Part shown: positions 1 to 59,904 of the stretch, one piece after another
Numbering within the stretch: position 1 is the first letter of the stretch
Layout: each line of letters begins with the position of its first letter
NCBI GenBank assembly: GCA_021847425.1
Contig: JAJZRF010000009.1
Location: 1 to 59,904 of the forward strand
Source: Deltaproteobacteria bacterium
GTDB lineage: Bacteria > Desulfobacterota > Desulfobulbia > Desulfobulbales > Desulfurivibrionaceae
DNA: 59,904 nucleotides
Direction of reading: 5' to 3'
Made by a program: the position numbers and the translations under genes
Notes under the pieces: model-generated
The model's database searches: none
The model's input: the letters and a program-made list of their open reading frames with translations, nothing else
What the model was told of the DNA's origin: nothing

Positions 1-73
1 AAAGGCCCGAGTCATAAGCCACCTCCGATCGCTCCAGAACATGCCGGATAAGATCGTCAAGTTTTTCCATCAT
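1..73 (-). CDS. possible 5' end of a divergent gene, cut by the window edge
   Basis: Reading leftwards from an ATG at 73 (a second ATG follows directly) there are 24 open codons up to the window edge, beginning MMEKLDDLIRHVLERSE, a plausible amphipathic helical N-terminus. A weak GAGCGG lies just upstream. It is divergent from the primase-helicase gene at 112. No family can be named from so little sequence, and it may be chance. Confidence 0.3.
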   Translation of the reverse strand, partial: MMEKLDDLIRHVLERSEVAYDSGL

Positions 74-111
74 CCGCTCGTTAAATATGCCTTCTCTGTG
101 TCTAGTACCTT

Positions 112-2175
112 ATGAACTTATTAATAACCGATCAGGTGATCTACGACCATCTGGCAGGGAAAAAGACCATTGGCGTCTATCCGCTCCTGATCGATGATAA
201 CTGTTATTTCCTGGCAGTCGATTTCGACGAGGCCGACTGGTGCGAAGACGCCATGGCCTTCATGCAATCCAGCCGGGATCTGGGCATTCCGGCAGCGCTG
301 GAGATATCCCGCTCAGGAAACGGCGCACACGCGTGGATCTTTTTTGCCGATCCGGTTCCGGCGCGCGAGGCCCGGCAGCTTGGGGCCGCGCTGATCAGCC
401 ATACCTGCGACCGCACTCGGCAACTGTCCCTGGCCAGTTACGACCGTCTGTTCCCCAACCAGGATACCATCCCCAAGGGCGGTTTCGGCAACCTGATCGC
501 GCTTCCCTTGCAGAAACAGCCGAGGGAATCAGGGCATAGTGTATTCGTCGATGAACGCCTAAAGCCTTATCCCGACCAGTGGGCTTTTTTAGCCTCGATC
601 CGCCCCTCATCTCGTAGTGATCTGGCGGAGTCCGTTCTACGGGCCAGCGGCGGCCGCCATCCCCTGGATATCGCCTTCGCGACCGAGGAAGAGGACAGCA
701 AACCCTGGCAGCGTTCTTCGGCTGTCCCTTCCCGGATTTCTGGCCCCCTGCCGGAATCCTTGAATCTGGTGCAGGCCAACCAGATTTTCATCGCCAAGGC
801 AGATCTGCCCCAACCTCTGTCAAATCGTCTGATCCGGCTCGCCGCCTTCCAGAATCCGGAGTTCTACAAGGCCCAGGCCATGCGCTTGCCGGTATGGAAT
901 AAGCCACGCATCATTGGCTGCGCGGAGAACTTTCCGCAGCACATCGGCCTGCCACGCGGCTGCCTCGATTCAGTGCTGGACTTGTTGCAGGAAAACGGTA
1001 TTCGCCCCGAACTGTTGAACGAACGTTTGCCCGGCAAGAAAGTAATCGCCAAATTCACTGGCACCTTGCGTAAGGATCAAAAGGCAGCAGTGCGGGAAAT
1101 GCTTAAACACGAGATTGGGGTGTTATGTGCTCCGACGGCCTTCGGTAAAACCGTCACCGCCGCCGCCCTGATCGCCCGGCGCAAGGTGAGCACTCTGGTG
1201 CTGGTGCACCGTACTGAACTGCTGCGCCAATGGCAGGAACGATTGATCGGGTTTCTGGAGGTTCCGAAAGATGGGCTGGGCGTCATCGGCGGCGGGAAGA
1301 AGAAGCCATCCGGCAAGATAGACATAGCCGTCATGCAGTCGCTGTCGCGCCGTGACGACCTGGGCGAACTCTTGGACAACTACGGGCAGATCATCGTCGA
1401 TGAATGCCATCATCTTTCGGCATTCTCCTTCGAGACGATTCTCAAACAGGCCAAGGCTAAATATGTGGTGGGACTCACCGCAACCCCGGTGCGACGTGAT
1501 GGACATCAGCCGATCATTTTCATGCAGTGCGGACCGATTCGCCATCACGCCGCCAGACCCGAAACCGCCCCGGTCCAGCTGGAGGTTTGGCCAAAAGTGT
1601 TGCCTGCGCCAGAGATTCCGCCTGATTCACCGATTCAGGATGTCTTCCGCATCCTTGCCAACGATACCACCCGCAATCAACGGATTGCCGCAGATGTGCT
1701 GACCGCTCATCGTGAGGGGCGCAAGGTGCTGGTGCTTACCGAACGAACTGACCATCTTCCACTGTTGCGGGATGCTCTGGGAGATGAGGTCGAACACTGC
1801 TTTGTCCTGCACGGCCGTTTGTCAAAGAAGCTGCGGGCGGCGGTGTTTGCCGAACTGGATGCGTTGGACGAATCAGCGGCGCGGGTCTTGCTCGCTACCG
1901 GTCGCCTGATCGGTGAAGGCTTCGATCACCCACCACTCGATACGCTTGTTTTGGCTATGCCAATTTCCTGGAAGGGAACCTTGCAGCAATATGCCGGACG
2001 CTTGCACCGGGAGCATGCCGATAAACAGGATGTGCGCATCTACGATTATGCCGAGACGGATCACCCCCAACTCGCCCGCATGTGGGACAAACGCCAACGC
2101 GGCTACCGGGCCATGGGGTATGAGATAAAGCCGGCGGAGTCTGTTGTTTCTGGGAGTGGTTCCAAGCTGAAATAA
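112..2175 (+). CDS. TOTE-type archaeo-eukaryotic primase fused to SF2 helicase, N-terminally short
   Basis: The 687-residue protein joins a primase-like domain to a superfamily 2 helicase, the arrangement of the TOTE conflict-system proteins, which are predicted to act in phage or plasmid defence. Primase motifs seen are the acidic pair in VDFDE (D37, D39), the SRSGNGAH segment (H73) and YDRLFPNQD (110-118). Helicase motifs are Walker A PTAFGKT (341-347), DECH (430-433), TATP (456-459) and a late QYAGRLHRE. Family members usually have a zinc-finger-like segment before the ITDQVI motif. Here the ATG lies only a few codons before that motif, a TAG stop sits in frame at 103-105, and no frame upstream resembles the missing part, so the gene looks 5'-truncated or rearranged. 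Partner nuclease genes are not visible. Confidence 0.85.
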   Translation: MNLLITDQVIYDHLAGKKTIGVYPLLIDDNCYFLAVDFDEADWCEDAMAFMQSSRDLGIPAALEISRSGNGAHAWIFFADPVPAREARQLGAALISHTCDRTRQLSLASYDRLFPNQDTIPKGGFGNLIALPLQKQPRESGHSVFVDERLKPYPDQWAFLASIRPSSRSDLAESVLRASGGRHPLDIAFATEEEDSKPWQRSSAVPSRISGPLPESLNLVQANQIFIAKADLPQPLSNRLIRLAAFQNPEFYKAQAMRLPVWNKPRIIGCAENFPQHIGLPRGCLDSVLDLLQENGIRPELLNERLPGKKVIAKFTGTLRKDQKAAVREMLKHEIGVLCAPTAFGKTVTAAALIARRKVSTLVLVHRTELLRQWQERLIGFLEVPKDGLGVIGGGKKKPSGKIDIAVMQSLSRRDDLGELLDNYGQIIVDECHHLSAFSFETILKQAKAKYVVGLTATPVRRDGHQPIIFMQCGPIRHHAARPETAPVQLEVWPKVLPAPEIPPDSPIQDVFRILANDTTRNQRIAADVLTAHREGRKVLVLTERTDHLPLLRDALGDEVEHCFVLHGRLSKKLRAAVFAELDALDESAARVLLATGRLIGEGFDHPPLDTLVLAMPISWKGTLQQYAGRLHREHADKQDVRIYDYAETDHPQLARMWDKRQRGYRAMGYEIKPAESVVSGSGSKLK

Positions 2176-2604
2176 GCCCTCAACGTAACGAGTGAAATGA
2201 GACAACACTGCTGCTACGGTGCCGGTGAGAGGCCAAGCCCTAGAGCAAAAGCCCCGCCGGAGGCCTGGGCGTTGGATTTGCGCCCTATCGCCTTCGCCAC
2301 ATTCCGGTCAGTATGTGGGGGCGAAGCAGTCAAGGTTGCGACCATCGGGAGCACCCGCAGGGCTTGGCCTGTAGGGCTTGGCCTTGACGGCTTTGCCTCC
2401 GCATGCTATTCTAACCCGAAAGAGAAACGTCGAAGAAGCCCAATAAGAGCATCCGCCGTCTTACCACTTTTCATCGCCCTAGCTTCAACGGTAGTTTTGA
2501 CGGTATTTCTGGCCGAGTCTTATTTGTTTACGCATATATTTCAATGCATTATCAGATAAATTAAATGGTCGGCGCCTCCACAATTTAAGTGGTTGATTTT
2601 ATTA
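2176..2604. other. non-coding accessory stretch with imperfect inverted repeats
   Basis: No convincing gene is seen. An open frame at 2197-2559 exists but its composition (Arg/Ala/Pro-rich, then a hydrophobic tail) does not resemble a known protein. The sequence AGGCCAAGCCCT at 2230-2241 is the exact inverse complement of AGGGCTTGGCCT at 2359-2370, which is repeated again at 2373-2384. This could form a 12-bp stem over a loop of about 117 nt. The tract separates the helicase gene from recombinase debris. Confidence 0.5.
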
Positions 2605-3376
2605 CTATTTTTTCCTTGTTGGTATACCGGAAGCGTTATGCGGATGTTGTGCGGTTTTCGTCAATGTCGCAGCGGACCAGTATACCTCCAAGGCGTCCTG
2701 ATCGTTCATCTGTAAATACCGCTGAAAGGCTTTATTCGTGCTGATCTTGGCCCCGCGCTGAATCTGTTCAGGGCTGAGGACAGCACGAAGAGCCGTAGCG
2801 GTGCTATGTTTCGTCCCGCCATACAGATCCACACTATCAATACCCAAATTCCCACACTCTTCCACCACTTGTAAAAATACTTCTGGCCAAAGGCTTGTCC
2901 TGGGCAACAGCCCGATCCGCCTTTTGTATGCCGAAAGAAAGGAAGGTCTGGAAGGCCAAGGGGAAACGACCGGGCAAGCTCAATATCTTCCGGCAACATC
3001 GGAATAACCTTGAAACGGTTTTCCTTTGGGTTGGGGATAAAGAAATGACCTGTTTTCCGGTCAATCTCCCCTTCCTTTAAGCTGATCATTTCCGCTGGCC
3101 GAATGGAAATATAGGTGGAAAGCCACTTGATACCAAGCCAGATGCGAGGATTGAGATCATAGGTCAGCAGGCGAACTTCCGCGATAACCGCTTCCTGGCT
3201 TTCCTTATCAAGGACTTTCCTGTATCCCAAGGTGAAATTGACCTCTGGAAAGTCGGGAATCCGATAAGTGCCGCGCTCTCTGTGTTCTATCCAACGAAAA
3301 AATGAATGCAGACACGTTTTGATGTTGGCCCTGGTCTTGGCCGAGGCAGGATACCCGAAGATAAAATCTTCCAGAT
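2605..3376 (-). pseudogene. tyrosine recombinase (phage integrase) pseudogene
   Basis: Read on the minus strand, the core-binding part (EDFIFGYPASAKTRANIK, ending TLGYRKVLDKESQ) runs without a start codon from about 3375 into a catalytic domain with the first arginine box, SIRPAEMISLKEGEID. Near 2850-2862 the homology leaves this frame (at KWWKSVGI) and continues in the next (CGNLGIDSVDLYGGTKHS, later NKAFQRYLQ with the presumed catalytic tyrosine). The gene is therefore frameshifted. Its N-terminus is lost where it meets an IS630 remnant, and a TGA stop is in frame at that junction. It once probably served a genomic island and is expected to be inactive. It does not look like an integron integrase. 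Confidence 0.75.
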
Positions 3377-3378
3377 CT

Positions 3379-3555
3379 CAACTCAGTGTTCTCAAGGGGC
3401 AGTGCCTCGACCGCCGCATTCCCGAGATGGCGGCCAGGCGGGCCCATGTGGCTGCCTGGGAGAAAGCCAGAAACAACAGCGCGAGAAAAATTGTCTGGCA
3501 GCTCAAAACATCAGATGCTCGCATCAAGCTGCGCCATCTTTATCCGAAGTTGTAG
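3379..3555 (+). mobile_element. IS630-family transposase C-terminal remnant
   Basis: About 58 codons ending at the stop near 3555 read LSVLKGQCLDRRIP and then AWEKARN and SDARIKLRHLYPKL. These match the conserved C-terminal end of IS630-type transposases (the TADARIKLKRLYP-like tail). No upstream catalytic DDE region remains. The remnant abuts the broken integrase and overlaps the 3' end of the CoA-binding protein gene on the other strand, which suggests a deletion or recombination junction near 3376-3379. Confidence 0.7.
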
Positions 3556-3971
3556 CTGTTACGTGGTACTAGGTCATGATGCATTGTCTTAATGCAGCGG
3601 TCCATTACCACCATCAACCCCGCCGCCTTTGCGGTTCGGGTCGCCTCGGCGTGGATCACCCCCTCCTGCATCCACACCGCCTTGGCGCCGATGGCAATGG
3701 CCTCGGTCACGATGGGGGGTACATCTTCGGAGCGGCGGAAGATATCGACAATGTCCACCGGAACGGGAATTGAACCAAGGTCGGGGTAGCAGTCCAGGCC
3801 GAGGATTTCCTCTTGGCCGGGATTGACCGGGATCACGGTGTAGCCTGCCTCGATCAGGTAGCGGGCCACCATGTTGCTGGGCCGGGATTCCTTGGGGGAG
3901 AGGCCGACCACCGCGATGGTTCTGGCCGTGGTCAGCAGCGCTTTAATGGCCGGGAGATCATCAAGGAGCAT
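3540..3971 (-). CDS. CoA-binding domain protein (YccU-like)
   Basis: The 143-residue protein is a single Rossmann-like CoA-binding domain. It starts MLLDDLPAIKALL, followed by the nucleotide-binding loop AVVGLSPKESRPS, then VIPVNP and the conserved VWMQEGV and MDRC segments. Family members are thought to bind CoA, but their physiological role is unclear. The last codons (after about residue 125) fall in the IS630 remnant on the opposite strand, so the C-terminal tail may have been replaced by insertion debris. It is divergent from cooT, with about 120 bp between the starts. Confidence 0.85.
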   Translation of the reverse strand: MLLDDLPAIKALLTTARTIAVVGLSPKESRPSNMVARYLIEAGYTVIPVNPGQEEILGLDCYPDLGSIPVPVDIVDIFRRSEDVPPIVTEAIAIGAKAVWMQEGVIHAEATRTAKAAGLMVVMDRCIKTMHHDLVPRNSYNFG

Positions 3972-4091
3972 GGGGGTATCTCACGCTATGGGTTCATGGT
4001 TCTGTAAATCTGCATGATAAAGGTGGGAAAAGGTATTATATTGTATTTTCCCTCGCGGCAAAGCGAAAAAATACAAGGAAGGAGGCAGGTC

Positions 4092-4295
4092 ATGTGCCAG
4101 ATGAGCATAATCCTCGTACAGGATGGCAAGGAGGAGGTAATTCTGGAGAATGCCTCCCTTCTTGAGGTTACCGATGACGGGGTGAGGGTTTCCGCCCTCT
4201 TTGAGGAGCCGAAGCTCATCCGGGGAGCAATGGTTCGCGCCATTGATTTTCTCCATGGCAAGGTAACTGTGACACAAACAAAAGGAGCTGCCTGA
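4092..4295 (+). CDS. cooT: CooT-family nickel-binding protein
   Basis: This 67-residue protein begins MCQMSIILV, the hallmark of CooT proteins, whose Cys2 takes part in nickel binding and which were described as accessory proteins for nickel insertion into CO dehydrogenase. The ATG at 4092 is preceded by AAGGAAGGAGG, an excellent ribosome binding site. Just upstream, TTGTATTTT (4041-4049) and AAAATACAA (4068-4076), with an inner TCGC/GCGA pair, form a hairpin that ends 4 nt before the ribosome binding site and could control translation. The next gene starts 1 bp after the stop, so the two are surely co-transcribed. No CO dehydrogenase or hydrogenase gene is seen nearby. Confidence 0.85.
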   Translation: MCQMSIILVQDGKEEVILENASLLEVTDDGVRVSALFEEPKLIRGAMVRAIDFLHGKVTVTQTKGAA

Positions 4296-4296
4296 G

Positions 4297-4554
4297 ATGC
4301 ATCCGAAAACAACCATTGAAAAGCTGCAGGTGCTTTTGCCTCACTGGCTTGAGCATAACGAAAACCATGAGGCGGAGTTCAGGAAATGGGCAGAGCAGGC
4401 GCGGGCGGAAGGGCAGGGCTCCCTGGCCGAGGTTCTCGATAAGGCCGTGGCAAGCATGTCCGCCACCGATGCGATCCTGAAAAAAGCCCTGGCGGAAATC
4501 GGCGGGCCAGGCGAGGGCCATCATCACCACGACCATCATCACCATCACGACTGA
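4297..4554 (+). CDS. small protein with histidine-rich metal-binding tail
   Basis: The 85-residue protein has a helical body with acidic and basic residues (LPHWLEHNENHEAEFRKW) and ends in a GHHHHDHHHHHD tail. Such tails in nickel chaperones store or deliver metal ions. The ribosome binding site AAAGGAG (4282-4288) lies inside the end of cooT. Because it directly follows cooT, a joint role in nickel storage or delivery is likely; this is inference from context. Its family has no function that I can name. Confidence 0.75.
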   Translation: MHPKTTIEKLQVLLPHWLEHNENHEAEFRKWAEQARAEGQGSLAEVLDKAVASMSATDAILKKALAEIGGPGEGHHHHDHHHHHD

Positions 4555-4597
4555 TAGTCCCGGCCGTTGTTCGCCCTGGGTCTGTCCGAGGTCGTCC

Positions 4598-5095
4598 CTA
4601 TTTTTCGAAGGAGCGCAGGGCGGAGACGTTGCCGTGCTCAGGGGCCTCGATGGCGGCCACCACCTTGATCAGCCAGAAATCTTCCGGCGTGGTCTCGATC
4701 TGGTTGTGTGTGGTATCGCTGAGCCAGTGGGAATCCTCGGGCAGGCTGTAGAACGAGCTGTCGATGCCGAAAAAGCCGTCGAGCAGATGGGCCACGGTGT
4801 GGATGATCTTGCTCTGAAAGCCTTGGGGCATGCGGAGGATATCCTGAAAATTCTTGGTGCCCGCCGCGCGCAGATCAGCCAGCAGTTTTTCCAGAACCTG
4901 CCGGTTCTCGGCAATCCCCTGTTCCAGCCAGGGCCAGAAGCGGCTGTCCAGCCCTGAGCAGGATTCGGCCGCGATCACCCGGACCGTGTCGTACTTCACC
5001 AGGGGGGTCTGGGCAAGAAAGCGCAGAGCATGGGCCGAGCTTCTTTCCAGGTCCGGCCCCATCACCAGTATCCGATGCGGGACTTCCAGTCTCAT
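4598..5095 (-). CDS. conserved hypothetical protein
   Basis: The 165-residue soluble protein begins MRLEVPHRILVMGPDLE and has no signal peptide or membrane segment. A middle helical part (LLADLRAAGTKNFQDIL) and an acidic C-terminal half (DSHWLSDTTHNQIETTPEDFW) are visible. It lies 32 bp downstream of the HAD-hydrolase gene on the same strand and is probably co-transcribed with it. I do not recognise the family. Confidence 0.65.
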   Translation of the reverse strand: MRLEVPHRILVMGPDLERSSAHALRFLAQTPLVKYDTVRVIAAESCSGLDSRFWPWLEQGIAENRQVLEKLLADLRAAGTKNFQDILRMPQGFQSKIIHTVAHLLDGFFGIDSSFYSLPEDSHWLSDTTHNQIETTPEDFWLIKVVAAIEAPEHGNVSALRSFEK

Positions 5096-5127
5096 GGCGT
5101 ATCCTTGTGGGCGTTTCCCGGCCGGGA

Positions 5128-5748
5128 TTAAAAAATAGGCAGACGGCTGATTTCCATGAAGCTCTGCACATGGTATTCCGCGGGCAACTCCCGGTTTTTA
5201 AAGGCGATGAGCCGCATGCCGACAGCTGCAGTATGGTCCCGGTCCACCTGGGAATCGCCGATGTAGATGCTCTCTGCCACGCTGCACTGAAAATGCGCCA
5301 GGATCTGGTGCAGCGCTTCCGGGTGCGGCTTGGGCTGGGCCACGTCAAAGGGGGTTACCACCTTGTCGAAGAGGTCTGCCAGGCGAAACATCTGCAGCAC
5401 CGGCCCCATGGTCGAGGTCCGGTTGGTGCTGATGGCTGTTTTAAACTGCGGCCTGATAAAGTGCAAAAATTCAAGCAGATCCGGTTCCATGATCATGTGC
5501 TGCAGGTAGGGGGTGTAATCAACACCCCTCCGGTAGGCATCCGCAGCGTCCAGATCCTCGGGATAGTTGCGGAAGATGTGGCGGATGGAATCCATCACAT
5601 GGTGCATATGCACGTATTCGAGCTCTTCCGCATCCATGGGCGGGTAGCCGAATTTTTCCAACATCTGATTGTAGTAAACCCTGTTGGCGTTTTTTGAATC
5701 GAACATCACGCCGTCACAGTCAAATATCACCAGTTTTAAAGCAGCCAT
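5128..5748 (-). CDS. HAD-superfamily hydrolase (phosphoglycolate-phosphatase-like)
   Basis: The 206-residue protein has the HAD motif I nucleophile in FDCDGVMFDS at its N-terminus, motif II in ISTNRTS, the motif III lysine in the KPHPEAL region, and motif IV in IYIGDSQVDRD. This is the order of subfamily IA phosphatases such as phosphoglycolate or pyrophosphate phosphatases. The substrate cannot be read from the sequence. It is the first gene of a two-gene minus-strand unit and is divergent from nadB. Confidence 0.88.
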   Translation of the reverse strand: MAALKLVIFDCDGVMFDSKNANRVYYNQMLEKFGYPPMDAEELEYVHMHHVMDSIRHIFRNYPEDLDAADAYRRGVDYTPYLQHMIMEPDLLEFLHFIRPQFKTAISTNRTSTMGPVLQMFRLADLFDKVVTPFDVAQPKPHPEALHQILAHFQCSVAESIYIGDSQVDRDHTAAVGMRLIAFKNRELPAEYHVQSFMEISRLPIF

Positions 5749-5965
5749 TGCGAAGAATCCTTGTCATCTTGCCGTCTCCGCGCTATGTAAAATCCTTTAC
5801 CGGAACGGGAGCGCCCGAACAAGGCAGGAGGTCTGGGGAAGCAGGGGAGAGAATAGTTCCAAACTGTCTCCTCTTTACTGAACATTGGACCGTGCTGTCA
5901 AGCTGTTAACCCGGAATCGGCGGTGCCGGGGTGCGCCGGTTCCGCATAGCTGCAGAGGGATTGCC

Positions 5966-7612
5966 ATGAAATACAGTACCGACTTTCTCGTGATTGGCAG
6001 CGGTATTTCCGGGCTTTCCTTCGCCATCAAGGCCGCGCGCTTGGGATCGGTGACCATCATCACCAAGAAGGCCCGGGTGGACACCGCCACCAACCTGGCC
6101 CAGGGCGGGATCGCCGCCGTGCTCTCGCCCAATGACTCCTTTGCCCTGCACATCGAGGACACCCTGCGCTCCGGGGCCGGGCTGTGCCACGAGGACATCG
6201 TCAAACTGGTGGTGGAGACCGGCCCGGCCCGCATCGAGGAGCTTATTCGCCTGGGGGTGCAGTTCCAGAGCGAGGCTGGCGACCCCAGCCATCTTGATCT
6301 GGGCAAGGAGGGTGGACACTCGACCCGCCGCATCGCCCATGCCATGGATTTTACCGGCCGTAAGATCGAAGAAGGGCTCCTGGCCCAGGTGGCGGCCAAC
6401 CCCAACATCACGGTGCTGGAAAACCATCTGGCTGTGGATCTCTTGGTCAGCTCCAAGACCGGCACCCCGTACCAGCCCCACGACAGCTTCAGCGACCAGT
6501 GTCTGGGCGCCTATGTCTTTGACCGGGAGACTGGGCGGATCGACACTTACCAGGCTAAGGTGACGGTGCTCTGCACCGGCGGCACCGGCAAGGTCTACCT
6601 CTACACCACCAACCCGGATATCGCCACCGGCGACGGCATTGCCATGGCCTACCGGGCCGGGGGCAGGGTTGGAAACCTGGAGTTCGTCCAGTTCCACCCC
6701 ACCTGCCTCTACCACCCCCAGGTGAAAAACTTCCTGATCTCCGAAGCGGTGCGCGGAGAAGGCGGGCGGCTCATCGACCAGTATGGCAAACCCTTCATGC
6801 ACAAGTACGACGCCCGGGGGGATCTGGCCACCCGCGACACGGTGGCCAGGGCCATTGACAGCGAGATGAAGGCAAGCGGCGATGATTGCGTCTATCTGGA
6901 CATCACCCATCAGCCCGCTGAGTTTCTCAAGAAAAGGTTCCCCACCATCTATAATAAATGCCTTTCCCTGGGGATCGACATGACCAGGGAGCCCATTCCG
7001 GTGGTGCCTGCGGCCCACTACATGTGCGGCGGGGTGGTCACGGACCAGTGGGGCAGGACCAATATCGAGGGGCTGTTCGCCTTTGGCGAAACCGCCTGCA
7101 CCGGGTTGCACGGCGGCAACCGGCTGGCCAGCAATTCGTTGCTCGAGGCGGTGGTCTTTGCCCACCAGGCCTATCTTGAGTGTGAACGGGAATGGCCCGA
7201 CCTGCGCGAGGCCACGCTGCCCGAAGTGGCGGAATGGTCAGCCGGCGAGGCCCAGCGCATCGAGGAGAATGTTCTGGTCAGCCATAACTGGGACCAGATC
7301 CGGCGCTTGATGTGGAACTATGTCGGCATTGTCCGCACCGAGAAGCGTCTTGCCCTGGTGCAGGAACGGCTCCGGGCCATCGCCGGCGAGGTGAACCAGC
7401 ATTACCGCGACTACATCCTGACCCCGGACCTCATCGAGCTGCGCAACATCGCCCAGGTTGCCGAGCTCATCGTGCGCTGCGCCTGCATCCGCAAGGAGTC
7501 CCGGGGCCTTCATTATCTGGTGGATTTTCCCAAGTCAGACGATGCGCACTGGAAAAAAGACACCATCATCCGGCGGCAGGACAACGAACCTGGCCTGGTC
7601 GCCGCCAACTAA
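5966..7612 (+). CDS. nadB: L-aspartate oxidase
   Basis: NadB oxidises L-aspartate to iminoaspartate, the first step of de novo NAD synthesis; anaerobes use fumarate or other acceptors. The protein of 548 residues begins with the FAD dinucleotide-binding fold (DFLVIGSGISGLSFA). It then carries NLAQGGIAA, the substrate-domain signature EGGHSTRRI, HPTCLYHP, and the C-terminal flavin contact HGGNRLASNSLLEA. ATG 5966 is preferred because it starts right at the FAD fold and follows GAGGGA; an in-frame extension to 5885 has no such support. nadA and nadC are not adjacent. Confidence 0.95.
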   Translation: MKYSTDFLVIGSGISGLSFAIKAARLGSVTIITKKARVDTATNLAQGGIAAVLSPNDSFALHIEDTLRSGAGLCHEDIVKLVVETGPARIEELIRLGVQFQSEAGDPSHLDLGKEGGHSTRRIAHAMDFTGRKIEEGLLAQVAANPNITVLENHLAVDLLVSSKTGTPYQPHDSFSDQCLGAYVFDRETGRIDTYQAKVTVLCTGGTGKVYLYTTNPDIATGDGIAMAYRAGGRVGNLEFVQFHPTCLYHPQVKNFLISEAVRGEGGRLIDQYGKPFMHKYDARGDLATRDTVARAIDSEMKASGDDCVYLDITHQPAEFLKKRFPTIYNKCLSLGIDMTREPIPVVPAAHYMCGGVVTDQWGRTNIEGLFAFGETACTGLHGGNRLASNSLLEAVVFAHQAYLECEREWPDLREATLPEVAEWSAGEAQRIEENVLVSHNWDQIRRLMWNYVGIVRTEKRLALVQERLRAIAGEVNQHYRDYILTPDLIELRNIAQVAELIVRCACIRKESRGLHYLVDFPKSDDAHWKKDTIIRRQDNEPGLVAAN

Positions 7613-7766
7613 CCGGATAGGCGTTGTAACTTCTCCTTCAGCAGTCCAAAACCCCTTCGAAACATAAGCTTTTCGTTAAGCGCTTTCGCTTCACATCGCC
7701 TTGAGTTTGCGTGCGAAAACGCGGATCCGTTTTTCTTTTTTCCCGCCCTGTTTTTTGCTTGCGTGC

Positions 7767-7814
7767 ATACTACCTGTAGTGCGATAATAGTTCCCGAAAC
7801 ACAACATGTCGTGT
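7767..7814 (+). promoter_or_regulatory. tandem NrdR-box-like sites in the nrdD promoter region
   Basis: A palindrome ACACAACATGTCGTGT at 7799-7814 fits the NrdR box (aCACwAtATaTwGtgt) at 13 of 16 positions. A second, weaker box, ATACTACCTGTAGTGC at 7767-7782, fits at 11 of 16. The two start exactly 32 bp apart, the typical helical phasing of paired NrdR boxes. A possible -10 hexamer GATAAT (7783-7788) lies between them. Repression of the nrd operon by NrdR when dATP is high is the expected meaning. Confidence 0.65.
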
Positions 7815-7876
7815 TTCAAGGGAAGTCAGAGGGGAAGATTTCAACTAGTTTCTTAATCATCGAATAGGAGCAAGGT

Positions 7877-10003
7877 ATGGGAGTTGTGATGCCACTCAAC
7901 GCGGAGACCGCCCAGGCCAGAACACACCAGGTAGTAAACGAGGACAGCACCGATATTGCCCTCTTTGTCCGTTCCTCCCAGGATGACATGCTCGGTTGGA
8001 ACCGGCAGCGCATCGTTGATGCCCTGCTGCGCGAGACCTTTATCGACCGGGGCACCGCCGAGAAGATCAGTAAGGATATCGAGCTGACCATCCAGGCCGG
8101 CAAGGTGAAAACCATTACCGGCCCGCTGATCCGCGAGATGGTCAACGCCAAGCTCCTGGAGATGGGGTTGGAGGAGGCCCGCCGTATGCACACCCGTCTC
8201 GGGGTGCCGCTTTACGACGTGGACCAGCTCCTGGTCCAGCACAACAAGGAAAACGCCAATGTGCCCCACGGCCCGGAGGCCACCAACCTCACCCTGGCCG
8301 AGGGGATCAAGAAGGAGTACGCCCTGCTCAGCGTCTTTACCCCGGATGTGGCGGACGCCCACTTGAGCGGCGATCTGCACCTGCACGACCTGGGCTTTAT
8401 CGACCGGCCGTACTGTTCCGGCCAGTCGCTGGAATACATCAAGAAATTCGGCCTCAACCTGCCCCATGCCCTGTCCATGGCCAAGCCGGCCAAGCATGCC
8501 GAGGTGCTTCTCGCCCACATGGTCAAATTCGCCGCCTCCCTGCAGAGCCATTTTGCCGGGGCCATCGGCTGGGACGCGATCAACCTCTTCTACGCGCCCT
8601 ATCTGGAAGAGCTGGATGACAACGGGGTCAAACAGCTGGCCCAGATGATGATCTACGAATTTTCCCAGCAGGCCGTGGCCCGGGGCGGGCAGGCGATCTT
8701 TTCCGACGTCAACATCTACTGGGAGGTGCCCAAGCATTTCGAGGACGTGCCTGCCATCGGGCCGGGCGGGGAGTACACCGGCAAGACCTACCGCGAGTAT
8801 GAAAAGCAGGCCCAGCGCTTCGCCTGGGCGCTGTTCGAGGTCTATAAGGAGGGCGATGCCGCGGGCCGGCCCTTCTTCTTCCCCAAGCCGCTGGTGCACA
8901 TCACCGAGAAGTTCTTCAAAACCGATGGGCACATGGACTTTTTGCACCATATCTGCGAGGTGGCCTCGGTCAAGGGCAACACCTATTTTGTTTTTGACCG
9001 GGGCGATACGGCCAAGATCTCCGAGTGCTGCCGGTTGAGCTTCAAGCTGGAGGCCTCGGATATCGAAGATGCCAAGCAGCCCTGGAAGATGCGCTACTCG
9101 GCCTTGCAGAACGTCACCATCAACCTGCCGCGCCTTGCCTTCAAGGCCCAGGGCGATGACACCAAGCTTTTTGCCCTGCTCACCGAAAAGATTCAGCTGG
9201 CGGCCAAGGCCCACGGGCAGAAGAAGAAGTTTATCGAACGGCTGATGAGTCTGGGCAAGGGCGGGCCGCTCTCCCTGCTGGCCATGGATCTGGACGGCGA
9301 GCCCTACCTCAAGCTGCACCGCTGCTCCTATCTCATCGGCATGGTGGGGTTGAACGAACTGATCCGGGTCCATCTGGGCCAGGAACTGCACGACTCGGAC
9401 GCATCCATCAAGTTCGGCCTCAAGGTCATTGCCCACATGAACATCGTCTGCAACAAGCTGGCCGAGTCCATGGGCATGAAGTTTGTTCTGGAACAGACTC
9501 CGGCCGAGTCCACCTCCTTTCGTTTTGCCAAGCTGGATCTGGCTCATTTCAACGCGGAGGCGGAAAAGGTTGTCCAGGGCAACCGGGAAAAGGGGGAGGT
9601 CTACTACAGCAACTCCACGCTCTTTAATGTGGGCGCCACCATGAGCCCCATCGCCAGGGTGGAGAAGGAGGGGCTGTTCCATCCGCTCATCGAGGCGGGC
9701 TCCATCACCCATATCTGGTTGGGCGAGGCCCAGCCGGACAAGGCGGCCCTGGCCAGCTTCGTGATCAATGTCTTCAAGTACACCCAGAACGACCAGATTG
9801 CCTTTTCCCCGGAGTTCACGGCCTGCCTGGAGTGCGGCAAGACGAGCAGGGGGTTGAGCGAGACCTGCCCCTACTGTGAGTCGAAAAACGTGGACGGCAT
9901 CACCCGGATCACCGGGTATTTCACCAAGATTTCGAGCTGGAACAAGGGCAAGCTCGGCGAGCTGCACGACCGCTACCGGAACATCGACCGTTTCAATAAC
10001 TGA
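7877..10003 (+). CDS. nrdD: anaerobic class III ribonucleoside-triphosphate reductase
   Basis: NrdD reduces ribonucleoside triphosphates to deoxynucleotides through a glycyl radical. The 708-residue protein has an ATP-cone (from WNRQRIVDALLRE, about residues 40-130), then the barrel with HLHDLGFIDRPYC, a CCRL cysteine pair in ISECCRLS, and the NVTINLPR strand. A zinc site CLECG...CPYC and the glycyl-radical loop RITGYF lie near the C-terminus. The ribosome binding site AGGAGCAAGG precedes ATG 7877. A glutaredoxin-like gene and nrdG follow. The double cysteine and the partner redoxin fit the thiol-dependent rather than the formate-dependent NrdD subtype, which is inference. Confidence 0.97.
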   Translation: MGVVMPLNAETAQARTHQVVNEDSTDIALFVRSSQDDMLGWNRQRIVDALLRETFIDRGTAEKISKDIELTIQAGKVKTITGPLIREMVNAKLLEMGLEEARRMHTRLGVPLYDVDQLLVQHNKENANVPHGPEATNLTLAEGIKKEYALLSVFTPDVADAHLSGDLHLHDLGFIDRPYCSGQSLEYIKKFGLNLPHALSMAKPAKHAEVLLAHMVKFAASLQSHFAGAIGWDAINLFYAPYLEELDDNGVKQLAQMMIYEFSQQAVARGGQAIFSDVNIYWEVPKHFEDVPAIGPGGEYTGKTYREYEKQAQRFAWALFEVYKEGDAAGRPFFFPKPLVHITEKFFKTDGHMDFLHHICEVASVKGNTYFVFDRGDTAKISECCRLSFKLEASDIEDAKQPWKMRYSALQNVTINLPRLAFKAQGDDTKLFALLTEKIQLAAKAHGQKKKFIERLMSLGKGGPLSLLAMDLDGEPYLKLHRCSYLIGMVGLNELIRVHLGQELHDSDASIKFGLKVIAHMNIVCNKLAESMGMKFVLEQTPAESTSFRFAKLDLAHFNAEAEKVVQGNREKGEVYYSNSTLFNVGATMSPIARVEKEGLFHPLIEAGSITHIWLGEAQPDKAALASFVINVFKYTQNDQIAFSPEFTACLECGKTSRGLSETCPYCESKNVDGITRITGYFTKISSWNKGKLGELHDRYRNIDRFNN

Positions 10004-10124
10004 TGGTCTCGTAACAAGGGAAGGAAGACACAGGTCCGTAGCACAAATTCAAAAAGTACAAAGCGCTAACCGTTGTAATCGCGGCCTCTTGCGATTTCAA
10101 CAACAATTAAAGGGGGGGAAATCT

Positions 10125-10445
10125 ATGACACTGTTTACCACGGATGATTGCGTGTTGTGCGCCCAGTTGAAAAAGCAATTTGATCTTCCCGCCATGGAGG
10201 TGCAGGTGGAGGTGCTTGGCAACAACGACGCCGGCGCCTTGGCCCACCTTGCCTGGCACGGGTTGGTGGAAAAGGCGCGAAAGGGACTGCCCATTCTGGT
10301 GCTTGACGATTCTTCGGCCCTGCATGAGTTTCCCCACATCGAAAGCCACCTGCTGGACCGTGCCGCCCGCTATGGATGTGGGGTAACGGCCAAGCGTTCA
10401 GGCAAACAGGCAGGCTGCGACTCCGGCAGCTGCGCCCTGCAGTAG
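10125..10445 (+). CDS. glutaredoxin/thioredoxin-like protein of the nrd operon
   Basis: The 106-residue protein has the redox motif CVLC at residues 9-12 in a thioredoxin-fold N-terminus (MTLFTTDDCVLCAQLKKQF), a cis-proline-like GLPILVLDD segment, and a cysteine-bearing tail (CGVTAKR...GCDSGSCALQ). ATG 10125 follows AGGGGGGG. It sits between nrdD and nrdG, 6 bp before nrdG, so it probably supplies electrons to NrdD. An imperfect hairpin, GTTGTAATCGC (10072-10082) with GCGATTTCAAC (10091-10101), precedes it and may stabilise the processed message. Confidence 0.85.
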   Translation: MTLFTTDDCVLCAQLKKQFDLPAMEVQVEVLGNNDAGALAHLAWHGLVEKARKGLPILVLDDSSALHEFPHIESHLLDRAARYGCGVTAKRSGKQAGCDSGSCALQ

Positions 10446-10451
10446 TTTATT

Positions 10452-11204
10452 GTGGGAGCTGGTGTGCTCAAGCCTCAAGCCTCCGGCTCTTGTAATCTCG
10501 CCGCTTGCCTGCCACCGATAAAAGGTTTTTTGGAAACCTCCTTTATCGACTGGCCCGGCAAGCTGTGCGCCATCCTTTTTGTGGGCGGCTGCAACTTCCG
10601 CTGCCCATTCTGCCACAACCACCCGCTGGTCCTCGCCCCGGAAGGCATGGCAACCATTGCCTTCGCGGAGATCATGAGCCGCCTGGCAGCCCGCAGAAAC
10701 TGGCTGGCAGGGGTCTGCATCTCCGGCGGCGAGCCGACCCTGTCCCCTGGTCTTCCCACCATGATCGCCCGGCTCAAGGCAGAGGGCTGGGCGGTCAAGC
10801 TCGATACCAACGGCACCAGGCCCGAGGTGCTGGCCCAGCTGCTTGACGACAACCTGCTGGACATGGTGGCCATGGATGTCAAGACAGTGCTGGTGCAGGA
10901 GAAATACGAGCGCTGCGCCGGGTGCCGGGTGGACTTGGGCGCGATCCGGCAGAGCATGGACCTGTTGAGCCACAGCGGTATCCCCCATGAGTTCCGCATG
11001 ACCATTGCCCCCACCCTGCACACGGAAGAAGACGTCGTGGCCTGGGCCAAGCAGTTTGACCGCGTCCGCTCGCGGCTTACCCTGCAGAATTTCAATCCCA
11101 AAACCACCCTGGATGTCCTGTTTGAAAAAGAGCAGGGCTTTGCTCCGGAAATATTTTCCCGCCTGGCGGACATGGTCGCGGGGAAAGATACCGGGCAAAT
11201 ATAA
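10452..11204 (+). CDS. nrdG: anaerobic ribonucleotide reductase activating protein (radical SAM)
   Basis: NrdG uses S-adenosylmethionine and a [4Fe-4S] cluster to create the glycyl radical on NrdD. The cluster motif CNFRCPFCHN (CxxxCxxC), the ISGGEPTLS motif and KLDTNG are all present. Conserved sequence begins at PPIKGFLETSFIDWPGK. The first usable start is GTG 10452, 6 bp after the redoxin gene, but the first 20 or so residues are not conserved and the true start could be slightly later. It is the last gene of the operon. Confidence 0.93.
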   Translation: MGAGVLKPQASGSCNLAACLPPIKGFLETSFIDWPGKLCAILFVGGCNFRCPFCHNHPLVLAPEGMATIAFAEIMSRLAARRNWLAGVCISGGEPTLSPGLPTMIARLKAEGWAVKLDTNGTRPEVLAQLLDDNLLDMVAMDVKTVLVQEKYERCAGCRVDLGAIRQSMDLLSHSGIPHEFRMTIAPTLHTEEDVVAWAKQFDRVRSRLTLQNFNPKTTLDVLFEKEQGFAPEIFSRLADMVAGKDTGQI

Positions 11205-11271
11205 AAAATACTGTTATTTCAAATTGTTGCCGTGTGGTATTCGTGCCTTGGAAAAAAATAAAACCCTCTGC

Positions 11272-11300
11272 TTGACAAAGGGGGAAGCATATAGTAATAA
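11272..11300 (+). promoter_or_regulatory. candidate sigma-70 promoter of dsrC
   Basis: TTGACA at 11272-11277 matches the -35 consensus exactly. Seventeen bases later TAATAA (11295-11300) is a weak -10, with TATAGT (11290-11295) overlapping at a shorter spacing. It lies about 75 bp before the dsrC start and gives this abundantly expressed gene its own transcription unit. Confidence 0.5.
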
Positions 11301-11375
11301 GTGGCATCCTGAATTAGCGAATACGTTACATTTCATAATAATTTAGTTAAAAAATTTTACTGAAGGAGAATAAAT

Positions 11376-11696
11376 ATGCCTACGATCGAGCATAATGGTT
11401 CAAGCTTCACCGTTGACGAAGACGGCTTCCTCACCAGGGGCATGGAAGAGTGGAACGAGCACTGGATTGACTATGTAAAGGGTGTTGAGGGCATCGGCGA
11501 CCTGAGCGACGAACATCGCAAGGTTATTGATACCCTTCAGGACTACTACAAGAAGAACGGTATCGCTCCCATGGTCCGTATCCTCTCCAAGACCACCGGC
11601 TTCCCGTTGAAGCGGATTTACGAGCTGTTCCCCTCCGGTCCCGGCAAGGGCGCTTGTAAGATGGCAGGTCTGCCGAAACCGACCGGTTGTGTGTAA
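11376..11696 (+). CDS. dsrC: DsrC, sulfur-carrier protein of dissimilatory sulfite reduction
   Basis: DsrC carries sulfur as a trisulfide between DsrAB sulfite reductase and the membrane complex DsrMKJOP in sulfate reducers, and also serves sulfur oxidisers and disproportionators. The 106-residue protein keeps the conserved core (EHNGSSFTVDEDGFL, WNEHW, GPGKGACKMAGLPKPTGC). It has both functional cysteines: one in GACK and the penultimate one, separated by ten residues (C-X10-C-V end), so it is a true DsrC rather than a TusE-like homologue. The ribosome binding site GAAGGAG is strong. It stands alone between its own promoter and terminator, as is usual away from the dsrAB locus. Confidence 0.98.
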   Translation: MPTIEHNGSSFTVDEDGFLTRGMEEWNEHWIDYVKGVEGIGDLSDEHRKVIDTLQDYYKKNGIAPMVRILSKTTGFPLKRIYELFPSGPGKGACKMAGLPKPTGCV

Positions 11697-11730
11697 TCAC
11701 CACGCCAGTCGATTCGTTCAGGATTGAATG

Positions 11731-11769
11731 AAAAAAGGAGAAGGCATTTGCCTTCTCCTTTTTTTTTTC
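11731..11769 (+). terminator. intrinsic terminator of dsrC
   Basis: AAGGAGAAGGC (11735-11745) pairs with GCCTTCTCCTT (11750-11760) around a 4-nt loop and is followed by a long T run (about 11759-11768). Confidence 0.9.
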
Positions 11770-11830
11770 GCCAAAAATCGGACAACCCTCCCGTCCCACT
11801 CCAGCGGACAATCTCAAAGAAGTCTTCTCT

Positions 11831-12094
11831 TTAGAAAAGCATTTCCAGGAAGTGGTTGTGATACTCGGAAAGATCCTGGTTGCACTCGCCGCAAAAGAAC
11901 TTGATCTCCCCCAAAACCTGTGACTCGTCGCCTTCCTGGGTAAAGCTCCCATCGCCATTCTGCAGATAGCGGGTGGTCAGAACAACCCCGTCGGCGATCT
12001 CGAAGAAATCGGTATCGTTGCCGCAGTGCGGGCAACGGATGCGCGCCCGGCTTTTTTGTGGAACCCTGCGGGGGGTTGCAATTTCGGTTTCCAT
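11831..12094 (-). CDS. small zinc-ribbon protein
   Basis: The 87-residue protein has two cysteine knuckles, CPHC at about residues 21-24 and CGEC near residue 69, spaced as in a zinc ribbon. A basic N-terminus (TPRRVPQKSRARIR) suggests nucleic-acid contact. GAGGAGT lies a few bases upstream of the ATG at 12094. It is convergent with dsrC. No specific family is recognised. Two longer frames overlapping it lack such motifs and are rejected. Confidence 0.7.
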   Translation of the reverse strand: METEIATPRRVPQKSRARIRCPHCGNDTDFFEIADGVVLTTRYLQNGDGSFTQEGDESQVLGEIKFFCGECNQDLSEYHNHFLEMLF

Positions 12095-12819
12095 GCGACT
12101 CCTCGCCAGAAAAAAATGGTAATTTATCTTATGATAAAAAGACGAATTTTACGGCAGATGCCGGAAAATGTCAAATAGTTCCATTTCTAAATCAGAAGTG
12201 AATCTTTAAGCCATGGCCATGCCAACAATGGAGCACTCGCGGGCCTCTCCCTCGGTTGGCGATCAGGGCAAGGAGTTTGTGCGAAATTTTTTTCCACCCG
12301 GCCTGCGGTGCCACATCGGGATTCGGCTGCCTTTTATCAGAAACGAGTTCCTGCCAGCCGTGGCGATGAAGAAAATTGTCGAAGGATGCGCCGCAATCTT
12401 GCCTCCCAAGCCTTCAGTCAGTGCCTTTTTTGCTCTCGCGACAACCAAAATGCCGCCCTCGGGATGTCTTAGAAAAGGGCGCGAGAAACGCGGTCTCCTT
12501 GCTTATCTCCTCCCCCCGTCCACCTGCTCCGTTGTGGAACCAAACTCCACGGCAGAATCTCAGCGCCTGGGTCTGCCGGAGCTCCTCTATGATGCGCGTT
12601 TTTGCCAGGAATCTCTGCAACGGCGCTGCAGCGGTTCGCATGCGTTGACCATGCTGCCCGGCCTCCCGAACCGCGATGCTGCTAGGGGTTGAGGGCGTCT
12701 CGTGGCCGTGCAATAAAAACAAGACACTGCAATCTGTTTATTGCTGCAAAAGAAACGGAAGATAAAATGAGTGAACTAATTTGTTACAACATATCAATTG
12801 GTTATATATTTTTTTGTCG
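12095..12819. pseudogene. gene-poor stretch with a likely degraded minus-strand ORF
   Basis: No intact gene is convincing here. On the minus strand, codons read from 12722 down to about 12450 (RFLAKTRIIEELRQTQALRF, ending near LAPFSKT), and a second frame reads from about 12460 to 12263 (PEGGILVVARAKKALTEGLGG, ending RTNSLP). These look like the two halves of one protein separated by a frameshift around 12450-12465. I cannot name the family. A short inverted repeat TTTATC/GATAAA (12123-12138) lies upstream of the zinc-ribbon gene. Confidence 0.3.
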
Positions 12820-12835
12820 TGGCATGACTTTTGCT
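12820..12835 (+). promoter_or_regulatory. candidate sigma-54 (-24/-12) promoter of the MFS genes
   Basis: TGGCATGACTTTTGCT has the -24 GG and -12 GC doublets at the exact sigma-54 spacing (consensus TGGCAC-N5-TTGCW; one mismatch). It lies about 115 bp before the first MFS gene. A sigma-54-dependent activator gene lies downstream at 19475. Confidence 0.65.
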
Positions 12836-12948
12836 ATTTCATCATAGTGAATGCTGAACATGGCATATTTTTTAGCGGGCGCAAAGTCCTCTGCCATGGG
12901 ACTAGAAAGTAGTAACAAGTGATTATTTGCCTTGGAGGTGAGGTGGCC

Positions 12949-14862
12949 ATGAGGGGTAACCTGAATAGTTTACAAGAAAAGATCTCCATACATCCCGGCA
13001 GTAAATGGTTCATTCTTTCGACTGTTCTGCTGGGCGCCACCATGTCGGCCCTTGATCTCAGTATCGTCAACGTAGCCCTGCCAACGCTGAAGAGCACTTT
13101 TGGGGTCTCAATGGCGCTCATCGAATGGATAACCTTGGCGTATATGCTTGCGCTGACTGTCTTCCTGCCGTTGTTCGGCCGGCTTTCCGATATCTACGGC
13201 AGGTCGAAGCTCTACCATATCGGCTTTGTGGTCTTCTCCGTGGGTTCGTTGTTCTGCGGAATGTCTTCTTCCGCCGGGTTGATGATCGCTGCCCGGGTCA
13301 TCCAGGCAATCGGGGCTGGTCTTTTACAGGCCAACTCGGTAGCCCTTATCACCTATGCCTTTCCGGCGAAAGAGAGGGGCAAGGCCATTGGCATCCAGGG
13401 GGCGGTGCAGGCGATTGCCATGTCGCTCGGTCCTTTTGTGGGCGGTATCCTGATCGCCACCGCAGGCTGGCGGGCTATCTTCTACGTCAATATCCCCATA
13501 GGAATACTGGGCACCCTGGCCGCGCTGTTCATCCTGCCGGAAAACCAGAAAGTCGAAAAAAAGGAGAAGATTGATTACCTCGGGACAGCGTTGTTTGCCC
13601 CAGGACTGGCCGCTATCGTGATGGCTTTCAACGAAGGGGGAAAGCTGGGTTGGGGCTCGAATCAGATCATCATGTATTTCCTCGCCGGCATCGTGCTGTT
13701 GACCCTCTTCGTTATTACCGAGCTGAAGGTCAAAAGCCCCTTGATCGACCTCAGGCTTTTTAGGAACGCCACGTTCCTGCTCGGCAATCTCACGGGCATG
13801 CTGTCATACTATGTGCTGTTTGCGATCATGTTCATTATGCCCTTTTATCTGCAGAAGGTGATGGGCTACAGCGTTACAATTACCGGATACCTCCTTACCC
13901 CTCTCCTTTTTGCGATGGCGGTGGTTGCCCCCTTTTCCGGGCATATCTCGGACAAGTATGGACCGAGAATCATGACCACTTCGGGAATGCTTATTTCGAC
14001 GCTGGCCTGTTTGGCTTTGATGTTCACGGGGGCGGCGGCGAGCATCCCTATATTGGCGGGCATCATGATATTCATGGGCTCCGGAATGGGCTTGTTTATT
14101 CCGTCCAACAACAGTGTAACGATGGGTTCCGCGCCAATGGATAAATTGGGAATGGCCGGCGGCCTCCTGAACATGACGCGTTCTCTCGGGCTGATACTTG
14201 GCGTGGACATCACGGGCGGGATTTTTACGACCCTGGAGCATCGGTATCTGGCTGCAAAAGGCTTCCCGAATGCACAGCACATATTCAGCAATGCCAGCAT
14301 CCCTCCCATGGTTAAGTCCAGTGCCTTTATGTCTGGATTCCTCATGGTGATAATGATCCTTTTGGCGGTCAATGTGCTTTCCACCTTCCTTTCCGTCGCA
14401 AGGAGCGGAGAAAAAGCCGCGATCGTGGATCGCCAAATGGCTGGGTCGGCCGTTATTTCCTCCGGATTCTTTAACTGGTTCGATCAGGAAACACGCGGAA
14501 TGTCGTTCTTCATCATACTGCTGCTTTGTGCGGGGAGTATCGGCTTATATACCTCTTCCCGGCTAAGAAGCGGAGAGTCTCTCCTGCCGCCGATATTTCA
14601 GAGCGAGACACTGAAATATGAATCGGCCGAACAGGGGCAGAAAGTTTTGGCAGCCGAGAAGCTGGCCCGCGCATACTACGTGAAAAAATACGGCGATGCG
14701 GATGTCCGGATAGAAGTGGAATCCACGGGGGGGCATATGGTGGCCAAGGTATTAAAGCATGGTGTTCTTGTGAAAAAGCTCTCGGTTGAGGGCAATACTG
14801 TAACGGAAAAGAGGGTGGGCCTTGGAGATTGGTCATTAGATCTTTTAACCAATGTTAACTAA
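12949..14862 (+). CDS. DHA2-family MFS drug/efflux transporter with C-terminal extension
   Basis: This is an inner-membrane proton-coupled exporter of the EmrB/QacA type with about 14 hydrophobic segments. Seen are SALDLSIVNVALPTL in the first helix, the MFS loop motif GRLSDIYGRSK, and SLGPFVGGILIA of the antiporter motif. ATG 12949 is preferred over an upstream GTG because GGAGGTGAGG lies 5 bp before it. The protein has 637 residues; its last 150 or so form an extra membrane segment (FFIILLLCAGSIGLY) and an 80-residue soluble tail absent from the following paralogue. Substrates are unknown. It is probably expressed from the sigma-54-type promoter upstream. Confidence 0.88.
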   Translation: MRGNLNSLQEKISIHPGSKWFILSTVLLGATMSALDLSIVNVALPTLKSTFGVSMALIEWITLAYMLALTVFLPLFGRLSDIYGRSKLYHIGFVVFSVGSLFCGMSSSAGLMIAARVIQAIGAGLLQANSVALITYAFPAKERGKAIGIQGAVQAIAMSLGPFVGGILIATAGWRAIFYVNIPIGILGTLAALFILPENQKVEKKEKIDYLGTALFAPGLAAIVMAFNEGGKLGWGSNQIIMYFLAGIVLLTLFVITELKVKSPLIDLRLFRNATFLLGNLTGMLSYYVLFAIMFIMPFYLQKVMGYSVTITGYLLTPLLFAMAVVAPFSGHISDKYGPRIMTTSGMLISTLACLALMFTGAAASIPILAGIMIFMGSGMGLFIPSNNSVTMGSAPMDKLGMAGGLLNMTRSLGLILGVDITGGIFTTLEHRYLAAKGFPNAQHIFSNASIPPMVKSSAFMSGFLMVIMILLAVNVLSTFLSVARSGEKAAIVDRQMAGSAVISSGFFNWFDQETRGMSFFIILLLCAGSIGLYTSSRLRSGESLLPPIFQSETLKYESAEQGQKVLAAEKLARAYYVKKYGDADVRIEVESTGGHMVAKVLKHGVLVKKLSVEGNTVTEKRVGLGDWSLDLLTNVN

Positions 14863-14923
14863 ATGGGTCTTTTGCCTTCGTTACATCACTGAACATCACT
14901 AAAACCGGGGAGGGTTTTTTAAG

Positions 14924-16432
14924 ATGAGCAAGTTGGTGTTTCCACATCCGCGCATGTCTGGGCATCCCAACTGGAAGTGGTTTATTCTTTCGACAGTCCT
15001 GCTGGGTGCAACAATGTCGGCCCTTGATGTCAGTATCGTCAACGTGGCCATGCCGACCCTGAAGAACACCTTTGGGGTCTCGATGGCGGTTATCGAATGG
15101 ATAGCCATGGCGTACATGCTGACCCTGACCGTTTTTCTGCCCTTGTTCGGCAGGCTTTCCGATATCTACGGCAGATCGAAGCTCTACAATATCGGCTTTG
15201 TGGTTTTTTCCGTGGGCTCGCTGTTTTGCGGCATGTCCAATACCGCAGCCCAGATGATCGCTGCCCGGGTCATCCAGGCAGTCGGCGCCGGTCTTTTGCA
15301 GGCCAACTCGGTAGCCCTCATCACCCATGCCTTTCCGGCGAGCGAGAGGGGCAAGGCCATTGGCATCCAGGGGGCGGTGCAGGCGATAGCGATGTCGGTC
15401 GGTCCTTTTGTCGGCGGCATCCTGATCGCCGCCGTAGGCTGGCGGGCTATCTTCTACGTCAATATCCCCATAGGATTTCTGGGAACCCTGGCCGCGCTTA
15501 ACATCCTGCCGGAAAACCAGAAAGTCGAAAAGAAGGAGCACGTCGATTACCTTGGAGCAGCGCTGTTTGCCGCAGGGCTGGCCGCGATCGTGATGGCCTT
15601 CAATGAAGTGGCGAAGCTCGGCTGGGGCTCGCAGGAAATCTTCTTGTATTTCATTTCCGGCACCGTGCTGTTGACCCTCTTCGTTATTACGGAGATGAGG
15701 GTCAAGAGTCCGCTGATCGACCTCAAGCTCTTTAAGAATGCAACCTTTTTGCTCGGGAACCTCACCGGCATGATGTCCTACTATGTGCTGTTTGCAGTCA
15801 TGTTCATCATGCCCTTTTATCTGCAGAAGGTGCTGGGATACGGCGTCGCCCTTACCGGGGCGCTCCTTACCCCTATCCCGCTCGCGATGGCGGTGGTTGC
15901 CCCCTTCTCCGGGCATATCTCGGACAAATACGGGCCCAGGATTATGACCACGTCGGGCATGCTTATTTCGGCGCTGGCCTGCGGAGCCCTGATGTTCATG
16001 GGCGTGTCGGTGCAACTGCCGATGCTGCTAACGGTCTTGATACTTCTGGGGGTCGGGATGGGCTTGTTCACCCCGCCCAACAACAGTGCGATCATGGGTT
16101 CTGCCCCAAGGGAAAAACTGGGCGTGGCCGGTGGTGTCCTGAACATGATGAGATCCCTGGGACTTATCTTCGGCGTCGATATCTCCGGAGTTATCTTTAC
16201 CTCCCTGGAGCATCGGTATCTGGCTGAAAAAGGCTTTCACAATGTCCAGCATGTCTTCAGCAATGTCAGCATCCCTGTGCCGGTCCAGGACGGAGCCTTT
16301 ATGTACGGTTTCTTCGCAGTCATGACGGTTCTTTTGGGACTCAATCTCCTCTCCGCTTTCTTTTCCGCCACAAACAACGCGGAAGTTGACGCGGAAGCGG
16401 CGGCGGCGGCCAAGGAATTCGCGGAAGTATAA
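14924..16432 (+). CDS. DHA2-family MFS drug/efflux transporter, tandem paralogue
   Basis: The 502-residue, 14-segment exporter is clearly a duplicate of the preceding gene: long stretches are nearly identical, including GRLSDIYGRSK and GIQGAVQAIAMS. GGGAGGG precedes ATG 14924. The gap to the first copy is 61 bp without a terminator, so the two are probably co-transcribed. It has the usual family length and ends shortly after the last helix. A tripartite partner (membrane fusion protein, TolC) is not encoded beside it, so function as a single-component pump is possible. Confidence 0.88.
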   Translation: MSKLVFPHPRMSGHPNWKWFILSTVLLGATMSALDVSIVNVAMPTLKNTFGVSMAVIEWIAMAYMLTLTVFLPLFGRLSDIYGRSKLYNIGFVVFSVGSLFCGMSNTAAQMIAARVIQAVGAGLLQANSVALITHAFPASERGKAIGIQGAVQAIAMSVGPFVGGILIAAVGWRAIFYVNIPIGFLGTLAALNILPENQKVEKKEHVDYLGAALFAAGLAAIVMAFNEVAKLGWGSQEIFLYFISGTVLLTLFVITEMRVKSPLIDLKLFKNATFLLGNLTGMMSYYVLFAVMFIMPFYLQKVLGYGVALTGALLTPIPLAMAVVAPFSGHISDKYGPRIMTTSGMLISALACGALMFMGVSVQLPMLLTVLILLGVGMGLFTPPNNSAIMGSAPREKLGVAGGVLNMMRSLGLIFGVDISGVIFTSLEHRYLAEKGFHNVQHVFSNVSIPVPVQDGAFMYGFFAVMTVLLGLNLLSAFFSATNNAEVDAEAAAAAKEFAEV

Positions 16433-16462
16433 GGTCGGACAAGCGGGGTGTCGATTTATTAA

Positions 16463-16484
16463 GAGGGCTGCGATAGCAGCCCTC
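16463..16484 (+). terminator. hairpin after the MFS genes
   Basis: GAGGGCTGC (16463-16471) and GCAGCCCTC (16476-16484) form a perfect 9-bp stem with a GATA loop. The downstream sequence is only weakly T-rich (CCCCCTTTGATT), so termination may be partial. Confidence 0.5.
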
Positions 16485-16548
16485 TGCCCCCTTTGATTAA
16501 AGGATTTTGAAGAAATTCCGCTTCACCCAGTCACTTGGAGTCAACCCC

Positions 16549-17391
16549 ATGCAAAGCAATGATATTTTCTCCCTTAGCCTCGGCCTGGCATCGTCCTGGA
16601 AATTAGTGGGACAGCAGCTGAATACGCTCAAGAGCCCCCGTGAGCTCCATCTCTACATTGGCGCGGACCGAGGCGTCCTGTATCCCTGCCCCGAGTGCGG
16701 CAAGTTCTGCATGGCTCAAGACTTCAAGGAAATGACCTGGCGTCATCTCAACTTCTTCCAGCATCACTGCTATATCACCGCTCTGGTGCCCCGAACCAAC
16801 TGCCCCGAGCATGGACCCAAGCGCATCAGCGTTCCTTGGGCCAGGGAAGGCAATCACTTTACCCAGCTCTTCGAACAGGTGGCCATGACCATGTTGCGCG
16901 AAATGCCGGTTCTGGTGGGCTCCCCGGTGGTTGGTCTGCAACTGGCTGTTTTGCGCGATATACTCTTCTCCCCGTCGCTTCGAGTCAACCCCATGCAAAG
17001 CAATGACATTTTTACCCTTGGACTCGGCTTGAATCCCCCCTGGAATTTAATGGAACAACAACTGGATACGCTCAAAAAACCCCGTGAACTCCATCTCCAC
17101 ATTGGCGCTGACCGAAGCGCCCTGTATCCCTGCCCCGAGTGCGGCAAGTTTTGCAAGGCTCACGATTTTAAAGAAATGACCTGGCGTTATCTCAATTTCT
17201 TCCAGCATCACTGCTATATCACCGCTCCGGTGCCCCGAACCAGCTGCCCCGAGCATGGCATCATGCGCATCAGCCTCCCCTGGGTCAGGGAAGGCCAGCC
17301 ACGGCGCCCTGCTCTTCTGGCAGGTGACCATTACCATGCCATGCGGAATGCCGATTCTCGTCCCCTCCCCGCACAGGGATGCAACGGCTAA
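16549..17391 (+). mobile_element. ISL3-family transposase remnant: two tandem N-terminal fragments
   Basis: The frame contains the N-terminal zinc-finger region of ISL3 transposases twice. The first copy starts at 16549 (MQSNDIFSLSLGL; CPECGKFC; FFQHHCY; CPEHG), and the second at 16993, 444 bp later, with the same landmarks. The copies are similar but diverged. Neither has the catalytic domain; the first breaks off after REMPVLVGSPVVG and the second soon after the second CPEHG. The two fragments lie in one open frame (start 16507), so a 294-residue fusion could be translated, but no function is expected. Confidence 0.8.
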
Positions 17392-17440
17392 GCCGTCGTT
17401 CAAAAATAACGGCTGCATTTCAATGTTCTTAACGGCCCCT
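17392..17440. repeat. dispersed palindromic repeat, short copy
   Basis: The sequence starting GCCGTCGTTCAAAAATAAC and ending TTCTTAACGGCCCCT shares both ends with the longer element at 21498-21597 but lacks its middle. It contains the inverted pair AGCCGT/ACGGCT. It directly follows the ISL3 fragments. Confidence 0.6.
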
Positions 17441-17674
17441 GAACGTCTGCGGCGTGGCTCTCTTTATGCCCAGGCAATAGCTCGCCTTGATCTCCATGGC
17501 CTCAACTCCTTCAGTTGACAAGGGCAAGGAACCCCTGCATGCGGGGAGCGGTTTGAAATTCAGATTCCGCGGGGCGTTGTGCGCAAGGATCATTGCAACG
17601 ATAAATTTGCCGTTTGACCCTTGAGCGACTGCGTCAACTTTCCGTTGTCCCCGGGTTTTCACGCCAGCGAATTT
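17441..17674. other. intergenic stretch, no gene seen
   Basis: Between the repeat and a terminator hairpin only short frames occur. One on the minus strand (17429-17662) starts MKTRGQRKVDAVAQGS but matches nothing I recognise. The tract is probably insertion-sequence debris. Confidence 0.4.
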
Positions 17675-17706
17675 AATACCACCGATTTCAAGTCGGTGGT
17701 ATTTTA
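17675..17706 (+). terminator. intrinsic terminator-like hairpin
   Basis: AATACCACCGA (17675-17685) pairs perfectly with TCGGTGGTATT (17693-17703) around a 7-nt loop, followed by a short T run and, a few bases on, CTCTTTTTC. It insulates the two-component operon from the upstream debris. Confidence 0.65.
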
Positions 17707-17864
17707 CTCTTTTTCGGATCGGTGAATCTTCCGGGGCGCCACCGGAGGGGGCACGGTATTTATCCCCAGACGTAACTGAAATTTCTTAATAAGAAAAACC
17801 GAAAAATCATTCTGCCCATGGGCTGAGAGGCTCGGGTGGCATGTTGAAAATAGTGGAGAGGACT

Positions 17865-19478
17865 ATGAACAGCGCCAAAAAATTGGTCGGTTCGACGCTT
17901 ACGGCGAAATTCATGCTGGGCTTGGGCATAATACTGCTCTCTGTCATCTCGATTTTTTCCTACCTCACCTATGATTACCTGAAAGGGATGTATGTCAGGG
18001 AGGCCTACGAAAAAACAGATCTTGTCCTGGGGCATATTGACGCTACGATGGAATATGCCCGGGATGTGCTTCGCCCCCAGATATTCCATGTTCTGCCCGG
18101 AAATGTCTTCATCAAGCAGGTCATGTCCAGTTCGTTTATGAATAAGGGGATCATGAAGAGATTCAAACAGAGGTTCCCCCGCTACATTTATCGAAGGGTC
18201 GCCATCGATCCCATGAATCCCGAGAACCGGGCCGATGCCTTTGAAGAAAGCTTTATCCGCCAGTTTCAAAATAACCGGACGTCGGCGAAGGAATGGAAAG
18301 GCCTCGTCACCAGAAACAAAGAGGATTATTTTTTGCATCTCAAGGCGATTGTCATGGAGGAGCCCTGTCTGCTCTGCCACGGCGAGCCCGATGCTTCCCC
18401 TGCGACCATCACCCTTCACTACGGAACGACCCACGGACGTCACTGGAAAGTCGGCGAGGTGGTGGGCGTCGAGTCAATCGCGACTCCGGTGAGCGACACC
18501 TTCCGGCAGTTGCGGCAGGTGGCCTTGTCTCTTTTCTTTTTCGGGATAGTCTGCATGGGCGCCCTTTTCGCCGGCCTCAATTTTTTCCATTACCGGCTTG
18601 CCGTGCTCCCCTTGAAGCGGGTCAGCTCCTTTTTCAAGGAAGTGGTGGACGGGCATCGCGGCCTTGACATCCATTTCAATGCGCGCGACTATGATGAAGT
18701 GTATGAGTTGGCCGAATCCTTTAACCGCATGATGGTGCATTTGCAGAAATCCGAAGAGGAAAGAAAGGAGATGGAGGCGCGGGTGCTGCAGGCGGACAAA
18801 CTTGCCTCCATAGGCCGGTTGGGCGCAGGGGTGGCCCACGAGATAAACAATCCGCTCAGCTTGATTCTGGGTTATACGAATATGCTGCGCAAGGAAAGCT
18901 GGGCCACGGGACAGACCAAGGAAGACCTCGATATTGTCTACCACAACGCACGGTCGTGCAAGAAGATTGTCGAGGATCTCCTCAATTTTGCCCGCCAGAC
19001 AAAAACCAACCGTCTCCCTATCAACGTCAATGCCGCCGTCGAAGCGGTAATAAAACCGATGGAGGAAACATTGCGCACCGGGGAGATCACGGTCATCCGC
19101 AACTATGATCCGGCCTTACCTCCCCTGATGGCGGACGAGGACAAGCTGAAACGGGTTTTCATGAATCTTCTGCTGAACGCCTCCCACGCCATGCAGCCGG
19201 GAGGAGGGAGTCTTACGGTCAGCACCGCTTGCGACAGCAAGAAAAGCGGGATAACCATTGTTTTTTCCGACACGGGCTGCGGCATTCCCGAAGAGATCAG
19301 TAAAAAAATATTCGAGCCTTTCTTTACGACAAAACGGCCGGGAGAGGGGACAGGACTCGGTCTTTCGGTAAGCTACGGAATAGTGCAGGAACACAAAGGG
19401 GAAATTTCGGTCAGGAGCGAGGAGGGGAAGGGAACATCCTTCACGCTTTGGTTCCCCCTTGAAGGAGACAGTGCATGA
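17865..19478 (+). CDS. sensor histidine kinase with c-heme-binding (DUF3365-type) sensor domain
   Basis: This is a membrane-bound sensor kinase. From the N-terminus: a first membrane helix ([19 protein letters not shown]), then a periplasmic domain of about 180 residues with the heme c motif CLLCH (residues 168-172) typical of DUF3365/Tll0287-like sensors. A second helix ([18 protein letters not shown]), a HAMP linker, a HisKA domain with phospho-acceptor H325 in [13 protein letters not shown], and an ATPase domain ([23 protein letters not shown]) follow. It probably senses redox state, NO or a small ligand through heme. ATG 17865 is chosen because GGAGAGG precedes it; an in-frame ATG at 17841 is possible. 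Its stop overlaps the regulator gene start by 4 bp (ATGA). Confidence 0.92.
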
Positions 19479-20881
19479 CCCAAAAGGTCCTCGTTGTTGA
19501 CGACAATCCGGATATGACCCGTTTTCTTGCAAGGTTGATCGGAAACGCACTGCATCTGGAAACCCCTGTCGCCGGCAGCGCCGAGGAGGCACTGGAGATT
19601 CTCAAGAAGAACACGGTTCACTGCCTTCTGGTCGACATGAAAATGCCGGGGATGGACGGCATGGAGCTCTTGCGGAATATCAAGAAAAATGATGCTTCGC
19701 TTCCCGTGATAATAATGACGGCTTACGGCGCCATCGAAACAGCCGTGGAGGCCATGAAAGAGGGGGCCTACGACTTCATCACCAAGCCCTTCGAGGAGGA
19801 GCGGCTGCTGCATACGGTGCGGCGGGCGCTGGAACATGAACATCTTCTCCGAAGGAACCTGGATCTTGAGAGAAGAATCAAGGAGAAAGAAAAGGAGATT
19901 TTCTTTGTCGGGGAATCCCCCCGGATGAAAGAACTCATTGATACCATCAAGTTGGTGGCCAGAACGGACGTTACCGTGCTTATCACCGGCGAGACCGGAA
20001 CCGGGAAGGAACTGGCCGCCCACATGATTCACAGCCTCAGCAGCAGGCTGGGCCGGCCTTTTGTGGTCGTAAACTGTCCTGCGATCCCTGAGAATATCCT
20101 GGAGAGTGAACTTTTCGGCTACCGGAAGGGAGCCTTTACCGGGGCCAACACGGACCGGGAGGGGCTTTTCCAGACGGCGCAGGGGGGAACCCTGTTTCTC
20201 GACGAGATCGGGGACATCTCCGCCACCCTGCAGGCGAAGCTGCTGAGGGTGCTGCAGGAGAGGGAACTGAAACCTCTGGGTGACACCACCACCCGCAAGA
20301 TAGATGTCCGGGTCATCGCCGCCACCAACCGGGATCTCGAAGCGGGTGTCGCCGCCGGGCTTTTCAGGTCGGACCTGTATTACCGGCTGAACGTTGTTTC
20401 GGTGCGCACCAGGCCTCTCAGGGAAATACCGGAGGACATTCCCCTTATCGCCTATCATTTTCTTTCCCTTTTTTGCACGGAACTTGGGTTGGGGCCGAAG
20501 AAATTTTCCGATGATGCTATACGGTTTCTCGTTTCCCGGCAGTGGAAAGGCAACGCCCGCGAACTGCAAAACCTGATAAAGAGGGCGGTGATCTTTTCAA
20601 AAAACGATCTGCTTACCCAGGAGGATTTCGGCAGCAGCGCCTTGGCGGTCGCCGTTTCCGAAGAGGCTCCTGAACTGTACGGGCTTGAGTACAAGGAGAG
20701 GCGGAAAAAGGTCCTCACGACATTCAACGTGGAATACATTACGCATCTTCTGCAGAGCACGGAAGGGAACGTCTCCCTTGCCGCCCAAACCGCGGGCATT
20801 GAGCGGCAATCCCTGCAGCAGCTCATGCGGAAGTACGGCATCAATTCGGGTGTATTCAGGAAGGATGCGGAGAAGAAATAG
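19475..20881 (+). CDS. NtrC-family sigma-54-dependent response regulator
   Basis: The 468-residue protein has a receiver domain (VVDDNPDM; phospho-acceptor in LLVDMKMPGMDG; TAYG; KPFEE), a sigma-54 AAA+ domain and a Fis-type helix-turn-helix. The AAA+ part shows Walker A GETGTGKE, GAFTGA for sigma-54 contact, Walker B LFLDEIG and sensor RELQNL. Phosphorylated by the adjacent heme kinase, it would activate sigma-54 promoters. The only good candidate in the window is the one before the MFS pair at 12820. The C-terminal segment GNVSLAAQTAGIERQSLQQLM is the DNA-binding motif. Confidence 0.95.
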   Translation: MTQKVLVVDDNPDMTRFLARLIGNALHLETPVAGSAEEALEILKKNTVHCLLVDMKMPGMDGMELLRNIKKNDASLPVIIMTAYGAIETAVEAMKEGAYDFITKPFEEERLLHTVRRALEHEHLLRRNLDLERRIKEKEKEIFFVGESPRMKELIDTIKLVARTDVTVLITGETGTGKELAAHMIHSLSSRLGRPFVVVNCPAIPENILESELFGYRKGAFTGANTDREGLFQTAQGGTLFLDEIGDISATLQAKLLRVLQERELKPLGDTTTRKIDVRVIAATNRDLEAGVAAGLFRSDLYYRLNVVSVRTRPLREIPEDIPLIAYHFLSLFCTELGLGPKKFSDDAIRFLVSRQWKGNARELQNLIKRAVIFSKNDLLTQEDFGSSALAVAVSEEAPELYGLEYKERRKKVLTTFNVEYITHLLQSTEGNVSLAAQTAGIERQSLQQLMRKYGINSGVFRKDAEKK

Positions 20882-20897
20882 CCGTTGCCGGGGAAGA

Positions 20898-21482
20898 TCA
20901 GGGAGTTGAGGAAGCGCGATCCATCTTTGCCAAGATGGAGCTGTCTATTTCATAGCCGAATTTCTGATTTGCCCGGCGTATGAACTGCCGTATTTCCATA
21001 AGTTCGGTCGTTTTGTTGAAAAAAATTCTGTGCGTCCCGTTGTCGGTCTCGATACATAAATTATATCGTGCCCGGAAGATCCCGACCAGTAGCCAGAAAC
21101 CTATTCCCGTCATGACCCAAAGAATGACCGGCACCAGGGGGATTACAAGCTCTCCGGGTTTAGCCGGGGCTATGCCGCCCCCTCCCGCAAGCGCAAGAAA
21201 GGTTACGATTAAGCCGAACAGGCCGAGAAAAAGCAAGATAAAGCCCAGGAAGTATTGATAAAATGGATGATTTGCCTCTGTGTCGTAGCAAAGCTCGATC
21301 TGGCGAATCTGCTCCCTTTGAATCGTGAGGACCGGCCGGCCACCCTCGATTTTTATGATCTCGGTCGCGGAAATCTTCACCTTCGAGTACGTGAGCGAAT
21401 TGCTGTCAGAGTCGCTAGCCAACAAGAGCCTCTTTTCTTGGAAAGCCCGCACAAGTATCGGGATGAAGTTACTTGTGCCCAT
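20898..21482 (-). CDS. membrane protein of unknown function
   Basis: The 194-residue protein has an N-terminal soluble part of about 75 residues (TEIIKIEGGRPVLTIQREQIRQIEL), two hydrophobic helices (FLGFILLFLGLFGLIVTFLAL and VPVILWVMTGIGFWLLVGIF), and a C-terminal soluble part (HRIFFNKTTELMEIRQFIRRANQKFG). This resembles PH-like or DUF-type two-helix membrane proteins, but no family is certain. An in-frame start at 21524 would place the first codons inside the palindromic repeat, so ATG 21482 is preferred. It is convergent with the regulator gene. Confidence 0.6.
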   Translation of the reverse strand: MGTSNFIPILVRAFQEKRLLLASDSDSNSLTYSKVKISATEIIKIEGGRPVLTIQREQIRQIELCYDTEANHPFYQYFLGFILLFLGLFGLIVTFLALAGGGGIAPAKPGELVIPLVPVILWVMTGIGFWLLVGIFRARYNLCIETDNGTHRIFFNKTTELMEIRQFIRRANQKFGYEIDSSILAKMDRASSTP

Positions 21483-21497
21483 CCGGGCAAACACTGA

Positions 21498-21597
21498 GCC
21501 GTTGTTCAAAAATAACCGTAACATTAAAGTTTCGTGACCGGCATAAGGGGCCGTAGCGAAATCGGGAAAATGTAATGGTTATTTCTTAACGGCCCCT
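21498..21597. repeat. dispersed palindromic repeat, full copy
   Basis: This 100-bp element begins GCCGTTGTTCAAAAATAAC and ends TTCTTAACGGCCCCT, as the short copy at 17392 does. Its second half contains perfect arms AGGGGCCGT (21546-21554) and ACGGCCCCT (21589-21597). It overlaps the stop codon of acyP and may act as its terminator or in message stability. Confidence 0.65.
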
Positions 21598-21877
21598 AAT
21601 TATACCGGATGGCAAAGGCGGTCTTGTCGCCCAGGGGCTGCTCCTCTGTCACCTGCACCTCCCGGACCTCGGCCTGGGGTGAGCCGAGGTGCAACCAGGC
21701 AATCATTTGCTCAACCTTTTCCGCCTCGCCCTCCAGCACGGCTTCCACCGTGCCGTCCGGCCGGTTTCGCACCCAGCCGCTCAACTCAAGGCCCCTGGCT
21801 TCCTTCTGGGCATAATCGCGAAAATAGACGCCCTGCACCAATCCCTCAATCCTGGTTACCACCCGTTTTCTTGCCAT
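21596..21877 (-). CDS. acyP: acylphosphatase
   Basis: The 93-residue enzyme hydrolyses acyl phosphates such as carbamoyl or acetyl phosphate. The signature GLVQGVYFRDYAQ (catalytic Arg in FR) and the second motif GWVRNRPDGTVEAVLEG (catalytic Asn) are intact. ATG 21877 (MARKRVVTRIEG) gives the normal family length; an upstream in-frame ATG adds 13 unconserved residues. It lies 41 bp after ligA on the same strand and is probably the last gene of the tautomerase-ligA unit. Confidence 0.93.
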   Translation of the reverse strand: MARKRVVTRIEGLVQGVYFRDYAQKEARGLELSGWVRNRPDGTVEAVLEGEAEKVEQMIAWLHLGSPQAEVREVQVTEEQPLGDKTAFAIRYN

Positions 21878-21918
21878 ATATTGCTCCGCGCTCGTCTTGC
21901 ATAATGATTCGATCATGG

Positions 21919-24258
<2,340 letters not shown>

Positions 24259-24337
24259 TTAAAGGCAGCGTGCAAGAAAAGCTCCCGCTTTCCTGCAAAT
24301 ATGACTAGATTGCGGGCTGGTGCGAGGAGGGAAAGAA

Positions 24338-25093
24338 ATGACGCCGCTGATACTTGTGACCAACGATGACGGGGTTCGTGCCCCGGGCCTTGCCATTCTC
24401 GCCCTGGCTTTGCAGGGTATTGGCCGGATTGTGATTGTCGCCCCGGATCAGGACAACAGCGCGGCCAGCCACTCGCTCACCATGAAGCGGCCCCTCCGGG
24501 TAAAAGATCTTGGCCAGGATCGGTATTCCGTGGACGGCACCCCCACCGATTGCGTGACCCTGGCCATGGGCAGGATTCTGCCGCACAAGCCCCAGCTGGT
24601 TGTTTCCGGCATCAATCCCGGGCCGAATCTGGGAGACGATGTCAGCTACTCCGGCACGGTCTCCGCCGCCGTGGAAGGCACCATGCTCGGCGCGCCTTCC
24701 CTGGCCGTTTCCCTGGCAGGGGAAGAGCCCTTCTCTTTTGAAACCGCCGCCGCCTTTGCCGTAAAGCTGGCCAGGACCATTTTGGACAAGGGTTTGCCCA
24801 AGGACACCCTTCTCAACGTCAATGTTCCCAACCGCAGGCCGGAAGAGATACAGGGGGTGCGTTTTACCAGGCAGGGGCGGCGGGTCTATGATGGCGCCAT
24901 CAAGGAAACCTTTGACCCGTGGGGCAGGCAGCATTACTGGATCGGCGGCGGCACGCCGTTGTGGGACGAGGGCGAAGACACCGATGCCCAGGCTATTCTC
25001 GCCGGGTATGTCTCCATTACCCCGCTGCATCTTGACCTCACCAACCACGCGGCTCTCAGGAAACTGGGGACGGAATGGGTCCTGACCATCTGA
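24338..25093 (+). CDS. surE: 5'/3'-nucleotidase SurE
   Basis: SurE removes phosphate from nucleoside monophosphates and is linked to stationary-phase survival. The metal site TNDDG (residues 8-12), the SASHSLT-like loop in NSAASHSLT, and the signature SGINPGPNLGDDVSYSGTVSAA region are present. The 251-residue length is normal. ATG 24338 follows GAGGAGGGA. A GTG at 24320 in the same frame has no ribosome binding site. Confidence 0.96.
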   Translation: MTPLILVTNDDGVRAPGLAILALALQGIGRIVIVAPDQDNSAASHSLTMKRPLRVKDLGQDRYSVDGTPTDCVTLAMGRILPHKPQLVVSGINPGPNLGDDVSYSGTVSAAVEGTMLGAPSLAVSLAGEEPFSFETAAAFAVKLARTILDKGLPKDTLLNVNVPNRRPEEIQGVRFTRQGRRVYDGAIKETFDPWGRQHYWIGGGTPLWDEGEDTDAQAILAGYVSITPLHLDLTNHAALRKLGTEWVLTI

Positions 25094-25166
25094 GGGGTTC
25101 TGCCTGAAGAGGTGTCCTGATTTCTGCAACCCCTCCACCCCGCCTCCTGGAGAGAGCCCTCGGAAC

Positions 25167-26339
25167 TTATGGCTGGTTCCCCTCTTCCGCCTGGTCAATC
25201 AGGGCGCATTGCTTGAGAAAAGGAAGATCGCTTTCGGCGTGGATTTCCTGCAGGAGCTGGTCTGGGAGGTGAAGAAATTCCTCGGCCCGTTTGCGGGGGG
25301 CAAAAAAATTCTTGTTGAACGGCTCGATGAGGTTCAGGTGTTCCCATCTGGTAACATAATATTCAATAAGAGCCGGAAGTTCGGTGAAGATTGTCGCTTC
25401 CGGCTCGGGATCGCTGAAACTTGACTTCCGCAATTTGGCGGCGGACAGGGTCTGGGTTTCGTAGAAATTTTTTAAAAACATCAGTTCGGCCGGCATGCGC
25501 GCTTCGATGCCGAGCCTGGTTATCAGCCGCACCAGCCGGGCCATGATCCCCATGCCGAATTGTGCCACGGGAAAAGGCAGGTAGATCTCCCGGGGGGTTT
25601 TCAGTTTAAGGGCAGACTTGATGGTGAGGATGAGCTGGCTCAAGGCCACGGGGTTGGGATCGACAAAATTGAAGGTCTGGCCGGAAAACTCGGGCCGGTT
25701 GTCCAGCACATGGGAAATGAAATAGGGCAGTTTCCGGGCGCTGGAATAGGAATGCAAGGCCCCCTGTCTGGTAAAGAGCACCGGCATGGAGCGGTCGACA
25801 ATGGCGAAAAACAACCGGTGAAAGCCCTGGATCTTGTGGTCGTGAGCGCCATAGACGATGCCCAGCCGGATCGTGGTGTAGTCAAGCTCCCCGACCTCGC
25901 GCATATGTTCGAGGGTCAGCTCGGCCATGAGTTTGGCCTTGGTGTAGTTGGGCAGGTTCGGGCTCAGGTCCAGGCGGTCATCTTCGCCCAGATCCCGGCC
26001 GTTTGGCATGACCGCGGCTGAACTCAGGTGGATGTAGGGGATGCCCAGTTCCTGGGCTGCCTTGGCCAGGTAGACCGTGCCCAGATAGTTGATTTCGTAG
26101 GCAAGCTGCGGGTCGCTGTCGATGGCGGCAATGGCGCAGTTGATGATAAAGGCGGGCTTGGCCTTTTCAAAATAGCGGCGGATGTCGTCCGGGTCGCGGA
26201 GGCTGAGTTTTTTGCTGTTGGGGGCAAGAACGTTGATCCTGCCTCCGGCCTGGGTTTTTAAGTAATACAGCAGGGCGCCGCCGATCAACCCCGAGCCGCC
26301 GAGGAGGACCCCTGTTTTTTCAGATACGGGTGGCGTCAT
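25167..26339 (-). CDS. NAD(P)-dependent epimerase/dehydratase-like protein (extended SDR)
   Basis: The 390-residue protein has the Rossmann glycine motif GGSGLIG at residues 14-20, the NYLGT helix start, the catalytic serine region HLSSAAVMPNG, and the YTKAK active-site pair (Tyr, Lys). This is the layout of extended SDRs such as sugar-nucleotide epimerases and dTDP-4-dehydrorhamnose reductases. A C-terminal extension of about 100 residues (KNFFAPRKRAEEFLHLPDQ) is not typical. No sugar-biosynthesis genes are adjacent, so the substrate is unknown. Confidence 0.8.
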   Translation of the reverse strand: MTPPVSEKTGVLLGGSGLIGGALLYYLKTQAGGRINVLAPNSKKLSLRDPDDIRRYFEKAKPAFIINCAIAAIDSDPQLAYEINYLGTVYLAKAAQELGIPYIHLSSAAVMPNGRDLGEDDRLDLSPNLPNYTKAKLMAELTLEHMREVGELDYTTIRLGIVYGAHDHKIQGFHRLFFAIVDRSMPVLFTRQGALHSYSSARKLPYFISHVLDNRPEFSGQTFNFVDPNPVALSQLILTIKSALKLKTPREIYLPFPVAQFGMGIMARLVRLITRLGIEARMPAELMFLKNFYETQTLSAAKLRKSSFSDPEPEATIFTELPALIEYYVTRWEHLNLIEPFNKNFFAPRKRAEEFLHLPDQLLQEIHAESDLPFLKQCALIDQAEEGNQP

Positions 26340-26517
26340 GGCTCCCTTTTCGGGGATGGTGATTGATGAAGGCTGCCGGGTTTGTCAGGGATTTTTTCAG
26401 TGACAAGGGCAACGAGACACATTACTTACTAAGAGTAGCAACAAGGGCTTGACCCGTCAACAGGAAGCGCGTTTTCTTCCTTGCCGGCAGCCCTGGCACC
26501 GAGGGAAAAGAAAAGGG

Positions 26518-27924
26518 ATGGCGGTTTATAAACGACAGGAAGTGCATGCGCTGCTCAAGGGGGTGGAGCGCGGGGAAACAGCCCCGGTCTATCTGCTGTT
26601 TGGCGAACGGTACCTCTGCCAGGAGATCGCCAATGACCTGATCTGCCGTCTGCTGCCCGATGAGAGCCAACGCCTGAACAACCTGAAGACCATCGACGGC
26701 GATCAGGAGGAGATGGGCGCCACCATCAATATGCTCAAGACCTACAGCCTGTTTGGCGCCAGACAGGTTATCCGGGTGATGGACTCCCAGATTCTCTACT
26801 CCAAGGTCGTGGCCAGCGCCCTCTGGGACAAGGCGCGCAAGGCCTGGGACGGGAAAGAGCCAAAAAAAGCCCTGCGGCATCTGGCCCAGATGCTGGCCCT
26901 GGCCGATCTTGCCCTGGCGGATTGGGAAAAAGAGGAGCTGGGCGGTTGTGCGCCGGGCCGCTGGCAGGAGCTGTTCGGTTTTGCCAAGCCGGAGGAGCTG
27001 GACTGGGTGGGGGAGGCATGTGCGGCAGGCGAAGGGAGCGGTGTCTCTGCGGCCGCGCCCAAGATAGACGGGGCCGAGCTGCTGACGGCTGCCCTGGAGG
27101 CGGGGATTCCGCAGGGCAACACCCTGATTCTGGTGGCCGAGGCGGCGGACAAGCGCAAGAAGCTCTTCAAGTATCTGGAAAAAAAAGGCGTGGTGGTTGA
27201 TCTCTCCGTGGACACCGGGGTTAGCTCCGCGGCGCGCAAGGATCAGGACGGACTGCTCAAGGATATTGTCCAGCAGAGCCTGGCCCGGTTCGGCAAGAAA
27301 CTGGAGCCGCGGGCCTTGCCGGTGCTGTTGGAACGGGTGGGCTTTCATCCGGTGGCCGTGGCCATGGAGACGGAAAAACTGGCCCTGTCCGTGGGCGAGG
27401 CCGAGACCGTCACCATGGACGATCTCAACGCCATGGTCGGCCGGACCCGGGAAGAGGCTCTGTACGAGTTGAACGAGGCCTTTGGCAATCATGATCTGGG
27501 TGCGTCGCTGACCATCTCCCATCGTCTCAAGGAAAACGGGGTGCATCCCCTCATCGTGGTGGCGGGGCTGCGTAATTTCCTGCGCAAGCTGCTGCTGGTG
27601 CGGGCCATTATCGAGCAGCCCGCCTCCGCCTATTCCGAGGGTGTCTCCTATGGCGCCTTCCAGAAAGGGGTTCTGCCGCAGCTGCAAGAGGGTCTTGGCC
27701 CGCAGCAGAAGGCGCTGGCTGGCCATCCCTTTGCCGTATACAAGAGTTTTCAGCAGGGTGAGCGGTTTACCCTGGCGGCCTTGAAACGGGCCAGAACCGG
27801 TCTGCTTACGGCGGAATACCGGCTGAAAGGCTCCGGTTTGCCGGAATATCTGATCCTGGAGGATTTTCTTTTTTCCGTTTTGCAACCCCCGGAACGGGCC
27901 AGGCAACACCCCGTGGCCGGATAG
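26518..27924 (+). CDS. holA: DNA polymerase III delta subunit
   Basis: HolA is the clamp-loader subunit that opens the beta sliding clamp. The N-terminal signature PVYLLFGERYLCQE and the C-terminal LNEAFGNHDLGASLTISHRLKENG segment match the family. At 468 residues it is well above the usual length of about 340; most of the excess lies at about residues 95-190 (from ALWDKARKAWDG to AAPKIDGAELL). ATG 26518 starts at the conserved region. It is followed by clpS-clpA after a 105-bp gap. Confidence 0.88.
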   Translation: MAVYKRQEVHALLKGVERGETAPVYLLFGERYLCQEIANDLICRLLPDESQRLNNLKTIDGDQEEMGATINMLKTYSLFGARQVIRVMDSQILYSKVVASALWDKARKAWDGKEPKKALRHLAQMLALADLALADWEKEELGGCAPGRWQELFGFAKPEELDWVGEACAAGEGSGVSAAAPKIDGAELLTAALEAGIPQGNTLILVAEAADKRKKLFKYLEKKGVVVDLSVDTGVSSAARKDQDGLLKDIVQQSLARFGKKLEPRALPVLLERVGFHPVAVAMETEKLALSVGEAETVTMDDLNAMVGRTREEALYELNEAFGNHDLGASLTISHRLKENGVHPLIVVAGLRNFLRKLLLVRAIIEQPASAYSEGVSYGAFQKGVLPQLQEGLGPQQKALAGHPFAVYKSFQQGERFTLAALKRARTGLLTAEYRLKGSGLPEYLILEDFLFSVLQPPERARQHPVAG

Positions 27925-28029
27925 CTTTGCCAGGTAAAAAGTGGGGCAACGACCGTGCGGATTAAAAAAAGATGATTATCTTTACCAAACCGGCTTGGCT
28001 GGGATTGATTGCAAGGGAGCAGGAAAAGC

Positions 28030-28344
28030 ATGGGCACCGCGGGCAGGGAGAGCGAAGGTTCGGTTGTCACCGAAAAAAAGCAGCAGACCAGGCGACCTTC
28101 CATGTACAAGGTGCTGCTGCACAACGACGACTATACCACCATGGATTTCGTGGTGATGGTGCTGGAAACGATATTTCATAAAAGCGCGGAAGAGGCCAAC
28201 CGGATCATGCTGAATGTCCATGAGCACGGCCTGGGGGTGGCCGGGGTGTACCCGCGCGATGTGGCGGAAACCAAGGCGATTCTGGTGCATGACCTGGCCC
28301 GCAAGCATGAATATCCCTTGAAATGTTCCATTGAAAAGGCGTAA
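28030..28344 (+). CDS. clpS: ATP-dependent Clp protease adaptor ClpS
   Basis: ClpS delivers N-degron substrates to ClpAP. The core YKVLLHNDDYTTMDFVV, the VHEHG loop and the DLARKHEYPLKCSIEKA C-terminus are all typical. ATG 28030 is taken because GGGAG lies 10 bp upstream; earlier in-frame codons include no ATG. The clpA start follows after 24 bp, the standard clpS-clpA order, so both act in the same degradation pathway. Confidence 0.96.
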   Translation: MGTAGRESEGSVVTEKKQQTRRPSMYKVLLHNDDYTTMDFVVMVLETIFHKSAEEANRIMLNVHEHGLGVAGVYPRDVAETKAILVHDLARKHEYPLKCSIEKA

Positions 28345-28368
28345 CGGGTTTCCCGTGAGGAGCGCGAG

Positions 28369-30654
28369 ATGATAAATGCAAAGTTGGAAATAGCCCTGGT
28401 GCGTGCCATCCGGGAGGCAAAGATCCGCCGGCACGAACATGTCACGGTGGAGCATATCCTCTACGGCCTGCTGGATGACGAGCTTGCTGCCAGGGCCATT
28501 GTGGTGTGCGGCGGCGATCCCGAGGGGATGAAGAAAAGGCTGGAGGATTTTTTCGCCACCAACCTGCCCATGGTCAAGGAAGGCATCCCCCACGACCCCG
28601 TCCAGACCCTCGGCTTCAACCGGGTCTTGCAGCGGGCCATTGCCCATGTGCAGAGCTGCGGCAAAAAAGAGGTGGATGCCGGGGATGTGCTGGCCGCCAT
28701 CTTTGCCGAGGCCGAGTCCTTTGCCGTGTATTTCCTCCATTCCGAGGGGATCAGCAAGCTTGACGTGACCGAATATCTCTCCCATGGCCTGGAAAGGGAG
28801 GAAACGCCCCAGGAGGAAAAGAAGCCCGAGGAGAAGAGCGCTGAAAAAACCAAGGAAAACGAGGCGCTGGAAAAATACACCATCAACTTCAGCGAGCGGG
28901 CCGCCCAGGGGTTGATCGACCCGCTGATCGGCCGGACCATCGAACTCAAGCGGGTGATGCAGACCCTGTGCCGCCGGCGCAAGAACAACCCGCTGCTGGT
29001 GGGCGAGCCTGGGGTCGGCAAAACCGCCATTGCCGAAGGTCTGGCCCTGCAGGTGCATGAAGGCAAGGTGCCGGATCTGTTGCAGGGGGTGGAGATCCGG
29101 CTGCTCGACATGGGCGGGCTGCTTTCAGGCACCAAGTACCGGGGCGACTTCGAGCAGCGGCTCAAGGCGGTGATTTCCGCCGTGGAAAAAGAGCCGCATA
29201 TCATTCTCTTCATCGACGAGATCCATACCATTGTCGGGGCCGGGGCCACCAGCGGCGGCAGCATGGACGCCTCCAACCTGCTCAAGCCCGCCCTCCAGGC
29301 CGGGTCGCTGCGCTGCATCGGTTCGACCACCTACGAGGAATACAAGAACTACATCGAAAAGGATAGGGCGCTGTCCCGGCGTTTTCAGAAGATCGACATC
29401 GAGGAGCCCAGCGTGGCCGAGACCTGCGCCATCCTGCAGGGGTTGCTGCCCCGCTACGAAGAGCATCACAACATCACCTACTCGGCTCCGGCGGTAAAGG
29501 CCACGGCGGAACTGGCCGGCCGCTACATCACCGACCGTTTTCTGCCGGACAAGGCCATTGACGTGCTGGATGAGATCGGCGCCGCCTTCCGTCTGGCCGC
29601 TGGCCCCAATGATAAGCGGCGGACCGTGACGGTGCGCGATGTGGAAAAGGTGGTCTCCCGGTTGGCCCGGATCCCGGCAAGAAGCGTCAGCGGCTCCGAC
29701 CTGAGTCATCTCCGGGAGCTGGACACGGTGCTCAAAAAGAACATCTTTGGCCAGGACCACGCGATCAGCGCCCTGGTCACGGCGGTGAAGCGTTCCCGGG
29801 CGGGCCTCAAGCAGACCGAGGGCCCCACCGGCTCCTTCCTCTTTGCCGGACCCACCGGGGTGGGCAAGACCGAGGTGGCCAAGCAGCTGGCCGCGGCCCT
29901 GTCCGTGCATTTCGAGCGGTTCGACATGAGCGAGTACATGGAAAAGCATGCGGTTTCCCGGCTGATCGGCGCGCCTCCCGGCTATGTGGGCTTCGACCAG
30001 GGCGGACTGCTCACCGACGCCATCCGCAAGCATCCCTACTGCGTACTCCTGCTCGACGAGATCGAAAAGGCCCATCCGGACCTGTTCAGCATCCTGCTCC
30101 AGGTCATGGATCATTCGACCCTCACGGACAATGCCGGACGCAAGGCGGATTTCCGCAACGTGATCCTGATCATGACCACCAATGCCGGAGCCCGCGAGCT
30201 GAGCGAGCGACCCATCGGCTTTACCGGGGACAGCAAGGGGCGGAATGACCGGGCCGTGAAAAATCTTTTTTCGCCGGAGTTCAGGAACCGGCTGGACGCG
30301 ACCATCACCTTCAACTCCTTGGATGGTGGGCTCATGGAGCGGATTGTGGACAAGATGATCGTGGAATTGCAGGCTCAGCTGGCGGAGCGCAAGGTGACCA
30401 TCAGCCTCAGCAGCAGTGCCCGGACCTGGCTGGCGGCCAGGGGCTATGCGCCGGAATTCGGGGCGCGGCCGCTCAGGCGGCTTATCCTGCAGGAGGTGGG
30501 GGACGCCTTGACCGAAGAGCTGCTTTTTGGCCGATTGGCCAAGGGGGGCAGGGTGCGGATCGGGGTCAAGGGTGACAGGCTGACGTATATGTATGAAAGT
30601 AAGGGCAGGGAAACAAAGCAAGAGCGCGCCAAAAAGGGTGTACCTTTAAAATAA
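28369..30654 (+). CDS. clpA: ATP-dependent Clp protease ATP-binding subunit ClpA
   Basis: ClpA is the unfoldase ring that feeds ClpP. The 761-residue protein has the double Clp N-domain, AAA-1 with Walker A GEPGVGKT and FIDEIHT, and AAA-2 with GPTGVGKT and LLDEIEKAHPD. It lacks the middle coiled-coil of ClpB, as expected for ClpA. The IGFTGD segment near the C-terminal third matches the ClpP-docking IGF loop. GAGGAG precedes ATG 28369. clpP is not in the window. Confidence 0.97.
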   Translation: MINAKLEIALVRAIREAKIRRHEHVTVEHILYGLLDDELAARAIVVCGGDPEGMKKRLEDFFATNLPMVKEGIPHDPVQTLGFNRVLQRAIAHVQSCGKKEVDAGDVLAAIFAEAESFAVYFLHSEGISKLDVTEYLSHGLEREETPQEEKKPEEKSAEKTKENEALEKYTINFSERAAQGLIDPLIGRTIELKRVMQTLCRRRKNNPLLVGEPGVGKTAIAEGLALQVHEGKVPDLLQGVEIRLLDMGGLLSGTKYRGDFEQRLKAVISAVEKEPHIILFIDEIHTIVGAGATSGGSMDASNLLKPALQAGSLRCIGSTTYEEYKNYIEKDRALSRRFQKIDIEEPSVAETCAILQGLLPRYEEHHNITYSAPAVKATAELAGRYITDRFLPDKAIDVLDEIGAAFRLAAGPNDKRRTVTVRDVEKVVSRLARIPARSVSGSDLSHLRELDTVLKKNIFGQDHAISALVTAVKRSRAGLKQTEGPTGSFLFAGPTGVGKTEVAKQLAAALSVHFERFDMSEYMEKHAVSRLIGAPPGYVGFDQGGLLTDAIRKHPYCVLLLDEIEKAHPDLFSILLQVMDHSTLTDNAGRKADFRNVILIMTTNAGARELSERPIGFTGDSKGRNDRAVKNLFSPEFRNRLDATITFNSLDGGLMERIVDKMIVELQAQLAERKVTISLSSSARTWLAARGYAPEFGARPLRRLILQEVGDALTEELLFGRLAKGGRVRIGVKGDRLTYMYESKGRETKQERAKKGVPLK

Positions 30655-30773
30655 TGCGAACTTTTTTGCCGGGGCAGTGTCTTGGCAAGAAGGGCTTTGG
30701 CGCATGGCAGAAAGGCTGCGGTGTGCTGTTTTTATATTTTGAAAGAAGGAGTAGAGGGAGGAATATTGAGCGT

Positions 30774-31622
30774 ATGGGTGATGCAATGAAGTGGCGGAAT
30801 TATTTCGTGGGCGGGTTGTGTCTGGTGGCGCTTGTTGCCTGTAATAGCCAAAAAAAAGAAACCAAGACCGCTGAGCAGGCTGCGGCCGGAGCGGACGCCG
30901 TGGTTCAGCAGGCTGCCGGACCCAGCCTCCCCATTCACGGGAAGGCCAAGGAAGTGCTCCATGGCGGCGGTTTTACCTATGTCCTTATTGGTGGCGAAAA
31001 GGGAGACATCTGGGTGGCGGTGCCGGAGACCACGGTTGCGGCGGGCGAACCGTGTGTTGTTGCCGAAGGGCAGGTCATGGAGAATTTTCCCAGCAAGACC
31101 CTGAACCGCACCTTTGCCCAGATTATTTTTTCCCCGGGGCTTGAAGGCAAAAAAGCGGAGACGGGCAGTGGACCCCATGGCGCAATGCCGGCAACGGGGG
31201 GTGGATCTTTTGGCGCAGCCATGCAGAAGGAAGACGGCGCCTCGGGCATGGCCGAAACGAGTCCGGGCAGCGGCAAGGCCGTGGTGCCTTTTGTGGACCT
31301 GAAGATTGCCAAGGCCACTGGCGCAAACGCCTTCACCGTTGCGGATCTTTTTGCCAAAGGTGCAAGCCTGAACGGCAAAAAGGTGAAGATCAAGGGGCAG
31401 GTGGTCAAGTTCTCTCCGCAGATCATGGGGAAAAACTGGCTGCATCTGCAGGATGGCACCGGCGATCCCTTGAAGAATACCCATGATCTGGTGGTCACCT
31501 CGGCGGACAAGGCGCAAAAGGGCGATGTCGTTACGGTGGAGGGAGTGCTTGCCGCGGACAAGGATTTTGGCTCCGGGTACAAGTATGATGTCATTGTTGA
31601 AAACGTGACCATCAGCCATTAA
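30774..31622 (+). CDS. lipoprotein with OB-fold-like C-terminal domain
   Basis: The signal sequence MKWRNYFVGGLCLVALVAC ends in a lipobox (LVAC), so this is a predicted membrane-anchored lipoprotein. A GEAAQGA-type low-complexity linker follows, then a first small beta domain (GKAKEVLHGGGFTYVLI) and a C-terminal domain (GKKVKIKGQVVKFSPQIMGKNWLHLQDG) that looks like an OB-fold. The start is at ATG 30774 after GAGGGAGGAAT; ATG 30786 (MKWRN) is also possible and gives the better signal peptide. The role is unknown. It is followed by panE after 9 bp. Confidence 0.72.
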   Translation: MGDAMKWRNYFVGGLCLVALVACNSQKKETKTAEQAAAGADAVVQQAAGPSLPIHGKAKEVLHGGGFTYVLIGGEKGDIWVAVPETTVAAGEPCVVAEGQVMENFPSKTLNRTFAQIIFSPGLEGKKAETGSGPHGAMPATGGGSFGAAMQKEDGASGMAETSPGSGKAVVPFVDLKIAKATGANAFTVADLFAKGASLNGKKVKIKGQVVKFSPQIMGKNWLHLQDGTGDPLKNTHDLVVTSADKAQKGDVVTVEGVLAADKDFGSGYKYDVIVENVTISH

Positions 31623-31631
31623 CCGTTGCCC

Positions 31632-32579
31632 ATGCGGGACATCCCTGCCAAGAGGATCGCCATCGTCGGCCCGGGCGCTCTGGGTTGTCTGCTGGCGACC
31701 GCTCTCTCTCGGATCAATGGGGAAATCTGGGTGCTGGACCATGACAGCCAACGGGCTGGACTGCTCCAGCACTCGGGTCTTACCCTTGACTCTGCCGGAC
31801 ATTGCGAACATTTTCCGATCCAGGCCACTGCCGATGCCAGTCGCATCGGACCGGTGGACCTGGTCTTGCTCTGCGTCAAATCCACGGCACTTGGCCGGAC
31901 GCTTCCTTTCCTTCTTCCCCTGCTCACGGAAAACACCCTGCTGCTTGCCTGGCAAAACGGCATCGGTCATCTGCCGCTCCTGCTCGGGGCGGAGCTTCCC
32001 TGTCCCCTGGCCCTGGCGGTTACTTCCCTGGGCGCGCACCTGCTTGGGGTGGGGCGGGTTCGTTTCGGAGGGGCGGGAGCGACCAGCCTCGGCTTTCTTC
32101 GTGAAGCTTCCCGGGAAGCGAGGCTGGGTTTGGAGGAGGTCGCGGCACGGTTTCGCCTGGCAGGGTTGGAGGCGCGGGTTGAGGACGACATCCTGCCCCA
32201 GGTCTGGAACAAGCTGCTGGTCAATGTGGGGATCAATGCCCTTACCGCCATCCATGACTGCGAAAACGGCGTGCTTCTGGGCAATGGCGAGGCGCTGGGC
32301 ATGATGCGGGCTGCCGTGCTGGAAGCGGCCAGCGTTGCCCGGGCCAAGGGGATTGGTGTTGACCCTGATCCGGTGGCCCGGACCATCGCGGTCTGCCGGA
32401 CCACTGCGGCCAATATTTCCTCCATGCTCCAGGATGTGCGGCAAAACAGGCAAACCGAAATCGAGGCCATCAACGGCGGTGTGCTGGAAGAGGCGAGGCG
32501 GCTGGGGATTCCGGCGCCGGTCAACGCGGCGCTTTTTGCCGCGGTAAAGGGTCTGGAAAAAAGCTATCTGCCGGGATAA
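31632..32579 (+). CDS. panE: 2-dehydropantoate 2-reductase-like protein
   Basis: This enzyme family reduces ketopantoate to pantoate with NADPH in coenzyme A synthesis. The Rossmann glycine motif AIVGPGALGCLLA is at the N-terminus, LLCVKS and the conserved QNGIG loop are present, and the catalytic lysine lies in WNKLLVNVGINALTAI. ATG 31632 (MRDIPAKRIAIVG) is chosen over a TTG at 31626. ApbA/PanE homologues with other substrates exist, so the symbol is tentative. Confidence 0.85.
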   Translation: MRDIPAKRIAIVGPGALGCLLATALSRINGEIWVLDHDSQRAGLLQHSGLTLDSAGHCEHFPIQATADASRIGPVDLVLLCVKSTALGRTLPFLLPLLTENTLLLAWQNGIGHLPLLLGAELPCPLALAVTSLGAHLLGVGRVRFGGAGATSLGFLREASREARLGLEEVAARFRLAGLEARVEDDILPQVWNKLLVNVGINALTAIHDCENGVLLGNGEALGMMRAAVLEAASVARAKGIGVDPDPVARTIAVCRTTAANISSMLQDVRQNRQTEIEAINGGVLEEARRLGIPAPVNAALFAAVKGLEKSYLPG

Positions 32580-32706
32580 AGGACATCTTTTGCCGTGCTT
32601 TTGTCGCGATTCTCCTTGACAACTTCCTCTATTATAATAAAACTGCTAGACTTTGTGACGGCCGTGCTGCAGTCTGTTTTTTTATTGAAAATTATGAGGA
32701 GTGGGA

Positions 32707-33873
32707 ATGTCAAACTATCTTTTTACCTCGGAGTCTGTTTCAGAAGGCCATCCGGACAAGGTTGCGGACCAGATCTCGGATGCCGTGCTCGACGCCATTC
32801 TTGCCCAGGATAAAAAGGCCAGGGTGGCTTGTGAAACCCTGGTAACCACGGGCATGGCTCTTATTGCCGGGGAGATCACCACCACCGCCTGGGTGGATAT
32901 GCCCGCCGTGGTCCGGGAGACGGTGCGGGAGATCGGCTACAACTCTTCCGACATGGGGTTTGACTGGCAATCCTGTGCGGTGCTCACCAGCATCGGCAAG
33001 CAGTCTCCGGATATTGCCCAGGGCGTGAACGAAGGGACCGGCCTTGACCTGGATCAGGGCGCCGGCGACCAGGGGTTGATGTTCGGCTTTGCCTGTACGG
33101 AAACCCGGGTCCTGATGCCCATGCCCATCACCTATGCCCACCGGCTCATGAAGCGGCAGGCCGAGGTGCGCAAGGCGGGGCTTCTGCCCTGGCTGCGTCC
33201 CGATGCAAAAAGCCAGGTCACCATTGAATACGAAAACAAGAAACCCAAGCGGGTCGAGGCCATTGTTCTTTCCACCCAGCACTCGCCGGATATTGACTAC
33301 GAGGATCTCAAGGCAGGGGTCATGGAGGAGATCATCAAACCCATAATTCCCGCAGAGATGGTGGACAAGAACACCAAGTACTTCATCAACCCCACGGGCC
33401 GTTTCGTTATCGGCGGCCCGGTCGGCGACTGCGGGGTGACCGGCCGCAAAATCATTGTTGACACATACGGCGGCATGGGCTCCCACGGCGGCGGCGCCTT
33501 TTCCGGCAAGGACCCCTCCAAGGTTGACCGCTCCTCCTCCTACATGGGCCGGTATGTCGCCAAGAACCTGGTGGCCGCCGGGATCGCCACGGAGATCGAG
33601 GTGCAGATCGCCTATGCCATCGGCATTTCCAAGCCGGTCTCCATCAACGTCAATTCCTTCGGCACCGGCAAGATCAGCGATGAGCGGATCAGACAGCTCA
33701 TTGACGCGCATTTCGACCTGCGGCCCAAGGCGATCATCCAGCACCTTGACCTTTTGCGGCCGATCTATAAAAAAACCGCTGCCTATGGCCATTTCGGCCG
33801 GGAGCGGGAAGAGTTCACCTGGGAGCGCACCGACAAGGCCGAGGCCTTGCGGGCTGATGCCGGAATCAAGTAG
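32707..33873 (+). CDS. metK: S-adenosylmethionine synthase
   Basis: MetK makes S-adenosylmethionine from ATP and methionine. Family signatures are [19 protein letters not shown] at the N-terminus, [10 protein letters not shown] (the ATP/methionine loop) and [16 protein letters not shown]. The 388-residue length is normal. ATG 32707 follows TGAGGAGTGGG. ahcY lies next, so SAM synthesis and recycling of its by-product are linked. No SAM riboswitch was recognised in the 127 bp upstream. Confidence 0.98.
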
Positions 33874-33908
33874 CAAACGTCCAGCAGCACCGCATCTGCT
33901 TTGTCATC

Positions 33909-33949
33909 GGTCTGTCCGCATACCGTGTGTATAGCGGACAGACCTCTTT
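33909..33949 (+). terminator. long hairpin between metK and ahcY (terminator or regulatory RNA)
   Basis: GGTCTGTCCGC (33909-33919) and GCGGACAGACC (33934-33944) pair perfectly, with an inner ATAC/GTAT extension and a small loop, followed by TCTTTC. The hairpin is nested within weaker outer arms (AAACGT at about 33875 with ACGTTT at about 33972; AGCAG with CTGCT). It may end metK transcription or regulate ahcY. Confidence 0.6.
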
Positions 33950-34076
33950 CGCGCATCTGCGGCACTGCTAAACGTTTACATTACAGAGATTGAGCCATGT
34001 TTTCCGTTCCTGGGGAACGATTACATCAAACATGCATGACCAGCCCGCGCCAAGGCGCAGTCAGGAGGAAATAACG

Positions 34077-35525
34077 ATGAAGGCACCAGCAAAAAAAGCA
34101 CCAGCAAAGAAGGGTCCGGCCAAAAAACAGACCGATTTCAAGGTTGCGGATATGAGTCTGGCTGATTGGGGCCGCATGGAAATCCGAATCGCGGAAACCG
34201 AAATGCCCGGCCTCATGGCCCTGCGCGAGGAGTTTGGTAAGAAGAAGCCGCTCAAGGGCGCGCGGATATCCGGTTCCCTGCACATGACCATCCAGACCGC
34301 AGTGCTGATCGAGACCCTGGTTGCCCTTGGCGCCCAGGTGCGTTGGGCCTCCTGCAACATCTTCTCCACCCAGGACCACGCCGCCGCCGCCATTGCCGCG
34401 GCAGGCGTCCCGGTCTACGCCTGGAAAGGGGAAAGCATCGAGGAATACTGGTGGTGCACGGAAAAGGCCCTGACCTGGCCGGACGGCAACCCGCCCAACA
34501 TGATTCTCGACGACGGCGGCGACGCCACCCTGCTGGTGCACAAGGGCGCCGAGTTCGAGAAGGCCGGCAAGGTGCCTGTGGCCAAGAAAACCGACAACGA
34601 GGAGTGGCAGGCCGTGCTGGCTGTGCTCAAGCAGGACTTTGCCGCGGATAAAAAGAAGTGGACCACTGCGGCCAAGGCCATCCACGGCGTGACCGAAGAG
34701 ACCACCACCGGGGTGCATCGCCTTTACCAGATGGAGAAGGGCGGCAGCCTGTTGTTTCCGGCCATGAATGTCAATGACTCCGTTACCAAATCCAAGTTCG
34801 ACAACCTCTACGGCTGCCGCGAGTCGCTGATGGACGGCATCAAGCGCGCCACCGACGTGATGGTGGCCGGCAAGCTCGCGGTGGTTCTCGGCTACGGCGA
34901 CGTGGGCAAGGGCTGCGCCCAGGCCTTCCGGGGTTTGGGTGCCCAGGTGTGGGTCACCGAGATCGACCCGATCTGCGCGCTCCAGGCGGCCATGGAAGGC
35001 TACCGGGTAATGACCATGGAAGAGGCCGCATCCCATGGCGACATCTTTGTCACCTGCACCGGCAACGAGAAGGTCATTACCCACGCCCATATGAAGGCCA
35101 TGAAGGACGAGGCCATTGTCTGCAATATCGGCCATTTTGACTCGGAGATCGATGTTGCCTCCCTGCGTAAATACACCTGGGAGAACATCAAGCCCCAGGT
35201 CGATCATATCCTTTTCCCAGACGGCAAGAAGATCACCCTGCTGGCCGAAGGCCGGTTGGTGAACCTGGGCTGCGCCACCGGCCACCCGAGCTTCGTGATG
35301 TCCGCCTCCTTCACCAATCAGGTGCTGGCCCAGATCGAGCTTTTCAACAATGCCAAGAAGTACCAGAAAAAGGTCTACGTGCTGCCCAAGGTGCTGGACG
35401 AGAAGGTGGCGCGGCTGCATCTCAAGAAGCTCGGCGTGCATCTCACCGAGCTTTCCAAGGCCCAGGCCGAGTATATTGATGTGCCGGTGGCTGGCCCCTA
35501 CAAGGCGGACCATTACCGGTATTGA
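34077..35525 (+). CDS. ahcY: adenosylhomocysteinase (S-adenosylhomocysteine hydrolase)
   Basis: AhcY splits S-adenosylhomocysteine, the product of SAM-dependent methylation, into adenosine and homocysteine. Seen are [32 protein letters not shown], the NAD-binding [13 protein letters not shown], and the C-terminal HYRY end. The 482-residue protein starts at ATG 34077 behind AGGAGGAAA. The first 18 residues are a Lys/Ala/Pro-rich repeat ([16 protein letters not shown]) not needed for the fold and resembling histone H1-like tails. Earlier in-frame codons lack a ribosome binding site. Confidence 0.97.
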
Positions 35526-35551
35526 TTTTTAGAAAACCGTGGATGTGACAG

Positions 35552-35582
35552 GGGCGCCGGGATTCCGGCGCCCTTTTTTTTT
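35552..35582 (+). terminator. intrinsic terminator of ahcY
   Basis: GGGCGCCGG (35552-35560) and CCGGCGCCC (35565-35573) form a perfect GC-rich stem with a GATT loop, followed by nine T residues. Confidence 0.92.
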
Positions 35583-35630
35583 AAGTTGCATTGATCCCCC
35601 TGTTTGGTGCTACCATAAGCGAGGAGGATT

Positions 35631-36638
35631 ATGCTGATGGCGCACCCTGCCGAAACCCTGCAAGAAGATGCGGTCCGCGAGCTCATCGCCAGGCATGCCG
35701 GGCCGGAACGGGTTCCCGCCCGCTTCAAGATCATTACCGACACCAGCGACTTCTTCCGGGTAGAGTACAACGATGTGGTGATCCTCGGCGCTGTTCCTTA
35801 CTGGGTCAAGCGCTATGAAAAGGAAGGCCGCTTTGGCATCGACGACGAACCGAAATATTGGGTCCGCCGGGCCATCAATCTGAACACCGGCGCCACCAAA
35901 ATCCTCAAACTGGTCTTCCACGAGCAATTTGAGACCACGGTGGGCGAGGTGACAATCATCTGCTTTCGCAGCCCGAAAAAAGAGGCGCGGATTCTCGATC
36001 TGGTCGCCGGGCACAAAAATTTCATGCACGGCCACTGGGTTCTCGACGCGGCGGGCAACATCGTCCGCATTCTGGAGTTCATCCGCGGCCCGCGTTTCGA
36101 CGAGGTTGTGGCAGGCTACGGCGCCGACCATCACGACTACTTCCATCGCTACTTTCCCTCGGTTCTGGATCAATACCTCGAGCTGGTCCTGGCCATCAAG
36201 CTCCTGCACGATCACGGCGAAAAACATGGCGACATCCGGCGCGACCACATCCTCTGGGACGTGGACACCAAAGTGAACCGCTGGATCGATTTCGACTACA
36301 ACTACCAGCATGGCGAATCCATGTTCGGCTTCGACCTGCAGGGGCTGGGCAACATCCTCATCTTTCTCGCCGGCCGCGGCGATGTGCTGGTGGCGGACCT
36401 CCACCGCAACCAGCGGGAACTCTTCGACACCCTCTGGGGCGAGGATCTGAGCATCGCCTACAAAAACCGGGTGGCCAACCTCAAGAAGATCTATCCCTAC
36501 ATCCCGGACTCCTTAAACCGGGTGCTACTGCATTTTTCCTTCGGCGCGAACATCTTTTACGAAACCACCGACCAGCTGCTGGACGACCTGGCCAGGGCGC
36601 GGGCGGACATGGTTTCCCTCACAGGGAGGCAGACATGA
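35631..36638 (+). CDS. protein-kinase-like protein
   Basis: The 335-residue protein shows kinase-fold marks: a possible ATP-anchoring lysine in ATKILKLVF (K90/K93), the catalytic-loop equivalent HGDIRRDHI (199-207; HGD in place of HRD) and a DFD metal motif (220-222) in WIDFDYNY. This is like RIO/APH-type or atypical Ser/Thr kinases. There is no signal peptide or membrane segment. GCGAGGAGG precedes ATG 35631. The universal-stress-protein gene overlaps its stop (ATGA), so the two products probably act together; substrate and signal are unknown. Confidence 0.7.
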   Translation: MLMAHPAETLQEDAVRELIARHAGPERVPARFKIITDTSDFFRVEYNDVVILGAVPYWVKRYEKEGRFGIDDEPKYWVRRAINLNTGATKILKLVFHEQFETTVGEVTIICFRSPKKEARILDLVAGHKNFMHGHWVLDAAGNIVRILEFIRGPRFDEVVAGYGADHHDYFHRYFPSVLDQYLELVLAIKLLHDHGEKHGDIRRDHILWDVDTKVNRWIDFDYNYQHGESMFGFDLQGLGNILIFLAGRGDVLVADLHRNQRELFDTLWGEDLSIAYKNRVANLKKIYPYIPDSLNRVLLHFSFGANIFYETTDQLLDDLARARADMVSLTGRQT

Positions 36639-37123
36639 GCGAAAATGATTTCGGCGATCTGCGCCGCAGGGACACGGAACGCCACCTGCTGGCAGCGGTG
36701 GACGAATCCGACAACTCCAAACGGGCGGTGATGTTTCTGGCGGATTTTTTCGGTGATTCCCGGAATGTTTTTGTCACCCTGCTCTCCATCATCCCCGAGC
36801 CTTCCGAGGATTTCTTCCCCGGCGAGGCGGAACGCCAGGCGTGGCTGAAGGAAAAAGAGGCGGGGATGCAAAAACACCTGGCCGGTTACAAGGAAATCCT
36901 CCTTGGCGCGGGCTTTCAGGCTGGCCAGATTGAGACCCGCCTTTCCATCCGGCCCTGCACCTCCATCGGCGACGCCATTCTGGAGGAGCAGGAAAAGCTG
37001 CGCTGCTGCATTATCGTGGTGGGACGCCGGGGCATCTCCCACAGCGAGGAGTTCGTTTTCGGCTCCACCTCCAGCAAGATCCTGCACCATGCCAAACACT
37101 GCGCGGTGATGGTGGTGGAATAA
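36635..37123 (+). CDS. universal stress protein (UspA family)
   Basis: The 162-residue protein has the UspA fold with HLLAAVDESDNSKRAV at the start and the ATP-binding signature G-x2-G-x9-G-S/T (GRRGISHSEEFVFGST) near the C-terminus, so it should bind ATP. An internal helix (WLKEKEAGMQKHLAGYKEILL) links the halves. It overlaps the upstream kinase-like gene by 4 bp. Usp proteins aid survival under energy or oxidative stress; the pairing suggests it could be a kinase target, which is inference. Confidence 0.9.
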   Translation: MSENDFGDLRRRDTERHLLAAVDESDNSKRAVMFLADFFGDSRNVFVTLLSIIPEPSEDFFPGEAERQAWLKEKEAGMQKHLAGYKEILLGAGFQAGQIETRLSIRPCTSIGDAILEEQEKLRCCIIVVGRRGISHSEEFVFGSTSSKILHHAKHCAVMVVE

Positions 37124-37158
37124 CAGCTAGACGCTGCGTGGGGCGATTTTTGGCTGGT

Positions 37159-37854
37159 TCATGGCCGCGCCGACTGAAGCCACCGGGCAAAGGTCCGGCC
37201 GCTGATTTCCCGGGCGAGCAGGCTCTCAAGGAGCGGCTCGACAAGGGCGCGTTCGTCCGGGGCGATGAGGAAGCCGGGAAGGGGTGCGGTGGGCTGTCCG
37301 TAACCGTCAGCCTGTCCGGTGTTCAGCCCTGCCAGCAATTCCACCATGGTGGACCAATATCCGCCGCTATCCAGATGTTCGATATATTGCAGCAGCACGG
37401 TCGCCCCGGCGAGATACCCCGGCGGCATCTCTGCCGCGCCGCTTGCGGCGCAGGGGTCCAGGGAGGCAAAAAGCCTGCAGCCAAAGGGACGCACCGGGTA
37501 GATAGTGCAGCTTTTCTCCGAGAGAAACGGGCAGGGGCGCAGGTCCCAACTTTCTGCCTCTTCCACAGCTTCGCCTCGGAGATGGGCGGCGACGAAGGTG
37601 TTGGTGGTGCACTGCGCTGTCCGATCCGTCCGGCTTGTCGTCGGCTGAAATGCGGGGCCGGCCAGCTCGGAGCGGCGATCCGCCGCAGCCAGAAAGGCCA
37701 GAATCCCAGCCCCTTCCAGGCTGGTCATGGTGAGACTCCGGGTGCAGCAGGTGGCGCACCCCTTGCGGCAGGAAAAGGCGAAGGTTCCGGCCCATCCGGC
37801 AAAGGCGTCATAGAGTGCGGAGAGCAGCAGCTCTTGGATCACGCGGGGAATCAT
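37159..37854 (-). CDS. YkgJ-family cysteine-cluster protein
   Basis: The 231-residue protein carries the cysteine cluster CRKGCATCC early on and CPFLSEKSCTIYPVRPFGCR in the middle, the pattern of YkgJ-type predicted metal (Zn or Fe-S) proteins. ATG 37854 (MIPRVIQELLLSALYDAF) starts at recognisable sequence; the longer upstream reading is only birA in another frame. It lies 2 bp after birA on the same strand and is surely co-transcribed. The function of the family is not known. Confidence 0.85.
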   Translation of the reverse strand: MIPRVIQELLLSALYDAFAGWAGTFAFSCRKGCATCCTRSLTMTSLEGAGILAFLAAADRRSELAGPAFQPTTSRTDRTAQCTTNTFVAAHLRGEAVEEAESWDLRPCPFLSEKSCTIYPVRPFGCRLFASLDPCAASGAAEMPPGYLAGATVLLQYIEHLDSGGYWSTMVELLAGLNTGQADGYGQPTAPLPGFLIAPDERALVEPLLESLLAREISGRTFARWLQSARP

Positions 37855-37856
37855 CC

Positions 37857-38654
37857 TTACTCCTGCGCCAGGGAGATATCCCCGGAGATGACGGTGTGAC
37901 TTTGCCCCTGGCCGTCCCGGATATGGAGGAGCCCCTCTTCGTCCGGGCCAAGGGAGATGCCGGTGATGATCCTCCCTTGGGTGTTCATCCAGGAGACCTG
38001 CCTTCCGGCGTGGATATCCCGCCGCCGCCACTCGGTCAGGATGGAGGGGAAATCCCCCTGTTCCAGCCGGGCCACCACGAGGTCCAGTTCGGCAAGAATG
38101 GCCGCGAGCAGGGGGCCGCGTTCGTAGGCGAGGCCGGTTTCAGCGAGCAGCGAGGTGGCCTTGGCGCGCAGCTCGCCGGGAAACGCCTCCGCCGGGGTAT
38201 TCACGTTGAGGCCGATGCCGATCACCGCCGCAGTCTGCCCGGCTCCGGCCACAGCCTGGGTTTCCGTAAGGATGCCGCCGCATTTTTTGCCGTGCAGGAA
38301 AAGATCGTTGGGCCATTTCAGCCCAGGCTGGCATTGGGTATGGCTTTCCAGCCCCTTGCACAGGGCAAGGCCTGCGGCCAGGGTGAGCTTGGGGAAATCC
38401 GATGGGGCAAGACGCGGGCGCAGGATCAGGGAAAAATAGAGACCGGTGCCGGGCGGCGAATGCCAGGTTCTGCCCGCAAGGCGGCCTCGTCCGGCGCTCT
38501 GGCTGTCGGCCACGATCAGGGTGGAGTCCGGAGCGCCGGTGTTGCTCAGGGCCAGGGCGAGATCGTTGGTTGAGCCGGTGGAGGTGAAAAAGTGGACCGG
38601 GTACCGGCCCAGCTCGCCGGTACGAATCATGGTTTGCCAGAGATCGTTAGGCAT
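37857..38654 (-). CDS. birA: biotin-[acetyl-CoA-carboxylase] ligase
   Basis: BirA attaches biotin to carboxylase carrier domains. The substrate motif STGSTNDLA, the nucleotide loop GRGRLAGRTWHSPPG, KWPNDLFL and GIGLNVNT are present. The 265-residue protein starts at ATG 38654 (MPNDLWQTMIRTGELG) and has no N-terminal helix-turn-helix, so it is a group I ligase without a repressor role. It is the first gene of the pair with the cysteine-cluster protein. Confidence 0.94.
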   Translation of the reverse strand: MPNDLWQTMIRTGELGRYPVHFFTSTGSTNDLALALSNTGAPDSTLIVADSQSAGRGRLAGRTWHSPPGTGLYFSLILRPRLAPSDFPKLTLAAGLALCKGLESHTQCQPGLKWPNDLFLHGKKCGGILTETQAVAGAGQTAAVIGIGLNVNTPAEAFPGELRAKATSLLAETGLAYERGPLLAAILAELDLVVARLEQGDFPSILTEWRRRDIHAGRQVSWMNTQGRIITGISLGPDEEGLLHIRDGQGQSHTVISGDISLAQE

Positions 38655-38692
38655 GATGTATTGACGGCTTCTTTTTAAGATTTTTAGATTTT

Positions 38693-38974
38693 GCTTGCCA
38701 AGCAATCTCAGCAGCCAGAGGTATTTGCTTTATCCTTCTGTTCATTTCTTTGCTTGCCCAAAGAAACGAACCAAAGAAAGGGCACCCTGTGTCTCTTGTC
38801 CCGCCGAAGGCGGGATGCCCTGTGCTCCTCGATGCTGCCGGGAGTTTGCAAACTCGGCTTCGCCTCAAACAGTGCAAACTCCTTTTCGGCAGCCTCTCCG
38901 GTGCTCGGCTGCGGGCCAATGGGATTTTGACTGCATATGAAAACAAAGGACTTAGCTGAGATTGCTTGGTAAGC
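38693..38974. repeat. MITE-like element with 20-bp terminal inverted repeats
   Basis: GCTTGCCAAGCAATCTCAGC (38693-38712) and GCTGAGATTGCTTGGTAAGC (38955-38974) are inverted copies with one mismatch, bounding a 282-bp non-coding element. Its inner part (CAAAGAAACGAACCAAAGAAAGG) resembles a repeat that I recall as widespread in proteobacterial intergenic regions. Only short frames without ribosome binding sites occur. It fills the gap between birA and wrbA. Confidence 0.7.
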
Positions 38975-38994
38975 AGATTTCAGTTTGTGGTGCT

Positions 38995-39606
38995 TTAAGC
39001 CGCCAGTTTTTTGGCGATTTTGGCAACGTGTTGGCCCTGAAACCGGGCGCCGGCAAGCTCATTCTCGCTTGGGGCACGGCTGCCGTCACCCCCGGCGATG
39101 GTGGAGGCGCCATAGGGGGAGCAGCCGGTGATTTCCGTCGAGGTCATCTGGCCCTGAAAGGTGTAGGGCAGGCCGACGATGACCATGCCTTGATGGAGCA
39201 GGGTGGTGTGGAAGCTTAAAATCGTGGATTCCTGCCCGCCGTGCTGGGTATTGGAACTGGCGAACACGCTGCCCGGTTTGCCCACCAGAGCGCCCTTTAC
39301 CCACAGACCTCCGGTGGCATCAAGGAACTGCCGCATCTGCCCGCACATGTTGCCAAAACGGGTGGGGGTGCCGAAGATGACCGCATCCGCCGCGCCCAGT
39401 TCCTCCACCGTGCAGACGGGCACCTGGGCCTGCTGCTTCTGCGCCGCTGTCGCGCCCATCTTCTCCAGCACCGGATCAGGGAGCGTTTCCGGGACACGGC
39501 GCAGAACAGCCTCTGCGCCCTCGACCAAGCGAACCCCTTCCGCGACAGCCTGCGCCATTTTGTAGATGTGGCCGTACATTGAGTAATACACGATGAGTAC
39601 CTTCAT
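38995..39606 (-). CDS. wrbA: NAD(P)H:quinone oxidoreductase, WrbA type
   Basis: WrbA is an FMN flavoprotein that reduces quinones by two electrons and protects against redox stress. The flavodoxin phosphate loop [33 protein letters not shown] and [17 protein letters not shown] match the family closely, and the 203-residue length is normal. AAGGAGGT lies just upstream of ATG 39606. The cassette cluster begins directly upstream of it. Confidence 0.96.
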
Positions 39607-39650
39607 GGGGACACCTCCTTGGGGTGTTGTTTATGCATGCAGTGGTAGTG

Positions 39651-39755
39651 GTAGGTCGGGTAGAGCAAAGCGAAACCCGACACAGGCTTAGGCCGCCGGA
39701 CTCGGCGATTTCAATTGTCGGGTTACGCCCTGACGGGCTAACCCGACCTACGGGC
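39651..39755. repeat. palindromic repeat beside attC-like site, copy 1
   Basis: GTAGGTCGGGT at the left and ACCCGACCTAC at the right are exact inverted arms, with inner AACCCGAC/GTCGGGTT arms and smaller hairpins. The element recurs at 40740-40846 and 41829-41935, next to each HEPN cassette. Copy 2 has one extra base; copy 3 has a diverged middle. Confidence 0.8.
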
Positions 39756-39778
39756 TGACCACTTGTCCTCTTTTTGTA

Positions 39779-39842
39779 GCTTTAACGTGGAATTAACCGG
39801 CTCCGCGCTTTTGCGGAGTCCGGGTTGAATGTCGGGTTAGGC
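39779..39842 (-). repeat. integron attC-like site 1
   Basis: Read on the minus strand, the site begins with the inverse core GCCTAAC (39842-39836) and ends GTTAAAGC (39786-39779). Between them CCGG-A-CTCCGC and GCGGAG-CCGG pair around an AAAAGC loop, leaving one extrahelical A on the minus strand, the mark that sets attC orientation. It follows the HEPN gene, as expected for a cassette. Confidence 0.7.
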
Positions 39843-39905
39843 GAAATGCGTGATGTCAAGACCTGTCCCTTATTTGTGATTTGTGAGTGGCATTATTATG
39901 ATTTG

Positions 39906-40679
39906 TTATTGTGGAAGCTTCATTTTTGCCCCCAACCACTGCAAAGCCAGCTTGCAAGCAGGGTTGCTCTCATTTTTAATGAGGAACTCAAATTTTGTGA
40001 CGCTAGATGAATATTGAATAGGGAATTCGTCGCTTGGGATTTGGCTAGGCGGTTGATTCTCTTCTGCGTGGAACCAAGGGTTGTTCTTCTCAAAAATCAG
40101 GATTAAATCTGGGCTTAAATTTTTGAGGCTTTCATTAATTGGTATCGCGCCAATCCTTCTCCGCAACTGAAATGACAAGCTATCCATTGCGCAGAGATGG
40201 CCTGTGTTGTATTTAACGCCAAAGGCGTTATATCTGTTGTCTGCGCTGCCATGCCTCTCTAGTTCGTCTATGAAGTCCGGGATAGAAAACTTTATTAAAT
40301 GGTGTGATACGCTAGCCTCAACCTGAATGCTCTGGTGTGGCATTATGTCGAGGTCGGCAAGTGAAGTGTCGATTTTGCATGCGGCCTCAAAGAGCTTTTT
40401 TATCGGGTGAGATTTAAATTTTTTGACACCCTCGCCATTCATTAATAGGAAAGCCTTTAAGTATTTCTCTATCGCTTGTGCTGCTGCCCAGTAAAATCCA
40501 CGTGGCAGTCCCTTTTGTGCTAGCAGACGGGACATCAGATAATCCTGATCGCCAGGTACCACAAAAGACTCGTAAATGACATCAACAACGTTGCATTCGG
40601 CGCTTGACTGGATGTGCTCAGGCATGCGTTTGAAGTGGGCTATTTGTTCGCTCATGTCGAAGCTATAAATGAAGCCCAT
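39906..40679 (-). CDS. HEPN-domain protein, cassette copy A
   Basis: The 257-residue protein contains a HEPN-type helical segment (FYWAAAQAIEKYLKAFLLMNGEG, then KSHPIKKLFEAA), a domain common in toxin-antitoxin and RNase effectors. The rest is not recognised. The open frame extends to 40772, but those first 31 codons are palindromic repeat and attC sequence; the first ATG inside the cassette is 40679 (MGFIYSFDM). There is no strong ribosome binding site. The coding sequence is identical to copy B, 1090 bp away, so the duplication is recent. Whether it is a toxin, a sensor or a housekeeping HEPN protein cannot be told. Confidence 0.7.
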   Translation of the reverse strand: MGFIYSFDMSEQIAHFKRMPEHIQSSAECNVVDVIYESFVVPGDQDYLMSRLLAQKGLPRGFYWAAAQAIEKYLKAFLLMNGEGVKKFKSHPIKKLFEAACKIDTSLADLDIMPHQSIQVEASVSHHLIKFSIPDFIDELERHGSADNRYNAFGVKYNTGHLCAMDSLSFQLRRRIGAIPINESLKNLSPDLILIFEKNNPWFHAEENQPPSQIPSDEFPIQYSSSVTKFEFLIKNESNPACKLALQWLGAKMKLPQ

Positions 40680-40739
40680 TCTGTCTTTTTCTGAGTTCAA
40701 GTCGCGCTCTTTTTCTGGTCGGGAAAAGCCTAACAAGTG

Positions 40740-40846
40740 GTAGGTCGGGTAGAGCAAAGCGAAACCCGACATGGGCTTAGGCCGCCGGACTCGGCGATTT
40801 CAATTGTCGGGTTACGCCCTGACGGGCTAAACTCGACCTACGGGCT
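40740..40846. repeat. palindromic repeat beside attC-like site, copy 2
   Basis: This is the same element as at 39651, with one inserted base (CTAAACTCGACC instead of CTAACCCGACC). To its left GCCTAAC (40728-40734) marks the cassette core on the minus strand. Confidence 0.8.
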
Positions 40847-40868
40847 GACCACTTGTCCTCTTTTTGTA

Positions 40869-40932
40869 GCTTTAACGTGGAATTAACCGGCTCCGCGCTT
40901 TTGCGGAGTCCGGGTTGAATGTCGGGTTAGGC
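40869..40932 (-). repeat. integron attC-like site 2
   Basis: This is identical in structure to site 1: inverse core GCCTAAC at 40932-40926 (minus strand), an inner stem with one extrahelical A, and end GTTAAAGC at 40876-40869. It separates HEPN copy B from copy A. Confidence 0.7.
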
Positions 40933-40995
40933 GAAATGCGTGATGTCAAGACCTGTCCCTTATTTGTGATTTGTGAGTGGCATTATTATGATTTG

Positions 40996-41769
40996 TTATT
41001 GTGGAAGCTTCATTTTTGCCCCCAACCACTGCAAAGCCAGCTTGCAAGCAGGGTTGCTCTCATTTTTAATGAGGAACTCAAATTTTGTGACGCTAGATGA
41101 ATATTGAATAGGGAATTCGTCGCTTGGGATTTGGCTAGGCGGTTGATTCTCTTCTGCGTGGAACCAAGGGTTGTTCTTCTCAAAAATCAGGATTAAATCT
41201 GGGCTTAAATTTTTGAGGCTTTCATTAATTGGTATCGCGCCAATCCTTCTCCGCAACTGAAATGACAAGCTATCCATTGCGCAGAGATGGCCTGTGTTGT
41301 ATTTAACGCCAAAGGCGTTATATCTGTTGTCTGCGCTGCCATGCCTCTCTAGTTCGTCTATGAAGTCCGGGATAGAAAACTTTATTAAATGGTGTGATAC
41401 GCTAGCCTCAACCTGAATGCTCTGGTGTGGCATTATGTCGAGGTCGGCAAGTGAAGTGTCGATTTTGCATGCGGCCTCAAAGAGCTTTTTTATCGGGTGA
41501 GATTTAAATTTTTTGACACCCTCGCCATTCATTAATAGGAAAGCCTTTAAGTATTTCTCTATCGCTTGTGCTGCTGCCCAGTAAAATCCACGTGGCAGTC
41601 CCTTTTGTGCTAGCAGACGGGACATCAGATAATCCTGATCGCCAGGTACCACAAAAGACTCGTAAATGACATCAACAACGTTGCATTCGGCGCTTGACTG
41701 GATGTGCTCAGGCATGCGTTTGAAGTGGGCTATTTGTTCGCTCATGTCGAAGCTATAAATGAAGCCCAT
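40996..41769 (-). CDS. HEPN-domain protein, cassette copy B
   Basis: This is a second cassette with the same 257-residue product as copy A; no residue differs over the whole open frame. The same start reasoning applies (ATG 41769, inside the cassette, 50 bases after the GTTAGGC core at 41824-41818). Exact identity of tandem cassettes points to a recent integron-type duplication or unequal crossing-over between the flanking repeats. Confidence 0.7.
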   Translation of the reverse strand: MGFIYSFDMSEQIAHFKRMPEHIQSSAECNVVDVIYESFVVPGDQDYLMSRLLAQKGLPRGFYWAAAQAIEKYLKAFLLMNGEGVKKFKSHPIKKLFEAACKIDTSLADLDIMPHQSIQVEASVSHHLIKFSIPDFIDELERHGSADNRYNAFGVKYNTGHLCAMDSLSFQLRRRIGAIPINESLKNLSPDLILIFEKNNPWFHAEENQPPSQIPSDEFPIQYSSSVTKFEFLIKNESNPACKLALQWLGAKMKLPQ

Positions 41770-41828
41770 TCTGTCTTTTTCTGAGTTCAAGTCGCGCTCT
41801 TTTTCTGGTCGGGAAAAGCCTAACAAGT

Positions 41829-41935
41829 GGTAGGTCGGGTAGAGCAAAGCGAAACCCGACATAGGCTGGGCGGCGAACTCGGGGATCTCAATTGTCGGGT
41901 TACGCCCTGACGGGCTAACCCGACCTACGGGCTGA
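41829..41935. repeat. palindromic repeat beside attC-like site, copy 3 (diverged)
   Basis: The outer arms match copies 1 and 2, but the middle reads GGCTGGGCGGCGAACTCGGGG instead of GGCTTAGGCCGCCGGACTCGG. The element is followed by GCTTTAAC (41956-41963) and then by the IS1182-type element. Confidence 0.75.
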
Positions 41936-41963
41936 CCACTTGTCCTCTTTTTGTAGCTTTAAC

Positions 41964-43757
41964 GAGTCTGTAGAAAAACTCGATTTCAAATGGTTCGCCG
42001 AATGAGGGCGGATTGATTTTTTCGCCGCCTCCGAACTTTGCCAGAACCCGCTTTATTGTCAAACAGTTTCAGCTTTTCCCCGCTGATCATGCAAAACTCG
42101 GCCCGTATCTCGCCACTTTTTTTAGATTATGGACGATGCAGAACAAATTCCACTGGATGTTCACCTTTGTTTTACCCCGCAAGGTAAAACGGTCCAATCC
42201 CATGATGTGGCAGATATTGGCAAAGGGCGGCTCAGCGATGGCAACCCGCATGCTGTACAGGGCACGGCCTGCGGTGGAGTCAATCTTTCGCTTCATCTTT
42301 TCGGTGAAGGTCTCCTTTCCCTTGGCGGATCGACCATGGAAGTAGGCCACCTGCCTGATTTTCGTCCGCTCGGGATGCCGGAGGCATTGCGTGCGGAGCT
42401 TGCAGGGAAGGCAAGCCGACTCCGGCCCCTTGAATTTGGTCGCCAGAAAATTTCTTACCGCGACATTGTTGCCGCTGCGGTACAGGCGTTTTCCTGCCGG
42501 GCAAACGCAATAGCTCAGATCTTCGGGAAAAACAAAATCGGCGGTTGAAAATAAGCCGCTGCTTCTTCCCGCCAGTTTCGCCCGCTCTTTACGGTGTCGC
42601 TCCCTGTACCGGTCGGCATCCACAAAACGCGGGTCACGTTTTCGGAAAAGGTTATCCGCCACATAGGCGTCAATCTCGCTGGTAAACAGCATCTTCATGT
42701 TCTCTTCCGTGTGAAAGCCGCTGTCTGCCGCAAGCTTCGTTTCCGTGAAAATATTCTCGTTCTTGCCGATGGCCTGGAAGTTCTCCCTGGTTCCGTCCAC
42801 CATGGGCTTCAGCAGATCATGCTCCTGGGCCTCGCCGAACGCCTCGGCATGCACGATGATCTGGTGCTTGCCGTCCACCGTGGTCACCCCGTCGTAGCCC
42901 TGGATTATCCCGTGCGAGGTTTTCATCTTGGCCGACTCGTTGTCCGTGATGTTGCTCTTCTTCGGCTTGCCGGTTTTGCCCGGTTTGTCGTCGTTGTCTT
43001 TCAGCCACTCCCTGATTTTTCTGGCCCGCTGCCGCAGGGTTTCCACATACTGTTCTTCCCTGGCAACGATATCCTTGTCCGTCTGCTTGCGGTCCTGTTC
43101 CCGGTGGGTGGTGATGATATGCCCTATGGCCTTCTCCAGCTTGGCCGCCTTTTTCTCGAAATCCGCCCTGGTGCCGCTCCATTCCTTGCTGGCGTTCGAA
43201 GGCATCTTGCAACCGTCGATGGCGAACATCTCCTTGCCGATCAACCCCAGATCGTCGCAGACCAGCAGCACATCTCGGAACAGGTGGATGATTTCCTTGT
43301 CCATGGAGGAGATGAAATCGGCAATGGTGGTGAAATGGGGCCGGGTGTCGGCGGACAGGGCCATGAAGATCACATTCTCCCGGCAGGCCTGCTCGATCTT
43401 CCTGCTGGAGACAATGCCCCGCGAGTAACCATAGAGCACAATCTTCAGAAGAATCCTGGGATCATAGGCAGTGGCGCCGGTCTGATCATTGCCGAAGCGG
43501 GCGTCGAACAAGGAAAGGTCAAGCTCGTGGTCGATGAGGTGATTCAGGGAGTATTCGAAGGTGCCGGGCAGGATCTGCTTGGCGAAGTGGACGGGGATGA
43601 ACTTGCCCTGGGCGTATGAGTAAGGTTTGTACCGTGCCATTGCAATATCCTTTGCTGTGGTTAACCGGTTTCCTTCTTGGATATTGCAGGCATTATACAA
43701 CAATCAGATGTGCAAATACAGTCGAAATTACAATAAGTTAAGTTTTCCTACAGGCTC
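41964..43757 (-). mobile_element. IS1182-family insertion sequence
   Basis: The 1794-bp element is bounded by imperfect inverted ends GAGTCTGTAGAAAAACT (41964-41980) and, inverted, GAGCCTGTAGGAAAACT (43757-43741). AAC flanks it on both sides (41961-41963 and 43758-43760), a 3-bp direct repeat that equals the GTT of an attC core on the other strand. It carries one transposase gene. Confidence 0.8.
42087..43640 (-). CDS. IS1182-family DDE transposase
   Basis: The 517-residue transposase starts at ATG 43640 (MARYKPYSYAQGKFIPVHF). It contains the N-terminal DUF772-like region (YDPRILLKIVLYGYSRGIVSSRKIE), the first catalytic Asp in FAIDGCKMPSNASKEWSG, LAADSGFHTEENM with the second Asp, a cysteine cluster (CVCPAGKRLYRSG...CLPCKLRTQCLRHP) and a terminal IMGLDRFTLRGKTKVNIQWNL segment. 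The gene is intact, so the element may be active. Confidence 0.92.
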   Translation of the reverse strand: MARYKPYSYAQGKFIPVHFAKQILPGTFEYSLNHLIDHELDLSLFDARFGNDQTGATAYDPRILLKIVLYGYSRGIVSSRKIEQACRENVIFMALSADTRPHFTTIADFISSMDKEIIHLFRDVLLVCDDLGLIGKEMFAIDGCKMPSNASKEWSGTRADFEKKAAKLEKAIGHIITTHREQDRKQTDKDIVAREEQYVETLRQRARKIREWLKDNDDKPGKTGKPKKSNITDNESAKMKTSHGIIQGYDGVTTVDGKHQIIVHAEAFGEAQEHDLLKPMVDGTRENFQAIGKNENIFTETKLAADSGFHTEENMKMLFTSEIDAYVADNLFRKRDPRFVDADRYRERHRKERAKLAGRSSGLFSTADFVFPEDLSYCVCPAGKRLYRSGNNVAVRNFLATKFKGPESACLPCKLRTQCLRHPERTKIRQVAYFHGRSAKGKETFTEKMKRKIDSTAGRALYSMRVAIAEPPFANICHIMGLDRFTLRGKTKVNIQWNLFCIVHNLKKVARYGPSFA

Positions 43758-43843
43758 AACGTAGAAGTAACCGGCGCCGCGCGAGGCTGCTCATGAAAAA
43801 GCAACCCTGCCTATTCGGCGTCCGGTTGACTGCCGGGTTGGGC
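43758..43843 (-). repeat. integron attC-like site 3, interrupted at its core by the IS element
   Basis: On the minus strand the inverse core GCCCAAC (43843-43837) is followed by arms AACCGG-A-CGCCG and CGGCG-CCGGTT with one extrahelical A, then by GTT (43760-43758), where the IS begins. The other side of the IS (GCTTTAAC, 41956-41963) supplies the missing end of the core. Confidence 0.65.
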
Positions 43844-43851
43844 GACATTGG

Positions 43852-44217
43852 CTAACCAATGCGATTAGGAAACGATATTTCCAACACAACGCACCCGACA
43901 TCGGTTTTGAATGGCCCATGAAGTTCTCCGGGAGGCCGGCTAGCATAGTGTCCTGTTTCCAGCCACATTTCAAATGCTTTGTCATAAAGGCGGCCACTGA
44001 TGATGAATACTTCTTCAGGGTAGAGATGCGCCTTGCCGCCGAAGGCTGTGGTATCCGCACCCGAAAGAAAGCGGGTCAATTTCGTGTACTCACCTGTCTC
44101 TTCGTCAATACTCAGGGTCAGTTCCTCGGCCATGCCCTCCAGTCCTTTGACGGGCGCCCAGCTTTCCCGTGCTTGTGAAGTCAATACGTTCCAGTAGGTG
44201 GTAGTGGACTTGGTCAT
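43852..44217 (-). CDS. cupin-domain protein (ChrR-like), cassette gene
   Basis: The 121-residue protein is a single cupin barrel: GGKAHLYPEEVFIISGRLYD, then LETGHYASRPPGELHGPF, with potential metal ligands (H, E, H). Such proteins are found as ChrR-like anti-sigma domains or as small dioxygenases and isomerases. The stop lies 8 bp before attC-like site 3, and a GTTGGGC core lies about 40 bp upstream of the start (44264-44258, minus strand), as expected for an integron cassette. Confidence 0.8.
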   Translation of the reverse strand: MTKSTTTYWNVLTSQARESWAPVKGLEGMAEELTLSIDEETGEYTKLTRFLSGADTTAFGGKAHLYPEEVFIISGRLYDKAFEMWLETGHYASRPPGELHGPFKTDVGCVVLEISFPNRIG

Positions 44218-44519
44218 GTATTACTCCGCTGAGTCTGGTGAAGGAACAATTATGTCGCCCAACAAGTTATTCTACGGATCTGGCTATCATGATTTTCGGC
44301 ATGATAGCCAGAAATATACGCGAAAATGGTCCGGCATCCTTGCCGTCTCTCAAGATTCTATGCTGAATCAAGGCGGAGAAGCAATCAAAAACCGGTCAGG
44401 TCGTCTTGTTCCTTAATGTCTCAACGCTGTTGGTAGATTCATTTTTTGAGGAACAGATGAGCAAGGGTGCATCTGAGTTCAGGAGGCTTGCCCGTATGCA
44501 AAGGACAAGAAGAAGGTGT
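44218..44519. other. non-coding gap with a perfect 12-bp hairpin
   Basis: No gene is seen. CTGGCTATCATG (44280-44291) and CATGATAGCCAG (44300-44311) form a perfect stem with an 8-nt loop next to the core-like GCCCAAC at 44258-44264. CCGGTCAGGT (44392-44401) is repeated at 45312-45321, so these copies flank mqsRA. Confidence 0.5.
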
Positions 44520-44933
44520 TTAAGCAGCTTTACCGTGAGCCTTCAGCACCGACAATGCCTCCGGGTCATGATCCAGCAAGACCAGAGCGCTGCTGACAGC
44601 ACGGCTGGGCAACAAGCTGCCGCTTTCGTATTTCTGGAAAGCCCGCGGGCCACCGCCGATCAGAATGCCCGCCGCTTCCTGGGAGAGATGAAGTTTCTTC
44701 CGGATACGACGAATTTCCTCCGGCTCAAGCAGCCCTTCACTGCGAGCCTTGAGGAGATTCAACATTCGGTCGGAAACCTTCATATCCTCCCCGGTATGAA
44801 TACTCTCCTCTGATTGGTCACAATACCAACCTGGCATATCGAAAGTAATGCTCTTCTCTTTGTAGGTAAGAGTCATGGGGCGTACTCCGCGATACATCGG
44901 CGTCCCCGTTTCCGGACAGAGAGGATTAGTCAT
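44520..44933 (-). CDS. mqsA: MqsA-family antitoxin
   Basis: The 137-residue protein has the MqsA layout: an N-terminal part that is zinc-binding in classical members, then a helix-turn-helix Xre-like domain (IRRIRKKLHLSQEAAGILIGGGPRAFQKYESG). Only two of the four classical zinc cysteines remain (C6 and C38; the others are Thr/Ser here: CPETG and CDQSE). It should neutralise MqsR and repress the operon. It overlaps the mqsR stop by 8 bp, and the toxin gene comes first, as in other mqsRA operons. Confidence 0.9.
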   Translation of the reverse strand: MTNPLCPETGTPMYRGVRPMTLTYKEKSITFDMPGWYCDQSEESIHTGEDMKVSDRMLNLLKARSEGLLEPEEIRRIRKKLHLSQEAAGILIGGGPRAFQKYESGSLLPSRAVSSALVLLDHDPEALSVLKAHGKAA

Positions 44934-45243
44934 GGTTTATCTCCTTGAACGACAGCAGCAAAAACTCGGTTACGGCATCGGCGGTAAACTTCACATACAG
45001 CAGACCCACCGGAGACGGGACATGATACACGTCCTGCCATAACCGGGAATCAGCATAAGCCGTCATCGATTTATAGAAATGGCCTCGTTGCATCATCTGG
45101 ATTGTGGCCACAATCTCGGCGCGTCCGTATCCAAGCGCGGCTGCACTGCGAAGCGCTGTGCCTGTAACGGCAAGCCTTTCAGTACTGGCAAAGGTGGCCT
45201 TAAACGCATCAAGATCGTATGTCGGTTTCCGTTTTTCGGCCAT
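44926..45243 (-). CDS. mqsR: MqsR-family mRNA interferase toxin
   Basis: The 105-residue protein is a RelE-like RNase toxin of the MqsR family, which cuts mRNA mainly at GCU sites in studied members. Family landmarks are TGTALRSAAALGYGRAEIVATIQMM, HFYKSMTAYAD, WQDVYH and the C-terminal YVKFTADAVTEFLLLSFKE. The gene starts at 45243 just downstream of a palindromic operator and is translated with mqsA. Confidence 0.92.
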   Translation of the reverse strand: MAEKRKPTYDLDAFKATFASTERLAVTGTALRSAAALGYGRAEIVATIQMMQRGHFYKSMTAYADSRLWQDVYHVPSPVGLLYVKFTADAVTEFLLLSFKEINHD

Positions 45244-45248
45244 GATAA

Positions 45249-45277
45249 TTTTTACACCTTAATGGTGTAGATTGCAA
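45249..45277 (-). promoter_or_regulatory. mqsRA promoter and palindromic operator
   Basis: TACACC (45253-45258) and GGTGTA (45264-45269) form a palindrome with a TTAAT spacer, about 10 bp before the mqsR start, the place where MqsA binds in known systems. On the minus strand TTGCAA (45277-45272) and TAAAAA (45254-45249) with a 17-bp spacer are a possible promoter overlapped by the operator. Confidence 0.6.
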
Positions 45278-45332
45278 GGTAAACGTTCTCCAGATCTCAA
45301 GACCGGCCAAGCCGGTCAGGTTGCCCAACTCT

Positions 45333-46781
45333 TCATTCAAAATCCAAGCTCACCGGGCAATGGTCCGACCCCAACACCTCCGGCAAAATCCCCGCCGCTT
45401 TTACCCTTCCAGCACTCTTCTGATCCACGCAGAAATAATCGATCCGCCATCCGATGTTCCTGGCCCTGGCGTTGAAGCGGTAGCTCCACCAGGTGTACTG
45501 GCCCGGCTCCTGGTTGAACATCCGGAAGGTGTCCACGAACCCGGCCGCTAGAAACTGGTCCATCCAGGCGCGCTCCTGCGGGGCAAAACCCGGATTCTTT
45601 TCGTTCTGCTTGGGGTTGGTCAGGTCGATCTCCTTGTGCGCCACGTTGAAATCCCCGCAGATCACCACCGACTTTTGCTTGGCCAGGGTTTGGGCAAAGG
45701 CGAGCAGGTCGTTGTTGAACTGGAGCTTGTAATCCATGCGCACCAGCCCGGGCTGGGAGTTGGGGAAGTAGGCGTTGACGAAGAAGAAGTCGCTAAACTC
45801 CAGGGTCAGCACCCGCCCCTCGTAGTCGTGGTCCTTGTGGTCGATGCCGTAGATTACTGAAATCGGTTCCTCCTTGCTGTAGGTGGCCACCCCGGCATAG
45901 CCCTTTTTCTGGGCGGAAAACCAGTAGGCAATGTAGCCGGGGATGTTTTTGATCGTTTCCGGCAGCTGCTCCGGCTGGGCCTTGATCTCCTGGAGCGCCA
46001 CCAGGTCGGCGTCCAATCCGGCGAGGATCTCGACAAAGCCCTTTTTTTCCACGGCCCGCAGGCCGTTGACATTCCAGGAGACGAATCTCCGCATACCATC
46101 CTCGGTTGTTTTTTTGACCTGCTTCGGCACCTTCCGCGGCGTCACCCTGATCCGCGGGCAATACTGGGCGATGACGCAGCGGTCGCAGTGGGGACCCACC
46201 GGCTTGCAGGTGCCCTGGCCAAAGGCCACCAGGGTGGAGTTGATGGTCAGCCAGTACTGAGGTGGCAGCTTTTTCCTTAGCGCCATCTCGGTTTCAAGAG
46301 GGGTCTTGGTTTGCACATAGCCCCAGATGTTCATGATCCGGTGCACATGGGTGTCCACGCAGATCGCCGGTTTCTTGAAGGCCACCGCCACCATCAGGTT
46401 GGCGGTTTTCCTCCCCACCCCTGGCAGCCGGGTGAGGGGTTCGACCTCATCGGGAATTTGGTTGTTGAACTCTCTTTCCAGCACCCCTGGCAGCCGGGCG
46501 AGAAACCCGGCCTTGTTCTTGTAAAAACCCACCGGGAAGATCAGCTTGGCCAGCCGCTCTTCGCTCAAACCCGCCAGGGCCGTCAGGTCCGGCGCCTCCT
46601 TGAACAATTTGGCCGCGGCCTTGGCTGTGGTTTCATCCTTGGTCCGGGCCGAGAGGATGGTGGCCACCAGCACCTTGTACGGGTCCTTGGTCTGCACGGC
46701 AATGAGATCGACAATGGGCGCCGCATACCCCGCGACCTCCTTGCCGAGTATTTGCAGAACCTTTGACAGGGGAAATTCCAT
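45333..46781 (-). CDS. fused endonuclease III - exodeoxyribonuclease III base-excision-repair protein
   Basis: The single 482-residue frame joins two repair enzymes. Residues 1-215 are an Nth glycosylase/AP lyase: helix-hairpin-helix LPGVGRKTANLM with the catalytic Lys, VDTHVHRI with the catalytic Asp (D143), and the Fe-S loop C192-x6-C199-x2-C202-x5-C208. Residues 230-482 are an ExoIII-type AP endonuclease: SWNVNGLRA, LQEIKAQ, GDFNVAHKEIDL and GSDHCPV. The 20-residue linker is Lys/Thr-rich. Methionine 230, preceded in the DNA by GAGG, could also start a free AP endonuclease. Base removal and strand cleavage at the AP site would thus be coupled. Confidence 0.93.
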   Translation of the reverse strand: MEFPLSKVLQILGKEVAGYAAPIVDLIAVQTKDPYKVLVATILSARTKDETTAKAAAKLFKEAPDLTALAGLSEERLAKLIFPVGFYKNKAGFLARLPGVLEREFNNQIPDEVEPLTRLPGVGRKTANLMVAVAFKKPAICVDTHVHRIMNIWGYVQTKTPLETEMALRKKLPPQYWLTINSTLVAFGQGTCKPVGPHCDRCVIAQYCPRIRVTPRKVPKQVKKTTEDGMRRFVSWNVNGLRAVEKKGFVEILAGLDADLVALQEIKAQPEQLPETIKNIPGYIAYWFSAQKKGYAGVATYSKEEPISVIYGIDHKDHDYEGRVLTLEFSDFFFVNAYFPNSQPGLVRMDYKLQFNNDLLAFAQTLAKQKSVVICGDFNVAHKEIDLTNPKQNEKNPGFAPQERAWMDQFLAAGFVDTFRMFNQEPGQYTWWSYRFNARARNIGWRIDYFCVDQKSAGRVKAAGILPEVLGSDHCPVSLDFE

Positions 46782-47063
46782 TGGATATTCCTTGGGGAAA
46801 TGGTGCGCAATGCCATGGCAAGGTTGCAGGCTGGAGAAGTTTTATCCTGACGCCACATCGGCAACGCGGGAAGCATACCGAAAATATTTGGAAATAGCCA
46901 CAGCCACACGCAGGGAAAGGCCTCTGTCTGCCGCAGCCGGGGCATCGGGAAGGTTCGATTCCCCTTGACCGGCGCCGGTTTTGCGGTATGGTTATCAGAT
47001 TGCTTTTTCTCTCGCTGCTCAAGGCAGAGGGCGTTTCTCTGGTCGGTCAACAAGGGATGGATC

Positions 47064-48212
47064 GTGAAAAAACATCTTAACCTGCTCCGGGAATTTTCGG
47101 TCCCGCTGCTTGCCGGGGTCGTGGCCGCCCTGATCTGGGCGAACCTGGCGCCGGAAGGCTACCGCCAATTCAACCACGCGCCCTTGCTCGGGCCGCTCAG
47201 CTTTCATTTCCTCACCAATGAATTGTTCATGGTGCTGTTTTTTGGCATGGCCGCCGCGGAGATCACCCAGAGCTGTCTGCCGGGCGGCGACCTCCACCCC
47301 CTGCGCAAGGCGGTGAACCCCCTGCTGGCAACACTGGGCGGGGTGGCCGGTCCGGTGATCGTCTACCTGAGTCTCAATGCGGTGGCCGGCGCCCCCTCGC
47401 TGCATGTGGGCTGGGGCATTCCCACCGCCACCGACATAGCCTTGGCCTGGCTGGTCGCCAGCCTGGTTTTCGGCAGGCGCCATCCCGCCGTCGCCTTCCT
47501 CCTGCTGCTGGCCATAGCCGATGACGCCATCGGCCTGGCCATTATCGCGGTCTTCTATCCGGACCCGCTGCACCCTCTTGCCCCGCAATGGCTGGGGCTT
47601 ACCCTGTGCGGTATGCTCGTGGCCTTTCTGCTGCGGCGGGGCAAGGCTGCCAGCTATTGGCCCTATCTTGCCCTCGGCGGCGGACTCAGCTGGGCCGGCC
47701 TGTTCAAGGCCCATGTCCATCCGGCCCTGGCCCTGGTTTTCATCGTTCCCTTCCTGCCCCATCCGCCACGGGAACACAAGCATCTCTTCGAGGAAGATCC
47801 CAGGGATCTCTCCCCCCTGGCCAGCTTTGAGCACGAATGGAAGGTGGTGGTTGATTTCGGCCTGTTCATGTTCGGTCTGGCCAACGCCGGGGTGGAGTTC
47901 GCCGCCATCGGCGTTGCAACCTGGCTGGTCCTGGCCTCTCTTGTCATCGGCAAGACCGGCGGCATATTCGGCCTGGGCTTGCTGGGCAGGAGACTCGGAT
48001 ATCCGCTGCCTGCGCAGGTCGGCAAAAAAGAGCTGCTGCTGGTGGGGATGATCGGGGGGCTCGGTCTGACGGTGGCCCTGTTCGTGGCGGGCGAGGCGTT
48101 CACCGACCCGCTCATCCAGGGCGCGGCCAAGATGGGCGCCTTGCTCAGCGCCGGGTGCGGAGTGCTCGCTTTTATTGCCGGGCGGTTGCTGCAGGTGCGG
48201 CGCAGGTCATGA
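47064..48212 (+). CDS. nhaA: Na+/H+ antiporter NhaA
   Basis: This inner-membrane antiporter expels Na+ in exchange for H+. The 382-residue protein shows the NhaA signature PTATDIALAWLVASLVFG and the paired aspartates of the ion site in IADDAIGLAIIAVF, with about 11-12 hydrophobic helices. The start is taken as GTG 47064 (MKKHLNLLREFSVPLL), which follows AAGGGA; upstream in-frame codons have no better signal. It is divergent from the nth-xth fusion gene. Confidence 0.93.
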   Translation: MKKHLNLLREFSVPLLAGVVAALIWANLAPEGYRQFNHAPLLGPLSFHFLTNELFMVLFFGMAAAEITQSCLPGGDLHPLRKAVNPLLATLGGVAGPVIVYLSLNAVAGAPSLHVGWGIPTATDIALAWLVASLVFGRRHPAVAFLLLLAIADDAIGLAIIAVFYPDPLHPLAPQWLGLTLCGMLVAFLLRRGKAASYWPYLALGGGLSWAGLFKAHVHPALALVFIVPFLPHPPREHKHLFEEDPRDLSPLASFEHEWKVVVDFGLFMFGLANAGVEFAAIGVATWLVLASLVIGKTGGIFGLGLLGRRLGYPLPAQVGKKELLLVGMIGGLGLTVALFVAGEAFTDPLIQGAAKMGALLSAGCGVLAFIAGRLLQVRRRS

Positions 48213-48366
48213 TGACCTCGGCCTGTCCTGCCGGCCCCCCATTTTTTCTTGACATGTTTGGCCCCGCCATTGTAAGCACAATGGACTCTTTTCTTGATTC
48301 GCCGTCTTGTTCCGGGTCGAAGCGCGCCGGGACAGGGAGAACCTTCTTCAGGCAGAAACCACCCCT

Positions 48367-48822
48367 ATGCACCAACAAAACCCGAAAAAACAGCGCGGCT
48401 TTTCCCTGATGGAACTGTTGATCTCCATGGTCATTCTCGCGCTGCTCGCCTCCCTGATCGGCCCCAAGTTTTTTGGCAGACGGGGCAGGGTCCAGCAGAA
48501 GACGGCCAGGACCCAGATCGGAATGCTCATGGCGGCCATGGCCGCCTTCCGGCTTGATGTGGGCCGCTATCCGACCCAGCAGGAAGGGCTGACCGCCCTG
48601 GTGACCAATCCGGGGAGTGAGCCGGAGCTGGATAAGTGGAACGGTCCCTATCTGAAAAAGGCCGTGCCCAACGACCCGTGGGGCAATCCCTATCACTACA
48701 GCAACCCCGGCAAGCATGGCGAGGTGGATATCTATACCTACGGGCAGGACAACCAGCCCGGCGGGGAAAAACAAAACACCGACATTGGCAGCTGGGAGAA
48801 TCCTCCCCAGCAGAAGCCCTAG
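48367..48822 (+). CDS. gspG: type II secretion major pseudopilin GspG-like
   Basis: The 151-residue prepilin-like protein has the prepilin-peptidase site RG|FSLMEL followed by the hydrophobic helix LISMVILALLASLIG, then the GspG body with YPTQQEGLTALV, WNGPYLKK and DPWGNPYHY. It forms the pseudopilus of a type II secretion system in studied cases. It stands alone here with no other gsp genes, so it either serves a system encoded elsewhere or is an orphan pseudopilin. ATG 48367 is a few residues before the cleavage site. Confidence 0.9.
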   Translation: MHQQNPKKQRGFSLMELLISMVILALLASLIGPKFFGRRGRVQQKTARTQIGMLMAAMAAFRLDVGRYPTQQEGLTALVTNPGSEPELDKWNGPYLKKAVPNDPWGNPYHYSNPGKHGEVDIYTYGQDNQPGGEKQNTDIGSWENPPQQKP

Positions 48823-48892
48823 CCCTGCTTGCAAGAAGCGAGGTGCAAGGCCAAGGAAACACCTTCCGCTCGCACCACGTGTCTTGCGCCTT

Positions 48893-50779
48893 TTATTTTT
48901 CCACCAGCCGCTCTAAAATCCTGTAGCTCCGCGCCACCATGTTCCGGGGCTCCACCATGAGTCCGGCCTGGATCATGGCGTTGTCGAAGATCTGCTCCAC
49001 CACGCTTTTGGCCACCTCGACATCCTTGTCCTTCAGTCCGGCCAGCCCCTTGATCAAGGGATGGCTGGTGTTGATCTCCAGGTTCTTTGAGCCGAACTGC
49101 TGCAGCCCCTGGCCCGAGGCGCGCATGATCCGTTCCATGCTGCTGGTGACAAAGCCGTCGGGGTTGACCACCATGGCCGGGCTGTCGGTGAGGCGTTTCG
49201 AGGCGATGACCTCTTTCACCTGTTCGCCCAGCACCTCCTTCATCCAGGTGGTAAGGGTCTCGGAGTCCGGTGCCGTCATGGCCTCGCTCTGGGCTTTTTC
49301 CTTGTCGGCCTCGGTTTCCGTCGGGGCCTCGGGAAGATCGAGGTTGCCGCGGTCGGCGGAGACCAGTTTTTTCTCATCAAACGAGCCCAGGTGGCTCATG
49401 GCGAAATCATCGATGGGCTCCAGGGTGTAGAGCACCTCGATATTGCGTTTCTTGAAGGCCTCGATGTAGGGGCCGTTTTCAATGGCCTCCCGGCTGGGGC
49501 CGTTGATGTAGAAGATCTCCTTCTGCCCCTCGGGCATGCGTTCCACATATTCGGCCAGGGAGGTGAAGACCCCTGCATCGGTTTTGGAGGACTCGAAACG
49601 CAGGAGCTTGGCAGCCTCTTCGCGGTAGGCAAAGTCCGAGATCACCCCTTCCTTGATAAACATGCCGAAGTTCTTCCAGAACTCCGTGTACTTCTCCGGC
49701 TCGCTCTTGGCCAGCTCTTCCAGGAACTTGAGCACCCGCTTGGTCACCACCTTGTTGATCTTGGCGACCAGGGCGCTGTCCTGCAGGGCCTGGCGGGAGA
49801 TATTGAGCGGCAGGTCTTCGCTGTCGATGACCCCGCGCAGGAAGCGGAGCCACTCCGGGAGAATGGTCTTGCTGTGCTGCTCGATCAATACGCGCTGGCA
49901 GTAGAGGTTGACCCCCGGGTCCATGCGGCCGAAACCCATGGCCTCGAAATTCTCCTTGGGGATGAAGAGCAGGGTCTTGATGGCCAGGGGGGCGTCCGCG
50001 GAAAAATGGAGCCTGGCCAGGGGCTCGTCGTAGGCATTGGCGATGAATTTATAAAACTCGGTGTAGGCATCCTCGCTGATCTCGCTCTTGCCCAGGGTCC
50101 AGATGGCCTGCACCGTGTTGATTGTCTCGCCCTTGAGCTTGATGGGGAAGGGGACAAAGCTGGAATACTGCTTGATGATCCTCCGGATAGTCTGTTCGTT
50201 GGCATACTCCTTGGCCTCGCCGGTGAGTTCCAGGGTGATGCTGGTGCCGCGCCGGATGCCGGGGCACATGGCGATGGTGAAGGTGCCGCCGCCGTCGGAA
50301 ACCCATTCGTGCCCCATGTCGTCCATGCGGAAGGAGCGCGATTTAACGGTGACTTTTTTGGCGACCATGAAGGCGGCATAAAAACCCACGCCGAACTGGC
50401 CGATCAGGTTCACATCCTTGCGGTCCGTTTCGGAAAGCTTGCTGAAAAAGGTCTTGGAGCCGGAATGGGCGATGGTGCCCAGGTTTGCCTCCAGCTCGCC
50501 CCGGTCCATGCCGATGCCGGTATCGGTGATGGTGAGGGTGTTTGCCTTCTCATCAAACTCGATGGTGATTTCCAGAGGCACATGGCTGTCGAAGACCTCC
50601 TGTTCCACCACGCTCTGGTGCCGGAATTTTTCCAGGGCGTCCGCTGCGTTGGAGATCAATTCGCGCAGGAATATCTCCTTTTCCGTGTAGAGCGAATGGA
50701 TCACGATATCGAGCATCTTTTTTACTTCGGCCTGAAACTCCTTGGTCTCTGTCTGGCTGGCGTTTTTTTCGGGACTCAT
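48893..50779 (-). CDS. htpG: molecular chaperone HtpG (Hsp90)
   Basis: HtpG is the bacterial Hsp90 ATP-dependent chaperone. The N-terminal GHKL ATPase part shows FLRELISNAADAL, TDTGIGMDRGEL, GTIAHSGSK and GQFGVGFYAAFM; the middle domain has the NISRQALQDSALV loop. The 628-residue length is normal. ATG 50779 follows GAGAGAG. It is convergent with gspG. No adjacent heat-shock operator was recognised. Confidence 0.97.
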   Translation of the reverse strand: MSPEKNASQTETKEFQAEVKKMLDIVIHSLYTEKEIFLRELISNAADALEKFRHQSVVEQEVFDSHVPLEITIEFDEKANTLTITDTGIGMDRGELEANLGTIAHSGSKTFFSKLSETDRKDVNLIGQFGVGFYAAFMVAKKVTVKSRSFRMDDMGHEWVSDGGGTFTIAMCPGIRRGTSITLELTGEAKEYANEQTIRRIIKQYSSFVPFPIKLKGETINTVQAIWTLGKSEISEDAYTEFYKFIANAYDEPLARLHFSADAPLAIKTLLFIPKENFEAMGFGRMDPGVNLYCQRVLIEQHSKTILPEWLRFLRGVIDSEDLPLNISRQALQDSALVAKINKVVTKRVLKFLEELAKSEPEKYTEFWKNFGMFIKEGVISDFAYREEAAKLLRFESSKTDAGVFTSLAEYVERMPEGQKEIFYINGPSREAIENGPYIEAFKKRNIEVLYTLEPIDDFAMSHLGSFDEKKLVSADRGNLDLPEAPTETEADKEKAQSEAMTAPDSETLTTWMKEVLGEQVKEVIASKRLTDSPAMVVNPDGFVTSSMERIMRASGQGLQQFGSKNLEINTSHPLIKGLAGLKDKDVEVAKSVVEQIFDNAMIQAGLMVEPRNMVARSYRILERLVEK

Positions 50780-51068
50780 TTTTTTCTCTCTCTGAAAGGG
50801 ATTCGTTGGGGCGAGGCGGGCGTTTGTACCTGTTGCCTGGAATGTTTTTTCTGCCGGAAACGGCAAGTTGCGTCAAAAATAATCATCCGGCAGGCCCTGT
50901 CAAGCCGCGGCAGGCTCTCGGGTGTAAATATCCGCGATGGTGATTTCGCAACCATGCCTAAATGTTTACAACCGCGAGCGGATGTGTGATAATCGCACTG
51001 TTGGTATCGTTTTCAGTTGCCCGCCATGCGACATGGGGTGACCCAGACCTTTTGACCCGGGAAAAGCA

Positions 51069-51929
51069 ATGATGGATGTAGCCGCAGAGTATGTCAGGGA
51101 TGTTGACAAGATAGCCCCGTGCCCGGAGGTGGCGCTGGACGTGCTGTCCATGGCCCACGCCCCGGATTGCTCCATTCCCAAGCTGTCGGAAAAAATAGAG
51201 CAGGATCCGGGCCTCACCGCCAACATGCTGCACATGGCCAATTCCGCCTACTTCGGCCACATGAAAAAAATCACCTCGGTCAAGGATATCATCGTCCGCA
51301 TGGGGGTGGACACCGTCAAGATCATCTCCATCACCAGCGCTTCGGTCGGCTTGCTCCGATCGCCGCAACCGGCTTATGCCCTGGGAAGGGGCGAGCTCTG
51401 GCGCCACTCCTTCGCCGTTGCCATCCTGGCAAATATCATTGCCCGCCACGCCAAGGCCAGAGACACCGCCGCCATTTACACCGCAGGGCTCCTCCATGAC
51501 GTGGGCAAGGTTATCCTTGATCGGCCCTTGCAGGTGGAAAGCTACAGCCGGGATGAAAACGGCGAGCAGGCGGATCTGCTGAGCGTGGAACGGAGCCTGC
51601 TGCATACGGATCATGCCGAGGTGGGTATGGCCCTGCTGGAAAAATGGGGCTTGCCGGAGGCGGTTGCCGTGCCGGTTGGTCTGCACCATGACATGACCCA
51701 ACCCCAGTCGAAAAGGCTGGGTGCCAAGATCATCTATCTGGCCGACCAGTTGGTGCATCTTACCGAATACGACGCCGGCGGGTCCGAGGATTTCTTTTTT
51801 GACGTGCTGGCCTATGAGAGCAGGAAAGAGGAGCTGCCCGAGGTGCCGAATTTTGAAAGCAACATGCGTCTGATTATAGAGGAGTTTGTTGACAAGTACC
51901 AGGATGCTGTCGCCGTGTTCAGTCTTTAG
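51069..51929 (+). CDS. HDOD-domain signalling protein
   Basis: The 286-residue soluble protein has an HDOD domain: PCPEVALDVLSM, QDPGLTANMLHMANSAYFG, then the HD-like core AGLLHDVGKVILD and HHDMTQPQSKRLGAKIIYLADQ. HDOD proteins work in signalling, often linked to cyclic di-GMP or chemotaxis networks, usually without phosphodiesterase activity. It is convergent with the gene for the receiver/CheW fusion protein, which fits a shared signalling module, though the two are not in one operon. Confidence 0.9.
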   Translation: MMDVAAEYVRDVDKIAPCPEVALDVLSMAHAPDCSIPKLSEKIEQDPGLTANMLHMANSAYFGHMKKITSVKDIIVRMGVDTVKIISITSASVGLLRSPQPAYALGRGELWRHSFAVAILANIIARHAKARDTAAIYTAGLLHDVGKVILDRPLQVESYSRDENGEQADLLSVERSLLHTDHAEVGMALLEKWGLPEAVAVPVGLHHDMTQPQSKRLGAKIIYLADQLVHLTEYDAGGSEDFFFDVLAYESRKEELPEVPNFESNMRLIIEEFVDKYQDAVAVFSL

Positions 51930-51991
51930 TTGTCCCTTCCTTCAAAATTCTTACAATAATCCTGCGTCGGCCCCTCTGTAGCGTGATTTTT

Positions 51992-53917
51992 TTAAGCCGC
52001 TTCGCCGACCAGCACCGCTTCCTGGATATGCATGAGCCGGTCAATGTCCAGGAGGATGGTCACGCCTGCGGCGAGTTTGGCCATGCCCAGCAAGCACTGG
52101 CTGTCAACCGCGCTGCCGAATTTGGGGGGATCTTCCACCTCCTGCTCCTTGATGGTCACCACCTCGGACACCGCGTCGACAATGACGCCGATGAGCCGGG
52201 AGCCGGTGAGGCCGGAAACCTCCACCACGATGATGCAGGTGCGGGGATCATACTCCGCGCCCTCCATGCCGAACTTGCTCCGCATGTCCATGACCGGGAT
52301 GATCTTGTCCCGCAGATTGATGACCCCTTTAAAAAAGGGCGGCATCTGCGGCAGCTCGTGGATGGCTGTCAGGCCGATGATCTCCCGGACATCGAGGATG
52401 CCCAGACCGTACCGCTCCTTGCCCAGGGTGAAAATCAGATACTTGCCCTCGCGGGAGACAAGATTCTGGTCGATGCCCAGTTTCCGGGCTGCGCCCCGGG
52501 GCGCGGCTGTTTCCTGGCCCGCTCCGGCCGTCATCGGCGGATGCTTGCAGGCGATATCGGCAAAACGGGTGTCGACAAACTCGGCGAGATCGATGCGCCT
52601 CCCGATCTCCATTTTGGAGGCCATGTAATCCTGGATGGTCTCCAGATCCTCGCGCACCGGATAGAGATTGTCCGTGGTGATCCCCTGGGGGTCAGAGAGC
52701 ACATTGCGGAGCAGACCGGGTTCGAGGCCGATCTTTTTCTGCGGGTCGAGAAAAGCCACGGCGATCTCCGCCGCCTCGTCAACATGATCCCGGATATGGA
52801 TGCCGGCTTCCACCAGCATGGTGGTGAATTCCTGCACCGCCTCCGGGTATTTGCTGAGAATCTCTTCCCGGAAGACCACGACGCAGCACGGGTGGTCCTG
52901 CCAAACCTCGCTGGAGAGGAACTGGCGCTCGGCAATGCCTGCGGTGATGGCCCGCGAGCCGATGGGCTCGGCCACCAGGAAACCGCTGGCCTCCGGGTTT
53001 TCCTTTAGAAATTCCGGCATGGCCACCGGCGGCACCACGTCGAAGAGGACGTTAACCGCTTCCTTGCCAGCCACCCCGGGCCGCAAGCCCATCTGGGTGA
53101 AGTACATGTGGGCGAGCATGTTGTGCACCGACATCTTGTGGGGGATATAGAAGGTCTTGTGCTTGAAGAACTGCTGGTACGGCTTGACATACTTGCCGGT
53201 CTTGTTGCGCACGCAGATGCTGCCGTTGCGGTGGGCGAAAAGCACCAGCTTGATGGGCACGCCGTAGCTGAACAGATCCATGGCCATGGGGGCCAGGATA
53301 AAGGCGCCGTCCACCTCGCCGTTTTCAAGCGCCTTTTGCACCGGGTTCCAGCCCGGCATGCAGAGGGTGTCCAGACTGAAGTGCCGGGGATTTTTCTGGC
53401 CCGAGGCAATCTGGTGCTTGAGCACTCCCAGGGCCAGATGGTCGGTGATCTGGATATGGGCCATCTTGAGCTGAACCTTGCCCTCGGTGCTGACCTTGGG
53501 GCCTTCCTCTTTTTTGGGGGCTGCCGCCTGTTTCAGGCCAAAGGCCGCCTCGATGAGAACCTTGAGCTCATCCGGGGTAAAGGGTTTGCCCACCACGCCG
53601 TTGGCCCCGGCCTCCGTGGCCTTGGCCACATAGGCCTTGTCTCCGTGGCCGGTGGCCATGAGAAAGGGCAGCTTCTTGAAACCATCTTGCTCGCGTATCC
53701 ATTGCAGCAGCTGGTAGCCGTCGCAGTTGGGCATGGACCAGTCGCTGATGACCAGGGCAATGTCCGGTTCGGCGCCAAGCTTTTCCATGGCCTCGTTGCC
53801 GTCCACCGCCTCGACGATGTTGCTGAAACCAACCTGGCCGAGAATCCGGGCTTCCATCTTGCGCATGGTCTTGGCATCTTCAACGAGTAAAATCTTCATC
53901 TGCGGATCAAGGGCCAT
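51992..53917 (-). CDS. receiver domain / ABC-type substrate-binding domain / CheW fusion protein
   Basis: The 641-residue protein has three parts. Residues 5-128 are a CheY-like receiver (LLVEDAKTMR; phospho-acceptor D59 in ISDWSMP; TGHGD; K111 in GKPF). Residues about 150-470 form a substrate-binding domain of the NrtA/SsuA type (KMAHIQITDHLALGVLK; GEVDGAFILAP; AEPIGSRAI). Residues about 490-635 are CheW (KYLIFTLGKERYGLGILDVREIIG; GVINLRDKIIPVMDM). There is no signal peptide, so the binding domain is cytoplasmic. It could sense a nitrate-, sulfonate- or bicarbonate-like ligand and pass it to a CheA complex. GGAGGTGG precedes ATG 53917. Confidence 0.92.
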   Translation of the reverse strand: MALDPQMKILLVEDAKTMRKMEARILGQVGFSNIVEAVDGNEAMEKLGAEPDIALVISDWSMPNCDGYQLLQWIREQDGFKKLPFLMATGHGDKAYVAKATEAGANGVVGKPFTPDELKVLIEAAFGLKQAAAPKKEEGPKVSTEGKVQLKMAHIQITDHLALGVLKHQIASGQKNPRHFSLDTLCMPGWNPVQKALENGEVDGAFILAPMAMDLFSYGVPIKLVLFAHRNGSICVRNKTGKYVKPYQQFFKHKTFYIPHKMSVHNMLAHMYFTQMGLRPGVAGKEAVNVLFDVVPPVAMPEFLKENPEASGFLVAEPIGSRAITAGIAERQFLSSEVWQDHPCCVVVFREEILSKYPEAVQEFTTMLVEAGIHIRDHVDEAAEIAVAFLDPQKKIGLEPGLLRNVLSDPQGITTDNLYPVREDLETIQDYMASKMEIGRRIDLAEFVDTRFADIACKHPPMTAGAGQETAAPRGAARKLGIDQNLVSREGKYLIFTLGKERYGLGILDVREIIGLTAIHELPQMPPFFKGVINLRDKIIPVMDMRSKFGMEGAEYDPRTCIIVVEVSGLTGSRLIGVIVDAVSEVVTIKEQEVEDPPKFGSAVDSQCLLGMAKLAAGVTILLDIDRLMHIQEAVLVGEAA

Positions 53918-54225
53918 TGTGCCACCTCCTTTTTTCAATATAGATGAAGAACGGGGTTTCGACAACAACGGAGAAAAAAGGAAAAATGGACAGGGATCTC
54001 AACGTGCGGCGACCGGAGAATTATTCCGGGCGCGACTTGGGCGAAGGTTTCATAATGAGCGCTCAAGGCGGATCTCTCTGCTGTTTTCTTTGATAGGCAA
54101 GCATGACGAGAATCCCGCTCTTTTTTGTCGCGTGGGTTTGTTCTTGCCACTCCCCGGGGAAAATGGTCAATTGGCACCGCGACCTAAACCATTTTCAGCA
54201 TAACCATATCCGCGCAGCCTGCCCC

Positions 54226-54795
54226 ATGGAATTTTCCGCAATCCTGCTTATCGCCCTGGCCTTGGCCGTGGACGCCTTTGCCGTGGCCCTGGCCGCCGGG
54301 GTCAGCCTGTGCCGGGTCAATGGAAGGCAGGTGTTTCGCCTGGCCTTCCATTTCGGCTTTTTCCAGGCCGGGATGAACATCCTCGGCTGGCTTGGCGGCC
54401 TTACCGTCCGTCCGTTGATCGAGACCTTTGGTCACTGGCTCGCCTTTGTCCTCCTCTCCTTTGTGGGGATCAAGATGATCTGGGAAGCGGTCCGGGAGGC
54501 AAAAGAGGAGAGCGAGGGGGCGGACCCCACCCGGGGGCGGATGCTCATCACCCTTTCGGTCGCCACCAGCATCGATTCCCTGGCCGTGGGCTTGAGTTTT
54601 GCCGTGCTTCAGGTCAGTGTCTGGCTTCCGGCCCTGATCATCGGTCTGGTCGCCTCGGCGCTCACCGTCCTTGGTTTCCGGCTGGGCTGTTTGCTGGGGG
54701 CGACCTCGCGGTTGGGCTCCCGGGCCGAGATTGCCGGCGGCCTGGTTCTTATCGGGATGGGGTTAAAAATTCTCCATGAACACGGGGTGTTATAG
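54226..54795 (+). CDS. mntP: manganese efflux pump MntP
   Basis: The 189-residue inner-membrane protein has six hydrophobic helices in two repeats and the family acidic motifs ALAVDAFAVALA in helix 1 and ATSIDSLAVGLSF in the second half. MntP exports Mn2+. The ATG at 54226 gives the usual length. A yybP-ykoY manganese riboswitch was looked for upstream and not recognised. Confidence 0.92.
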   Translation: MEFSAILLIALALAVDAFAVALAAGVSLCRVNGRQVFRLAFHFGFFQAGMNILGWLGGLTVRPLIETFGHWLAFVLLSFVGIKMIWEAVREAKEESEGADPTRGRMLITLSVATSIDSLAVGLSFAVLQVSVWLPALIIGLVASALTVLGFRLGCLLGATSRLGSRAEIAGGLVLIGMGLKILHEHGVL

Positions 54796-54934
54796 GTATT
54801 TCTCCCCTGTATTCCCATACATTTCCATTGCATTCTCAAGGGTCCGCTGGTATGTTTTTGCGTCTTGAACTTCCCTTTTTTTACTGTCAACACCCACCAA
54901 GCGGCGTGCGCCGTTGGTTACCGGAGAACCTGTG

Positions 54935-56236
54935 ATGAGTATTCGAGAAGACGCGATCAGGGGCACGTGCACCCCCCTTTTTGAAAACTGTGCCGCCAAC
55001 GAGAACATCACGGTCCAGGCCCTGATGCAGGGGGTGGCCGAGGGGACGATCTGCATCCCCAAGAACAAAAACCACCGGTTCGATCGGATCATGGGGGTGG
55101 GCAAGGGGTTGTCCACCAAGGTCAACGCCAATATCGGCTCCTCCAAGGATTATCCCGAGGTGTCCCAGGAGCTGCAGAAGCTCTGCGTCTGTCTCAAGGC
55201 CGGGGCCGACACGGTGATGGACCTTTCCATGGGCGGCGAGCTGGACGCCATCCGCCGCGAGATCCTGAAAAGCTGCCCCATCCCCTTGGGCACCGTGCCC
55301 ATCTATCAGTCCATTGCCGAGGTGGTGGAGAAGCAGAAGAAAAAGATCGGCGAGGTCAGCGTGGATCACATGTTCAAGGTGATTGAGCAGCAGGCCCAGG
55401 ACGGGGTTGACTTCATGACCATCCACTCCGGCATCACCAGAAGCACCATGGACCGGGTCCGCAACCACAAGCGGCTCATGGGCGTGGTCAGCCGGGGCGG
55501 TTCCTTCACCATCGAGTGGATGAGCTACAACAACAAAGAAAACCCCATGTACGAACATTTTGATGACCTGCTGGCCATCCTCAAGGAGCATGAGGTCACC
55601 CTGAGTCTGGGCGACGGCATCCGGCCGGGATGTCTGGCCGACGCCACCGACCGGGGCCAGATCCAGGAGCTGATCCATCTGGGCGAACTGACCCAGCGCG
55701 CCTGGGAGGCCGGGGTGCAGGTGATGGTCGAGGGACCGGGCCACATGCCGCTTAATCAGATCCAGGCCAATATCCTCCTGCAAAAGCAGCTCTGCCACGG
55801 CGCGCCCTTTTACGTGCTGGGGCCCCTGGTTACCGATATCGCGCCGGGCTACGATCATATCACCGGCGCCATCGGCGGAGCCATTGCCGGAGCAGCAGGG
55901 GCCGATTTCCTCTGTTATGTGACCCCGGCCGAGCATCTCAAGCTGCCCAGCGCCGAGGATGTGCACGAGGGGGTCATGGCCTCCCGCATCGCCGCTCATG
56001 CGGCGGACATTGCCAAGGGGTTGCCCGGCGCCATCGACAAGGACATCGCCATGGCCAAGTGCCGCAACAATCTGGACTGGAAAGGCCAGATTGAGCTGTC
56101 CATCGACCCGGACAAGGCCCGGCGTTTCCGGGAGGAGGGGAGTTCCTACAAGGGCGACGCCTGCAGCATGTGCGGCTCCTACTGCGCCATCAAGGTTTAC
56201 AAGCAGGCCACCGCGCCGGACCGGCTGCAAAAATAA
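54935..56236 (+). CDS. thiC: phosphomethylpyrimidine synthase ThiC (or the related BzaF)
   Basis: ThiC converts aminoimidazole ribotide to the thiamine pyrimidine with SAM and an Fe-S cluster. The 433-residue protein has VNANIGSS, MDLSMGGELDAIRREIL, GTVPIYQ, MTIHSGITRSTMDRV, the zinc and substrate region VEGPGHMPLN, and the C-terminal cluster CSMCGSYC (CX2CX4C). ATG 54935 follows CCGGAGA. Hydroxybenzimidazole synthase BzaF, for anaerobic B12 lower-ligand synthesis, is very similar and cannot be excluded. No TPP riboswitch was recognised upstream. Confidence 0.9.
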   Translation: MSIREDAIRGTCTPLFENCAANENITVQALMQGVAEGTICIPKNKNHRFDRIMGVGKGLSTKVNANIGSSKDYPEVSQELQKLCVCLKAGADTVMDLSMGGELDAIRREILKSCPIPLGTVPIYQSIAEVVEKQKKKIGEVSVDHMFKVIEQQAQDGVDFMTIHSGITRSTMDRVRNHKRLMGVVSRGGSFTIEWMSYNNKENPMYEHFDDLLAILKEHEVTLSLGDGIRPGCLADATDRGQIQELIHLGELTQRAWEAGVQVMVEGPGHMPLNQIQANILLQKQLCHGAPFYVLGPLVTDIAPGYDHITGAIGGAIAGAAGADFLCYVTPAEHLKLPSAEDVHEGVMASRIAAHAADIAKGLPGAIDKDIAMAKCRNNLDWKGQIELSIDPDKARRFREEGSSYKGDACSMCGSYCAIKVYKQATAPDRLQK

Positions 56237-56261
56237 GCCGTTATAATATCGTCATCTGGAT

Positions 56262-56332
56262 GGACTAAACGGCATAGAGAGCCGTAACGAAATGGTCAGT
56301 AAAGCAGAGGTTGTTTTGTAACGGCTCCTAAT
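56262..56332. repeat. dispersed palindromic repeat, related copy
   Basis: GAGCCGT (56279-56285) and ACGGCTC (56321-56327) are inverted arms around a sequence with CGAAATGG and GTTGTTTTGTAACGGCTCCTAAT. These resemble the elements at 21498 and 17392 (CGTAGCGAAATC, TTAACGGCCCCTAAT). It sits in the gap between thiC and the next gene and may serve as a terminator. Confidence 0.5.
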
Positions 56333-56356
56333 CACCACAGAAGGAGGACGCACCGC

Positions 56357-56689
56357 ATGACCGAATTCCTGGGGAAGATTGTCGATTTCATGAACAGCAC
56401 CAATGTGCCGCAACAATTCCGCGAGGTAGATGCCAGGGGGCTGTTCACCAACTCCTGGTTCCTGGTCCCCTTCATCGCCTTTATCTGTTACAATCTTTAC
56501 AAGCAGGCGGTGAACACCCTGGTGATGACCGGTCTTGGTTTCGGCCTCTGGCTCTTCAGCGGCAGCAGCTACATGGAGGGGATGGTGGTGAACGGGATTC
56601 TCCAGCTGAACAAGGTGCTGCCCGTGGCCGGAGTGTTCATCGGCGCCATCGCCATCGCCATTTATTTCCTCTTCATGCGCTCCGACTGA
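56357..56689 (+). CDS. small membrane protein of unknown function
   Basis: The 110-residue protein has three hydrophobic helices: WFLVPFIAFICYNLY, LVMTGLGFGLWLFSG and VLPVAGVFIGAIAIAIYFLF. The N-terminal 30 residues are soluble and helical (FLGKIVDFMNSTNVPQQFREVD). AGAAGGAGG gives a strong ribosome binding site. It lies 12 bp before the Nth-like gene and is probably in one unit with it. I do not recognise the family. Confidence 0.7.
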   Translation: MTEFLGKIVDFMNSTNVPQQFREVDARGLFTNSWFLVPFIAFICYNLYKQAVNTLVMTGLGFGLWLFSGSSYMEGMVVNGILQLNKVLPVAGVFIGAIAIAIYFLFMRSD

Positions 56690-56701
56690 TTAAGGGCTAC
56701 C

Positions 56702-57337
56702 GTGAGCAACCGGATTCAGGAGATCCACACCCGTCTCGTCGATCATTTTGGACCCCAGCACTGGTGGCCCGGTGAAACCCCCTTTGAGATCATGCTCGGC
56801 GCGGTCCTGACCCAGAACACCAGCTGGCGCAACGTGAGCATGGTCATCGAGGCCTTGAGGCAGGACGGGCTTCTCTCCTTTGCTGCCCTGGAGGATCTGC
56901 CCACAGAGGTTCTGGCCGAAAAAATCCGGCCTTCCGGGTACTACAACCAGAAGGCCAAGCGGCTCAAGGGCCTCTTCGCCGCCATCCGTGAGGACAGCGG
57001 CAGCCTGGAGGATTTTTTCGAGCAGGACACCCGCATCCTCAGGGAAAAGCTGTTGGCCATCAAGGGAATCGGCCCGGAAACCGCCGATTCCATCACCCTC
57101 TATGCCGCGGCTAAGCCGGTGTTCGTGGTGGATGCTTACACCTACCGCATCCTGCTCCGTCACGACCTCATTGGTGAAGACGCAGGGTATGAGGAGATCC
57201 AGGATCTGTTTCTCGGCAAGCTGCCCATCGACACCCAGCTTTTTAACGAGTACCACGCTCTTCTGGTCCGCCTTGCCAAAGAATACTGCAAAAAATCCAA
57301 TCCGCTCTGCGACAGCTGTCCCCTGCAGGGGTTATAA
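56702..57337 (+). CDS. endonuclease III-like DNA glycosylase, fourth Fe-S cysteine absent
   Basis: The 211-residue HhH-GPD protein has the hairpin KGIGPETADSITLYA and the catalytic Asp in VVDAYTYRIL, so it belongs to the Nth-like branch of COG2231 type. The Fe-S loop shows C-x6-C-x2-C (CKKSNPLCDSC), but the protein stops five residues later without the usual fourth cysteine. This suggests an altered or absent cluster. The start is GTG 56702 with a weak AAGGG ribosome binding site. The lesion it acts on is unknown. Confidence 0.85.
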   Translation: MSNRIQEIHTRLVDHFGPQHWWPGETPFEIMLGAVLTQNTSWRNVSMVIEALRQDGLLSFAALEDLPTEVLAEKIRPSGYYNQKAKRLKGLFAAIREDSGSLEDFFEQDTRILREKLLAIKGIGPETADSITLYAAAKPVFVVDAYTYRILLRHDLIGEDAGYEEIQDLFLGKLPIDTQLFNEYHALLVRLAKEYCKKSNPLCDSCPLQGL

Positions 57338-57475
57338 CCAAGCCGTGCCCTGCCAACTCCCGTTGTCATAATCAGTCGAATATGGGGTGTGCGAATATCC
57401 TGCATCTCAAGATGCACGCTAATTCTTACCCCTGTAGTTTACATGTAACTATTTGATTTTATATAAAAAAATTGC

Positions 57476-57503
57476 TTGACTATGGGGTGTGAATCCTTAT
57501 ATT
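57476..57503 (+). promoter_or_regulatory. candidate sigma-70 promoter of the small glycine-rich membrane peptide
   Basis: TTGACT (57476-57481) and TATATT (57498-57503) are spaced by 16 bp. The 11-mer TATGGGGTGTG overlaps the -35 box (57481-57491) and recurs exactly 100 bp upstream (57381-57391), as an activator or repressor site might. Confidence 0.6.
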
Positions 57504-57540
57504 AAAAATTAAGGACACAACATTTTATAGGAGGCCGGAT

Positions 57541-57765
57541 ATGAAAAATACACGCATGATGGTCAAGACCAGGACAAAAAGTAACGTGTTGGTAACAGAC
57601 GGAGTCGGCACCGACATACTGCAGGGTGCGGTAGTGGGCTTGGGCGCCATGGCGGCTGGGTTGGCGGGCGCCTGGGCGGTGAGTTGTCTCGTTGCCGGAG
57701 TTATCGCGGCGGGAGGCCCCATTGCTCTTGTCGTCAGCTGGTTTGGCGCAGTAACGGGAATCTGA
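57541..57765 (+). CDS. small glycine-rich hydrophobic protein
   Basis: The 74-residue protein has a basic N-terminus (MKNTRMMVKTRTKS) and then a long Gly/Ala-rich hydrophobic stretch (GAVVGLGAMAAGLAGAWAV, ending GGPIALVVSWFG) with GxxxG-type spacing, like glycine-zipper membrane peptides or some bacteriocin precursors. It has its own promoter and a good AGGAGG ribosome binding site, so it is likely expressed. The family is not recognised. Neighbours give no clear clue. Confidence 0.65.
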   Translation: MKNTRMMVKTRTKSNVLVTDGVGTDILQGAVVGLGAMAAGLAGAWAVSCLVAGVIAAGGPIALVVSWFGAVTGI

Positions 57766-58090
57766 CAAGCTGAGTGGTTGCCGACAGTTTTCCGGGGCGG
57801 ATATTCCGCCCCGGTTCTTGGGCGGCCGGAAAAGCAGGACAGTGTGAGCCGGTAATTGTACCGAGAGTAACGCAAGGTTATTCTCGGTAACCCGGCACAA
57901 AAGGGCAGACAAAACGCCTCCTGTCTGCCCCGGAGTTGTCCGGGAAGAGCCTCATTCCGGCCGCTTTTTTTCTTATCCCTGCGAGGTGGGCGTTTATGCC
58001 TCCGCAGCGGTTCTTCCTCTGTTTTCTCGATAAAATCAATATCCGAAACGCGGTCTTCTTTCTCTGTTGGCCATCTCTTGTCGCACCTCG
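57766..58090. other. non-coding gap with three stem-loops
   Basis: CCGGGGCGGA/TCCGCCCCGG (57792-57814) can end the upstream gene. A second stem uses TACCGAGAGTAAC and GTTATTCTCGGTA (57859-57889) within outer GCCGG/CCGGC arms. A third uses GGGCAGACA/TGTCTGCCC (57903-57930). No gene is seen. The cluster could be a small RNA or repeat remains. Confidence 0.5.
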
Positions 58091-58113
58091 GTATGCGACA
58101 ATTTGTCGCATAC
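58078..58113 (+). promoter_or_regulatory. operator-like perfect palindrome upstream of the NosL-barrel gene
   Basis: GTATGCGACAA (58091-58101) and TTGTCGCATAC (58103-58113) are exact inverted arms around a single T. A third half-site TTGTCGCA (58078-58085) precedes them. The arrangement suggests cooperative binding of a dimeric repressor or activator about 75-110 bp before the next gene. The regulator is unknown. Confidence 0.65.
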
Positions 58114-58189
58114 ATTATTGTAGCACATTGTGGTAGGGTGCCCCTTCAATTTTTTCCGCTGGCAAATAAAAAAAATCGGGAAGGGCGCA

Positions 58190-59509
58190 ATGGTGAAAAA
58201 GTATGGGGTGGTTATGGCGACGGCGGTCATGCTGGCTTCGGCAGCGCACGCCGGAGAGCGCGAGGGCTGTCGCCTGTGCGGGATGTACATCGATCAATAT
58301 CAGGCCACGAGCGCCATTGTCACAGGCAAGGATGGCCGGGTTGAAAAGACCTGCGGGGGAGCCGATATGCTGCGGCTGGTTTCTGACGCAGGCGGGGTCG
58401 GGGCCTTTGCCTCGGTGGTGGTGCACGACTGGGTGAGCGGCAAGGAGATTGCGGCGGCCGGGGCCACCTATGTCATTGGCAGCGACACGGTGCCGGATAT
58501 GATCCCCAATATCATCGCCTTTGCCGATCAGGACGGGGCAAAAAAATTCATCTCCGAGCATGGCGGGCAATCGCTTACCTTTTCCCAGGCCCTGCTGGCG
58601 GTTTCCCCCATGGGCATGACCATGCCCAACCGGGTCAACTCGGCGGTGCCGCCGCCAAAGGGCTCCATGAGTGCGGGGGCGGGCTATATGGCCATGGTCA
58701 AGGATGATTTGATGATGGGGTCAAACAAGGTCTCTACCGCCCAGTTTTTGGCAGCCACCACTGCGCTCAATCCCCAGCCGATGATCTCCAAGAAGATGGA
58801 AGCATCAGGCCCCATGCTGATGGCCAATTACGGAATCACGGACCGGTTGTCGCTTACGGCCAAGATCTCGGATCTGGACAAGACCATGACCTCGGCTATG
58901 CGGATGGGCAGCGCCGAGAGAGTCACCGAGCACAAGGGGATCAGCGATCTTGAGACGAAGCTGGTCTACAATCTGTGGCGGGATGACTATTACAGCAAGT
59001 TCGTCAGCCTGATGGGCAACATGACATTGCCCATCGGCGATTTTGACCCCGCCTTCCGGACCATGCCGGGGCTGCAGCTTGGCACCGGCAGTCTCGATAT
59101 CGGCGGCGGTCTGCTGGGCTCGATTCGCTTCGGGGATTTCTGGCTGCATGGCGAAATGAGCTATCTGGCCAACCGGGAAAACGGGGATGATTATGCTTTC
59201 GGCGATGTCACCAAGCTTGGCGCGGCGCTCCATTACACCCCGAATTACGACCTGATGCTGGGGTTGGAGCTGGACGCCACCGATACGGGCAAGAATGAAA
59301 GCTTTGGCGCTAAGGTCCAGAACAGCGGGGGGCGGGAGGTCCTGCTGACCGGTGTGGCCAGCTGGCGGGTTTTCTCAGCTTTTGGCGGAAACTTCAGCCT
59401 GAACGGCAGCTATGGGCGCCCTCTCTATGAAGATGTCAATCTCTACGGGCTGGGTACCGATTATGTGGCCACGGCGATGCTGAATTTCAAACATCGGTTC
59501 AATTATTGA
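58190..59509 (+). CDS. NosL-domain / outer-membrane beta-barrel fusion protein
   Basis: The 439-residue protein has a signal peptide (MVKKYGVVMATAVMLASAAHA), then a NosL-like copper-chaperone domain with CRLCGM (C27, C30, M32) and a later C55 in EKTCGGADM. From about residue 200 to the end, alternating hydrophobic strands (YGITDRLSLTAKI; LVYNLW; WLHGEMSYL; ATAMLNFKHRFNY) end in an aromatic residue, typical of an outer-membrane barrel. NosL binds Cu(I) in nitrous oxide reductase maturation; here the fusion may take up or export copper at the outer membrane. GGGAAGGG precedes ATG 58190. Confidence 0.85.
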   Translation: MVKKYGVVMATAVMLASAAHAGEREGCRLCGMYIDQYQATSAIVTGKDGRVEKTCGGADMLRLVSDAGGVGAFASVVVHDWVSGKEIAAAGATYVIGSDTVPDMIPNIIAFADQDGAKKFISEHGGQSLTFSQALLAVSPMGMTMPNRVNSAVPPPKGSMSAGAGYMAMVKDDLMMGSNKVSTAQFLAATTALNPQPMISKKMEASGPMLMANYGITDRLSLTAKISDLDKTMTSAMRMGSAERVTEHKGISDLETKLVYNLWRDDYYSKFVSLMGNMTLPIGDFDPAFRTMPGLQLGTGSLDIGGGLLGSIRFGDFWLHGEMSYLANRENGDDYAFGDVTKLGAALHYTPNYDLMLGLELDATDTGKNESFGAKVQNSGGREVLLTGVASWRVFSAFGGNFSLNGSYGRPLYEDVNLYGLGTDYVATAMLNFKHRFNY

Positions 59510-59532
59510 CGGTTTTGTAGACCCGTCCATTC

Positions 59533-59588
59533 AAGGCGGCGAAGGGTTTTTCCGCGCCGGCGGAAAGATTCCTTCGCCGCCTTTTTTG
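59533..59588 (+). terminator. intrinsic terminator of the NosL-barrel gene
   Basis: AAGGCGGCGAAGG (59533-59545) and CCTTCGCCGCCTT (59571-59583) form a perfect 13-bp stem with an inner TTTCCGC/GCGGAAA hairpin in the loop, followed by TTTTTG. Confidence 0.92.
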
Positions 59589-59661
59589 TGTGGCAGCTTG
59601 CCCATCACCCCGAGAATGGGATGAAGAACCAAAATCAAAATTATTTACGAAGAAATTCACG

Positions 59662-59748
59662 ATGATGACAGGTAGGGCAATCGATCTTGGGCAGGAGGAT
59701 TTTGTGATTGAAAGATTCCAGAGAAAAGGGTATGAGCTTTCCAGGTAA
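59662..59748 (+). CDS. short ORF, uncertain
   Basis: A 28-codon frame starting ATGATG and ending at TAA (59746-59748) reads MMTGRAIDLGQEDFVIERF and on to YELSR. It contains an internal GTG behind AGGAGGA. It may be a tiny peptide or gene debris; nothing recognisable is seen. Confidence 0.25.
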   Translation: MMTGRAIDLGQEDFVIERFQRKGYELSR

Positions 59749-59794
59749 ATGGTGGAGCTGTCCGCCTGTTTGATGTTAAATTTTGGAGGAATGT

Positions 59795-59899
59795 ATGAGT
59801 AGCCCCGATGGCAGTAGTAGCCCGACCGTGACTCAAGCTGTAACTCAAAACGAAGACGAAGACCCTGGCTCGTGGTGTTTGGTTGCGTGGCTGTTTTGA
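59795..59899 (+). CDS. 34-residue peptide, possible modified-peptide (RiPP) precursor
   Basis: GGAGGA stands 4 bp before ATG 59795. The peptide reads MSSPDGSSSPTVTQ, an acidic NEDED stretch, and a C-terminal GSWCLVAWLF, then TGA. A polar leader, an acidic turn and a short core rich in Trp, Cys and Phe at the very C-terminus resemble the layout of ribosomally made, modified peptides, but no family is recognised. The window ends 5 bp later, so any maturation gene would lie outside. Confidence 0.5.
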   Translation: MSSPDGSSSPTVTQAVTQNEDEDPGSWCLVAWLF

Positions 59900-59904
59900 C
59901 GAAT

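Follow-up and report, generated by a model that had tools for sequence, protein, structure and literature searches.

The locus and its genes

The window analysed here, a stretch of 59,904 nucleotides from a genome of the Desulfurivibrionaceae that is 81% complete, carries on its reverse strand a gene at 51992-53917 (ATG at 53917, stop codon at 51992-51994), whose coding frame (51995-53917) is supported by its translation, by Pfam and by orthologues, and encodes a protein of 641 aa. Three domains follow one another in this single frame: a receiver (REC; residues 9-122, 53552-53893; Pfam Response_reg, 1.4e-24), a substrate-binding (SBP) fold of the NMT1_2 / NrtA-SsuA kind (residues 145-460, 52538-53485; Pfam NMT1_2 over residues 145-386, 9.3e-28), and a CheW domain (residues 492-630, 52028-52444; Pfam CheW, 6.2e-35). 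All three matches exceed the curated cut-offs, and we refer to the protein as REC-SBP-CheW. The receiver begins right at the N-terminus, no signal peptide or membrane segment was detected in the protein, and the hydropathy maximum (1.85 in a 19-residue window) is located in the CheW domain. A Shine-Dalgarno-like AAGGAGG can be read 7 nt 5' of the ATG (53925-53931, reverse strand), and a sigma-70-like promoter match (TTGTCG-17-TATATT, 9/12) lies just upstream of the gene at 53937-53965 on the same strand. Promoter matches are to consensus only (3 sites, against a shuffle mean of 1.0, sd 0.9), as are those of the terminator scan (5 sites, shuffle mean 2.3, sd 1.6).

The initial annotation had pointed to a convergent HDOD neighbour, and such a gene does lie at 51069-51929 on the forward strand (ORF list, Pfam), opposite REC-SBP-CheW. 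The same pair occurs in 10 of the 80 named loci described below (the best 80 of 296 relatives), all of them close relatives, and since it was not seen beyond these, we rejected the HDOD gene as a functional partner; its position is no evidence for a functional pair. No importer genes lie beside the REC-SBP-CheW gene in the window. Elsewhere, at 58130-59509, we note a 459-aa frame whose start resembles NosL, with a motif (CRLCGMYIDQY) that we take to be NosL-like, and which continues into a long barrel-like part.

Domain architecture and fold

An AlphaFold2 model built with a 51-row alignment (A2) has a mean pLDDT of 86, and comprises three confident domains and their linkers. Across residues 141-460 ten-residue blocks average approximately 92, with 23 of 32 blocks at 90 or above; the second linker (residues 461-488, 52454-52537, reverse strand) falls below 50 and is predicted to be flexible. 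In Foldseek comparisons the start of the protein matched CheY (3rvo, TM by target 0.93), the end matched E. coli CheW (8c5v, TM by target 0.89), and the middle part matched 3un6 best (TM by target 0.90), followed by structures of the CmpC / NrtC regulatory domain at ranks 2-4 and 6, and by NrtA (2g29, E 1.1e-15, TM by target 0.67). Pfam and the structural matches thus confirm what had been proposed from the letters of the sequence: a receiver, an SBP domain lacking a leader and a CheW domain are joined in one frame, and residues 145-460 do adopt a substrate-binding fold in the model. NrtA and CmpA are exported and serve ABC importers, whereas this domain has no leader and, in the window, no adjacent importer.

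The functional residues of the two flanking domains are also retained. E13, D14, D59, T89 and K111 of the receiver are present in 70/70 full-length proteins, so that the phospho-acceptor D59 (codon 53741-53743) and K111 are as intact as initially reported. Arg536 of the CheW domain, present in 51/51 proteins of alignment A2, aligns with Arg62 of E. coli CheW, a residue that matters for coupling.

Distribution and phylogeny

A scan of genome contigs with nine SBP domains returned 319 stretches and 296 relatives; the top 80 of these relatives constitute our named loci. Among these 80, 69 hold a whole REC-SBP-CheW gene, 1 holds a copy cut by a contig end, 2 are split over two frames, and 8 encode REC-SBP without CheW. 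In a separate search of 58 genomes (own included), a near full-length match was found in 26, one of these being cut at residue 555; two further genomes (G009 and G026) hold larger pieces of the gene, the G009 copy being in two pieces, and another (G020), counted as a non-carrier, has only the linker and the CheW domain, in a frame of 255 aa (64%). The possibility of an assembly artefact joining separate genes is ruled out by the 69 whole copies in 80 named loci, spread over several phyla by record title, and by the 26/58 genomes. The cultured Desulfobacterota named in these titles include Desulfurivibrio, Desulfonema magnum, Desulfacinum infernum and D. hydrothermale, and metagenome-assembled genomes carry their depositors' labels of Ignavibacteria, Melioribacteraceae, KSB1, Latescibacterota, Acidobacteria, Anaerolineae and others. 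We also sampled 395 genomes evenly across the phylum: 26 contained an A1-type SBP (at E 1e-40), of which 21 encode REC-SBP-CheW (truncated by a contig end in one case) and the other 5 have exported-type SBPs only. A plasmid search with the whole protein gave 27 records, none covering 80%, and among the 20 matches listed all were to the CheW end.

A tree of the SBP domain (93 rows, five exported rows being added by hand, with a midpoint root for drawing only) unites the REC-SBP and REC-SBP-CheW rows in one group (77 rows, 100/100), to which four leaderless single-domain SBP rows are joined next (81 rows, 100/100). Exported SBPs fall outside, although three of their rows are very long branches of unsure placement. 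Mapping the REC-SBP-CheW label onto the tree requires 5 changes, and CheW has therefore been lost or gained more than once. We conclude that REC-SBP-CheW is a real, old family. The leaderless stand-alone SBPs (approximately 306-312 aa) share the same pocket and are found at L059 2542-3465, L060 6220-7143, L128 6458-7393 and L196 8391-9308, those of L059 and L060 being near aro-like / ispD-like genes, as read from translations. They are a possible ancestral form of the sensor domain and, together with the tree, suggest a stepwise route from importer protein to signalling domain.

The REC-SBP module also works outside coupling, given the 8 of 80 loci that encode it without CheW, one of which (L129 500-3697, 1066 aa) fuses it to a histidine kinase in the order REC / DUF3369 / HisKA / HATPase / REC / SBP. 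L058 (9151-17466) has a REC-SBP gene without CheW and, after it, genes for a HEAT-repeat-like protein that includes a receiver, for a PP2C-like response regulator, for CheA and for an MCP; these functions were read from translations, and the CheA also matches PF02895.

Conservation of the pocket

In all 86 REC-SBP-CheW proteins compared, H154, T158, D159, H160, W190, H229, S263, H265, E317, H342, C344 and C345 are invariant, as is S233 in 51/51 proteins of alignment A2. The patterns used to scan for the named loci included two pocket motifs, ITDH and IPHKMSxH, so that the search itself accounts in part for their conservation in the named loci, where only W190, H229, E317, H342, C344 and C345 are free of this bias. 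The ligand pocket, whose fate the initial annotation had left to be checked, hence appears to be kept, and its strict conservation suggests that the SBP domain is probably a working sensor.

The Cys pair (C344-C345; 52883-52888, reverse strand), part of an invariant H-P-C-C motif, falls at an informative position. In an alignment to the CmpC regulatory domain, a His stands opposite H265 and, 73 residues further on, a Lys opposite C345. In NrtA, His196 and Lys269, likewise 73 residues apart, are the charge-setting residues according to the available part of a review (PMC8786288), and in CmpA a Glu holds bicarbonate, with calcium (excerpts of PMC8786288 and PMC13249358). Our equation of Cys345 with NrtA Lys269 derives from the CmpC alignment and the equal spacing, rather than from a direct alignment to NrtA. 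Cys345 occupies this selectivity position in 86/86 proteins in place of the Lys or Glu, which makes nitrate or bicarbonate an unlikely ligand. The initial description of an NrtA-like binding domain therefore survives for the fold (2g29) and fails for the pocket: the pocket seems to be kept, yet it is unlikely to be a nitrate pocket, and the domain would be NrtA-like in fold only.

W190, H229, S263, H265, C344 and C345 are instead the residue set of what we term CC-pocket SBPs, a grouping of our own that includes 3UN6, and the window protein carries all six in its sequence. Together with E317, the set recurs in 8/8 Tat-type exported SBPs, and also in nine plasmid importers and three operon partners, E317 being replaced by Asp in L206 and L213. 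The position of H154 is Tyr in all 8 Tat-type SBPs and in all 12 importer and partner SBPs, whereas H160 is kept in 7/8 of the former, and is Ala in 11/12 and Ser in 1/12 of the latter, and so ligands may differ within the CC-pocket group.

These patterns bear on the idea that REC-SBP-CheW acts as a phosphate sink or scaffold of the CheV type, its SBP fold having lost ligand binding and serving as a structural spacer. CheV, too, combines a receiver with CheW (as described in the portion of PMC12691637 available), and the protein's own genome (81% complete) lacks a related importer SBP. However, a pocket invariant in 86/86 proteins, and largely common to exported SBPs, is not expected of a spacer, and we regard this explanation as very unlikely.

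Clues to the ligand

The record title of 3un6 describes the protein as zinc bound, and NitT/TauT-type importer SBPs encoded in operons of clade B Ni-CO dehydrogenases are said to be homologues of 3UN6 (in the available text of PMC6344411). Of 54 plasmid records with a match we examined 9, eight of which have the arrangement acyl-CoA-dehydrogenase-family / ATPase / SBP / permease, and in the ninth, from Ruminococcus albus, SBP, permease and ATPase are followed by cooS. In Synechococcus elongatus the former cluster stands after cysK on a 46-kb plasmid, which we infer to be the plasmid with many sulfur-related genes reported in part of PMC8049743. Six importer loci of Desulfobacterota were also examined: in four, a CO dehydrogenase gene immediately precedes that of a CC-pocket SBP, which is accompanied by permease and ATPase genes (L215 8503-11423, L216 7950-10870, L217 8033-11039, L218 7871-10874), while the other two (L219, L220) show a Mrp/NuoL-like cluster, as read from translations, and come from genomes in which the exported SBP lies approximately 7-8 kb from the REC-SBP-CheW gene. 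The presence of CO dehydrogenase in a genome was not informative about the ligand, because 71/80 genomes match over the cut-off, carriers or not. The window SBP domain gave no match to NCBIfam SaoX (NF040735) at E 0.001; six relatives score 40-80 bits, whereas membership of the family requires 300 bits. The Sao system is linked to selenium and organometals.

The ligand probably belongs to the class of compounds that CC-pocket ABC importers take up. Our leading guess, given the CO dehydrogenase, 3UN6 and SaoX clues, is a transition metal or a small metal complex; a small sulfur or one-carbon compound would be the next.

In three loci, L095 (Desulfonema magnum), L132 and L135, the gene is itself followed by importer genes, in the order REC-SBP-CheW / ATPase / Tat-SBP with CC pocket / permease, with gaps to the ATPase of about 100 nt, 34 nt and 16 nt, respectively (Pfam assignments here are limited to the L135 SBP and the three genes of L095). 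The SBPs of these importers are 23-26% identical to the sensor domain, have Tyr at H154 and Ala at H160, and, for L095 and L135, fall in the farthest group of the 93-row tree; they may bind something other than what the sensor domain binds. This arrangement would suit a sensor of transport rather than of free ligand, whose SBP domain contacts a CC-pocket ABC importer from the cytoplasm, much as the NrtC/CmpC regulatory domain contacts its own ATPases, and informs the array of flux; the CmpC domain offers a parallel in that it regulates its own transporter (excerpt of PMC13249358). Against this, the link is present in only 3/80 named loci, and a second A1-type SBP is absent from the genome of the window (81% complete), which leaves the protein there without an importer partner of this kind and without a related importer SBP. 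Transport sensing accordingly strikes us as highly improbable.

Association with chemotaxis

The genome of the window (81% complete) holds 12 CheW-domain, 13 MCP-domain (two in one frame), 3 flagellin-domain and 4 H-kinase_dim matches, and thus provides, away from the locus, the CheA and chemoreceptors for which a search had been recommended, along with flagellin. The CheA-specific family PF02895 is present in 45/45 carrier genomes (G001, G009, G026 and G133 having an incomplete copy) vs 26/35 others (Fisher p 3e-4, kinship not corrected). Within the source genus FliG occurs in 17/17 genomes, and C17-type MCPs with a C17-type CheA in 13/14 carriers, the exception being G009; the three non-carriers lack both, except for one MCP in G014. 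However, in the window's own genome the CheW domain of REC-SBP-CheW is closest to the CheW of the C33 operon (56%), which argues against simple assignment to the C17 CheA.

The gene is mostly solitary. Second copies lie within chemotaxis clusters in G019 and G017 (L055, L061), that of L055 between two MCPs and that of L061 beside an MCP, with a PF02895 CheA in both, and the other che genes named from clusters and translations. Elsewhere the gene directly upstream is CheR, with CheA before it (L091, L097), CheR (L120), CheD (L122) or an MCP (L111, L127, L138). Over 52 representative loci, chemotaxis genes make up 10/185 neighbours within two places vs 2/174 at places 4-6 (p 0.023), or 21 vs 5 once receivers and HDOD are included as well (p 0.0015). 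The class of each neighbour was assigned from its similarity to proteins that we had named by reading translations, an approach that missed some kinases. The pocket also occurs in exported form within a chemotaxis cluster, at L194 4238-12656 (G072:C61) and L167, where the gene order is CheR / double CheW / Tat-exported CC-pocket SBP / MCP and is followed by CheA and a CheB-like gene.

Neighbouring kinases raise the question of which domain provides the main input. Hybrid histidine kinases adjoin the gene in L090, L099 and L114 and lie one gene away in L097, and the L129 fusion places a kinase on REC-SBP itself, as might be anticipated if a hybrid kinase outside the array phosphorylates D59, the protein relays this two-component signal into the array and the SBP domain only tunes it. 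Few of the 80 named loci nevertheless have such a kinase neighbour, and the window gene has none; moreover, the pocket is as strictly conserved as D59; we therefore hold a receiver-driven protein to be unlikely.

Proposed mechanism

We propose, as the reading that we consider reasonably probable, that REC-SBP-CheW is a CheV-like coupling protein of reversed domain order, into which a cytoplasmic ligand sensor has been inserted. From what is known of these families, the CheW domain would dock the protein into the CheA/chemoreceptor baseplate, and the SBP domain would close on a small cytoplasmic ligand; closure, transmitted through the flexible 461-488 linker, could alter the CheW coupling of receptors to CheA, so that the array might read an internal pool besides outside stimuli. 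CheA or a neighbouring hybrid kinase may phosphorylate D59, which would then serve in feedback or drain phosphate, in line with proposals made for CheV. Carriers may thus steer by what is inside them.

A more specific version, which we offer as doubtful, is that the baseplate of many anaerobes holds a coupling protein that is a cytoplasmic receptor for a metal or metal complex: an SBP with a His/Cys pocket that formerly served an importer would have lost its export signal and gained a receiver and CheW, enabling steering by internal metal supply. Coupling proteins are mostly treated as connectors; a coupler with a ligand pocket of its own would, if this is true, constitute a direct internal input to the array that needs no chemoreceptor, and a single protein with a single ligand would then suffice to test whether the array senses metabolism.

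Comparison with known systems

In CheV the CheW domain comes first and the receiver second, with nothing between them. REC-SBP-CheW shares with CheV a CheW-like domain and a phosphorylatable receiver with a conserved Asp in one cytoplasmic protein (both domains found by Pfam, the catalytic residues of the receiver intact in 70/70), but differs in that the receiver is first and a 316-residue substrate-binding domain stands between. A phospho-mimic CheV of Pseudomonas aeruginosa binds selected chemoreceptors, CheV has been suggested to act as a phosphate sink, and there is continuing debate on what its receiver does (in the available part of PMC12691637).

For the middle domain, one precedent is the C-terminal domain of CmpC / NrtC (9uai, 9uak, 9u9z, 8wm7), which is likewise a cytoplasmic regulatory ligand sensor of the NrtA family, and which in CmpC senses nitrate and blocks the ATPases at low nitrate (excerpt of PMC13249358). 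That domain is instead fused to an ABC ATPase, controls its own transporter and, in CmpC, has a Lys where Cys345 stands. The best fold match is 3UN6 from Staphylococcus aureus, which has W190, H229, S263, H265, E317 and the CC pair, and lacks S233 and H342; unlike our protein, 3UN6 and the SBPs of CO dehydrogenase operons are exported, serve ABC importers and are without receiver or CheW.

NasS is a cytoplasmic, leaderless NrtA-like nitrate sensor that is paired with the receiver protein NasT, the two being separate proteins whose output is RNA antitermination, with no CheW. REC-SBP-CheW resembles this pair in combining a leaderless NrtA-like sensor with a receiver, yet does so in one chain and with CheW. 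We found no description of the REC-SBP-CheW architecture in the openly licensed literature searched, which is not proof of absence: the available parts of PMC2577667 and PMC12691637 do not describe it, and that of PMC10542144 holds no SBP term.

The initial annotation had suggested that an SBP fold was recruited as an internal sensor wired to the CheA array. A cytoplasmic SBP in a CheW protein, a conserved pocket and CheA in the genome all agree with this, whereas recruitment itself is not new, since the C-terminal domains of NrtC and CmpC set a precedent for cytoplasmic use of an NrtA-like fold. CheV would thus be the model for receiver plus CheW, and CmpC that for a cytoplasmic NrtA-type sensor, with one chain combining both; what is new is the wiring of such a sensor to CheW.
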